From the NCBI GenBank assembly GCA_009691045.1, contig SHWC01000012.1, positions 1 through 44,953 of the forward strand: a stretch of 44,953 nucleotides of DNA, written 5' to 3'. Positions 1-44,953 of the stretch are shown one piece after another. The stretch comes from Alphaproteobacteria bacterium (GTDB lineage Bacteria > Pseudomonadota > Alphaproteobacteria > UBA828). The translations under genes and the position numbers were made by a program. Below the pieces are notes generated by a model. That model was given only the letters and a program-made list of their open reading frames with translations. It did not search any database and had not been told where the DNA came from. Position 1 is the first letter of the stretch. The number at the start of each line of letters is the position of its first letter.

Positions 1-371
1 ACTGCGCTCGCGCCCACCTGCCCGACCACTTCAAGCATCATCGTCTCGCTTTCACCGGTGATCAGGAGAATAGGAATGAGCTTATCGACCGCGTCCACCT
101 TGCCCCGGCGGATGCGCGCGATGAATTCGAGCCCGTCCATCTTCTCCATATGAAGATCGCAGAGGAGAACGTCTGGCTTCATATTCTGGATCGCCGAGGT
201 GACAAGGTGCTTCAGCGCGTCTTCGCCATCGCTCGCCTCGATCACGTCGTGAATGCCGACCTTGTGCAGCAAATCGCGCAAGATCGCGCGCATTGTGCGC
301 TGGTCATCGATCACCATGACCCGGATGCTCGACAGCGGCGTAACTCTTTTGGCGGTTGACCCGGCTGGCAT
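1..371 (-). CDS. Response regulator receiver (CheY-like), 3' end cut by window edge
   Basis: Reading from the ATG at 371 to the window edge gives about 123 residues of a CheY-type receiver domain. Visible are the acidic pair after the first beta strand (VMVIDDQRTMR), the phosphoacceptor Asp in VLLCDLHMEKMDG, and the conserved Thr/Ser region in LLITGESE. The start is preceded by a non-coding stretch of about 155 bases. Receiver proteins of this kind accept phosphate from a histidine kinase and act in the cytoplasm as single-domain signal carriers or as the N-terminus of a larger regulator. Because the C-terminus lies outside the window, it cannot be told whether an output domain follows. The family call is confident; the role is unknown. 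Confidence 0.85.
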   Translation of the reverse strand, partial: MPAGSTAKRVTPLSSIRVMVIDDQRTMRAILRDLLHKVGIHDVIEASDGEDALKHLVTSAIQNMKPDVLLCDLHMEKMDGLEFIARIRRGKVDAVDKLIPILLITGESETMMLEVVGQVGASA

Positions 372-527
372 AGGCCTAAGCTTTCCGAATGAGGACTGAG
401 AACTCGCCAAGGCCGGCATAACACAGCCAAGCCCATGGTTACCAGATCCACACTAGATATCTTTCTCCCTGATTGTGGGGACTTCCCCCTAACGCAAGGT
501 TAAACCGAAGCCCTGCGACGGCGCCTC

Positions 528-974
528 TTACTCAATCGAATAAAGCGGCGGCTTGGCGTCGTCGCTGATCACGAAGATCGGGAAAGCACCTTGCTTATAG
601 CCGCTCATGCCGGGCGAGCCATCCGGCATGCCGGGCAGGGAAATACCCGGCAAAGGGGGCTTTTCTTCGAGCAGCCGGTTGATCGCGGCGACCGGCACAT
701 GGCCCTCGACCAAATAACCCTCGATCACGGTGGAGTGGCAGCCCTCAAGGTGCGCCGGCACCTTATAGCGCGCATGGAGGGCATCGATCTCCTCGACACT
801 ATCAATGACGGTGACCTTGAAGCCATTGGCCTCAAGATAACGGCCATAGGCGGCGCAGCAGGTGCACAGCGGGTCCTTATAGAGCGTCGCCTCGCGCGGC
901 CCATCGGCATGGGCAAAATTGGCCACAACGATCGTAATGAACAACCACATAAAGACGGCAAAGAGGCGTCGCAT
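528..974 (-). CDS. DUF411 family secreted metal-binding-type protein
   Basis: The 148-residue product starts with a signal-peptide-like stretch (MRRLFAVFMWLF..., cleavage likely after AHA). The mature part carries the DUF411 hallmarks: LYKDPLCTCCAAYGRYL with a Cys cluster, EGCHSTVIEGYLVEGHVP, and a C-terminal PGMPDGSPGM segment. DUF411 proteins are periplasmic or exported and are often found with copper genes; a direct metal-binding role is plausible from the Cys and His residues but not shown here. The ATG at 974 is chosen over an in-frame TTG at 995 because it begins the signal peptide directly and no ribosome-binding site precedes the TTG. No copper genes are adjacent. Confidence 0.85.
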   Translation of the reverse strand: MRRLFAVFMWLFITIVVANFAHADGPREATLYKDPLCTCCAAYGRYLEANGFKVTVIDSVEEIDALHARYKVPAHLEGCHSTVIEGYLVEGHVPVAAINRLLEEKPPLPGISLPGMPDGSPGMSGYKQGAFPIFVISDDAKPPLYSIE

Positions 975-1141
975 TGATGCATCCCAAGGTGTCAAGATTG
1001 GAGGCGGAGCATAGTGGCCCTGCCATGCTGACGTCCACAGCCGAAGCCGCCGCCAGGCCCACAGCCCCCGCTGATCATTGTGGCGGCTGACGCGGCCTGC
1101 CGATATTGGTAGTGTGGTTCGGTTGGCCGAGGAGGATAATC

Positions 1142-3508
1142 ATGGTTCAGGCGGGATTACGACATGGCGCGACGCCCGAGCGGCTCGCGTGCCTGAAAGC
1201 CCTCGAAAAGAAGGTGCTCTGGCTCTCCGCCTGGATGATCCATAACGCCAATCATGTGCGCCCGTCCCGCGACGGGCTGAAAGTGGGCGGCCATCAATCG
1301 AGCTGCGCCTCGATCGCGACCGTGATGACCGCGCTCTATTTGGATGTGCTGAGGCCGGAGGATCGCGTCGCGGTCAAACCGCATGCGAGCCCGGTGTTCC
1401 ACGCCCTTCAATATCTCCTGGGCAATCAGACGCGCGAGAAGCTTGAACGCTTCCGCGCGCTCGGCGGCGCGCAGTCATACCCTTCGCGCACCAAGGATGC
1501 CGATGATGTCGATTTCTCAACCGGCTCGGTGGGCCTCGGCGTTGGCGTCACGCTATTCGCCTCGCTGGTGCAGGACTATTTGCATTTCCATAAACTGACC
1601 CCGGCGGAACGGCCTTTAGGCCGCATGGTCGCGCTCATCGGCGATGCCGAGCTCGACGAAGGCAATGTCTATGAGGCCATGCTCGAAGGCTGGAAGCACG
1701 ATGTACGCAATCTCTGGTGGGTGATCGATTATAACCGCCAGAGCCTCGATCGCGTGGTCAATGACAAGCTGTTCCAGAAGATAAAGGATTTCTTCGACAC
1801 GGTCGGCTGGCATGTCGTGATCTTGAAGCACGGCCGGCTCCAGCAGGCGGCCTTCCGTCGTCCGGGCGGCGAGGCGCTCCGCCAATGGATCGACGATTGC
1901 TCGAACGAACTTTATTCCGCGCTCACCTTCAAAGGCGGCAAGGCCTGGCGCGAACGCCTGACGCAGGATCTCGGCCAGATCAACGGCATCCCGGCCCTGT
2001 TGGCCGAGCATGATGACGACGCGCTCCAAGCCTTAATGACCAATCTCGCCGGACACGACATGGAAGCCGTGCTCGAAGCGTTTCACGCGGTCAATAGCGA
2101 CAAGCCGCATTGCTTCATCGTCTACACGATCAAGGGCTTTGGCCTGCCCTTCGCCGGCCACAAGGACAATCACGCCGGCCTGATGAACGAAGACCAGATG
2201 ACCGCGTTCAAGAAACAGATGGGTCTCGCCGATGGCCAGGAATGGGAGCGCTTCGCCGGCCTTGGGCTGGATGAGGCCGCACTAAAGGGCTTCCTCGGGA
2301 GTGTATCGTTCAATCGCGCTGGCACGCGCCGTCTGGCGAGCGAACCGATCGCTCTGCCAGCCTCCCTGCTCTATCGCCAATCGAAACGCGCCTCGACGCA
2401 AGAAGCCTTTGGCCGCATTCTCCACGATCTCGGACGCGATGGCGGGCCGCTGGCCGATCGCATTGTAACCACCTCACCCGATGTGACTGTCTCCACCAAT
2501 CTCGGCGGTTGGGTCAATCAGCGCGGCGTTTTCAACCGCGCCGATCGCGAGGATGTGTTCCATTCCGAGAAGGTCGTCTCGATGCAGAAATGGGCGATGA
2601 GCCGACATGGCCAGCACATCGAGCTTGGCATCGCGGAAAACAATTTGTTCCTCATGCTGGCCGCGCTCGGCCTTTCGGGCTCGCTGTTCGGCGCGCGTCT
2701 GATGCCGGTCGGCACGGTCTATGACCCGTTCGTCGCCCGCGGCCTCGATGCGCTCAATTATGCCTGCTATCAAGACGCGCGTTTTATGCTCGCCGGCACG
2801 CCCTCGGGCCTGACGCTCGCGCCCGAGGGCGGCGCACATCAATCCGTGGTCGAACCCCTGATCGGGCTCGGCCAACCCGGCATCACCTTCTTCGAGCCAG
2901 CCTACGCCGACGAGGTCGCGGCCATTATGCAATGGGGCTTCACCCATATGCAGGCGGAAGACGGCGGCTCAATTTATATGCGGCTCTCGACCCGCACGAT
3001 CGACCAACCAGAGCGCAATCTATCGCCTGACGACGCGGCCTCGGTGCTCGCCGGCGGCTATTGGCAAATCGAGCCAGGGCCCGGCGCGCCGCTCGCGATT
3101 GCTTATTCCGGCGCGCTCGCGCCCGAAGCGCTCGAAGCGCACGCCGCGCTGACCGAGGAAATCCCGGGCCTTGGCCTGCTCGCCATCACCTCGGCCGACC
3201 GGCTCTATCATGGCTGGCTCAACGCCTTGCACGCGCGCGCCTCGGGTGTGCCCGCGACATTCTCCCACGCCGAGCATCTCTTGAGCCGCTTAGGCGCGAG
3301 TGCCGGATTGATCACGGTCATCGATGGCCATCCGAGCATGCTCTCTTGGCTCGGTTCGGTCGCGGGCCACCGACCCTACCCGCTCGGCGCCACGCATTTC
3401 GGTGAATCGGGCGATATACCCGACCTTTATAAAAAACACGGGCTCGATTCCGACGCGATCATCGACATGGCGGCGCTCGCCTGCGTGGACGCCGCACGCC
3501 GTCGATGA
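1142..3508 (+). CDS. AceE-like homodimeric thiamine-diphosphate E1 (pyruvate dehydrogenase/transketolase family)
   Basis: A 788-residue protein of the one-chain 2-oxoacid dehydrogenase E1/transketolase superfamily. The thiamine-diphosphate motif is visible: GDAELDEGN begins near residue 167 and the distal Asn is in VIDYNRQSLD. The N-terminal region has RDGLKVGGHQSSCASI and GGAQSYPSRTKD, resembling AceE-type proteins commonly annotated as transketolase in alphaproteobacteria. The start is set at the ATG at 1142 because AGGAGG at 1130-1135 lies six bases upstream; a GTG-type start at 1106 has no such support. No E2, E3 or lipoylation gene is adjacent, so the acceptor of the two-carbon unit is uncertain. 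Substrate (pyruvate, another 2-oxoacid or a ketose phosphate) cannot be fixed from sequence alone. Confidence 0.8.
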   Translation: MVQAGLRHGATPERLACLKALEKKVLWLSAWMIHNANHVRPSRDGLKVGGHQSSCASIATVMTALYLDVLRPEDRVAVKPHASPVFHALQYLLGNQTREKLERFRALGGAQSYPSRTKDADDVDFSTGSVGLGVGVTLFASLVQDYLHFHKLTPAERPLGRMVALIGDAELDEGNVYEAMLEGWKHDVRNLWWVIDYNRQSLDRVVNDKLFQKIKDFFDTVGWHVVILKHGRLQQAAFRRPGGEALRQWIDDCSNELYSALTFKGGKAWRERLTQDLGQINGIPALLAEHDDDALQALMTNLAGHDMEAVLEAFHAVNSDKPHCFIVYTIKGFGLPFAGHKDNHAGLMNEDQMTAFKKQMGLADGQEWERFAGLGLDEAALKGFLGSVSFNRAGTRRLASEPIALPASLLYRQSKRASTQEAFGRILHDLGRDGGPLADRIVTTSPDVTVSTNLGGWVNQRGVFNRADREDVFHSEKVVSMQKWAMSRHGQHIELGIAENNLFLMLAALGLSGSLFGARLMPVGTVYDPFVARGLDALNYACYQDARFMLAGTPSGLTLAPEGGAHQSVVEPLIGLGQPGITFFEPAYADEVAAIMQWGFTHMQAEDGGSIYMRLSTRTIDQPERNLSPDDAASVLAGGYWQIEPGPGAPLAIAYSGALAPEALEAHAALTEEIPGLGLLAITSADRLYHGWLNALHARASGVPATFSHAEHLLSRLGASAGLITVIDGHPSMLSWLGSVAGHRPYPLGATHFGESGDIPDLYKKHGLDSDAIIDMAALACVDAARRR

Positions 3509-3552
3509 GCCTGCGGCAAGTCACTTATCTTTTGCGCGTCGCTATCGGATTT

Positions 3553-3660
3553 CCTCTCCTTCGAGACGCGCGTTGCACGCGCTCCTCAGGATGAGGAAAT
3601 CCTCAATCTAATCGCCTCACCCTGAGGAGCCGGCGAAGCCGGCGTCTCGAAGGGCGAGGC
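3553..3660. repeat. Pair of palindromic alphaproteobacterial repeats in opposite orientation
   Basis: Two copies of the CTCATCCTGAGGAG...CTCGAAGG type lie head to head: an inverted copy at about 3553-3596 and a direct copy at about 3614-3660. The direct copy has a perfect inner stem GAGCCGGC/GCCGGC around GAA. Both sit in the 178-base gap between the E1-like gene and the cystathionine beta-lyase gene. They could fold into hairpins and may act as a transcription barrier or mRNA stabiliser; that is inference. Confidence 0.8.
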
Positions 3661-3686
3661 GATCTCGCATGGCACATTGAACCGCA

Positions 3687-4898
3687 ATGACCCACAGTAA
3701 CGATCCGACCGACAAAAAGAATTATCGCCCGGATACCAAGCTCTCGGTCTTGGGGCGCGACCCCTTCGCGCATCACGGCATCGTCAACCCGCCGATCTAT
3801 CGCGCCTCGACGGTGCTGTTCCCAAATGTCGCGGCGCTGAAAGACTTAGACAGCAAAGCGCCCGGCAAGGTTTATTACGGGCGCTATGGCACGCCGACCA
3901 CCTTTGCGCTTGAAGAGGCGGTGGCGGGCATCGAAGGCGGTTATAAATCCATCATTGTGGGTTCCGGCAAAGCGGCGGTGGTATGCGCGTTGCTCGCGTT
4001 TTTGAAAACGGGCGATCATGTCCTGATGGTCGATTCCGCTTATTCGCCCTCGCGCCATTTCGGAGTCACGACCATGGCGCGCTTCAGCATCGAGCTGAGT
4101 TTTTACGATCCGCTCATCGCGCCCGACGAGCTCAAGCGCCTGATCAAGCCCAACACGCGCGTGTTGTTTCTCGAATCGCCCGGCTCCTTGACCTTCGAAG
4201 TGCAAGACGTGCCGGCGCTTGCCAAGGTCGCCAAGAACGCTGGTCTCACGGTGATGATCGATAATACCTGGGCGTCGCCCCTGTTTTTCGATCCCTTCGT
4301 GCACGGCGTCGACATTTCGATCCAGGCCGCGACCAAATATATCGTCGGCCATTCCGACGCCATGTTGGGCACGATAACGACCAATGAGGCGGCCTATCCC
4401 GCCGTGCGACGGGCGTTCGAGGAGCTCGGCTATTCCGCCGCGCCGGACGATATTTATCTCGCGCTCCGGGGCTTGCGCACGCTCGGCGTGCGCCTGCGGC
4501 GTCATCAGGAAATCGCGACCGAACTTGCGACCTGGCTCAAAGCGCGTCCCGAGGTGCACCGCGTGCTTTACCCGGCGCTGCCCGACGATCCCGGCCATGC
4601 CCTTTGGAAGCGCGACTTCAAGGGCGCAAGCGGACTCTTTGGCGTGATGTTGAAACCGGTTTCAAGCGACGCGGTCGCCGCCATGCTGGATGGCCTCGCG
4701 CTGTTCGGATTGGGCTATTCCTGGGGTGGCTATGAGAGCCTGATCGTGCCGACCGAACCGCATACGCTGCGCGCCGATCCGTCACGCTGGGACCCCAAAT
4801 ACCCGATGCTCCGCATCCATGCCGGGCTTGAAGACCCCGCCGATCTGATCGCCGATCTCGATCAAGGCTTCACGCGAATGAGGAATGCCACGAAATGA
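3687..4898 (+). CDS. metC: Cystathionine beta-lyase (Cys/Met metabolism PLP enzyme)
   Basis: A 403-residue member of the cystathionine gamma-synthase/beta-lyase fold-type I PLP family. The cofactor lysine is K217 in AATKYIVGHSDAM, preceded by the conserved VMIDNTWASPLFFDPF strand. The N-terminal VNPPIYRASTVLF and the C-terminal YSWGGYESL segments favour beta-lyase over gamma-synthase. It would split cystathionine to homocysteine, pyruvate and ammonia in methionine synthesis. The stop codon overlaps the next start by four bases (ATGA at 4895), so the downstream oxidoreductase is probably translationally coupled. Length is normal for the family. Confidence 0.9.
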   Translation: MTHSNDPTDKKNYRPDTKLSVLGRDPFAHHGIVNPPIYRASTVLFPNVAALKDLDSKAPGKVYYGRYGTPTTFALEEAVAGIEGGYKSIIVGSGKAAVVCALLAFLKTGDHVLMVDSAYSPSRHFGVTTMARFSIELSFYDPLIAPDELKRLIKPNTRVLFLESPGSLTFEVQDVPALAKVAKNAGLTVMIDNTWASPLFFDPFVHGVDISIQAATKYIVGHSDAMLGTITTNEAAYPAVRRAFEELGYSAAPDDIYLALRGLRTLGVRLRRHQEIATELATWLKARPEVHRVLYPALPDDPGHALWKRDFKGASGLFGVMLKPVSSDAVAAMLDGLALFGLGYSWGGYESLIVPTEPHTLRADPSRWDPKYPMLRIHAGLEDPADLIADLDQGFTRMRNATK

Positions 4899-5905
4899 AA
4901 GCCGTCGGCCATCGCGCCAATCTGCCGATCAGCGATCCTACCGCGCTGATCGATTTCGACGCGCCGAAACCCACAGCCGGCGCACGCGATGTGCTGGTCA
5001 ACATCGCGGCGGTCGCGGTCAACCCGGTTGATTACAAAGTGCGCACCAAATTCCCCGTACCCGCTGGCGAAACGCGCATTCTGGGCTGGGATGCCTGCGG
5101 CACGGTCGAGGCGGTGGGCCCGAACGCGCGCCGCTTCAAGCCGGGCGATCAGGTCTATTACGCCGGCGCGCTGATGCGGCCGGGCTCGAACGCGGAATAT
5201 CAAACGATCGATGAACGCATCGTCGGCCATAAGCCAAAAAGCCTCACCATCGCCGAGGCCGCCGCGCTCCCACTCACCACCATCACCGCGTGGGAATTAC
5301 TATTCGATCGGCTCGGCGTCGCGCGTAGCGGCGGCAAGGGTCAGAGCCTTCTCGTGGTCGGCGGCGCGGGCGGCGTCGGGTCAATTCTCATCCAACTCGC
5401 GAAACAGCTGACCGCGCTCACCATCATCGCGACCGCCTCGCGGCCCGAGACAAACGAATGGTGCCGCACACTCGGCGCTCATCACGTGATCGATCATGCA
5501 AAACCACTTGGCGAGCAACTGAAAGGCACGGGCACACCCTTGGTCGATCACATCGCCGCGCTGACCGAAACCGAAACGCACTTCCCGGCGCTCGCCAAGG
5601 CATTGAAGCCGCAAGGCCGGATCGCGGTGATCGACGATCCCAAGGCGATCGACGTCAATCTCCTGAAGCGCAAAAGCGCCTCGCTGCATTGGGAGTTCAT
5701 GTTCACCCGCTCGATGTTCGAAACGCCGGATATCGACGCGCAAGGCGCGTTGCTCGACGAGGTCGCCACGCTGGTCGATGGCGGGCGCCTTCGCACCACG
5801 CTCGGCGAACATTATGGCGCGATAAACGCCGCTAACTTAAAGCGCGCCCATGCCTTCCTCGAAAGCGGCAAGGCCAAGGGCAAGGTGGTGTTGGAAGGGT
5901 TTTAA
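4895..5905 (+). CDS. Zinc-independent MDR oxidoreductase (quinone-reductase-like, adh_fam_1 type)
   Basis: A 336-residue medium-chain dehydrogenase/reductase. The N-terminal GroES-like domain has VNPVDYKVR and LGWDACGTVEAVG; the Rossmann NAD(P) motif is GGAGGVGS near residue 155. The Cys-rich structural-zinc loop of classical alcohol dehydrogenases is absent, fitting the zinc-binding-named but zinc-lacking quinone-reductase-like branch. It overlaps the cystathionine beta-lyase stop by four bases, so the two are probably cotranscribed, although no shared pathway is obvious. Substrate is unknown; an enone or quinone is typical for the family. Confidence 0.85.
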   Translation: MKAVGHRANLPISDPTALIDFDAPKPTAGARDVLVNIAAVAVNPVDYKVRTKFPVPAGETRILGWDACGTVEAVGPNARRFKPGDQVYYAGALMRPGSNAEYQTIDERIVGHKPKSLTIAEAAALPLTTITAWELLFDRLGVARSGGKGQSLLVVGGAGGVGSILIQLAKQLTALTIIATASRPETNEWCRTLGAHHVIDHAKPLGEQLKGTGTPLVDHIAALTETETHFPALAKALKPQGRIAVIDDPKAIDVNLLKRKSASLHWEFMFTRSMFETPDIDAQGALLDEVATLVDGGRLRTTLGEHYGAINAANLKRAHAFLESGKAKGKVVLEGF

Positions 5906-6044
5906 GTTGCTGAATTTGTTATTAATGTTGACCTGAACGGCGGATTTTCATCGGTATCCTAATTACCCTGACCCGGCCGGCATCAATTCCTTAAGGGACC
6001 ATCGCGCATAATGGCGCCCTCGGCTCCCCTATGGCGATTGTCCT

Positions 6045-6330
6045 ATGACCCCAGCACCGGCTCATGATTTCGATCTTCTCTGCATCGGCAGCGGCCCCGC
6101 CGGGCAGCGCGCGGCCGTGCAAGCCGCGAAGCTGAGAAAGCGCGTCGCGATCATCGAATCCGAGATCGATGTCGGCGGCGTTTGCTTGCGCACCGGCACC
6201 ATCCCCTCCAAGACCTTTCGCGAGGTGGTGCTCTCTTTCGGCAAATCGCGCGAGACCCTGACCAATGGCCTCAATGGCAATGGCCATCTCTCCCCCGAGG
6301 CGATGGCGCGAATCCCGAGCGGCGGCAGCG
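6045..6330 (+). pseudogene. sthA: Truncated soluble pyridine nucleotide transhydrogenase (N-terminal remnant)
   Basis: From the ATG at 6045 the frame encodes the FAD-binding start of a SthA/lipoamide-dehydrogenase-like flavoprotein: [42 protein letters not shown]. The second redox cysteine of lipoamide dehydrogenases is Thr here (GTIPSK), which is the SthA pattern. A full protein would be about 465 residues, but family resemblance stops after roughly residue 85-95; the frame then runs through unrelated sequence to a stop at 6470. The NAD-binding and dimer domains are nowhere in the window, so the gene is a remnant. The exact breakpoint (6300-6345) is an estimate. Confidence 0.8.
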
Positions 6331-6344
6331 GCCGAAACGAGCCT

Positions 6345-6996
6345 AGTAGCGATTCCGTTGGCTACCGTCACTCTGGAGGCTCGTCTCCGTTCGTGATCTT
6401 GGCCATGAACACGATGACTGCGGCCGCAGTCATATTCACGAGGATTGGATCGGTTCTTGGAGCCCAGTAGTTGGCGATCCGTTCGATTCTGGCCATATCT
6501 TTCTCTGATATTTTGAACGAGCCTGAGTTACGCATTGTGCGGAGCCAGGTCACGAGAGCGAGTGCCACGGCCACGACTTTCATCATTCGAACTGCTGGCG
6601 GTTCCAGTGGTTGAGGAGGCCAGCCGACCGTTTCCCTTGCGCACGCCGGGGCCATGTCGAAAATGTTGTGAAGTTCAGCGGGGACCCGCTTTCGAATCTT
6701 GATGGCTGGTTCGTCAAACAGCATTGAGAATCCCGTGCCAGCGATCTACGCGATGGTGTTCCTTGAAGCCACTGGGGACGATAGCGCGTCGAGATCGCGT
6801 CCGTGAACGGCTCAAGCAGCCCTTGCGAGCCCCGCTGGCGCACGATCGCGTCGAGGGCTATCGAACGCCGGCGGCGGGTATCCTGAGCGGCCGGGCGGCG
6901 GCGCGCCATGCGCATGAAATCCTGCTCGGTTGTTACCCCGGTGTTACCCCAAACCACTTTTTCACTTTGTAGTTCTAGCCTAACCCTTTTAAAAAT
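6345..6996. other. Lower-GC scar between truncated sthA and tRNA-Arg, possible island remnant
   Basis: About 650 bases without a recognisable gene. Much of it, especially 6400-6720, is visibly less GC-rich than the flanks. Open frames exist on the minus strand (6368-6724, whose part from 6586 downward could encode a small protein with a hydrophobic segment; and 6583-6957), but I recognise neither. The stretch begins where sthA homology ends and finishes at the 3' end of tRNA-Arg, the usual attachment site of integrative elements. No integrase and no duplicated tRNA 3' end were seen, so an excised or decayed element is inference. Confidence 0.5.
6368..6586 (-). CDS. Unrecognised small hypothetical protein in scar region
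   Basis: A possible 72-residue product from the ATG at 6586: a hydrophobic N-terminus ([15 protein letters not shown]), a basic and polar middle ([17 protein letters not shown]), and a second hydrophobic stretch ([11 protein letters not shown]). This would suit a small two-segment membrane protein. The frame is open further upstream to 6724. No family is recognised, and the region is compositionally unlike its neighbours. It may be the remains of a horizontally acquired gene or a chance frame. Confidence 0.3.
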
Positions 6997-7073
<77 letters not shown>

Positions 7074-7124
7074 ATCGCCATCGCGATCAGGCGGCGCCGG
7101 GCCGCCGCCACGCAATATCGCACG

Positions 7125-7412
7125 TCACGCCCGTCTGGTGAAATTCTCGGCATAGGATTTCGGCCGCACGATGCGCTCATGGGCTTCGTCCACCGTGTAG
7201 GTGTAGCTCTGGCGTCGCGCGTACGCGATCGCCTCATCCTTGGACGGGAAGCGGAGCTGAAGTTGGTTTCGCGTGTCGGCCGAACCGGTCCACCCCATCA
7301 GACCGTCGATCCGCTTCGCCTCGTCAATGACGAATTCGAGCACCCAGGCCTGCGTCTTGCCGCGGCCCGATTGCATCGCGTTTTTGGCCGGCTGAAAGAT
7401 CCTGACGTCCAT
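7125..7412 (-). CDS. NADH dehydrogenase (complex I) accessory subunit, NDUFS4-like
   Basis: A 95-residue protein of the ETC complex I subunit conserved-region family, the bacterial counterpart of mitochondrial NDUFS4. Diagnostic segments are VRIFQPAKNAMQSG near the N-terminus, WVLEFV, GWTGSADTRNQLQLRF, and the terminal RPKSYAENF. In alphaproteobacteria it is a peripheral complex I subunit on the cytoplasmic arm. The ATG at 7412 is chosen because it places MDVRIFQPAK at the start as in relatives; the frame is open upstream to 7439. It lies between tRNA-Arg and tRNA-Pro on the same strand. Confidence 0.92.
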   Translation of the reverse strand: MDVRIFQPAKNAMQSGRGKTQAWVLEFVIDEAKRIDGLMGWTGSADTRNQLQLRFPSKDEAIAYARRQSYTYTVDEAHERIVRPKSYAENFTRRA

Positions 7413-7478
7413 GCTCGCTTTTGCTCCCCAAACCCGCACCGAACTCTATTCCAAAGCCAACGCGGCCTGCCTGACAAA

Positions 7479-7555
7479 TGGTCGGGGTGACTGGATTCGA
7501 ACCAGCGACCCTCTGCTCCCAAAGCAGATGCGCTACCAGACTGCGCTACACCCCG
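7479..7555 (-). tRNA. tRNA-Pro (anticodon TGG)
   Basis: The reverse strand forms a 77-base cloverleaf with encoded CCA. The acceptor pairs CGGGGTG with CACCCCG, the T arm has GGTTCGAATCC, and the anticodon loop is TTTGGGA with TGG. It decodes CCA and, by wobble, other proline codons. Confidence 0.97.
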
Positions 7556-7617
7556 GCTCCTGCCTGATCTATCCCGCGCCCCGACCAATGGCAAGTAGAC
7601 GGTCATAGGTCAAGTTC

Positions 7618-7711
7618 GCCCTCATCCTGAGGAGCCCATTCGCCTCATCCTGAGGAGGCCGCGAAGCGGCCGTCCCGAAGGAGCGAGGCGAATGGGCGTC
7701 TCGAAGGATCG
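7618..7711. repeat. Nested palindromic repeats: one copy inserted in the loop of another
   Basis: An outer repeat is split: CTCATCCTGAGGAGCCCATT at the left (to 7642) and CGAATGGGCGTCTCGAAGG at the right (from 7689), whose inner arms GCCCATTCG/CGAATGGGC pair perfectly. Between them, at 7643-7688, lies a complete second copy with its own stem GAGGCCGC/GCGGCC. It is the same family as the pair at 3553-3660. It sits in the 244-base gap between tRNA-Pro and the DUF192 gene. Confidence 0.85.
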
Positions 7712-7799
7712 TCCACCAACCTCGGCCCGTGAAATTACGAATATTCGAGCGGCGATGCCTGTTGATGAATTGGGTGAGGCCGCGCCAAACTTATCCCCA

Positions 7800-8282
7800 T
7801 CATTCACAGCGCTTCTGAGCATAAGTATACAAGACTTTGTCTCCACGCGAGATTTTTAGCTTAATGGCTCGCCCCCCAGCGATTTCAAGCACGCCGGCGG
7901 CAACCCCGCCCGATTCGATTACACGCTCGCTCATCGGCTCAGCGTTCGACTCTATCCTTATGATTTCATGGGTATCGTTAAAAAAAATCATGTCCAACGA
8001 GAGCGGCGTGTCCATCATCCAAAGCCGCATGGGCCGCGGTGTCGCCAGAAGAAAGATCATGCCCGCATCGGGCGCTAGGCGCTGACGCCCCATCAGCCCT
8101 CGCGCCCGTTCCTCTTGGCTGCAAGCAACCTCGGCCTGGATCGTATGCCGGCCATGGGCCGTTTCAAGCGTCACGGGAATCGTGGTGTGCGACTCCGCGT
8201 TGGCCCATGCCCCATAGGGAACCGATACAGACAGCCCGATCGCCACGAAAAGGACCCCGGCCGCCTTGAGCGCGCGTCGCAC
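7800..8282 (-). CDS. DUF192 family exported protein
   Basis: A 160-residue protein starting at a GTG (8282). Residues 1-28 form a signal peptide (MRRALKAAGVLFVAIGLSVS..., AWANA). The rest is a DUF192 domain with the characteristic RARGLMGRQRLAPDAGMIF, PMRLWMMDTPLSLDMIFF and GGVAAGVLEIAGG segments. The family is a compact beta-barrel of unknown biochemical function, commonly exported in alphaproteobacteria. The gene ends the minus-strand series that includes the XRE regulator and the small gene upstream of it. Confidence 0.88.
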   Translation of the reverse strand: MRRALKAAGVLFVAIGLSVSVPYGAWANAESHTTIPVTLETAHGRHTIQAEVACSQEERARGLMGRQRLAPDAGMIFLLATPRPMRLWMMDTPLSLDMIFFNDTHEIIRIESNAEPMSERVIESGGVAAGVLEIAGGRAIKLKISRGDKVLYTYAQKRCE

Positions 8283-8304
8283 GGCGCGATCTCCGCCGAA
8301 ACGC

Positions 8305-8742
8305 CTAATTGGTCGCCTGGTCGCCTGGTTCTCTGCGGTTCGGATGATGGCGGTCGACCTCTAGGCTCCAATCGAGAATCGGTTTGATCTGGTCGGCGAT
8401 GTCGCGCTTGCCGCTCTGCACCGCGCATGTGACAGAGGCCTCCAGGAGATCGCTCAAACGTCGGCGTGGTTCCTCGATCGGCCGAAACCGTAAACGCGGC
8501 CGATTGCTAATTCGCCGCTGGAGCGCTTGAACCGGATCCTCGGCCCCAGCCGCCGGCAAATGCGACGAAGCGCCCGAAAGATGGCCCAACCGTACCAGCA
8601 CGTCGGCATTCGGCCGATGCCGGCCCTTCTCCCACCGCGAAACCGCCCCCTGGCTGACGCCGATTCGGGCCGCTAGTTCACCTTGTGTTAAGCCTAAACG
8701 CGCGCGCTCTTCCTGCAGATGACGCGCCACTTCGCTATTCAT
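8305..8742 (-). CDS. XRE-family helix-turn-helix transcriptional regulator
   Basis: A 145-residue protein with a Cro/CI-type helix-turn-helix at residues about 5-57: EERARLGLTQGELAARIGVS followed by QGAVSRWEKGRHRPNADVLVRL. The C-terminal 85 residues match no domain I recognise and are rich in Arg and Pro. It lies 22 bases upstream of the DUF192 gene and about 67 bases downstream of a small hypothetical gene on the same strand. Target genes are unknown; self-regulation would be usual for this type. Confidence 0.85.
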   Translation of the reverse strand: MNSEVARHLQEERARLGLTQGELAARIGVSQGAVSRWEKGRHRPNADVLVRLGHLSGASSHLPAAGAEDPVQALQRRISNRPRLRFRPIEEPRRRLSDLLEASVTCAVQSGKRDIADQIKPILDWSLEVDRHHPNRREPGDQATN

Positions 8743-8809
8743 AGACTCTCACCCCCAAAAATATGGGCGCCGGCCTCCTGAGAAGGCCGTTTCGCCCGAT
8801 CACCCACAA

Positions 8810-9070
8810 TCAAACGCGGTTATCGAACGCCTCTGACAAGCCGCTAAGCCCGGGCCCCAGGGCCAGGCCCATGGCGAATTGCTCCGCCGCGTGCTTCGCC
8901 TGGTTCAGGCTTCCGTAGCCAGACACGATCTCGCCATCCACGCCGAGCATCCACCGCCCATCCGGTCCGGGCACGGCGATCACGGCGCTATCGAAGAACA
9001 AACTGAAGCGATGCCCTTGGAACTCAGCGTCGAGCCGGGTACCGGAACGGGGCACGAATTTCAGTCTCAT
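8810..9070 (-). CDS. Small hypothetical protein next to XRE regulator
   Basis: An 86-residue product from the ATG at 9070 (the frame is open to 9112). It reads as a small mixed alpha/beta protein with GHRFSLFFDSAVIAVPGPDGRWMLG then an alanine-rich helix (QAKHAAEQFAMGLALG). I recognise no family. Same strand and spacing as the XRE gene suggests cotranscription. It begins about 125 bases from the TPP riboswitch, which points the other way. Confidence 0.5.
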   Translation of the reverse strand: MRLKFVPRSGTRLDAEFQGHRFSLFFDSAVIAVPGPDGRWMLGVDGEIVSGYGSLNQAKHAAEQFAMGLALGPGLSGLSEAFDNRV

Positions 9071-9194
9071 TGGGTTACTCGCTATGTGACGTGTGAACAT
9101 TCGCGTAACCAATACTCATTCGAGGGTGAATAATTCGTAAAGAATTGGCCATTCGCCCCCCTTGAAACGGGTGATATTCGGACGAATAATCGGT

Positions 9195-9563
9195 GACACC
9201 TCGGGGGGAGCCCTTTTCGGGCTGAGAGGCCGGTCTACCGGCGACCCTTAGCAGGCTGCCGAAGAATTCCCGGGCGTCGCGTTGCGAACGCCGGGCAGGC
9301 GAATGGCAGGAGCGGCGGCGAAAGCGATGCCGGAGCATCGGTGAGCCGTCGCGACGAACCGGGCGCCTGCCCGCCGTCGCAACCCAAGTGGGACGCGGGA
9401 GAAATAGTCGTGACCAGCGTCGCTCAGGGCTTACAATGCAATCGGCACCGCCGCGCCCCTCGCTCCTAGCCCACGCCAATTTCTCCCAGCGTCGCGACAT
9501 GCGGGAATTCTTCGACAGCCTGCTGAAACCTGAACCGGGTTATGCCGGCGTAGGAAACGAGGG
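9195..9563 (+). promoter_or_regulatory. TPP (thiamine pyrophosphate) riboswitch, interrupted by an insertion
   Basis: The 5' half (9199-9249) has P1 CCTCG, a G-run for P2, the P3 hairpin AGCCC/GGGCT, the pyrimidine-sensing CTGAGA (9222-9227), an extra hairpin GCCGG/CCGGC, and GACCCTT closing P2. The 3' half (9525-9562) has ACCTGAACCGGGTTATGCC then GGCGTAGG, with P5 CCGG/CCGG and the P1 partner CGAGG at 9558-9562. Between the halves, exactly in the P2-P4 joining region, lies a MITE-like element of about 275 bases. P1 ends two bases before the TTG start of the transporter ATPase gene, so ligand binding could block ribosome access. Whether the split aptamer still binds TPP is unknown. Confidence 0.9.
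9250..9524. mobile_element. MITE-like element with long terminal inverted repeats inside the TPP riboswitch
   Basis: The ends are inverted repeats: positions 9250-9272 match the reverse complement of 9502-9524 at 22 of 23 bases (both begin AGCAGGCTG and continue CGAAGAATTCCCG). After a three-base internal mismatch, 9276-9281 (GTCGCG) pairs with 9493-9498. The core of roughly 210 bases is GC-rich and shows no transposase. The size, repeats and lack of coding capacity fit a non-autonomous element mobilised by a transposase elsewhere. No clear target duplication is visible. Another reading is a naturally expanded riboswitch joining region. Confidence 0.75.
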
Positions 9564-10349
9564 TTGACGCTCATTAACCATAAGCCGCCCCAACGCGGTC
9601 TCGCGCCGCCGGATATTGATATTGCCCAGGCCCGGCTAAGCTATGCCGGACGCGATCTCTTTGCCGATTTCTCGCTCCATATCGCGGCTGGGCAATGGAC
9701 CTGCTTGCTCGGCCCGAGCGGCGTTGGCAAATCGACCCTCTTGCGGCTGATCGCGGGGCTCGAGACGCCTGCCCCGCCCGGGCGAGTCGCGGCGAGCGAT
9801 GGCCAACCGCTCCAGGGCCGCATCGCCTATATGGCGCAGCAGGACTTGTTGCTGCCCTGGCTGAGCGCGCTCGGCAATGTCAGCCTCGGCGCGCGCCTGC
9901 GCGGCGAAGCAGTCGACGATGCCTTGGCGCATCGCCTGCTCGATCAAGTCGGCCTTGGCAGGCGGACCGCCGATCGCCCCGCGACACTTTCCGGCGGCAT
10001 GCGCCAACGCGTCGCGCTCGCGCGCACGCTGGCCGAAGATCGTCCGATCGTTTTGATGGATGAACCCTTCTCCGCGCTCGATGCGGTGACACGCCTCCGT
10101 TTGCAAGACCTCGCGGTTGAAACATTGCGCGGGCGAACCATCGTGCTGGTGACCCACGATCCGCTCGAAGCGATCAGGCTCGGCCAAAAGGTCTTGGTCA
10201 TGGCGGGGCGCCCCGCGCGCCTGATCGAGGCCGCGCTGCCCGACTCCGCCATCCCACGCCGCGCCGATGATCAGGCCGTGCTCGATGCGGAGGCACGATT
10301 GTTTCGCACCCTTCTCGCGAGCGATGCCGAAGGGCTCGACGCGCCATGA
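9564..10349 (+). CDS. thiZ: Thiamine-precursor ABC transporter, ATP-binding protein
   Basis: A 261-residue ABC ATPase with Walker A GPSGVGKST (about residues 50-58), a Q-loop YMAQQDLLLPW, signature LSGGMRQR (about 141-148), Walker B VLMDEP (about 162) and a switch His in VTHD. It starts at a TTG at 9564, two bases after riboswitch P1, with AGGAA at 9552-9556 as the possible ribosome-binding site. With the permease and binding protein downstream it forms a ThiXYZ-type importer for the pyrimidine moiety of thiamine. It is coupled to the permease gene by an ATGA overlap. The substrate assignment rests on the TPP riboswitch and the ThiY-like partner. Confidence 0.88.
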   Translation: MTLINHKPPQRGLAPPDIDIAQARLSYAGRDLFADFSLHIAAGQWTCLLGPSGVGKSTLLRLIAGLETPAPPGRVAASDGQPLQGRIAYMAQQDLLLPWLSALGNVSLGARLRGEAVDDALAHRLLDQVGLGRRTADRPATLSGGMRQRVALARTLAEDRPIVLMDEPFSALDAVTRLRLQDLAVETLRGRTIVLVTHDPLEAIRLGQKVLVMAGRPARLIEAALPDSAIPRRADDQAVLDAEARLFRTLLASDAEGLDAP

Positions 10350-11107
10350 AGTGGCTCCGACTTCCTCTCGTGTTGATTGGGTTCGTCCTATTGTGGGAAG
10401 CGATCGCGGCGTTGGGGAACCTACCGCCCTATATCTTGCCGGGCCCGCTCCGCGTTGTGCTCGCAATCGGCGCGCATTGGGAACGCTTGGTTGGCCATGC
10501 CAGCGTCACCATGCTTGAAATGGCGCTCGGTCTCTTGCTCGGCACCGCTTTCGGCGCCGCGTGCGCGCTCACCCTTGCCTATTTCCGTCCGGCGCGGCTT
10601 TGGCTTCTGCCCGTGCTGGTCGCCTCGCAAGCCGTACCGGTCTTCGCGCTCGCGCCCATCCTCGTGCTTTGGTTCGGCTATGGCATCGCCTCGAAGGTCG
10701 CGATGGCCGCGCTGATTATTTTCTTTCCCGTCGCGACCGCGTTCTTCGATGGGCTGAGGCGCACCGAAGCCGGTTGGCTCGATCTCGCACACACCATGGG
10801 CGCGCGGCGCTGGCGCGTGCTGTGGCACGTCCGCGCACCTGCGGCCTTGCCCGCGCTCGCCTCAGGGCTCCGTGTCGCGGCCGCGGTCGCGCCGATCGGT
10901 GCCGTGGTCGGCGAATGGGTTGGCTCAAGCGCCGGTCTCGGCTATTTTATGCTGCAAGCCAATGGCCGCATGCAGATCGATCTGATGTTCGCGGCGCTCC
11001 TCGTGCTCGCGATTATCGGCCTTGCACTCTATTTCGCGCTCGATGCCGGGCTCAGGCGCGCGCTACCCTGGGTCGCCGACAGCGCCCCCGTCAAACAAGG
11101 AGACTAG
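10346..11107 (+). CDS. thiX: Thiamine-precursor ABC transporter, permease
   Basis: A 253-residue inner-membrane permease of the nitrate/sulfonate/taurine/thiamine-precursor type with about six hydrophobic segments. The cytoplasmic coupling loop is visible as DLAHTMGARRWRVLWHVRAP. It starts within the stop of the ATPase gene and its stop lies three bases before the binding-protein start, so the three genes form one transcription unit under the TPP riboswitch. Substrate inferred from context: 4-amino-5-hydroxymethyl-2-methylpyrimidine or its formylamino precursor. Confidence 0.87.
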   Translation: MKWLRLPLVLIGFVLLWEAIAALGNLPPYILPGPLRVVLAIGAHWERLVGHASVTMLEMALGLLLGTAFGAACALTLAYFRPARLWLLPVLVASQAVPVFALAPILVLWFGYGIASKVAMAALIIFFPVATAFFDGLRRTEAGWLDLAHTMGARRWRVLWHVRAPAALPALASGLRVAAAVAPIGAVVGEWVGSSAGLGYFMLQANGRMQIDLMFAALLVLAIIGLALYFALDAGLRRALPWVADSAPVKQGD

Positions 11108-11109
11108 CC

Positions 11110-12072
11110 ATGTTGATCCGTCGCGCGGTTTTGATTCTGGTGGCGTTCGGTCTCAGCCTCTTCGCCGCGCCGCTCGCGACCTTTGCTGCGGACACCCCAG
11201 CCAAACTCACATTGGTGCTCGATTGGTTCGTCAATCCTGACCATGCGCCGATCCTGGTCGCGCAAGAGAATGGCTATTTCAAAGAGGCTGGGCTTGAGGT
11301 CGAGATCATCGCGCCGGCCGATCCGAACGACCCGCCTAAATTGGTCGCCGCCGGCAAGGCCGATCTCGCGGTCACCTATCAACCGCAACTTCACATTCAA
11401 GTGGCGGCGGGCCTGCCGCTCATTCGCGTCGGCACGCTGGTCGCGACACCGCTCAACACCTTGCTCGCGCTCGCCGATGGCCCGGTCAAATCGATCGCCG
11501 ATCTCAAAGGCCGGCGCGTCGGCTATTCGGTCGGCGGTTTCGAGGATGCGTTGCTCGGCACGATGCTGGAGCGCCACGGCCTCACACTGAAAGACGTGAC
11601 ATTGATCAACATCAATTTCTCACTGTCGCCGGCTCTGCTCTCGGGCCAGGTCGATGCCGTGATTGGCGCGTTTCGCAATTTCGAACTCAATCAGCTTGAT
11701 ATAGAGGGCCGCAAAGGCCGTGCCTTCTATGTCGAGGAAGAAGGCGTGCCGGCCTATGACGAATTGATCTTCGTCGCCAAGCGCGACGGCTTTGATCCCA
11801 AAACCATTCGCCGCTTTCTGGATGCCATCGAGCGCGGCGTTCAATATCTGGTCAATCACCCAGACGAAGCCTATGACCGCGTCGCGGCTTCAAACCCCGA
11901 TCTGAAAAACGAGCTCAACAAACGCGCCTGGCGCGACACCCTGCCCCGCTTCGCGCTGACCCCGGCGGCATTCGACCGCGCGCGTTATGAACGCTTCGCG
12001 GCGTTCCTCGTCACGCGTGGATTGATTAAGGAGGCGCTACCAGCCGAGGCCTACGCCATTGAGCTGCGGTGA
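11110..12072 (+). CDS. thiY: Thiamine-precursor ABC transporter, substrate-binding protein (NMT1/THI5-like)
   Basis: A 320-residue periplasmic binding protein with a signal peptide (MLIRRAVLILVAFGLSLFA..., cleaved after TFA). The NMT1/THI5-type start of the mature chain, LTLVLDWFVNPDHAPILVA, matches ThiY pyrimidine-binding proteins. The ATG at 11110 follows AAGGAGA at 11098-11103. The frame is open far upstream, but that part overlaps the permease gene in another frame. Its 3' end overlaps the convergent nhaA gene by 22 bases. Confidence 0.9.
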   Translation: MLIRRAVLILVAFGLSLFAAPLATFAADTPAKLTLVLDWFVNPDHAPILVAQENGYFKEAGLEVEIIAPADPNDPPKLVAAGKADLAVTYQPQLHIQVAAGLPLIRVGTLVATPLNTLLALADGPVKSIADLKGRRVGYSVGGFEDALLGTMLERHGLTLKDVTLININFSLSPALLSGQVDAVIGAFRNFELNQLDIEGRKGRAFYVEEEGVPAYDELIFVAKRDGFDPKTIRRFLDAIERGVQYLVNHPDEAYDRVAASNPDLKNELNKRAWRDTLPRFALTPAAFDRARYERFAAFLVTRGLIKEALPAEAYAIELR

Positions 12073-13265
12073 GCGCCTTCGTTTCGGCCTGCGGCTCGGA
12101 GCAGAACATAGCCAGTGACCGCGGAAACGATCGAGCCCATTAGCACGCCAATCCGCACGTCGCTCTCATGGGTGCCGGGCTCGAAGGCGAGGCCGCCGAT
12201 AAAGAGGCTCATGGTGAAACCGATTTCGGTCAACACGGCGACGCCATAAAGCTGTTTCCAATTGGCACCCTCGGGCAGGCGGCAAATGCCGAAGCGGATC
12301 AAGAGCCACGCCATTCCAAAAACGCCGACCTGCTTGCCGACAAACAGACCGAGCGCAATGCCGAGCGGCACGGCGCCGAACACCCCGCCGCTTTCAGCGC
12401 CCGAAAAACTTACGCCCGCATTGAGCAGCGCGAAGAGCGGCAAGATCAAATAAGCGACCCAGGCATGGAGCCGCTGCTCGAGTTGACGGAGCGGCGATGC
12501 GGCATCCCCGCCGCTTCGGCCGTGGAGCGGAATGCAGAGGCCGAGTAAGACGCCCGCCAGGGTCGCATGCACACCCGATTCCAGCACCGCGAACCATAGA
12601 ACGAGCCCGACCAGAACATAGGGCGAGAGCCGTTCCACCCCGATCCGATTCAGCACGATCAAAACGATGACACAAGCGCCCGCGACACCGAGCGAGATGG
12701 CCGATAGCTCGGCGGTATAGAAAATCGCGATGATGATGATCGCGCCGAGATCGTCGAGGATGGCGAGCGCGGTGAGAAAAACCTTGAGCGATATCGGCAC
12801 GCGCCGCCCTAGCAACGCGATGACCCCGAGCGAGAATGCGATATCGGTCGCCGCTGGGATCGCCCAACCGCGCATGGCGATTTCATCACCCATATTGAAC
12901 AGGACATAAACTAAAGCCAGCACCGCCATACCACCCACGGCAGCAGCCGCCGGCAACAGCACCTGATCTCGGCTCGACAATTCGCCGTCCTTGATTTCGC
13001 GTTTTATCTCGAGCCCGACCAAAAGAAAAAATACTGCCATCAGGCCGTCATTGACCCAATGGACCAGCATCTTTTCGAGGCCGACGCCGCCAGCATAGGC
13101 CGCCATCGGAAGATCGATCACCGAGCGATAGAAATCGGCGGCCGGCGAGTTACTCAAAATCAGGGCGACCGCCACCATGGCGACGAGCAAAAGCCCGCCA
13201 GCCGATTCAAGCCTGAAAAATTCCGTAATCGCTCGGGTCGGCAGCTCGGCGAACCGGCCTATCAC
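12051..13265 (-). CDS. nhaA: Na+/H+ antiporter NhaA
   Basis: A 404-residue NhaA antiporter with about 11-12 membrane segments. The functional aspartates are recognisable in ATDIAFSLGV (D133 of E. coli NhaA) and LAILDDLGAI (D163 and D164). Further signatures are VFFLLVGLEIKREI and, late in the chain, EIGFTMSLFIGGLAF. It exchanges internal sodium (or lithium) for external protons. The start is a GTG at 13265, with GAGGG nine bases upstream on the minus strand. Its 3' end overlaps thiY by 22 bases tail to tail. Confidence 0.95.
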   Translation of the reverse strand: MIGRFAELPTRAITEFFRLESAGGLLLVAMVAVALILSNSPAADFYRSVIDLPMAAYAGGVGLEKMLVHWVNDGLMAVFFLLVGLEIKREIKDGELSSRDQVLLPAAAAVGGMAVLALVYVLFNMGDEIAMRGWAIPAATDIAFSLGVIALLGRRVPISLKVFLTALAILDDLGAIIIIAIFYTAELSAISLGVAGACVIVLIVLNRIGVERLSPYVLVGLVLWFAVLESGVHATLAGVLLGLCIPLHGRSGGDAASPLRQLEQRLHAWVAYLILPLFALLNAGVSFSGAESGGVFGAVPLGIALGLFVGKQVGVFGMAWLLIRFGICRLPEGANWKQLYGVAVLTEIGFTMSLFIGGLAFEPGTHESDVRIGVLMGSIVSAVTGYVLLRAAGRNEGAHRSSMA

Positions 13266-13417
13266 CTTGGGTTGCCCTCGTCTCTCGGTCCAGTCGCGTG
13301 CAGAGTGGCGATTGGGCGGCGAGTGTCAGCCCCTATCTCCCGTCTTCGACATTGGGCCTTGCTGAGCCCTTCAGCGACTTCATAGACTAGCAAACCGCAC
13401 CATCAGAGGAGCGCCGC

Positions 13418-14452
13418 ATGACCACCGCCGCCGAACGCGACATGTATGAGTTGTTCCGGAGCGAGCTCGTGCTCTGCGGCGTCAAACCGGGCGTGAATGT
13501 CGCGGTGCTCTCCGAAGGCGATCAATTGCAAGATTATGCCGCGACCTTCATCGCCGCCGGGCGCGAGCTCGGCGCCAATGTCGAGAACGTGCATCTGCCG
13601 ACCGCGAAGGCGATGAGCGCGAGTGAGCGCATCGCCAATGTCGGGCAGAACAGCCTGTCGCGCCACCCGGCGGCGATGAAAACCTGCAAGCAAGCCGATC
13701 TCGTCGTAGATCACATGCTGCTGTTGTTTTCGCGCGAGCAGATCGAAATGCAAAAGGCCGGCGCGCGCGTGATCCTCGTCGTCGAGCCGATCGAGATTCT
13801 AAAGCGCCTCGCGCCGACCAAAGCGCAACGCCAGCGCGTCGAGGCCGCCGAGGTGCGCCTCAAGCGCGCCAAGACGCTGCGCTTTACCAACGACGCCGGC
13901 ACCGACGTGACCTATGGCCTCGGCGATAAAGAGATCCTCACCGAATATGGCTATACCGATACGCCGGGCCGCTGGGATCATTGGCCGGGTGGCTTTCTCG
14001 CGACGCTCGCAAAGAACAATCAGGTCAATGGCCGCGTCGTGATGCAGCCGAAGGACATTATTTATCCGCTCAAGAGCTTCGTCGAAAAAGGCATCGAGTT
14101 CATCATTCGCGACGGCCGCGTGGTCGAGATGAAGGGGCCGGATGCGCCCGCGCTCAAGAAATTCGTCGAGACTTACAAAGACCCACGCGCCTACGCGATC
14201 TCGCACATCGGCTGGGGCCTCAATGAGAAGTGTGAGTGGCGTGTCGATTTGCCCGGTATCGGCATGGATGGCCGCGCGCATTATGGCAATGTGCTGTTCT
14301 CGCTCGGCCCCGACACCGAATTCGGCGGCGACAACGACACCGCCTGCCATCTCGATCTACCGATGAAGAATTGTACGCTCTATCTCGACGACGAAATCAT
14401 TGTCGAGCGCGGCAAGGTGGTTCCCGCCGACATGCGCGCGCCGGCGCATTGA
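13418..14452 (+). CDS. NicX-like (2,5-dihydroxypyridine 5,6-dioxygenase family) metalloenzyme
   Basis: A 344-residue protein resembling 2,5-dihydroxypyridine dioxygenase NicX and the related M29-like fold. Shared segments are TEYGYTDTPGRWDHWPGGF, AISHIGWGL, DGRAHYGNVLFSLGP, and CHLDLPMKNCTLYLDD. The iron-ligand set of NicX (two His and an Asp) maps to H263, H311 and D313 with the expected spacing. NicX opens the ring of 2,5-dihydroxypyridine in nicotinate breakdown. No other nic genes are close, so the substrate here may be a different hydroxylated ring or the protein may belong to a less-studied branch. It starts after GAGGAG at 13406-13411. Confidence 0.75.
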   Translation: MTTAAERDMYELFRSELVLCGVKPGVNVAVLSEGDQLQDYAATFIAAGRELGANVENVHLPTAKAMSASERIANVGQNSLSRHPAAMKTCKQADLVVDHMLLLFSREQIEMQKAGARVILVVEPIEILKRLAPTKAQRQRVEAAEVRLKRAKTLRFTNDAGTDVTYGLGDKEILTEYGYTDTPGRWDHWPGGFLATLAKNNQVNGRVVMQPKDIIYPLKSFVEKGIEFIIRDGRVVEMKGPDAPALKKFVETYKDPRAYAISHIGWGLNEKCEWRVDLPGIGMDGRAHYGNVLFSLGPDTEFGGDNDTACHLDLPMKNCTLYLDDEIIVERGKVVPADMRAPAH

Positions 14453-14535
14453 ACAAATGCGTTGATCATGAACGGCCCTTTTGGTAGGGATTGATCGATC
14501 GGCCTCGCGCGTATGACTTGGAGGAACGAAGGGCC

Positions 14536-14700
14536 ATGATGACGCGATCTCGCAGCGTGCACTTTGCGCCCTTGCTATTGATGTTGGCTTTGCCGGCCGC
14601 GCCAGCACTCGCTCAATCCGCATCCGAATATGAAGACTGGCTGGCGTGGTGCGAAAGCGTCGGCACGGCGCGCGATAGCGAGCCGGACCGGCAATTATAA
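14536..14700 (+). CDS. Small secreted peptide candidate
   Basis: A 54-residue product from ATG 14536 (a second ATG follows at once). It has a clear signal peptide, basic start then LLLMLALPAAPALAQ, leaving a mature peptide of about 27 residues (SASEYEDWLAWCESVG...) with one Cys. GGAGG at 14520-14524 gives a ribosome-binding site 11 bases upstream. No family recognised; it may also be the front end of a longer protein that has lost its remainder. It is convergent with the Panacea-domain gene. Confidence 0.45.
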   Translation: MMTRSRSVHFAPLLLMLALPAAPALAQSASEYEDWLAWCESVGTARDSEPDRQL

Positions 14701-14720
14701 AGCCAAGGTCTACCGGACTC

Positions 14721-15233
14721 TCAACCGCTCTCGCTTTGCGCCGGCGCCACGGGCGGCATCCAACGCTGTACGCGTTTGCCGCGCACGAAGCGGGCCGCGG
14801 CGGGTTGTTCCTCAGGCGTGCCACCGCTTTTCATCATGGCCAGCGTGATTTCGCTGCCCATGCCAGAGGCCTCGGCCTGTTTATAGGCCGGATCCTGGTT
14901 GATCATGCGATTGAGCGCATCGATCGGCTTTTCGCCATATTGGTGCCAGATGAGCGCGAGGAAGGTGCGCACCTGCTCGGTCGGATCGCGCACCGCGACC
15001 TTGGGCGAGCCATGCTCGAACGCGCGGTAAAGATTGGGCTCGATCGGGCCAAGTTCGTTCGCGACAAACATCGAGGGCATCAGCGCCTCGCCGGCCGAGC
15101 GTTTGGCATAGGCGGCCTGCGCCAGATACATCAGCCGGTGTAATTTGAGCGGCGAGAGCGGTACGCGATCGTGCTTCGATTGGCGGATGAACCAATCGTC
15201 AACGTCAAAACTGGAAGCAACTGCGGGTTTCAT
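14721..15233 (-). CDS. Panacea/SocA-like (DUF4065-related) domain protein
   Basis: A 170-residue protein from the ATG at 15233 (an open frame extends to 15272). The N-terminal half matches the Panacea/SocA-type domain: FDVDDWFIRQ, LSPLKLHRLMYLAQAAYA, and ANELGPIEPNLYRAFEHG. These domains occur as antitoxins in toxin-antitoxin pairs and as stand-alone proteins of unknown role. No toxin candidate is adjacent, since the neighbours are a small secreted peptide and the divergent coxG operon, so an antitoxin role is not supported here. Confidence 0.7.
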   Translation of the reverse strand: MKPAVASSFDVDDWFIRQSKHDRVPLSPLKLHRLMYLAQAAYAKRSAGEALMPSMFVANELGPIEPNLYRAFEHGSPKVAVRDPTEQVRTFLALIWHQYGEKPIDALNRMINQDPAYKQAEASGMGSEITLAMMKSGGTPEEQPAAARFVRGKRVQRWMPPVAPAQSESG

Positions 15234-15366
15234 GCGACCTCTGGCAAACGGCGCGGCATCGGCGCGGCCCATAAAACTTGCGCGCCCGAGGTCAAAAAAC
15301 GATTAAAATGCGGCAGTTTGGCGGCCGGTGCTAAGATAGGCCTGCGCCACGACACGGGGAGCGACC

Positions 15367-15993
15367 ATGAAAATTACCGGCGAACACCGCATACCGGCCG
15401 ACCGCAACACGGTCTGGCAGGCCCTCAACGACCCGGAAGTCCTGAAGGTTTGCCTGCCCGGCTGCGATAGCATCGAGAAGACCTCCGACACCCATATGAA
15501 TGCCAAGATCACCACCCGCATCGGGCCGGTGAAGGCCAGTTTTTCGGGCTCGGTCACGCTTTCGGACCTCGATCCGCCCAATGGCTATACCATCACGGGC
15601 GAAGGCCAGGGCGGCGCGGCTGGGTTCGCTTCAGGCGGGGCCAAGGTGCGCCTGACCGATGATGGGCCGGGTGTCACGCTCCTGAGCTATGAGGCCGAGG
15701 CCCGGGTGGGCGGCAAGCTCGCCCAGATCGGCTCGCGCCTGATCGATTCGACCGTGAAAAAACTCTCCGAGGAATTTTTTACCGCCTTCGCCGAGAAGGT
15801 CGGCGGCCCAACGCCAATCCCGGCCGAGCCGGAAGCCGCCGCCTCACCCGCCACGGCACCAACACCCACTGGCGCGCCGTCAAAAGCCGCCACGCCGGGG
15901 ACGTCCGCCCCGCGCCAAGGAATTCCCACCGCGGTTTGGGTCGGCGGGCTTATCGCCATCGGCATCATCCTCATCCTCGTCTTCGTGGTGTAG
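15367..15993 (+). CDS. coxG: CoxG-family SRPBCC protein (CO dehydrogenase maturation type), membrane-anchored
   Basis: A 208-residue protein. Residues about 1-145 are a CoxG SRPBCC domain: MKITGEHRIPADRNTVWQAL, VLKVCLPGCDSIEK, and IGPVKASFSG. A Pro/Ala/Thr-rich linker (about 148-185) leads to a C-terminal membrane helix (VWVGGLIAIGIILILVFVV). In Oligotropha CoxG anchors CO dehydrogenase to the membrane; relatives serve other molybdenum hydroxylases. GGGGAG before the ATG is a good ribosome-binding site. It opens a compact operon running to about 22.47 kb; no hydroxylase structural genes are in view. Confidence 0.88.
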   Translation: MKITGEHRIPADRNTVWQALNDPEVLKVCLPGCDSIEKTSDTHMNAKITTRIGPVKASFSGSVTLSDLDPPNGYTITGEGQGGAAGFASGGAKVRLTDDGPGVTLLSYEAEARVGGKLAQIGSRLIDSTVKKLSEEFFTAFAEKVGGPTPIPAEPEAAASPATAPTPTGAPSKAATPGTSAPRQGIPTAVWVGGLIAIGIILILVFVV

Positions 15994-15999
15994 ACCGCG

Positions 16000-16428
16000 A
16001 TGCGGGTCGTTCATATCAAGGGCGCGGACGATGCGGCCCGCGCCGACTTTGCCACTGCGTTGATCGGGGCTCTGTCGAGCCGGGGCCAAACCGTCTCGGT
16101 GCTCGGTCGCGTCGCGCCGGATATGATGTTCGACCGCCCCGGCAAGGACAGCCATAAACATCGGGCGGCCGGCGCGCGCGATGTGGCGGTGATTTCGGCG
16201 GCGCGCTATGCCGTGATTCACGAGGCCAAGGCGGCCGAGCCCGAAGCCTCGATGACCACTCTGTTGGCGCGCCTGAGGCCGGTCGATCTTGTACTCGCGA
16301 TCGGTTTCGACGAACCGCAGGGCGACGCCCTGGTTTTGCACGATGGCGCGGTTGAGTTTTCCGCCGGCCGCCGCTTCGCGCGCGATGATTTGACCAGCCT
16401 CGCTGACTGCCTCGCCGATGCTTCGTGA
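16000..16428 (+). CDS. MobB-like protein lacking the Walker A motif
   Basis: A 142-residue relative of MobB (molybdopterin-guanine dinucleotide biosynthesis adapter). The MobB signature DRPGKDSHKHRAAGA and the later DLVLAIGFDE are present. The N-terminal P-loop of true MobB (GxxGxGKT) is replaced by GADDAARAD, so nucleotide binding by the usual route is doubtful. It sits six bases after coxG and 16 bases before coxD, fitting a cofactor-handling role in molybdenum hydroxylase maturation. Its activity is unknown. Confidence 0.72.
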   Translation: MRVVHIKGADDAARADFATALIGALSSRGQTVSVLGRVAPDMMFDRPGKDSHKHRAAGARDVAVISAARYAVIHEAKAAEPEASMTTLLARLRPVDLVLAIGFDEPQGDALVLHDGAVEFSAGRRFARDDLTSLADCLADAS

Positions 16429-16444
16429 GTGAAACGGAAACGCC

Positions 16445-17353
16445 ATGGCCCTGCCCCCTGTCTCGGTCGACGCCACGCTCGATCTGCTCGCGAGCGGCGA
16501 CTACATCGCCGATCGCGCGCTGGCGACGTCATTGTTCGTCGCCTTCAAGCTCAAGCGACCTTTGTTTCTTGAGGGCGAGGCCGGCGTCGGCAAGACCGAA
16601 CTTGCCAAGGTCGTGGCCGGGCGCCTCGGACGGTCATTGATCCGTCTGCAATGCTATGAGGGCCTCGATGTCGCCTCCGCGGTCTATGAGTGGAATTACG
16701 CGCGCCAGATGATGGAGATTCGCCTGGCCGAGGCGTTGGGCGACCGCGATCGGGGCGCGCTGGCGGCGGATATTTTTTCCGAACGATTTTTGATCGCGCG
16801 GCCCTTACTCCAAGCCCTGACGCCTTCCCCCGAAGGCGCGCCGGTTTTGTTGATCGACGAGCTCGACCGGGCCGATGAACCGTTCGAAGCCTATTTGCTC
16901 GAAATCTTGTCGGACTTCCAGATTACCATCCCCGAGATCGGCACGATCAAGGTGACCGAACCGCCGATCGTCTTCATCACCTCGAACCGCACGCGCGAGG
17001 TCCATGACGCGCTGAAGCGCCGCTGCCTCTATCACTGGCTCGACTACCCGGCGGCCGAACGCGAACTCGCGATCCTCAAGGCCCGCGTGCCGAGCGTGCC
17101 GGCGCTGCTGAGCCGCCACGTGGTTGGCGCGGTCCAGGCGCTGCGCGGTTTGGAGTTGTTCAAACCGCCCGGTGTCGCCGAGACCATTGATTGGGCGAGC
17201 GCCCTTGTGGCCTTGGGGCGCGATCGCATCGACAAGGCGGTGATGGCCGAGACGCTGGGCGTCGTGCTCAAATATCATGACGATATCGAGGCGGTCCGCA
17301 CCGGCCATTTGGACCCGGTCTATTCGGCTGCCATCGGCTTCGGCGATGACTAG
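16445..17353 (+). CDS. coxD: CoxD-type MoxR AAA+ ATPase
   Basis: A 302-residue MoxR-family AAA+ ATPase. Walker A is GEAGVGKT (residues 44-51), Walker B LLIDELDRAD, sensor 1 ITSNRTREV, and the arginine finger region is LKRRCLYHW. CoxD in CO-oxidising bacteria assembles the [CuSMoO2] centre with the VWA partner CoxE; more generally these ATPases remodel molybdenum hydroxylases. Here the CoxE gene that normally follows is missing; a 64-base gap leads straight to the xdhC genes. Confidence 0.9.
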   Translation: MALPPVSVDATLDLLASGDYIADRALATSLFVAFKLKRPLFLEGEAGVGKTELAKVVAGRLGRSLIRLQCYEGLDVASAVYEWNYARQMMEIRLAEALGDRDRGALAADIFSERFLIARPLLQALTPSPEGAPVLLIDELDRADEPFEAYLLEILSDFQITIPEIGTIKVTEPPIVFITSNRTREVHDALKRRCLYHWLDYPAAERELAILKARVPSVPALLSRHVVGAVQALRGLELFKPPGVAETIDWASALVALGRDRIDKAVMAETLGVVLKYHDDIEAVRTGHLDPVYSAAIGFGDD

Positions 17354-17417
17354 AGAAAACGGCGCTCAAACCCTACATAAGGTTTCATAGGCCCCGCCCC
17401 GTTGAGGAGACTCATCA

Positions 17418-17741
17418 ATGACCACTGAGATGGAAGACATTCTCGGCACCGCGGCAAATTGGCGCGCGAACGGACGGCAGGTTGCGCTGGCGACTGTGGT
17501 GACCACTTGGGGCTCATCGCCCCGCCCGGTCGGCAGCCAATTGGTGGTCGATGATAAAGGCGCGTTCCTGGGCTCGGTCTCGGGTGGCTGCATCGAAGGC
17601 GCGGTAATCGAAGTCGCCAAGGATGTCATGAAGAGCGGCACACCGAAGACGCTCGAGTTCGGCGTCTCGAATGAACAGGCGTGGGAAGTTGGCCTCGCCT
17701 GCGGCGGCAAGGTTCGCGTCTTTGTCGAGCGCGTCGAATAA
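17418..17741 (+). CDS. XdhC/CoxI family protein, N-terminal domain only
   Basis: A 107-residue stand-alone XdhC/CoxI N-terminal domain: ALATVVTTWGSSPRPVGSQL, FLGSVSGGCIEGAVI, and GLACGGKVRVFVE. The cysteines in SGGCIEG and LACGG are the conserved ones thought to handle the molybdenum cofactor sulfur. GAGGAG (17404-17409) precedes the ATG. The C-terminal half is encoded separately just downstream, a common split. The role is insertion or sulfuration of molybdenum cofactor in a hydroxylase. Confidence 0.88.
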   Translation: MTTEMEDILGTAANWRANGRQVALATVVTTWGSSPRPVGSQLVVDDKGAFLGSVSGGCIEGAVIEVAKDVMKSGTPKTLEFGVSNEQAWEVGLACGGKVRVFVERVE

Positions 17742-17753
17742 CGGACGATCGCG

Positions 17754-18470
17754 ATGAAGCAGACCCTGCTCGACCGTTTGATCGCCGACCGCGCCGCCAA
17801 GCGCCCGGTCGCGCTGATAACCGCGCTTGAGGGCGGCGCCCAGGCCTTGATCTATCCGCAGGGCCCGAGCCTCGGCGATGGCTTTGCCGCGCCGATCGAG
17901 CACGCGGCGCGCCAGGCGCTCGCCGATGATCAAAGCGGGCCGATCGAGACCGAGCAAGGCACCGTCTTCATTCACGTGCACAACCCGCCGCAACGCCTCG
18001 TCGTGGTCGGCGCGGTCCACATCACCCAGGCGCTGGCCGAAATCGCCGCGCTTGCCGGCTATGGCGTGACGATCATCGATCCACGTCGTGCCTTTGCGCA
18101 AAGCGCGCGCTTCCCCAATATCACCGTCTCGACCGCATGGCCCGACGATGCCTTGCGCGCGCTCAAGCCCGATAGCCACACCGCGATCGTGACGCTGACG
18201 CACGACCCAAAGATCGATGATCCGGCGCTCGAGGTCGCGCTGAAGAGCGAGGCGTTTTATATCGGCTCGCTTGGCAGCACGCGCACACACGCCAAGCGCC
18301 TCCAACGACTCTATGACAAGGGCTTCACCGAGCGCGACACAGCGCGTATCCATGGCCCCGTCGGGCTCGATATCGGCGCCCTTTCGCCGGCCGAGATCGC
18401 GATCTCGATCATCGCCGAGATCACCAAAATTCGGCGCGCGCTCCCCAGCACCAAGGATCAGGCGGCGTGA
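17754..18470 (+). CDS. XdhC family protein, Rossmann C-terminal domain
   Basis: A 238-residue protein carrying the XdhC C-terminal Rossmann-like domain: RLVVVGAVHITQALAEIA, TIIDPRRAFAQSARFP, IVTLTHDPKIDDPALE, YIGSLGSTRTHAKR, and the typical ending GLDIGALSPAEIAISIIAEI. It lies 12 bases after the N-terminal-domain gene and overlaps the next gene by four bases. Together the two halves would make a full XdhC/CoxI-like chaperone for a molybdenum hydroxylase. Confidence 0.9.
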   Translation: MKQTLLDRLIADRAAKRPVALITALEGGAQALIYPQGPSLGDGFAAPIEHAARQALADDQSGPIETEQGTVFIHVHNPPQRLVVVGAVHITQALAEIAALAGYGVTIIDPRRAFAQSARFPNITVSTAWPDDALRALKPDSHTAIVTLTHDPKIDDPALEVALKSEAFYIGSLGSTRTHAKRLQRLYDKGFTERDTARIHGPVGLDIGALSPAEIAISIIAEITKIRRALPSTKDQAA

Positions 18471-20119
18471 AATTCGCTGAAGTCCCGCTCGATTCAGCGA
18501 TCGGCCTGATCCTCGCGCATAGCATCCGCCTGCCCGGCCGCGCCTTCAAGAAAGGCCATGTCTTGAGCGCGGGCGATATCGCGCTGCTCAAGAAGGCCGA
18601 TATCAAGACCGTGACCGGCGTCACGCTCGAGGCCGATGATGTGGGCGAGGACGAGGCAGCCTTTCGCCTCGCCAGCGCCCTCAAAGGCAACGACCTCACA
18701 CTTGGGAAAGCTTTTACCGGCCGCTGCAATCTTTATGCGGAAGAACGCGGGATTGTGATCGTCGACACCGCGCGGCTCGATCGCATCAATCTGATCGACG
18801 AGGCGATCACGGTCGGCACGCTTCGGCCCCATGAATTGGTCGATTCCGAGCAGATGATTGCAACGGTTAAATTGATTCCGTTCTCGGTGCCACGTGCGTT
18901 ACTAGAGCGTTGCCTCGCCGTGGCGAGCGACGGTGGCCCGGTCATGCGCCTCGCTAAACTACGCGGTCGGCCCGTCGGCCTCATCCAAACGCGCCTGCCC
19001 GGCACCAAGGAGACGGTGCTCGATTCTACACTTGCGGTAACGCGGGCGCGGCTCGTCGCGCTCGGTTGCGAGCTCAAGACCGAACGCCGTTGCGCCCATG
19101 ACACGACCGAAGTGGCAGAGGCCGTCCGCGCTTCGCTTGCCGAGGGCCGCGCCATGATTTTAATCGCCGGCGCCTCGGCCATCACCGACCGCAGCGATAT
19201 CGTGCCGGCCGGCATTGTCGCGGCGGGCGGCGCGATCGATCATTTCGGCATGCCGGTTGATCCGGGCAATCTTCTATTGCTCGCGCATCATGGTACGACG
19301 CCCGTGCTCGGCCTGCCGGGTTGCGCGCGCTCACCCAAATTGAACGGCGTCGATTGGGTCTTGCAGCGCCTGATCGCCGATGTGCCGGTGACCCGCCACG
19401 ATATTATGACGATGGGCCCGGGTGGGCTCCTGATGGAGATTCCAAGCCGCCCGCTGCCCCGTCTCGAAGCCTCGCCGAAACCGGAAAAGCCGAAGCCGCT
19501 TGCAGAGCACCGCCGTGAACCCAGGATCGCCGCGATCGTGCTCGCCGCCGGTCAATCGCGTCGCATGGGTGGCGCCAACAAATTGCTCGTGTCGGTCGAG
19601 GGCCAACCCTTACTCGCTCGCGTGGTCGATGCCGTGCTGCGCTCGAAGGCGCGGCCCGTCATCGTCGTGACCGGCCATCAGGCCGATGCCATACGTGGCG
19701 CGCTCGCGGGGCGCGATGTGACATTCGTGCACAATGTTGACTATGAGGAAGGCATGAGCACCTCGGTCCGCGTCGGGCTCCAAGCGCTTCCACCTGGCCT
19801 TGACGGTGCGCTTGTTTGCCTGGGCGACATGCCGCGCACCGACGCGGCCTTGATCGATCGCCTGATCGGCGCCTTCAACCCGCCCGCCGGGCGTGGGATT
19901 GGCGTGCCTACCTATCAGGGCAAGCGTGGCAATCCGGTGTTATGGTCCGCGCGCTATTTTCCCGAAATCATGCAACTCGACGGCGATGTCGGCGCGCGCC
20001 ATTTGATCGGCCAACACGCCGAGGCAGCCTATGAGCTCGAATGCGCGGATCGCTCGGCGATGATCGATCTCGACACGCCCGAAGCCTTCGCCGCCCATGG
20101 CGTCACTTTGCCGCGATGA
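18467..20119 (+). CDS. Fusion: molybdopterin-binding (MoCF) domain plus MocA-like nucleotidyltransferase
   Basis: A 550-residue two-domain protein. Residues about 1-335 resemble MoeA/MoCF molybdopterin-binding proteins (PVGLIQTRLPGTKE, MILIAGASAITDRSDIVPAGI, PVLGLPGCARSPKLNG). After a charged Pro-rich linker, residues about 354-550 form a MobA/MocA-type nucleotidyltransferase with IVLAAGQSRRMGGANKL and LVCLGDMPRTD. MocA makes molybdopterin cytosine dinucleotide, the cofactor of many molybdenum hydroxylases, which matches the xdhC/cox neighbours. It overlaps both neighbours by four bases. Which dinucleotide is made is not settled by sequence. Confidence 0.88.
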   Translation: MKFAEVPLDSAIGLILAHSIRLPGRAFKKGHVLSAGDIALLKKADIKTVTGVTLEADDVGEDEAAFRLASALKGNDLTLGKAFTGRCNLYAEERGIVIVDTARLDRINLIDEAITVGTLRPHELVDSEQMIATVKLIPFSVPRALLERCLAVASDGGPVMRLAKLRGRPVGLIQTRLPGTKETVLDSTLAVTRARLVALGCELKTERRCAHDTTEVAEAVRASLAEGRAMILIAGASAITDRSDIVPAGIVAAGGAIDHFGMPVDPGNLLLLAHHGTTPVLGLPGCARSPKLNGVDWVLQRLIADVPVTRHDIMTMGPGGLLMEIPSRPLPRLEASPKPEKPKPLAEHRREPRIAAIVLAAGQSRRMGGANKLLVSVEGQPLLARVVDAVLRSKARPVIVVTGHQADAIRGALAGRDVTFVHNVDYEEGMSTSVRVGLQALPPGLDGALVCLGDMPRTDAALIDRLIGAFNPPAGRGIGVPTYQGKRGNPVLWSARYFPEIMQLDGDVGARHLIGQHAEAAYELECADRSAMIDLDTPEAFAAHGVTLPR

Positions 20120-21234
20120 GAAACAACCCCTACCCGCTTCTGCTCACGCCGGGGCCGCTCACGACCGCGCCCGAAACCCGCGCCGCCATGCAGCGCGATT
20201 TCGGCTCCCGCGACGAGGCCTTCATCGCCTTGACCCGGCGCGTCCGCGAGCGGCTCACCACGCTCGCCCGTGGCGCGGACAGCCATGTCAGCGTGCCACT
20301 GCAAGGTAGCGGCACCTATGCGGTGGAGGCGACGCTCGGCACGCTGCTCGACCGATCGCGGAAGACGCTCGTGCTCGTCAATGGGGCCTATGGCAAACGG
20401 ATCGAGCGTCTTTGCCGCCTGATCGGCGCGCCGACCACCATTTATGAGACGGCTGAAGACGTACCGCCCGATCCCGCAGAGTTGGGCCAGCGTCTGCGCG
20501 CCGATCCAAGCGTCGCCGATGTCATTCTGGTCCATTGCGAAACGACGAGCGGCATTCTTAATCCGCTTGAGAGCATAGCGAGCGTGGTCGCGGCCGAGGG
20601 GCGCGGGCTGATTGTCGATGCCATGAGCAGCTTCGGTGCGATTCCGATCGATCTCAGGCGAACCCCGATCGATGCGCTGATCGCCTCATCCAATAAATGC
20701 CTTGAAGCCGTGCCCGGCCTTGGCTTCGCGGTTATCCGCCGCGCTCGCCTCGAGGCCAGCGCCGGGAAATGCCATAGCCTCAGCCTCGATCTACACGCGC
20801 AGTGGCAGGGCTTCGAGACCAATGGCCAATGGCGCTTTACGCCACCGACCCATGTGCTGGCGGCACTCGATGCCGCGCTTGATGGGCTCGACCGCGAAGG
20901 CGGCGTCGCCGGTCGCTTCGCGCGTTATCGCGAGAACTGCCAAATCCTGATCCGCGGTCTGGGTTCGCTCGGTGCTCGCGCTTTGCTACCCGAAACCTTA
21001 CAGGCCCCCATCATCGTGACGTTTCGCATGCCGTCCGATACGGCCTTCCAGTTCGAAAAATTTTACGCGGCGCTCGGTCAACGCGGCTATTTGATTTACC
21101 CGGGCAAACTCACAGGCGTCGATAGCTTTCGCGTCGGCTGTATCGGGCATGTGCACGCGGCCGATATGGCAGGTTTCGTCGACGCCGCCCGCGATGTCAT
21201 GCGGACTCTGCGCATCAAGAGTCTCGCGCCGTGA
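20116..21234 (+). CDS. phnW: 2-aminoethylphosphonate-pyruvate transaminase-like PLP enzyme (PhnW family)
   Basis: A 372-residue class V aminotransferase. PhnW-like features are LLLTPGPLTTAPETRAAM, DFGSRDEAF, the GRGLIVDAMSSFGAIPID strand, ASSNKCLEAVPGLGF with the PLP lysine at K194, and GQWRFTPPTHV. PhnW moves the amino group of 2-aminoethylphosphonate to pyruvate, giving phosphonoacetaldehyde and alanine. No phnX, phnA or phosphonate transporter is in the window, so phosphonate use is not confirmed. The ATG at 20116 overlaps the preceding stop by four bases. Confidence 0.8.
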   Translation: MRNNPYPLLLTPGPLTTAPETRAAMQRDFGSRDEAFIALTRRVRERLTTLARGADSHVSVPLQGSGTYAVEATLGTLLDRSRKTLVLVNGAYGKRIERLCRLIGAPTTIYETAEDVPPDPAELGQRLRADPSVADVILVHCETTSGILNPLESIASVVAAEGRGLIVDAMSSFGAIPIDLRRTPIDALIASSNKCLEAVPGLGFAVIRRARLEASAGKCHSLSLDLHAQWQGFETNGQWRFTPPTHVLAALDAALDGLDREGGVAGRFARYRENCQILIRGLGSLGARALLPETLQAPIIVTFRMPSDTAFQFEKFYAALGQRGYLIYPGKLTGVDSFRVGCIGHVHAADMAGFVDAARDVMRTLRIKSLAP

Positions 21235-22472
21235 CGATTACCATCGCCGATATCGAAGCCGCGGCGCTTGCGCTCAAGGGTGCGATTACCGCGACACCGT
21301 TGCTTCACTCGCAAACCTTGTCCGCCCTAACCGGCGCGGAAATTTGGCTCAAATTCGAGAACCGCCAATTTACCGGCTCGTTCAAGGATCGCGGCGCGCT
21401 CAACATGCTGCGCACGCTCGGGCCCGAGGTGAAGAAAAGCGGCGTGATCGCGATGTCGGCCGGCAATCACGCGCAAGGCGTCGCCTATCACGCCACCCGC
21501 CTCGGCATTCCATCGACCATCGTCATGCCGCGCGGCACGCCGTTCGTAAAAGTGACCGGCACCGAAGTGCTGGGCGCAACTGTCGTGCTCGAAGGCGAGA
21601 CGGTCGATGAGGCCGCGGATTACGCACACAAACTCGCCGCCCAAAAGGGGCTCACCTTCGTCCACCCCTATGACGATCCGCTGGTGATCGCCGGTCAGGG
21701 CACGATCGGTCTTGAACTCGCCGCAAGCGGTGTCGCGCTCGACGCCGTGGTCGTGCCGATCGCCGGTGGCGGCCTGATCGCTGGCTTAGCGACCGCGCTC
21801 AAGGCGCGCGCGCCAAAAATCGCCATTTATGGCGTGCAATCGCTCGCCAATCCCTCGATGTGGAACGCGATTCATCAGGGCTCGCGCGCCATCGGCGCTC
21901 AATCGGTCGCCGATGGCATCGCGGTGAAAACGCCGGGCACGCTGACGCAACCAATCGTCAAGGCGCTGGTAGAAGACGTGCTGTTGGTCGATGAAGGCGC
22001 GATCGAACAAGCGATCCTGACTCTACTCGACATCGAAAAAACCGTGGTGGAAGGCGCCGGCGCCACGCCCTTGGCGGCGTTGACGACCATGCCCAAGCGC
22101 TTTGCCGGCAAGCGCGTCGGCCTGATCGTGAGCGGCGGCAATATCGACCCGCGCCTGATGGCCTCGATCATCATGCGCGGGCTTGCGCGGGTTGGCCGTC
22201 TCGCGCGCTTGCGGATTCAAATTCCCGATCGCCCCGGCATGCTCGGGCGCGTAGCCCAAGTCATCGGCGCGGCCCACGCCAATATCCTCGAGGTCTATCA
22301 CGAGCGGGCCTTCTCGCAACTTTCAGCCAAATCGGCCGGGCTCGTCGTCGTGCTCGAAACGCGCGACGAAACACATATCGCCCAGGTGACGGCGAATCTT
22401 CAGGCCGGTGGTTTCGCCGTCGAGCGCCTTCTGCCCAACCACCCCGGCGCGAACGAAGACCCGAGCGGCTGA
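21231..22472 (+). CDS. Threonine dehydratase (ammonia-lyase) with C-terminal ACT domain
   Basis: A 413-residue fold-type II PLP enzyme starting at GTG 21231, inside the stop region of the previous gene. The PLP lysine is K52 in TGSFKDRGALN; the substrate and cofactor loops are MSAGNHAQGVAYHA, VVPIAGGGLIAG and GLIVSGGNIDP. Residues about 325-405 form an ACT regulatory domain (LRIQIPDRPGMLGRVAQVI). It would deaminate threonine (or serine) to 2-oxobutyrate (or pyruvate). It is the last gene of the operon that starts with coxG. Confidence 0.9.
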   Translation: MTITIADIEAAALALKGAITATPLLHSQTLSALTGAEIWLKFENRQFTGSFKDRGALNMLRTLGPEVKKSGVIAMSAGNHAQGVAYHATRLGIPSTIVMPRGTPFVKVTGTEVLGATVVLEGETVDEAADYAHKLAAQKGLTFVHPYDDPLVIAGQGTIGLELAASGVALDAVVVPIAGGGLIAGLATALKARAPKIAIYGVQSLANPSMWNAIHQGSRAIGAQSVADGIAVKTPGTLTQPIVKALVEDVLLVDEGAIEQAILTLLDIEKTVVEGAGATPLAALTTMPKRFAGKRVGLIVSGGNIDPRLMASIIMRGLARVGRLARLRIQIPDRPGMLGRVAQVIGAAHANILEVYHERAFSQLSAKSAGLVVVLETRDETHIAQVTANLQAGGFAVERLLPNHPGANEDPSG

Positions 22473-22479
22473 ATTCGCG

Positions 22480-24968
<2,489 letters not shown>

Positions 24969-24990
24969 CCCAGGCCACTTTTTTTCCTGC

Positions 24991-25084
24991 GTCATGCCCG
25001 GCCTTGAGCCGGGCATCCAGGCCTAATCCGTTGGCGGCGATGATGGCGAAAGCCTGGATTGCCGGGTCTTCGCCCGGCAATGAC
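24991..25084. repeat. Palindromic intergenic repeat, GTCATGCCCGG type
   Basis: A left arm (GTCATGCCCGGCC, then GCCGGGCATCCAGGCC) and a right arm (GCCTGGATTGCCGGG, then CCCGGCAATGAC) form an extended inverted repeat with local hairpins. It fills most of the 127-base gap between convergent genes. It is the kind of dispersed palindrome common in alphaproteobacterial intergenic DNA and may serve as a bidirectional terminator; that is inference. Confidence 0.85.
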
Positions 25085-25095
25085 AAATGAATTTA

Positions 25096-26187
25096 TTACG
25101 CCGCACCGACGAGGAGCCGACCGCTCGCGCGGTTGAACACATGGCACTTCTCGGTCGGAAAGCCCAATTTGATGGGCTGATGAAGCGTGAATTGTAACTG
25201 GCCTGGCACCATGGCTTTGAGGATTGTCTCGCCGATATTGACGTCCACAATTGTGAACGCACCAAGCGGTTCGATCTCATAAACCTCGGCCGCGACCGTG
25301 CCGGCCGGATCATCCGCCGCACAGATCACGATATCCTCCGGCCGGATCGCGAAACACGCCGGACCTCCCGCCACCACGTGCGGCCCGAGCGCGGCTAGCG
25401 CCACATCGAACGCGATTTTATCGGCGCGGAACCGCCGGCTCATGGGATCAACCTCGCCCTCGATAAAATTCATCGGTGGCGAGCCCACCAACTCCGCCAC
25501 ATAGCGACTTTGCGGGTGATTATAAATCTCATCCGGCGTGCCGACCTGGCGGACCATCCCATTCTCAAGGATCGCCATGCGATCCGCGATCGACATGGCC
25601 TCTTCCTGGTCATGGGTGACATAGATCAGCGTGTGCTTAAGCTCACGTTGCAGGCGCTTCAGCTCAACGCGCATTTCCTCGCGCAGCCTCGCATCGAGCG
25701 CCGCGATCGGCTCATCCATCAAGAACGCCGCCGGATCACGCACCAGCGCCCGCCCGATCGCAACGCGTTGACGTTCACCGCCCGAAAGATGCGCCGGCAC
25801 TTTATTCAGTAGCTTGGTGATGTGCAGCGTCTCGGCCACCGCCGCGACGCGTCGCGCAACCTCGGCCCTGTCGATTTTTCGTTCAACCAACGGAAACGCC
25901 AAATTCTGCGCCGCCGTCATATGCGGAAACAGTGCGAGATTTTGAAACACCATCGCAAGATTACGCTCTTTCGGCCCCAACCCAGTGACCGATCGCCCGT
26001 CGATCCTGATCTCACCCTCATCGGGCTCTACCAAGCCGAGCAACAATCGGAGCAATGTTGTCTTGCCGCAGCTAGGTGGGCCGAAAATGCAAAAGAACTC
26101 GTTGTCCTCGACACTCAGATTGACGTCGCGAACGGCGATTGTTTTGCCGTAGGACTTCGAAACGCTGATGAATTCGAGCCGCGCCAT
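25096..26187 (-). CDS. Sugar/polyol ABC importer ATP-binding protein (UgpC/MalK-like), copy 1
   Basis: A 363-residue ABC ATPase. Walker A is GPPSCGKTT (about residues 36-44), signature LSGGERQRVAIGRAL, Walker B FLMDEPIAALDA, switch VTHDQEEAM, followed by a C-terminal regulatory OB-type domain (residues about 235-363) as in MalK/UgpC. It is the last gene of a four-gene minus-strand unit with a second, diverged ATPase three bases upstream, suggesting a heterodimeric motor. Substrate is unknown; carbohydrates, polyols or glycerol phosphates are typical. Confidence 0.9.
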   Translation of the reverse strand: MARLEFISVSKSYGKTIAVRDVNLSVEDNEFFCIFGPPSCGKTTLLRLLLGLVEPDEGEIRIDGRSVTGLGPKERNLAMVFQNLALFPHMTAAQNLAFPLVERKIDRAEVARRVAAVAETLHITKLLNKVPAHLSGGERQRVAIGRALVRDPAAFLMDEPIAALDARLREEMRVELKRLQRELKHTLIYVTHDQEEAMSIADRMAILENGMVRQVGTPDEIYNHPQSRYVAELVGSPPMNFIEGEVDPMSRRFRADKIAFDVALAALGPHVVAGGPACFAIRPEDIVICAADDPAGTVAAEVYEIEPLGAFTIVDVNIGETILKAMVPGQLQFTLHQPIKLGFPTEKCHVFNRASGRLLVGAA

Positions 26188-26190
26188 CGC

Positions 26191-27294
26191 CTAGCCTGCG
26201 CCTATCGCGTCGCCGCTCGCGGCGTCGAACAAATGGCATTTGCCGACCGGCGGAATGAGGCCAACCGCCGTGCCAATGGCAATCTTGAAGCGCTTTTCCT
26301 TGGTGACCTTAAAGACCTTCCCATTGACCTTGAGGTGCACAACCGTGCGCGCGCCGACCGGTTCGACGAAAAACACCACCCCCTTGAGTGCGTTCGCCCC
26401 GCCGGCCTGAGTGATTTCAACATCCTCGGGCCGCACGCCGAAAATGACATCGGCGCTTGGTGCGCTGCGTGCTCGGCGCGCCAAGGCGCTGTCGCCGGCA
26501 ACATCCAACAACCCGGCTTCGCCGAACGAGAACCGAAGCGCGCTCCCCTCGCTCACCAACCGGCACGGCAGCAAATTCATGCTGGGGCTGCCCATGAAAT
26601 TGGCTACGAAAATATTGCGCGGCCGGTTATAGATTTCGGCGGGCGTGCCATATTGCTGCAATACCCCGAGATTCATCACCGCGATCCGATCGGCCAGGCT
26701 CATGGCCTCGATTTGATCATGGGTGACATAGACCATGGTCTGCTGAAACTGGTGCTGTAGATGCTTGAGCTCGGTCCGCATGAACGCGCGGAACGCTGCG
26801 TCGAGATTGCTCAGCGGTTCATCAAGCAGAAAGATCGCCGGCTCGGTGATCGCCGAGCGGCCGATCGCGACCTTTTGTAGCTCGTTCACGCTGAGCTTGC
26901 CGGACGGCCATTCGAGCCGGTCTTCAAGCCGCATCAAGGCCGCCATCGTGCGCACACGCCGGTCGATCTCGCTTCGCGCGACATTCCGCACGCGCAGACC
27001 GAAAGCGATGTTTTCATAGACCGTCATATGCGTGAAGATCGCATAATTCTGGAACACGAAGCCGACGTCGCGCTTACCCGATGGCAGATTCTTCACATCG
27101 CGGTCATCGAACAAGATTTGGCCGTCTGTGACGCTCTCGATACCGGCGATCATGTTCATCGTCGTGGTCTTGCCGCAGCCCGAAGGGCCGAGCAGCGCCA
27201 CGAACTCCTTATCGGGAATCAAGAGATCGAGCGCGGCAACCGCGGTAAAGGGCCCGAACCTTTTGGTCAAATTGCTGAGCCGGATCGAGGCCAT
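26191..27294 (-). CDS. Sugar/polyol ABC importer ATP-binding protein (UgpC/MalK-like), copy 2
   Basis: A 367-residue ABC ATPase from the ATG at 27294; the frame stays open far upstream but that part overlaps the permease gene. Walker A is GPSGCGKTT, Walker B FLLDEPLSNLDA, switch VTHDQIEAM. The signature region reads LSVNELQKVAIGRS instead of the usual LSGGQ(R)Q, a notable change. A MalK-like C-terminal domain follows. It sits two bases from the permease stop and three bases before copy 1. The altered signature may make one ATP site of a heterodimer less active; that is inference. Confidence 0.9.
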   Translation of the reverse strand: MASIRLSNLTKRFGPFTAVAALDLLIPDKEFVALLGPSGCGKTTTMNMIAGIESVTDGQILFDDRDVKNLPSGKRDVGFVFQNYAIFTHMTVYENIAFGLRVRNVARSEIDRRVRTMAALMRLEDRLEWPSGKLSVNELQKVAIGRSAITEPAIFLLDEPLSNLDAAFRAFMRTELKHLQHQFQQTMVYVTHDQIEAMSLADRIAVMNLGVLQQYGTPAEIYNRPRNIFVANFMGSPSMNLLPCRLVSEGSALRFSFGEAGLLDVAGDSALARRARSAPSADVIFGVRPEDVEITQAGGANALKGVVFFVEPVGARTVVHLKVNGKVFKVTKEKRFKIAIGTAVGLIPPVGKCHLFDAASGDAIGAG

Positions 27295-27296
27295 TT

Positions 27297-28253
27297 CTAA
27301 CGTCCCGGTTGCGTTTCGGCACGCGCCTGCGCCTTCTGCAGGCGCCAGAGCGCCGCCCACGCGATCAGAGAAAGCGCGATCAAAACGAACAATCCGAGGG
27401 CCGCGACATAGGCCCATTCGAGGTCGGCGAAGGTCAGCTTGTAGATGTAATAGGACAGCGTCTCGGTCTCGACCCCCGGCCCCCCCTTGGTCATCACCGC
27501 GAGGAGGTCGAAGATTTTGAAACACTCGACCACGCGAATCACGACCGCGATGATGATGACCATTTTCATTTTGGGCAAAACGATGCGCCAAAACCGCTGC
27601 CATGAATTGGCGCCGAGCAGAGTTGCCGCCCTCAGCTGATCTTCCGGCACACCCATCATGCCAGCCAGGAGGATCAGAAACATCAGGGGCGTCCATTGCC
27701 AGATATCGGCGATCATCACCGCGACAATGGCGAGGTTGGGGTCGCTCAACCAAACGAAGTCCATATCCAAACCGGTCAGGCGAGAGACCAAATCGTTGAT
27801 CGGGCCATTGCTCTGAAACAGCATGAAGAACATGTAGCCCGCGACCGCCGGCACGATCATCATTGGCATCAAGAGGATCGAATAAAATATGCGCCGGCCG
27901 GGGAATTGATCGACGAACAAGGTCGCTAGGCCGAGTCCGAGCAGGAATTCGATCGGCACGCTCACCACCACGATAAACAAGGTGCGTGCGATCGAGGCCC
28001 AGAACCGGCCATCGATAAAGAGCTCGCCATAATTGTCGAGTGGGTTGAGCGATTTATAGGCGTAGATCCAGCTTTCACCGTCGAGCGGGCCCCAATACGT
28101 CAAACTCACATAGATCTGCATCAGCAGCGGAAAGACGACGATGAACAACAGCAATAATTGAGCTGGCAGCGACATCAAGAAGCCGAGCCGCTTGGCCTCG
28201 TCCGCGAACAGGCCGCCTCGCCGCGCGGCACCGAAGGCCGTTTGCGCGCTCAT
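27297..28253 (-). CDS. Sugar/polyol ABC importer permease, MalF/UgpA-like
   Basis: A 318-residue inner-membrane protein with about six membrane segments, starting at the ATG at 28253 (MSAQTAFGAARRG...). The first segment is QLLLLFIVVFPLLMQIYVSL. The coupling loop appears as LRAATLLGANSWQRFWRIVLPKM. Its start overlaps the stop of the partner permease by four bases. Together with the MalG-like permease and the two ATPases it would make the membrane core of an importer for a sugar or polyol. Confidence 0.88.
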   Translation of the reverse strand: MSAQTAFGAARRGGLFADEAKRLGFLMSLPAQLLLLFIVVFPLLMQIYVSLTYWGPLDGESWIYAYKSLNPLDNYGELFIDGRFWASIARTLFIVVVSVPIEFLLGLGLATLFVDQFPGRRIFYSILLMPMMIVPAVAGYMFFMLFQSNGPINDLVSRLTGLDMDFVWLSDPNLAIVAVMIADIWQWTPLMFLILLAGMMGVPEDQLRAATLLGANSWQRFWRIVLPKMKMVIIIAVVIRVVECFKIFDLLAVMTKGGPGVETETLSYYIYKLTFADLEWAYVAALGLFVLIALSLIAWAALWRLQKAQARAETQPGR

Positions 28254-29110
28254 TGCTTGAGCGCCCCGAAGGTTAGGCCGCGTACCAGATATTTCTGAAT
28301 GGCGATGCCAAACACGACCGGCGGAATGGCGGCGATCAGGCCAAGGGCCGCCTTGCAGCCATACATCTGCCCGCCCATCGCGGAGGCCAGCGAGTTCATA
28401 TAGACCGGGATGGTGACCCAATCCTTGCGTGTGAGCAGAAGCGCGATCAGATAGTCGCTCCAGTTCAAGATGAAGACGAAGAGGCAGGTCGACGCGAGCG
28501 CCGCTTTGACCATGGGGAGCGTCACTTTCAGAAAAATCCGGATGCGGCTGCACCCCTCGACCAGCGCCGCTTCCTCAATCTCGATCGGCACTTCGTCAAA
28601 GAACGTCTTCATCAACCAGAACGCAAACGGCAGCGTGACGATGCCGTAAATCAACGCGAGGCCCCACCACGTATCGACCATGCCGAGCGAAGCCCACATG
28701 ATCATGACCGGGATCATCACCGCGAGCGGCGGGAACAGCCTCAATTGCAACACGGACAGCGGCAGATTATTGCCGACCTTGAAACGCGATACGGCATAGG
28801 CGCCGAGCGTGCCGACAATCACCGCGATTGCGGTGCCCAGAACGGCGGTCACCAGGCTGGCCAAAATCGGCCGCTCGGCCGTGCGATCGAGTGTGACGAG
28901 CAAATCTTCGGTCTGACCGGTGAAAATATATTCGAAATTGCCCCAAGTTGGCTCTTTGGGCAGCCATGTCAGGTCGCCCGTCGCCGTGGTCCATTCGGGG
29001 AATGGCTTGAACGCCATCGTGCCCATCCACAAGATTGGGATCAGCACGATCACAAGCGCGAGCAGAATGAGCCCGTAGCGTATGACGAAGAAGATCGGTC
29101 GGCCTGTCAT
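28250..29110 (-). CDS. Sugar/polyol ABC importer permease, MalG/UgpE-like
   Basis: A 286-residue permease with about six membrane segments; the EAA coupling loop is EEAALVEGCSRIRIFLKVTLPM. It is first in the four-gene transport unit. A substrate-binding protein gene would be expected just upstream, but the next gene on this strand is a D-threonine-aldolase-like enzyme 73 bases away. Binding specificity therefore depends on a protein encoded elsewhere. Confidence 0.88.
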   Translation of the reverse strand: MTGRPIFFVIRYGLILLALVIVLIPILWMGTMAFKPFPEWTTATGDLTWLPKEPTWGNFEYIFTGQTEDLLVTLDRTAERPILASLVTAVLGTAIAVIVGTLGAYAVSRFKVGNNLPLSVLQLRLFPPLAVMIPVMIMWASLGMVDTWWGLALIYGIVTLPFAFWLMKTFFDEVPIEIEEAALVEGCSRIRIFLKVTLPMVKAALASTCLFVFILNWSDYLIALLLTRKDWVTIPVYMNSLASAMGGQMYGCKAALGLIAAIPPVVFGIAIQKYLVRGLTFGALKQ

Positions 29111-29183
29111 CGCCGATGATGGTGCGGGGCGGGTTGACGACTGTCAACGCCGCTCGCGGCGATCGCTCCCTAAAGAACCTCCG

Positions 29184-30329
29184 TCAATGCCGGCCGCGCG
29201 CGTCAATCGGCCAAATTTCGACCAATTGATCGCCACGCACGCAATGATAGAGGTCGTGCAGATTGACGCTCGGGTCGCAGTGCGGCACGAAGCATTCGAC
29301 CATGGCACCTAGGGGCAAACCCTCAGCCGCGTTGGCGAATACCAATCGGCCATGCTCATCGCCCATGAAGGCATAGCGCGTGCCGGGCGGCGCGCCCCGC
29401 ATCACGCGCGGCAGCGGGCCATCGGTCGCGAAGCATTTCAACCCGGCATCGATCGTCACATGGTCCGGATGATTGGCGCTGATCACGCTCGCCGCGACAA
29501 AGAGCGATGGCCTGAAACGCCAACCGCCACGCGCCGGCTCGACCTCGTCATATTGCACGTCCATGAATACATAGGAACCGACCTGCAGCTCGTTCAACGC
29601 GCCGCCCTCGGTATCGATATCGAACGTGCCCGTACCCGCGCCGGACACAATCGGGTCCATCACACCCCAATGGCGCAATTGATCGCGCAACACCGCCAGT
29701 GGCCGCAAGGCCTCATGGGACAACCGCCGACGCTCGGCATAGTCGATCACATGCTGCAAATGGCCGGCATAGCCTTGCACGCCACTGAGCGTAAGCGCGT
29801 CCGACGCCATGATTATTTTCGCCAAGGCAAGCGCGCTCTGAATTGAATCGACGCCCGTGCGTTTGGTCCCGACATCGACATCGATCACCACACGAAGCCG
29901 CGTGCCGGCCTGCCGCGCCGCAGCCTCAAGCGCCGCTAGATTGTCCGGATGATCGACCACGACCATCAGGCCCCTGGCGCGTTGGTTGAGCGCGATCAAG
30001 CGTTCAATCTTCGCCGCCGGCACGACCGGCGAGGTGATCAACACGCCCGGAATATCACCCGCCACCATGGTCTCGGCCTCGCCCAAGGTCGCGGCCGAAA
30101 CACCCCGCGCACCGGCCGCGATTTGGCGCCGCGCGATCTCGACCGACTTATGGGTTTTGACATGCGGCCTGAGGCCAATCCCCGTCGCGCGCGCGAAGGC
30201 CGCCATGGCGGCAAGATTGTGCTCGAACGCCTCAAGGTCGAGCACAAGCGCCGGCGTGGTCAGCCGCGCACGGGACCCCTTGGCGCCGATCAGCGTGGCA
30301 TTCGGACCTAGATTTACGTTGTTGGACAT
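29184..30329 (-). CDS. D-threonine aldolase / DSD1-type PLP enzyme
   Basis: A 381-residue fold-type III (alanine-racemase-like) PLP enzyme. The cofactor lysine is K58 in LRPHVKTHKS. The C-terminal metal site expected in D-threonine aldolase and 3-hydroxyaspartate enzymes is visible as FVPHCDPSVNLHD, with H350 and D352 as likely ligands. Such enzymes cleave D-3-hydroxy amino acids to glycine and an aldehyde, or dehydrate D-serine. The ATG at 30329 is used because the upstream in-frame part lacks homology. It lies directly upstream of the ABC permeases and may be cotranscribed with them. Confidence 0.83.
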   Translation of the reverse strand: MSNNVNLGPNATLIGAKGSRARLTTPALVLDLEAFEHNLAAMAAFARATGIGLRPHVKTHKSVEIARRQIAAGARGVSAATLGEAETMVAGDIPGVLITSPVVPAAKIERLIALNQRARGLMVVVDHPDNLAALEAAARQAGTRLRVVIDVDVGTKRTGVDSIQSALALAKIIMASDALTLSGVQGYAGHLQHVIDYAERRRLSHEALRPLAVLRDQLRHWGVMDPIVSGAGTGTFDIDTEGGALNELQVGSYVFMDVQYDEVEPARGGWRFRPSLFVAASVISANHPDHVTIDAGLKCFATDGPLPRVMRGAPPGTRYAFMGDEHGRLVFANAAEGLPLGAMVECFVPHCDPSVNLHDLYHCVRGDQLVEIWPIDARGRH

Positions 30330-30453
30330 GAGGCACCCGCTGAATGGCAGGCCCACACCATAAGCGGCCTGGGTGCGGAATCAACCGCGCCCAAGGCTTG
30401 CCTCTGCCCCCCTGTCTCGGCATTGTGACCGCCCAATTGAGAGGGAACGCGGC

Positions 30454-31440
30454 ATGAAGATCGTCATCACCGGAGGCACAGGCTTTCTCGGCCTTCTCCT
30501 CGCCCGCCAATTGATCGCGCGCGGCAAACTGATCGGCGCCTCCGGCGCGCCGGAACCGGTTGAGCGCATCACCCTCTTCGACGTGGTCGCCCCGCCAAGC
30601 CTGCCGGCCGATTTGCAAAATCGTGTCGATGTGGTGACTGGCGATATCGCCGATGAGGCGACGCTACGCGGTATCATTACCGGCGAGAGCGTGTCGGTGT
30701 TCCATTTCGCTTCGGTGGTTTCCGCCGGCGCCGAGCAGGATTTCAACCTTGCGATGCGCGTCAATCTCGTGGGCGGCACCGAATTATTGGAGGCCTGCCG
30801 GGCGCTACCCAATAAAGCACGCTTTGTGTTCACCTCGAGCATGGCGGTCTATGGCGGCGACAAATTGCCCGAGACCGTGAGCGATGAAACCAAGATCACG
30901 CCACAGACCACCTATGGCATGACCAAGGCGGCGCTTGAACTCTTGGTCACCGATTACACCCGCAAAGGCTTTCTCGATGGTCGCGGCGCGCGCCTGCCGA
31001 CCATCATCATCCGCCCCGGCAAACCGAACAAAGCCGCCTCGGGCTTTGCCAGCGGCGTATTCCGCGAGCCTCTGTCGGGCGTGCCCATCGCGTTGCCGGT
31101 CGGCACTGACATCCGCATGGTGGTCAGCGGCTATCGCACGGCGGTCGAGAGCATGATCCGCTTGCACGAGCTGCCGCCGAGCGCGCTCGGCCATGATCGC
31201 ACGATCAATTTCCCGAGCCTTTCGGTCACGGTCGCCGAGATGATCGAAAGCCTGAAGCGCGTGGCGGGCGGGCGCAAGCTTGGCGCGATCGCGAGCGCGC
31301 CCGATCCCGCGATCGAGGCGATTTGCCGCTCCTGGCCCGGCCATTCACGGGCCGACCGCGCGCAAGCGCTCGGCCTGCCGCGTGACGCCGATTTGGATTC
31401 GATCGTGCGCAGCTATATCGAGGATTTCGTCGATCGCTAA
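30454..31440 (+). CDS. denD: D-erythronate dehydrogenase-like NAD-dependent epimerase/dehydratase family protein
   Basis: A 328-residue extended SDR. The NAD motif is ITGGTGFLG (residues 5-13), the catalytic pair Y154/K158 is in TTYGMTKAALE, and the RLPTIIIRPGKPNKAASGF and SVFHFASVVSAGAEQDF segments match DenD-type enzymes, which oxidise D-erythronate to 2-oxo-tetronate. The ATG at 30454 follows GAGAGGGA. It is convergent with the GlxR-like gene, overlapping by four bases. Substrate inferred from resemblance and from the OtnI/Hyi-like gene nearby. Confidence 0.83.
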   Translation: MKIVITGGTGFLGLLLARQLIARGKLIGASGAPEPVERITLFDVVAPPSLPADLQNRVDVVTGDIADEATLRGIITGESVSVFHFASVVSAGAEQDFNLAMRVNLVGGTELLEACRALPNKARFVFTSSMAVYGGDKLPETVSDETKITPQTTYGMTKAALELLVTDYTRKGFLDGRGARLPTIIIRPGKPNKAASGFASGVFREPLSGVPIALPVGTDIRMVVSGYRTAVESMIRLHELPPSALGHDRTINFPSLSVTVAEMIESLKRVAGGRKLGAIASAPDPAIEAICRSWPGHSRADRAQALGLPRDADLDSIVRSYIEDFVDR

Positions 31441-32351
31441 TCTTTCGGTAAAATATCGGGCGCGGCGCCGACGCGCGCGGGCTTGTTCATATGCTCGATC
31501 GCGAGCAGCGCCGCGCTCTGGTCATAACGCCCGCCGCCAATATCGACGAGGTATTTGAAAATCTCGCGCGTCGCCTTGGAGAGCGGCAGATCGAGCTTGG
31601 TTTCATTCGCGGCATCGATGACGGAATTCAGATCTTTCAAATGGACTTGGCTTCGCCCGCCGGGCAGGAATTTCCGCTCGATCATGCGTTGACCGTGAAC
31701 CTGGAGAATTTTTGAATCGGCGAAACCACCCGTGATGGCCTTGCGCACCGCGGCCGGGTCCGCCCCACCGGCAGCCGCGAGCAACAGGGCCTCAGCAACC
31801 GCGATGATGTTGATGCCAACGATCGCCTGATTGCACAATTTGGCGAGTTGGCCCGTCCCGGTCGGCCCAACCAGCGTCGGGCGCCCCATTTTTTCGAGGA
31901 TCGACCGCGCGCGTTCAAACACCGCGCTCTCACCGCCCGCCATGATCGCGAGCGAAGCCTCCGCCGCGCCAACCGTGCCGCCAGAAACCGGCGCGTCGAG
32001 ATAATCCGCCTTGCGTTCGGCCTTCAGGCGCTTCGCGTGTTCGCGGGCATAATCGGGCGGGATCGAACTCATATCGATCACCAGCGCGCCCGCTCTGATC
32101 CCTTTCGCCGCGCCCTGCTCGAACAGCACATCGCGCACGATCGGCCCGTTTTCGAGCATGGTGATGATGATGTTCGCACCGCTGGTCGCGGCCTCGGGCG
32201 TCGCCGCGCGCTTGGCGCCGAGTTTCACCACCGGGTCAGCCTTGGCGGCCGAGCGGTTCCACACCGTCACCGGAAAACCCGCTTTGACCAGATTGGCCGA
32301 CATCGGCTCGCCCATCAGGCCGATACCCAAAAATGCGATCGTGGTCGCCAT
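31437..32351 (-). CDS. GlxR/LtnD-like beta-hydroxyacid dehydrogenase (tartronate semialdehyde reductase family)
   Basis: A 304-residue beta-hydroxyacid dehydrogenase from the ATG at 32351. Visible are FLGIGLMGEPMSANL at the NAD site, DAPVSGGTVGA at the substrate site, and catalytic K171 in GQLAKLCNQ. Members of this branch reduce tartronate semialdehyde or oxidise L-threonate. It lies 26 bases downstream of the Hyi/OtnI-like gene on the same strand, the classic hyi-glxR pairing. The longer open frame upstream overlaps that gene and is not used. Confidence 0.87.
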   Translation of the reverse strand: MATTIAFLGIGLMGEPMSANLVKAGFPVTVWNRSAAKADPVVKLGAKRAATPEAATSGANIIITMLENGPIVRDVLFEQGAAKGIRAGALVIDMSSIPPDYAREHAKRLKAERKADYLDAPVSGGTVGAAEASLAIMAGGESAVFERARSILEKMGRPTLVGPTGTGQLAKLCNQAIVGINIIAVAEALLLAAAGGADPAAVRKAITGGFADSKILQVHGQRMIERKFLPGGRSQVHLKDLNSVIDAANETKLDLPLSKATREIFKYLVDIGGGRYDQSAALLAIEHMNKPARVGAAPDILPKD

Positions 32352-32377
32352 CCCCTCGTCTCCCTTGTTTCTTTCGT

Positions 32378-33172
32378 TCAACGCCCATCCGGCGTGATGC
32401 CATAGGGCTTCGCCCAACCGAGGTCGGCGAGCGTGCCGGCGCGCGGGCGGTATTCGCACCCCACCATTCCCTGATAGCCGAGCGCGTCCAGCCGCGCGAG
32501 CAGAAAGCCATAATTGATTTCGCAATCATCAGGCTCGTTGCGGCCCGGCACGCCGGCGATCTGAACATGGCCGATGATGTCCTGATTGCGCTCGAACGAA
32601 GCCGCCAAATTGCCCTCCATGATCTGGAGATGATAGGCGTCCCATTGAAGCTTCAAATTAGGCCGGCCGACCGCCTCGATGATCCGCCGCGCTTGCACCG
32701 ATCCATTCAGCAAATAGCCTGGCACATCCGTCGTATTGAGCGGCTCGATGGTGGCAGTCATGCCGTGGCGCGCCAAGCGATCCGCCGCCATCGTCAAATT
32801 CTCGATGAACACCGCCTCACACGCCTCAACCCCAACACCATCGGGCACCAACCCGCCCATGACATGGATACGCGGGCAACCGATCAAACAGGCATAGTCG
32901 AAGGCCTGATCGAACCCGGCCTGAAACGCCGCCTCGCGGCCCGGCACGCCGGCAAAGCCGCGCTCGCCCTTTTGCCAATCGCCCGCCGGCGTATTGATCA
33001 GCACCATAGTGAGCCGCGCATCCCTTAGCGCGACGGCGGTCTCATCGGCCGGCGTCTCATAGGGGAACAGACACTCAACGGCACGAAAGCCGACGCGCCG
33101 CGCCGCCGCGAAGCGCGCGAGAAAATCATGCTCCTGAAACAACCAACTCAAATTGGCGGCAAGACGCGGCAT
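32378..33172 (-). CDS. Hydroxypyruvate isomerase / 2-oxo-tetronate isomerase (Hyi/OtnI family)
   Basis: A 264-residue TIM-barrel isomerase from the ATG at 33172: MPRLAANLSWLFQEHDFLAR, RIHVMGGLVP. The catalytic glutamates correspond to E143 (TIEPLNTTD) and E240 (VGCEYRPRAGT), matching the spacing in Hyi. Hyi interconverts hydroxypyruvate and tartronate semialdehyde; OtnI acts on 2-oxo-tetronate. With the GlxR-like gene downstream and the DenD-like gene nearby, either a glyoxylate or an erythronate/threonate route fits. It is divergent from the thioredoxin-NHL gene. Confidence 0.87.
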   Translation of the reverse strand: MPRLAANLSWLFQEHDFLARFAAARRVGFRAVECLFPYETPADETAVALRDARLTMVLINTPAGDWQKGERGFAGVPGREAAFQAGFDQAFDYACLIGCPRIHVMGGLVPDGVGVEACEAVFIENLTMAADRLARHGMTATIEPLNTTDVPGYLLNGSVQARRIIEAVGRPNLKLQWDAYHLQIMEGNLAASFERNQDIIGHVQIAGVPGRNEPDDCEINYGFLLARLDALGYQGMVGCEYRPRAGTLADLGWAKPYGITPDGR

Positions 33173-33307
33173 AGAGCCCTCGACCAACAAGGCGCCCACA
33201 GCCAAGCCGCTTGGCCCCGGCGCGTCAAGCGCCCCGCGCGCCCGCCCTACCCAGCCGGCCCATCGCGCTCTATGGTTTAGGGAGCCTCTTTGGCCACGGA
33301 GCCCGCC

Positions 33308-34789
33308 ATGAACGAACGCCTGGTCCACGCGCCCGATTTCGGCCGCTTCGATTTGCCATGGTTCAACGTGCCGAAGCGGCTCGGGCTCGATGAACTCAGC
33401 GGGCGTTTGGTCATTCTCGATTTCTGGACCTTTTGCTGCATCAATTGCATGCAAATTTTGCCAACGCTCCGCCGCATCGAAGAGGCGTTTCCGGAAGACG
33501 TCGTGGTGATCGGCGTGCACTCGCCGAAATTCGCCGCCGAGCGCGAACCCGAAAAGGTCAAGGCCGCGATCGCGCGCTATGACATTCGCCATCCTGTAGT
33601 GCACGACCCCGAGATGATCATCTGGAAGCATTATGGCGTACGCGCCTGGCCGACACTGGTTTTCATTTCACCCGATGGCTATGTCATCGGTCACGCGCCG
33701 GGCGAGCCCGATCCCGACCGTTTGTTGGAGGTCGTCGGCCAGGTCATCCGCGCGGGCAAGACCGATGGCACCATCCAAGGCGCCACGCTTGACCTCACGC
33801 TTCAAGCAACCCCGCTCGGCCCTTTGTTGTTTCCCAGCAAGCTCAAACCTTTGCCCATGCCGAATGGCGAGCCCCGCTGGGCCTTGGCCGATGCCGGCCA
33901 TCACCAGATCATCGAGCTCGACGCCAATTGGCGCGAGCGCGCGCGTTATGGTTCCGGCCAGCCCGGTTTCGATGATGGCGCGCGCGATCAAGCGAGTTTC
34001 AACGCACCGCAAGGCCTGATCGCTGATGAACAATCGATTTACGTTGCCGACACCGGCAATCACGCGATCCGCCGCATTGACCGCAAGACCGGCGCGATCA
34101 CCACCCTCGCCGGAACGGGCGCCCGAGGCCCGCGATTGACACGCCCGATGCCGGGCGCGGCGATCGCTCTAGCCTCGGTCTGGGATTTGGAATTGAACGG
34201 CGATGCGCTTTATTTCGCGAACGCGGGCTCGCACCAAATCGGTGTGCTCGATCTAGCGGACGGCACGGTCAAACCGCTCGCCGGCACGGGCGGCGAAAAT
34301 ATCGAGGATGGCCGTGCGCCCGATGCCCTGCTCGCCCAGCCGAGCGGTTTGTCGCTATCGCCCGACGGTACGCGCCTCGCCTTCGCCGATAGCGAAACCT
34401 CGGCGATCCGCTTGCTCGATCTGGCAGGCACCGGGCCGGTCGTGCGCACGCTGATCGGCACGGGCCTGTTCGACTTCGGTCACCAAAATGGTCCGCTCGG
34501 CGAGGCGCTGCTGCAACATCCGCTCGGCGTCATTTGGCTCGACGATCAGCGTCTCGCGGTGGCGGACAGCTACAACAACGCCGTGCGCCTGATCTACCTC
34601 AAGGCCGGCACGATCGATGATCTCGATGACGGCAGTTTTGTTTGTCAGGATTCGCTTTGCCTGCCGCTCGGCGAGCCGGCGGGCGTCGCGGTCGATGCTG
34701 AGGGCCGCATTCTGGTGAGCGACACCAACAATCATCGCATTGTCGCTTATGATCCCATCCAGCGAACTTATCAGACCGTTATCGGCTGA
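33308..34789 (+). CDS. Thioredoxin-like domain plus NHL-repeat protein (NHLRC2-like)
   Basis: A 493-residue protein. Residues about 1-150 form a TlpA/thioredoxin-like domain with the redox motif C44-I-N-C47 (in DFWTFCCINCMQILP) and a cis-Pro loop VRAWPTLVFISPDGY. Residues about 165-490 hold NHL-type beta-propeller repeats (GLIADEQSIYVADTGNHAIR, LSLSPDGTRLAFADSETSAI, LAVADSYNNAVRLI, ILVSDTNNHRIVAYD). No signal peptide is evident, so it is probably cytoplasmic. The ATG at 33308 is preferred over a TTG at 33290; both have GGAG upstream. Function is unknown beyond the domain types. Confidence 0.87.
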   Translation: MNERLVHAPDFGRFDLPWFNVPKRLGLDELSGRLVILDFWTFCCINCMQILPTLRRIEEAFPEDVVVIGVHSPKFAAEREPEKVKAAIARYDIRHPVVHDPEMIIWKHYGVRAWPTLVFISPDGYVIGHAPGEPDPDRLLEVVGQVIRAGKTDGTIQGATLDLTLQATPLGPLLFPSKLKPLPMPNGEPRWALADAGHHQIIELDANWRERARYGSGQPGFDDGARDQASFNAPQGLIADEQSIYVADTGNHAIRRIDRKTGAITTLAGTGARGPRLTRPMPGAAIALASVWDLELNGDALYFANAGSHQIGVLDLADGTVKPLAGTGGENIEDGRAPDALLAQPSGLSLSPDGTRLAFADSETSAIRLLDLAGTGPVVRTLIGTGLFDFGHQNGPLGEALLQHPLGVIWLDDQRLAVADSYNNAVRLIYLKAGTIDDLDDGSFVCQDSLCLPLGEPAGVAVDAEGRILVSDTNNHRIVAYDPIQRTYQTVIG

Positions 34790-34796
34790 GCGCGCT

Positions 34797-35489
34797 CTAT
34801 TCGGGTTCTACCGTGCCATCGGGCATGACGGCCCCATTGAGTTTGGCACCACCGAAATGAGTCTCCCGTATGTCCGCCCGACGCAAATCGGCATGGCGGA
34901 GATCGGCGTTGGTAAAGCGCGCTTCGAGCATGTTCGCGTCGGTCAGATCGACCGAGACCAGGCACGCTCCTTTGAAACTGGCTCGCGTCAAATTGGCGCC
35001 GGCGAGATTGGCGCGCGATAGATCGGCTTCTTGAAAGCGCCCGGTGCTCAAATCCGCGCCGCCGAGATTGGCATCGATGAGGCGCGCGAGCCGGCAATCG
35101 ACGCCCCAGAGATTGGCCTCGGTCAAATTGGCGCGTTCAAGCGTGGCGCCCGGCAAATCCGCCTGGCCGAGATTGGCCCGCGCCAAATAAGCGTTCGACA
35201 AATTGGCGACCTTGAGATTGGCGCCCCAGAGATTGCAGGCCTCGCCGAGCGCTCCGATAAGCTTGGCACCTTGCAAATTCGCGGTGCGCAATTTGGCGCG
35301 GGCCAAATTGGCACGGCTAAGATTAGCCCCCAGCAAGTTGGCATCGCTCAAATCGGCATCGCTCAAATCGGCGCCTTCGAGATCGGCGCCCTTGAGCTGC
35401 GCGCCGGCCAAGGAGAGACCGCTCAGATCGGCTTTCCTGAAGCGACCCGATCGGAGTTCCTCATCGCCTGGTCGGCGTTTCTGGTTCAT
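34797..35489 (-). CDS. Pentapeptide-repeat protein
   Basis: A 230-residue protein made almost wholly of A(D/N)LxxAxLxxA pentapeptide repeats from about residue 18 to 215 (for example GADLEGADLSDADLSDANLL), with slightly irregular turns at LGEACNLWG and GVDCRLARL. It should fold as a right-handed quadrilateral beta-helix. Roles vary in the family and none can be given. It is convergent with the thioredoxin-NHL gene (gap seven bases) and 33 bases from the SDR stop on the same strand. The opposite strand shows a repeated open frame purely as a consequence of the repeats. Confidence 0.92.
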   Translation of the reverse strand: MNQKRRPGDEELRSGRFRKADLSGLSLAGAQLKGADLEGADLSDADLSDANLLGANLSRANLARAKLRTANLQGAKLIGALGEACNLWGANLKVANLSNAYLARANLGQADLPGATLERANLTEANLWGVDCRLARLIDANLGGADLSTGRFQEADLSRANLAGANLTRASFKGACLVSVDLTDANMLEARFTNADLRHADLRRADIRETHFGGAKLNGAVMPDGTVEPE

Positions 35490-35522
35490 CCCAGCTGCAC
35501 GTCGATCGCGCCGCCCAACTCC

Positions 35523-36290
35523 TTAGAGCCCGGCCGACATGCCTTCGTCCAGCACCATGGTCGCGCCGTGCATCGCACGGCTCTCATCGGACGCGAGGTA
35601 GACCGCCGCGGCCGCCATGTCCTCTGGCTCCGAATAGGTACGCCCGCTCGGCGTGCGCCTCGCCATATAGTCGAGTAGAGCTTTGAATTTCGGACTGGTG
35701 CGAATCTCGATGTTCATCGGCGTCGCGGTATTGCCCGGCGCGATCGCATTGACCCTGATGCCCTGAGGCGCGAGCTCGCAGGCCAGCGCCTTGGTCAGCA
35801 TGATGATCGCACCCTTGCTCGCACAATAGACGCTGAAGGGGTTCATGCCGAGCATGCCAGCGGTCGACGAGATGTTGATGATGTTGCCAGATTTGCGCGC
35901 CTTCATACCGGGCGCGACGGCGCCGATCATGAAGAACGTGCCTTTCACGTTGATGTCGAAGGTTTTGTCATAATCCTCTTCTGAAGTTCCGCCGACCGGC
36001 GTGGGGAAAAAAACACCGGCTGAATTGACCAGAACGTCGATCCGCCCCATGGCCTTTTCGGCCGCCTTGGCCAGCGCGTTGATCTCCGAGACCTTGCTCA
36101 CATCGGCGGCGAACGCATGGGCCTTGCCGCCCTTTTGCTTGATTTGGGCGCAAACCTTTTCGGCCTTCTCAACCTTCCCGCTCGCCACCACGCCAATTTC
36201 GGCGCCCTCGGCCGCAAATCGAAGCGCGATCGCCTCGCCAATGCCCTGCGATCCACCCGTAATCAACGCTGTTTTGCCCTTTAGACGCAT
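35523..36290 (-). CDS. Short-chain dehydrogenase/reductase (FabG-like)
   Basis: A 255-residue classical SDR from the ATG at 36290: NAD(P) motif TGGSQGIGEA (residues about 11-20), DVLVNSAGVF, the catalytic Ser in INISSTAG, YCASK with Tyr and Lys, and the RVNAIAPGNTATPM loop. Upstream in-frame residues to 36383 lack homology. Substrate is unknown. It lies downstream of and opposite to the lar operon start, sharing a roughly 190-base divergent promoter region. Confidence 0.88.
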   Translation of the reverse strand: MRLKGKTALITGGSQGIGEAIALRFAAEGAEIGVVASGKVEKAEKVCAQIKQKGGKAHAFAADVSKVSEINALAKAAEKAMGRIDVLVNSAGVFFPTPVGGTSEEDYDKTFDINVKGTFFMIGAVAPGMKARKSGNIINISSTAGMLGMNPFSVYCASKGAIIMLTKALACELAPQGIRVNAIAPGNTATPMNIEIRTSPKFKALLDYMARRTPSGRTYSEPEDMAAAAVYLASDESRAMHGATMVLDEGMSAGL

Positions 36291-36480
36291 CGTCGAGCTC
36301 CCCATTCGGTGTCTCTGTTGCGGCGGGCCTCCGGTGCCCCCTCGAACCCTTGTGTAGCAAAGCGGCTCGGAGACCGAAAGCACCGTCCTTGGGCAACGAC
36401 ATCACGGCTTGGGCTTGGCCCGCTTGGCCGCTACAATCAGCCCGCCGGCGCCAAGGCCGGTAGGTAGGTCGTGTTCCTTG

Positions 36481-37662
36481 ATGCATATCCATCTTGATCC
36501 GGTCGGCGGCGTTGCGGGCGATATGTTCGTCGCCGCCCTGCTCGACGCTTTTCCCGAGCACGAACGAGCGGTCGTCGAGGCCGTCCGCGCGGTGACGCAA
36601 GGCGAGGCCGTGGCGCGCCTCGTCGCGTTCAAGGATCATGCGCTGGCGGGCCACCGGTTCGAGATCAATGTCGCAAAAGCGCCGCATGACCATGCCACGC
36701 TCTCGGACATCGAAGCCAAATTGTCGACGGCGTCGTTGCCGCCACCGGTGCGTGCGCGCGCCAGGGCGATTTTTGCTTTGCTGGCAGCGGCTGAGTCGCA
36801 TGTCCATGGCATTCCAGCGGAGCGTGTGATCTTCCACGAAGTGGGCGCGCTTGATTCGATTGCCGATATCGTGGCCGCCGCGACCTCGATCGAGGCGATC
36901 GGCGAGGCCCGCTACTCGATCGGGCCTCTGCCGCTTGGGTCCGGACGGGTCGATAGCGCCCACGGCACGCTGCCAGTGCCGGCGCCGGCGGTGGTGGAAT
37001 TGCTCCAAGGCTTCGTCGTGCACGACGACGGCATTGCGGGCGAGCGCGTGACACCAACGGGTGCCGCGATCCTCCGTCACCTCGCCCCAACACCATCGGC
37101 GATCCCGACCGCGATCTTGACGCGGCGCGGCCTCGGCTTCGGCACGCGGCGTTTGCCCGGCCTCAGCAATGTCTTTCGCGTGCTGGCGCTTGAGCCGGTC
37201 GGCGGTGAACGCGCCTGGCAGCGCGATCAAGTGGCGTTACTAAGTTTCGAGGTCGATGACCAAAGCCCTGAGGACCTCGCTCTCGGGCTCGACCACCTCC
37301 GCGCGCTCGATGGTGTGCTCGACGTGATTCAAATCCCCGCCGCAACAAAAAAAGGCCGCCTCGCCTTACAGGTGCAGGTGCTGACTCGCCCAGAGGCACG
37401 CGATGCCGCGATCATGGCGTGTTTCGAGGAGACCACCACGATCGGCCTCCGCCACGCGCTCATCGAGCGCGCGATCTTGCCGCGCTCAATGGAACCTCAC
37501 GAGGGCGCACGGGTGAAGCTCGCGACGCGCCCGTCGGGCCGTCGTAGCGCGAAGCCGGAAGCCGACGATCTTGCCCTTGTGTCGGGTGGTTGCAAAGCGC
37601 GAGAGGCCGCGCGCCGCCGCGCCATTGTCAGCGCGCTCGATGGCGACGACGATCATGAGTGA
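36481..37662 (+). CDS. larC: Nickel-pincer cofactor biosynthesis protein LarC (nickel insertion)
   Basis: A 393-residue LarC from the ATG at 36481. The hallmark N-terminus MHIHLDPVGGVAGDMFVAAL is present, as are VHFHEVG-like VIFHEVGALDSIADIV, PLPLGSGRVDSAHGTLPVPAPA, and TPTGAAI. LarC inserts nickel into the pyridinium dithiocarboxylate precursor in a CTP-dependent step. It is one continuous frame, unlike the frameshifted larC1/larC2 of Lactiplantibacillus. Its 3' end overlaps larE by eight bases, so larC, larE and larB form one operon. Confidence 0.93.
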   Translation: MHIHLDPVGGVAGDMFVAALLDAFPEHERAVVEAVRAVTQGEAVARLVAFKDHALAGHRFEINVAKAPHDHATLSDIEAKLSTASLPPPVRARARAIFALLAAAESHVHGIPAERVIFHEVGALDSIADIVAAATSIEAIGEARYSIGPLPLGSGRVDSAHGTLPVPAPAVVELLQGFVVHDDGIAGERVTPTGAAILRHLAPTPSAIPTAILTRRGLGFGTRRLPGLSNVFRVLALEPVGGERAWQRDQVALLSFEVDDQSPEDLALGLDHLRALDGVLDVIQIPAATKKGRLALQVQVLTRPEARDAAIMACFEETTTIGLRHALIERAILPRSMEPHEGARVKLATRPSGRRSAKPEADDLALVSGGCKAREAARRRAIVSALDGDDDHE

Positions 37663-38485
37663 GCCCGAAACGTCGGTGGCTTCGGCGCGCGTCGCGGCCA
37701 TCCTCAGCGGTCTCGGTCGGGCCGCGATAGCCGTTAGTGGCGGCGTCGATAGCCTGACGCTGGCCACCATCGCCCAGCGAACCCTAGGCGCTCAGGCGTC
37801 GATGCTTCATGCCGTCTCGCCCGCCGTACCACCCGATGCAACGCGGCGCGTACGCGACGAAGCCGCGCGGCAAGGCTGGCGGCTCGACGTGATCGATGCC
37901 GGCGAATTCGCTGACCCGGCCTATCGGGCGAACCCATCCAATCGTTGCTTCTATTGCAAGACCAATCTTTATGGCGCGATCGCGGCGCGCACGCGCGAGC
38001 CCATCGTCTCGGGCACCAATCTCGATGATCTCGACGATGTGCGCCCGGGTCTTGAAGCGGCGAAGACGCATGGCGTACGTCACCCCTTCGTCGAGGCCGG
38101 GGTTACCAAAGACGAGGTGCGGCGGATCGCCCGCAATCTTGGTTTGAGAGAAATTGCCCTATTGCCTGCCTCGCCTTGTCTGTCGAGCCGCGTCGAGACT
38201 GGACTGTGGATCGAGCCGGCATGGCTGGCGTTGATCCATGAGGTCGAAACATTGGTGGCCAACCGAACACGCGCGACGACCGTGCGTTGCCGCGTGCGCG
38301 CGCAGGCGCTCGTCATCGAGCTCGATGAACCCGCGCTCTCTGAGCTGAACGAAACCGAGCGCCATAGGCTGCATCAGGCCATAAGCGATCGTCTGACTGC
38401 GTTATCATCGCCACGTCCGATCACATTCACGGCCTATCGGCGCGGCAGCGCCTTCCTCGATGGACGGGCCCGCACCGCGCCATGA
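37655..38485 (+). CDS. larE: ATP-dependent sacrificial sulfur transferase LarE
   Basis: A 276-residue PP-loop enzyme: AVSGGVDSLTLA (SGGVDS at residues 28-33), NRCFYCKTNLY, SGTNLDDLDDVRPG, and the sulfur-donating cysteine region LPASPCLSSRVETG. LarE adenylates the precursor made by LarB and adds sulfur, in many species by sacrificing its own cysteine. The ATG at 37655 overlaps larC; an alternative ATG at 37640 adds five residues. It overlaps larB by four bases. Confidence 0.93.
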   Translation: MSEPETSVASARVAAILSGLGRAAIAVSGGVDSLTLATIAQRTLGAQASMLHAVSPAVPPDATRRVRDEAARQGWRLDVIDAGEFADPAYRANPSNRCFYCKTNLYGAIAARTREPIVSGTNLDDLDDVRPGLEAAKTHGVRHPFVEAGVTKDEVRRIARNLGLREIALLPASPCLSSRVETGLWIEPAWLALIHEVETLVANRTRATTVRCRVRAQALVIELDEPALSELNETERHRLHQAISDRLTALSSPRPITFTAYRRGSAFLDGRARTAP

Positions 38486-39156
38486 CTGACCCCCACGTCA
38501 AACTCGACCTCGAACGCCACGCGCGCATCGGCTTAGAAGAGGCGGTCCTGTGCCAAGGCAAAAGCGCGACACAGATCGACACCGTGCTCGATCGTGTGGC
38601 CAGCGCCAAGGCATCGATTCTATTGACCCGCCTCCCGGCCGAGCGCCTTGAGGCGCTCAGCCCCCACCATCGGGCCAAACTCGATCATGACGCCCTCTCG
38701 CGCACCGCCTATTACGATTGGACCCGCCCAGCCGATCAGGGCCATGCCGTCGCGGTGTTGAGCGCTGGCACGTCGGACGCGCCGGTCGCGCGCGAGGCGG
38801 CCCGCACGCTCCGCTATTACGGCATCGAGACCCAGGAAATCGGCGATGTCGGCGTCGCCGGTCTTTGGCGCTTGATGGCGCGGGTGGAGGAGATCCGGGC
38901 TTTGCCCGTGGTGATCGTGGTGGCTGGCATGGATGCGGCCCTGCCGAGCGTGGTCGGCGGCTTGGTGCCCGGACTAGTTGTCGCGGTGCCAACCTCGACC
39001 GGCTATGGCGTCGCTGAAGGCGGTCAAACCGCCCTCCACGCCTCGCTCGCGAGCTGCGCGCCCGGCATCGCGGTGGTGAATATCGACAATGGCTATGGCG
39101 CCGCCTGCGTGGCGCTTCGTGCGCTCGGCATTAGGCGCGGCGGCACGGCAATTTGA
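38482..39156 (+). CDS. larB: Pyridinium-3,5-biscarboxylic acid mononucleotide synthase LarB
   Basis: A 224-residue LarB, related to PurE: VLSAGTSDAPVAREAARTL, YGIETQEIGDVGVAGLWRL, VVAGMDAALPSVVGGLV, VAVPTSTGYGVAEGG, and IDNGYGAACVALR. LarB carboxylates and hydrolyses nicotinic acid adenine dinucleotide to start nickel-pincer nucleotide synthesis. Its start overlaps the larE stop by four bases. No larA (lactate racemase family) gene lies in the window. Confidence 0.94.
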   Translation: MTDPHVKLDLERHARIGLEEAVLCQGKSATQIDTVLDRVASAKASILLTRLPAERLEALSPHHRAKLDHDALSRTAYYDWTRPADQGHAVAVLSAGTSDAPVAREAARTLRYYGIETQEIGDVGVAGLWRLMARVEEIRALPVVIVVAGMDAALPSVVGGLVPGLVVAVPTSTGYGVAEGGQTALHASLASCAPGIAVVNIDNGYGAACVALRALGIRRGGTAI

Positions 39157-39249
39157 CATTACGCATAGCGCGACATTCTCGAAGCGACGAAATTTAGCCA
39201 TCATTCCGTTACAGGATTTGGATCGGTCAATCGGCATGAGGGATCGGCG

Positions 39250-40005
39250 ATGCGACGCATGAAGTTCTTCACGGGGTTGGTTTTTGCATTGGCGTTATCA
39301 CTCGCCATGGCCAACGTGAGCGGCATAAATCGTTCCTTCGCCGACGAACCGCTGCCCGACCAAATGGAGCGGGCCTATATCATCGGCGTGCAAGAGGAAT
39401 TGGCGGCCCATGGCTATCGGCCGGGCCCAGCCGATGGCGTGCTTGGCGCCGCCACCAAACGCGCGATCCGGCAATATCAAAAAGACGCCGGCCTTCCGGT
39501 CGACGGTGTCGTCAGCAAGGAACTGCTCGATCATCTGAAATTCGCTGAGCCGAAGGTCAATGCCAAAGCGGGCTCAACGGGGCCATCCCGCGAATTGGTG
39601 AGCGAGGCGCAGCGCGCTCTTGCCGAGCGCGGCTATTATGACGGTGAGATCGATGGTCGCCTCGGCTCAGAAACGCGCGAGGCCGTACGCCGCTTTCAGG
39701 GCGATGCGGGCCTCCCGGTCACCGGTGTGATCAATAAATACTTGATCGGCGAATTATCGAACGCCGATCCGACGCTCCGCGCTTCGCGTGGCACCCTTGC
39801 GCGGCGTGGCAAGCCAAGCGTGCGCCTCATCCATACCACGAAAGATTCTGATTTCGTCCTGCAGCCCCATCGCGTCATGCACGGCCTGAAACAGTCGGGC
39901 CATCCCGTAGGCCAGCAAGCTCTCTGTCACGATGGCGCGGCGCACGTCCGGATTGACGATGGGTTTTGCGCCCATTTCCCGCAGCACCGCGGACGAGCCG
40001 ATTAG
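39250..40005 (+). CDS. Exported protein with two peptidoglycan-binding domains and an unusual antisense-derived tail
   Basis: A 251-residue product with a signal peptide (MRRMKFFTGLVFALALSLA..., SFADEP). Two PG_binding_1 modules follow: VQEELAAHGYRPGPADGVLG with IRQYQKDAGLPVDGVV (residues about 45-95) and AQRALAERGYYDGEIDGRLG with RRFQGDAGLPVTGVI (about 118-165). After about residue 170 the frame runs antisense to a convergent STAS-like gene for some 250 bases and shows no domain, so the natural C-terminus may have been lost. GAGGG lies upstream of the ATG. The N-terminal two thirds are sound; the tail is doubtful. Confidence 0.78.
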   Translation: MRRMKFFTGLVFALALSLAMANVSGINRSFADEPLPDQMERAYIIGVQEELAAHGYRPGPADGVLGAATKRAIRQYQKDAGLPVDGVVSKELLDHLKFAEPKVNAKAGSTGPSRELVSEAQRALAERGYYDGEIDGRLGSETREAVRRFQGDAGLPVTGVINKYLIGELSNADPTLRASRGTLARRGKPSVRLIHTTKDSDFVLQPHRVMHGLKQSGHPVGQQALCHDGAAHVRIDDGFCAHFPQHRGRAD

Positions 40006-40170
40006 ATTGCGTCCTTCGCGCACATCGAGAATGTGATCAAAATCCCGGTCATAGGCAGGGTCCGCGGTGAGATTGCGTTCGACCTCGCGAATCATCGGCT
40101 CGTCCAAATCCCCGACGATTTGCAATGTCACCAAACGGCGATCACGATCGATGAGATAACTGACGGGCAA
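39754..40170 (-). CDS. STAS/SpoIIAA-like small protein, 3' end overlapping the convergent gene
   Basis: A 138-residue protein starting at TTG 40170 (GGAG lies nine bases upstream on this strand; the neighbouring copy uses an aligned TTG). It reads PVSYLIDRDRRLVTLQIVG, DHILDVREGRNLIG, then VVRRAIV-type VRRAIVTESLLAYGMARLF and IRIFRGMDEAHAWL, as in small alphaproteobacterial STAS/SEC14-like proteins. The last 17 residues have no match in the neighbouring copy, which stops just after the WL/WF position, so the original stop seems lost. Function unknown. Confidence 0.65.
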   Translation of the reverse strand: MPVSYLIDRDRRLVTLQIVGDLDEPMIREVERNLTADPAYDRDFDHILDVREGRNLIGSSAVLREMGAKPIVNPDVRRAIVTESLLAYGMARLFQAVHDAMGLQDEIRIFRGMDEAHAWLATPRKGATRSAERRIGVR

Positions 40171-40256
40171 CGAAACGACTCCGTGGTGGATTAACGGTTG
40201 CGAATTTTACACCTTGTCTTTGGACTCGCGGAATCTCGGCCGTCTTCACGTTTGGT

Positions 40257-40626
40257 CTACGTTACGAACCAGAGTTCAGCCTCTTCGATCGTGCGAAATA
40301 CGCGCACGTCATCGGTCAAACCGCTGGCGTCGTGCGTGGGTTGAAACAAACGCGCAAGGCGGTAGATCAATAGATTGCTCGTCACGAAGGCCCGCCTGAC
40401 GCCGGCATCGACCACCGGCTTGGCCCGCATTTCGCGCAGGATCGGACACCGAGCCGATAAGATTGCGCGCTTCCCGGGCATCGACAAGCGTGCCGTAGGC
40501 CCGGTCATAGGCCGCGTCGGACAACACATCGCGCTCAATCGTCCGAATTTCCGCCTCGTCGAGTTCACCGACAATTCGGACCGTGATCCGCCGCTGCGCG
40601 CGATCGATTGAATAACTGACTGGCAA
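40257..40626 (-). pseudogene. Frameshifted second copy of the STAS-like gene
   Basis: This stretch is a diverged tandem duplicate of the gene at 39754-40170. From TTG 40626 (GGGGAGG six bases upstream) one frame gives LPVSYSIDRAQRRITVRIVG through AREARNLIG; the match then continues in another frame as LREMRAKPVVDAGVRRAF through VFRTIEEAELWFVT, ending at 40257. Aligning the two copies shows one extra base in the stretch about 40441-40452. Either a real frameshift mutation or a sequencing error accounts for this. Confidence 0.8.
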
Positions 40627-40696
40627 ACGACGCCTCCCCCACAAATCGGCGGATGGCTATAGTCTTTGCTTTTTGTTTTTTCCAGTTATTTTTTTG

Positions 40697-41473
40697 TCAT
40701 AATACCGCCGCGGCGGGGGTATGAGGCAGGCGTTGGCCGCCATCGACCACCAAGGTCTGACCGGTGATATAGCCGGCTTCGGTCGAGGCCAAGAACTGAA
40801 CCGCATGCGCGATTTCTTTGGGGTCGCCCACCCGCCCAATCGGAATGCCGCGTGCCACCGAATTGACATAGGCCTCGCCGAGCGCGGCCAGGCCATCGGT
40901 CAAGACCGAGCCAGGCAGTACTGAATTGATCGTAATGCCGAACGGCGCGAATTCGATCGCGGCCGAGCGCGAAAAGCCGATCTGCCCGGCCTTCGATGCG
41001 GTATAGGCGGCGAGCCCCGGAAAGCCCGAATAATAACCAGCGGTCGAGCCCGTCAGCACGATCCGGCCATAATGTTGCGCCTTCATCGCCGGCAGACAGG
41101 CCTGCACCGCAAATAGCGTGCTCTTGAGATTGACCGCGTGGATTTCATCCCACAGCGCCTCGGTCGTCTCTTCCACACGCGCGGTCGGAAAGATGCCGGC
41201 GTTGTGGCACAGAATGTCGATCCGCCCGAAGCGTTCGAGGCAGGTCGCCGCCATCGCGGTCATGTCGTCCTTCCGGCTGACATCGCCGCGAAAGAGGGCG
41301 GCTTTGCCACCCGCGCTTTTGATCGACGCCACGAGCTCAGCGAGTTCAGTCGAGCCCCGCGCCACCACCAACACGCGCGCGCCATCGGCCGCTAACACTT
41401 CGGCGATGGCCCGCCCAATGCCCCGGCTCGCGCCGGTCACGATCGCTACTTTATCCCGAACGCTGATCGCCAT
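40697..41473 (-). CDS. Short-chain dehydrogenase/reductase
   Basis: A 258-residue classical SDR: TGASRGIGRAIAEVL (residues about 14-28), DILCHNAGIF, catalytic Ser in VLTGSTAGYYSG, YTASK, and the C-terminal GYITGQTLVVDGGQRLP typical of FabG-like enzymes. Substrate unknown. It stands alone; the neighbours are the duplicated STAS-like genes and a small membrane-protein gene pointing the other way. Confidence 0.9.
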   Translation of the reverse strand: MAISVRDKVAIVTGASRGIGRAIAEVLAADGARVLVVARGSTELAELVASIKSAGGKAALFRGDVSRKDDMTAMAATCLERFGRIDILCHNAGIFPTARVEETTEALWDEIHAVNLKSTLFAVQACLPAMKAQHYGRIVLTGSTAGYYSGFPGLAAYTASKAGQIGFSRSAAIEFAPFGITINSVLPGSVLTDGLAALGEAYVNSVARGIPIGRVGDPKEIAHAVQFLASTEAGYITGQTLVVDGGQRLPHTPAAAVL

Positions 41474-41583
41474 ATTGGATCCTGCAACGATGATCGGACC
41501 AATCGGCCCCGCCTACCCTAGCGTCAATTGATGAAATGGCGTAGAAGCGCTAGGCTTCGCATTCCAAAAAAAGAGGCGGTCTC

Positions 41584-41814
41584 ATGCTCACTTGGCTTAC
41601 CAAAAAACTGCTCGGCATTCTTTTTAAGCGTTACCTCGAAACCGCAAGCGGCCAAAAGCTGAAGCGCATCGTAGGCGGCGTCGGCCTGGTTTGGGGCGGC
41701 AGCGCGGCGACCGGCGGCATTCTCTCGGGCTTGCGCGGCGAATGGCTCGACATGGTGCTGAGCGTGATCATCCCGCTCTACGGCGCCATCACGTCGATCC
41801 TCAAAACGTTCTGA
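41584..41814 (+). CDS. Small hypothetical membrane-associated protein
   Basis: A 76-residue protein: a basic, amphipathic start (LTWLTKKLLGILFKRYLE), then a glycine-rich hydrophobic stretch (IVGGVGLVWGGSAATGGIL) and a C-terminal hydrophobic segment (LDMVLSVIIPLYGAITSIL). AAGAGGCGG precedes the ATG. Family not recognised. Convergent with the isochorismatase-fold gene, 11 bases apart. Confidence 0.6.
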   Translation: MLTWLTKKLLGILFKRYLETASGQKLKRIVGGVGLVWGGSAATGGILSGLRGEWLDMVLSVIIPLYGAITSILKTF

Positions 41815-41825
41815 GCCCCCAAGCC

Positions 41826-42443
41826 TCACTTCTTCTTGCTTAGCGCTTTGATGACGTCCTTGCATTTCACCCGCTCGGCGACGTTTTGCAGCGCGAAATT
41901 GATCGCCGCGTCCTGCCATTGGTCATTCACCGTCGAGCTGCCATCGGTCAGCACGACCGCGCGATAGCCCAAATCGGCCGCATGCCGCGCAGTATGCTCG
42001 ATCGAGAAATTAGTCCATGCGCCCGAGATCACCAGGGTATCGACGCCGAGCCCGTTCAGAACGGTGTTGAGGCGGGTCTCATGAAACGCGTTCATGCGCA
42101 TTTTCTCGACCACGATGTCGCCCTTCTTGGGCTCGAGCCCCTTGGCTGGCGCGGCACCCCACGAGCCGCGTACCAACGCCTTGGCATCTTTGACGCCCTT
42201 GAACAGAGGTGAGTTTATTTTAAGGCCCAGCGCGCCCGGCTCGACGATGAACCACACATGAATGACTTGCATGCCGGCTTTACGCGCGGCCTCGGCCGTC
42301 GCTTTTACATTGGCGACGACGTTTTGCTTTATGGCATGAGCGGGCGCGCCTGAATCGGCAAACGCGCCGCCCTCGATGATCACGTCGTTTTGCAAATCCT
42401 GAATGATCAGCGCGCTCGTCTTCGGATTGATCTTGATCGCCAC
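41826..42443 (-). CDS. Isochorismatase-fold hydrolase with Ser at the nucleophile position
   Basis: A 205-residue isochorismatase/cysteine-hydrolase-fold protein. The Asp and Lys of the usual triad are D16 (ALIIQDLQND) and K114 (VVEKMRMNAF). The position of the nucleophilic Cys (TNxC(V/I)ExTAR) reads TNFSIEHTAR, with S147, encoded TCG. Classic members are nicotinamidases, N-carbamoylsarcosine and maleamate amidases. Without the Cys it may be an isochorismatase-like enzyme or a different hydrolase. It is 12 bases downstream of the SMP-30 gene on the same strand. Confidence 0.85.
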   Translation of the reverse strand: MAIKINPKTSALIIQDLQNDVIIEGGAFADSGAPAHAIKQNVVANVKATAEAARKAGMQVIHVWFIVEPGALGLKINSPLFKGVKDAKALVRGSWGAAPAKGLEPKKGDIVVEKMRMNAFHETRLNTVLNGLGVDTLVISGAWTNFSIEHTARHAADLGYRAVVLTDGSSTVNDQWQDAAINFALQNVAERVKCKDVIKALSKKK

Positions 42444-42455
42444 GCTCGATTCTCC

Positions 42456-43361
42456 CTAACGCATATAGCCCAGGCGATTGCCCGACGCCTTGAGCTTGAT
42501 CCGATAAACCGAGGTCGAGCAGGTGCAATAGAGCTCATCCCAGCCATCGCCACCCCAATTGAGATTGCCTGAGTGCTCCGGCATGCCGATAACGCCGAGA
42601 TGTTCGCTATCAGGCGCAAAAACCCAAATGCCGTGCGGGCCGGTCACGTAGACATTGCCATTTCGGTCGCATTTCATGCCATCGACCAAACCGCCTTCGA
42701 ACGTGCCGGAGCCGATACCTTCGGCGAACAAGCGGCCCTTGCCGAGCTTGCCATCCGATTTCATCTCAAACACACGAATATGTGCATTGGCGGTATCGTT
42801 GACATAAAGCAGCCGCTCATTGGGCGAGAAACAAAGTCCATTGGGCTGACCGAAATCATCGACCAAGCAATCCAGATTGGCGGTCTTCGGATCGATGCGA
42901 TAAATCGCCTGAAAATCGAGCTCCTGCTTGCGCTCTTCGCCAAACACTGGCATGCGGCCATAGGTCGGGTCGGAGAAATAAATCGCGCCGTCCGATTTGA
43001 CGATCACGTCATTCGGGCTGTTGAGCTCTTTGCCTTGATAGTGCGAAGCAATCACTTGGCGCTCGCCCTTGGCCGTCTCGCGCACGACGACGCTGGTTGA
43101 ATGCTCGCAGACGATCAAATTGAGCTGCGCATCGAGCGTCATGCCATTGCACTTATTGGCCGGTTTGCGAACTTCCTGGACGCCCTCCTTGGCACTCCAA
43201 CGCCGCCGAACATCGTTCGGCATATCGCTGAAATAGAGCGCCTTCTCCTTAGGATGCCAGATCGGCCCTTCGGTGAATTTGAAGCCGGTCGCAATTTTGT
43301 CGACCGGAGCATCCTTGTCGACAAGTTCGAGCAGCTTCTTCGAATTGGCCTCGATCGTCAT
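42456..43361 (-). CDS. SMP-30/gluconolactonase/LRE family protein
   Basis: A 301-residue six-bladed beta-propeller hydrolase: FKFTEGPIWHPKEKALYFSD carries the metal-binding Glu, and LNSPNDVIVKSDGAIYFSDPTYG and QPNGLCFSPNERLLYVNDT supply the Asn and Asp ligands. Family members hydrolyse sugar or other lactones with a divalent metal. The GLVDGMKCDRNGNVYVTGP blade is typical. Cotranscription with the isochorismatase-fold gene 12 bases downstream is likely. Confidence 0.9.
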   Translation of the reverse strand: MTIEANSKKLLELVDKDAPVDKIATGFKFTEGPIWHPKEKALYFSDMPNDVRRRWSAKEGVQEVRKPANKCNGMTLDAQLNLIVCEHSTSVVVRETAKGERQVIASHYQGKELNSPNDVIVKSDGAIYFSDPTYGRMPVFGEERKQELDFQAIYRIDPKTANLDCLVDDFGQPNGLCFSPNERLLYVNDTANAHIRVFEMKSDGKLGKGRLFAEGIGSGTFEGGLVDGMKCDRNGNVYVTGPHGIWVFAPDSEHLGVIGMPEHSGNLNWGGDGWDELYCTCSTSVYRIKLKASGNRLGYMR

Positions 43362-43587
43362 GACCGTCGCGTCTCCCTATCGTCGTCATATCTTGTTCCG
43401 CTGCCATCGATTGGCGCGGTTAAGTTAAAAACTAGCACGCGAATGGGCCGAGCGGAAAGCGAACGCTTGGCCGCCGCGGCCCGATAAACCCCGCAACCCC
43501 ACCACGCGCCCGGCCGACATGTAGATTATCCGTATTCGCCGTATCATACCGGGCGCGATTCCACGATAGAGCGGGCCAAGACAAGCA

Positions 43588-44820
43588 ATGCCGAATTGGA
43601 CCAAAAGGTTGCAAGAGGCCGAGCGCCATCTGAATGCGGGCCGGCTCGATGAGGCCGAAAAACTGATCGCCGCTTGCCTCGCGCAAGAGCCCCAGAACGC
43701 CAGCGTTCAATATCTTCATGGCGTGGTTCTAGTGCAATCCGGACGCCAAGAAGACGGCCTCCAATTGATTCGGAAGGCGGTCGCGGCCGCGCCAAAGGAC
43801 GGCAACATGGCCTTCGGCCTGGCCCGACTCCTTGAGCGGCTGGGGCGCTTTGGCGAGGCGACCGCCCTCTTCCGGCGAGCGCTTACCCTGCAACCGAAGC
43901 GCGACGATTATTGGCACAGGCTTGGCCGGAATTTAGCGCGCACGGGCCAGGTCGATGAAGGGGTCGTGGCTCTCCAAAAGGCACTCACACTCAACCCGAA
44001 AAACGACAAGGCGCTCTATTCCCTCGGCACCGCATTGATGGGTCAGGGGCGTAATGAAGAGGCCGAGGAACCGTTTGAGCGCCTCTTGAAGCTGCAGCCG
44101 AGCAATCATGCGGCCTGGTCAAATCTCGGCGTCGCCTGCTTGCAGCAAGGCAAAATCGAGGCGGCGGCACAGCATTTCAGCGCTGCGGTTCTGCACGCGC
44201 CGAACGAAGCCTCCTATCACGCCAATCTCGGCATCGCTCTGATGTATGCACACCGGCACGAAGAGGCCGCGAACGCGTTGAGCCGCGCCTCGCAACTCGA
44301 CCCAAAGGATGCCCGCGCTTTCGCCAATTTGTCGGTCGTCCTGCAAAATCAAGTGCGCCACGACGAAGCCCTGAAAGCGATTCAACAGGCCATTAAACTC
44401 AACAGCACGCCGAGCGGCCCTTGACACAATTTGTTGATGTCGCATTTCTATCTGCCCAACCACGACGCCGAGGCGTGTTTTCGGCAGCACCTAGCATGGG
44501 GCGCTGGTATCGAAAGCGCCACACCAACCGTGCCGATGCGCCTGCCGCGCGGCGCAAGCCCGGCACCGCTTCGGGTCGGCCTCGTCTCGCCGGATTTTCG
44601 CACGCACCCAGTCAGCGCATTCATTGCGCCGATACTGGAGACCATGGATCGCCGCCGCGTCATCCTCTTCGGCTTCCCACAACAGGGCATGCGTGATGAC
44701 GTGACCTCGGTCTTGAAAGCCAGGGCAGATGGCTGGCATCAAATCCAATCGCTCAATGATCAGGACGCCGCCGCATTGATTCGCGAGCAAGAGGTCGACG
44801 TGCTGATCGATCTTGGCCGC
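43588..44820 (+). pseudogene. TPR-O-GlcNAc-transferase (SPINDLY-type) gene, broken by an in-frame stop and truncated
   Basis: The first part, 43588-44424, is a 278-residue run of about seven tetratricopeptide repeats (for example YWHRLGRNLARTGQVDEGVV). It ends at TGA 44422-44424. The same frame continues at once as HNLLMSHFYLPNHDAEACF and then RVGLVSPDFRTHPVSAFIAP and VDVLIDLGRHT, the start of an O-linked N-acetylglucosamine transferase domain. The UDP-GlcNAc-binding half is absent: homology stops near 44820, where an unrelated gene fragment on the other strand begins. A TPR protein may still be made. Truncation and the in-frame stop make loss of glycosyltransferase function likely. Confidence 0.8.
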
Positions 44821-44953
44821 CACACGCCGTGCGCCGCTTGCCTTGGCCAGGCCGGCCATGCCGCGCCGCATGAGCTCGGGCGCGGCCAGCGAAATATTGG
44901 CGGGCGCCCTGATTAAATCCCAGCCAAAGGCGCGGCGATTGAGCTCGATCGCG
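44820..44953 (-). CDS. Fragment of an unrecognised minus-strand gene at the window edge
   Basis: Reading from the right edge, the minus strand encodes AIELNRRAFGWDLIRAPANI then SLAAPELMRRGMAGLAKASG, a stretch that looks like real protein (amphipathic, Arg/Ala-rich) and vaguely like small membrane-associated DUF6635-type proteins. The frame then runs on, antisense to the OGT fragment, to a stop at 44491 without family resemblance. Its N-terminus is outside the window and its C-terminus seems cut at the junction. Low-confidence assignment. Confidence 0.4.

Follow-up and report, generated by a model that had tools for sequence, protein, structure and literature searches.

The window, by which we mean the whole 44,953-nucleotide stretch of DNA that was analysed, is one contig of a 1.81 Mb assembly (67% complete, 52 contigs) from an uncultured alphaproteobacterium. 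It contains a thiZXY-like operon with a match to the NMT1/THI5 family (PF09084, 5e-77), and the leader of this operon holds both halves of a TPP riboswitch aptamer, separated by the 275 bases (9250-9524) that the initial annotation had described. The features of the locus are given below in window coordinates.

9162-9190, + strand: promoter-like TTGAAA-N17-AATAAT, ending a few bases 5′ of the aptamer
9195-9249, + strand: 5′ half of the TPP aptamer (P1 5′ strand, P2, P3, P3a, sensor, k-turn loop)
9205-9207/9245-9247, 9209-9223 and 9229-9242, + strand: P2, P3 and P3a, respectively
9248-9249, + strand: k-turn loop UU
9249-9250, + strand: left-hand target duplication, 2 bases, TA (assigned from the TA that flanks other copies on either side)
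9251-9523, + strand: inserted MITE-like element, 273 bp
9251-9281, + strand: left terminal inverted repeat (terminal stem)
9281-9383, + strand: arm A, 103 nt, with the covarying hairpin motif at 9298-9366
9392-9493, - strand: arm B, 102 nt, with an inverted copy of the motif at 9407-9477
9493-9523, + strand: right terminal inverted repeat (terminal stem)
9524-9525, + strand: right-hand target duplication, 2 bases, TG
9525-9565, + strand: 3′ half of the TPP aptamer (G1b-A-A-A2b of the k-junction, P4/P5, P1 3′ strand; k-junction bases named after PMC4005666)
9529-9554 and 9558-9565, + strand: P4/P5 and the P1 3′ strand, the latter overlapping the start codon
9564-10349, + strand: thiZ-like ABC ATPase, intact, with a TTG start
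10346-11104, + strand: thiX-like permease, intact
11110-12072, + strand: thiY-like NMT1/THI5 substrate-binding protein, intact

Elsewhere in the window (6045-6320), a Pyr_redox_2 pyridine nucleotide-disulphide oxidoreductase retains only its N-terminal ~60 residues before the frame exits the family, and this gene looks truncated or decayed.

The aptamer halves and the insertion site

The TPP motifs named in the initial annotation were all recovered in order, with CTGAGA (9222-9227) and GACCCTT (9243-9249) followed by ACCTGAACCGGG and GGCGTAGG. The annotation had also raised the prospect that the 3′ half might fail a TPP covariance model; instead, cmscan matched it to RF00059 (9505-9574, 35.1 bits, E 2.9e-5) along with the 5′ half (9194-9276, 23.2 bits, E 0.024). 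Each half falls short of the RF00059 gathering score of 54.3 bits because the RNA is split by the insert, and at Rfam gathering scores the window yields two tRNAs and nothing else. The position upstream of a thiamine operon is that of a TPP riboswitch, and the sister operons bear RF00059 as well. Conservation of the aptamer is high: 47 of the 48 columns that are invariant in 18 relatives are retained, the sole changed column adjoins the insertion point, and identity to the sister genome G001 at 437 fourfold sites is only 68%. The retained columns fit continued function, and they are not proof of it because the insertion is undatable; it may be recent, so the intact halves need not reflect selection.

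Comparison with relatives established that the extra segment is an insertion. Uninterrupted RF00059 matches over cut-off were found, at one place each, in 18 of 20 family relatives, always on the contig and strand of a thiX homologue and no more than about 1 kb upstream of it. Therefore, the segment was inserted into the riboswitch, and the objection anticipated in the initial annotation, that close relatives might all carry an old conserved long arm, is ruled out. A second survey covered 80 thiXYZ loci of named genomes, some of which are also among the family relatives; an uninterrupted riboswitch was recognized by motif in 31 and by cmscan in 11 of 20 others, and the element was present in none of the 80. 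Most relatives read CGACCCCTTGAACCTGA at the site, where the window has CGACCCTTA-element-TGAAACCTGA. With one copy of the duplication taken out, the sequence becomes CGACCCTTGAAACCTGA, which has the length of the relatives' site, the inferred empty site being the window sequence minus 9250-9524. Other family members have CGACCCCGAAACCTGA, so J2/4 naturally varies by one base here. In uninterrupted thiXYZ leaders, J2/4 comprises 4-5 nt after ACCC.

The usual variable regions of the TPP riboswitch are P3 and P3a. The initial annotation placed the insertion in J2/4, and alignment to the published k-junction description refines this position to the k-turn loop strand of J2/4. In the TPP k-junction, G1b comes immediately after the loop strand, and one or two additional bases then lead to A2b and the 3b pair; the nucleotides of the loop are important both for folding and for the binding of TPP (PMC4005666). 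The element lies between loop UU and G1b, beside L3, a position that faces solvent in k-turns (PMC4005666). The most conserved junction bases, A1n and A2b, are both present.

The inserted element and its family

The ends of the insert, which the initial annotation had called complementary, form 32-nt inverted repeats with 88% complementarity. The element is predicted to fold as a Y with a terminal stem of ~31 bp, arm A, a short linker hairpin and arm B. It has terminal inverted repeats, a length of 273 bp and no transposase gene; related copies are dispersed, and the corresponding riboswitch site is empty in the 18 relatives. Most copies have TA on both sides, and the copy in the window and the one at locus L003 have TA/TG, which means that one base of a duplication copy differs. 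These sequence features identify the insert as a palindromic miniature inverted-repeat transposable element (MITE) of the TA-duplication class. A known RNA family within the insert was considered and rejected, as there was no Rfam match at gathering; matches to microRNA families on its minus strand were far below cut-offs and reflect the long stems.

The best BLAST match to the element in relatives is 78% over 64 bp, and all matches are partial. These partial matches led to elements of 187-297 bp (mostly 257-297 bp) with a common architecture of terminal stems of 29-36 nt per side, two arms, and almost always TA on both flanks; one copy, L010, is missing an arm. Terminal repeats show no relation from one subfamily to the next (GAGCATGTTCCGACCAAG, CCAAGGAGCGGTRATAATGAC, GCCCGCATTTCTCACC, GAGCCTRTYTKGGAATTC and others). 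A second copy with the exact terminal repeat was found neither in 21 family genomes (allowing up to 3 mismatches) nor in 385 class genomes (1 mismatch), and the same genomes yielded no parent insertion sequence with this repeat; the single terminal-repeat sites that did turn up were without the hairpin motif. A plasmid collection held no match for the window element or for the L013 copy.

What the arms do have in common is one hairpin motif, which arm B carries in inverted orientation. In an alignment of 15 arms, compensatory changes were seen in 12 of 17 pairs, and a covariance model built from this alignment, R1, scores arm A at 71.3 bits and arm B at 49.6 bits, both being training sequences. 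R1 matches were found in 16 of 21 family genomes, with up to 35 per genome, and 200 phylum genomes from outside the class gave only three matches, each of them single and weak. For 45 matches from non-training loci, which were aligned to R1 and are thereby biased towards its structure, 96.9% of cells are paired and the covariation score is 0.683; shuffles score 0.179, and sliding the partners gives no more than 0.119. RNAalifold, used unaided, gave both-side changes in 20 of 23 pairs. Stretches of AGG, CG and ACG beside internal loops are nearly invariant, and an AGGAG/CGACG loop alternates with AGGCG/CAACG in what looks like a coupled change at a non-canonical pair. The base pairing of the motif could be maintained at the level of RNA or of extruded DNA. 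None of the Rfam families matched the motif in the window element or in other copies, and a literature search with its letters returned no paper. Because the motif occurs in 19 of 190 sampled Alphaproteobacteria genomes, from 18 families, the element family, which covaries strongly and is absent from Rfam, is a lead in its own right that reaches further than this locus and merits its own study. Loci L166-L203 and others hold class-wide palindromic elements with the covarying motif in two inverted copies. Going further is speculative: the paired inverted motif might be a new selected module of RNA or extruded DNA, common to MITEs with unrelated ends throughout the Alphaproteobacteria, and a fold that is self-contained and the same in either orientation might be what allows the element to reside in a TPP riboswitch that still works. 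We regard this proposal as doubtful at present.

Copies of the family are mostly found at gene 3′ ends, so a copy in a 5′ leader and inside an aptamer is unusual for it. By a simple ORF call, 11 of 24 classifiable element loci lie between convergent genes. At five loci (L010, L168, L180, L185 and L187), element edges adjoin gene 3′ ends, and the stop codon TAG at such edges is apparently formed by the TA duplication and the first G of the element. At L014, a copy on the minus strand at about 1632 starts at the stop codon of an apparent rpmJ (ribosomal protein L36). A search near 20 element copies for other split RNAs gave no Rfam match at E 0.05.

Predicted folding and the fate of the riboswitch

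Thermodynamic folding supports the separate-arm model put forward in the initial annotation: the predicted fold forms the aptamer helices, and the insert makes one arm. A 380-nt stretch folds at -208.3 kcal/mol, against a shuffle mean of -163.9, or 7.4 sd below the shuffles. With the element in place, 31 aptamer pairs form with a mean probability of 0.89, and shuffled inserts gave a mean of 0.50 +/- 0.16, with 0 of 60 as high as the true element. Folding the leader without 9250-9524, with the flanks joined, gave only 0.55, because CGACCCTTG pairs alternatively with ACGAGGGTT. This pairing (9242-9249 with 9557-9565) is an alternative to P1 that is not seen in relatives, and the element disrupts it. 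When insertion was scanned over 95 positions of the window aptamer, only those after bases 53-55 reached 0.9 (0.90 after base 53, 0.92 after 54 and 0.91 after 55, the true site); in the G001 aptamer, J2/4 (55-60) was again among the best, at 0.77-0.81. Nine family members placed at the site in either orientation all gave 0.90-0.91, so the insulation is general to closed elements here and is no adaptation of the window copy. Nearest-neighbour folding leaves tertiary structure out, and its minimum-energy structure pairs G1b with the loop U, which extends the stem; this pair would need to open for the k-junction to form. In partial transcripts of about 80-300 nt, the 5′ half is predicted to mispair with the element until the 3′ repeat has been made. 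Such co-transcriptional mispairing is a risk, though it need not matter if the switch acts on translation.

We lean towards the explanation that the MITE in J2/4 is tolerated, with the aptamer halves meeting again and TPP control of thiZXY probably kept, perhaps weakened or slowed. The palindromic element would have transposed into J2/4 at the boundary of the k-turn loop and G1b with a 2-base duplication. The native transcript should cross the element because a conserved promoter lies 5′ of the aptamer; its counterpart in G001 is TTGAAT-17-AATAAT at the equal position, and weaker counterparts are found there in four other relatives (G007, G009, G010 and G016). In this mRNA, the terminal repeats would pair into the ~31-bp stem bearing arms A and B, forming one closed side arm and leaving P1, P2, P3, P3a, P4, P5 and the nucleotides of the TPP pocket in place. 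The predicted fold, the alignment and the invariant columns agree on the presence of the P1-P5 helices and the conserved pocket nucleotides. Closure of P1 on TPP binding would then mask the region of the TTG start (9564). Since the P1 3′ strand overlaps this codon, direct start masking is the likely mode judging from the sequence; P1 also adjoins the start codon in other family members, and a transcription terminator was looked for in the leader and not found. The idea of tolerance is supported by structure prediction and conservation; TPP binding, control of translation and the absence of damage by RNase III are inferred.

The last of these points has a competing explanation. RNase III might cut the terminal stem or arms, leaving an aptamer of two pieces held together by P1 and tertiary contacts in the manner of fragmented rRNA, or the cut might set mRNA stability. 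Long stems are RNase III targets, the element offers ~31 bp plus long arms, and processing of transcripts with Correia elements is known (PMC10969869), but the stems here have mismatches and the arms have internal loops; we consider cleavage possible yet not probable, and it would be compatible with either a kept or a broken switch. That the element broke the riboswitch seems unlikely to us. On this account, the k-junction would be disrupted sterically or kinetically, thiZXY would be without TPP control and either constitutive or permanently low, and the intact halves would reflect recency. The importance of the J2/4 loop nucleotides for folding and TPP binding (PMC4005666), the transient misfolding of partial transcripts, and the single occurrence of such an insertion, with 80 other thiXYZ loci lacking the element, all speak for it. 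Against it, the predicted fold retains the aptamer better than with every shuffled insert, and the aptamer columns show no decay, the one difference adjoining the insertion point.

Two further explanations concern the origin of the transcript and of the sequence itself. Arm B contains a promoter-like GTGACC-N16-TACAAT (9410-9437) directed at thiZ, which might start a shorter mRNA without the 5′ half and bypass TPP control. This site is one 9/12 match where shuffles of the region average 0.1 promoter-like sites, but it was not seen conserved in other copies when arm B sequences were read by eye, and the native upstream promoter matches better and is conserved in the sister genome, so we judge the bypass improbable. 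An assembly chimera of the metagenome bin would be conceivable for a 67%-complete assembly of 52 contigs, but it is very unlikely given that no close repeat elsewhere in the assembly could have misled the assembler (the best is 64 bp at 78%) and that the boundaries fall exactly at the element ends with a 2-base duplication.

Relation to known systems

If the switch works, the locus is a natural case of a ligand-sensing RNA that still functions although a transposon occupies its ligand-binding junction, and TPP riboswitches can accept insertions at the k-turn loop of J2/4. The locus is a natural test of whether a transposon can be tolerated by an RNA switch. It also suggests a reason for the tight folding of MITEs, as a self-closed element would be least harmful to the RNA it enters. 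Searches of an open-access library turned up no description of a MITE within the aptamer of a riboswitch. The window RNA resembles the TPP riboswitch family RF00059 in its core helices, conserved nucleotides, place before thiZXY and P1 beside the start codon, and differs from it in the 275 bases carried in J2/4.

The element itself is comparable to the ERIC, Correia/NEMIS and RUP MITEs, which are likewise small, non-coding and palindromic, with terminal inverted repeats, TA duplication, stable RNA structure and a dispersal mostly in intergenic DNA. Unlike these, the window family is longer (mostly 257-297 bp), different in sequence and alphaproteobacterial, and it takes a Y shape in which a single covarying hairpin motif occurs twice, as inverted copies. 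Correia elements in transcripts are cleaved by RNase III, and a MITE review speculates on riboswitch-like roles (PMC10969869). The CIR repeats of Caulobacter and Brucella, from Chen and Shapiro 2003 as described in PMC2229807, are also alphaproteobacterial and have two arms, a linker and TA at the termini. That description sets them apart by a length of about 110 bp, the lack of terminal inverted repeats and a conserved GANTC in a loop; identity with CIR was rejected for the window element, which is 273 bp with terminal repeats and in which no GANTC was found on reading.

Other systems are comparable in how an RNA accommodates an insert. In Rickettsia, palindromic elements are found within tmRNA and RNase P RNA (Ogata 2002, cited in PMC2229807) and are thus palindromic repeats within conserved structured RNAs, but these are RNA genes rather than a ligand-sensing aptamer and the element is unrelated. 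5S rRNA accommodates helical expansion segments (PMC7812874), and its core similarly stays folded around a helical insert, although the host is a ribosomal RNA and mobility is not shown there. In the pneumococcal trp leader, two T-boxes flank a BOX element, and regulation is apparently preserved (PMC3049150). This case has in common with the window a mobile repeat in a riboswitch leader, and it differs in that the BOX element stands between two complete riboswitches, whereas the window element lies inside one aptamer.
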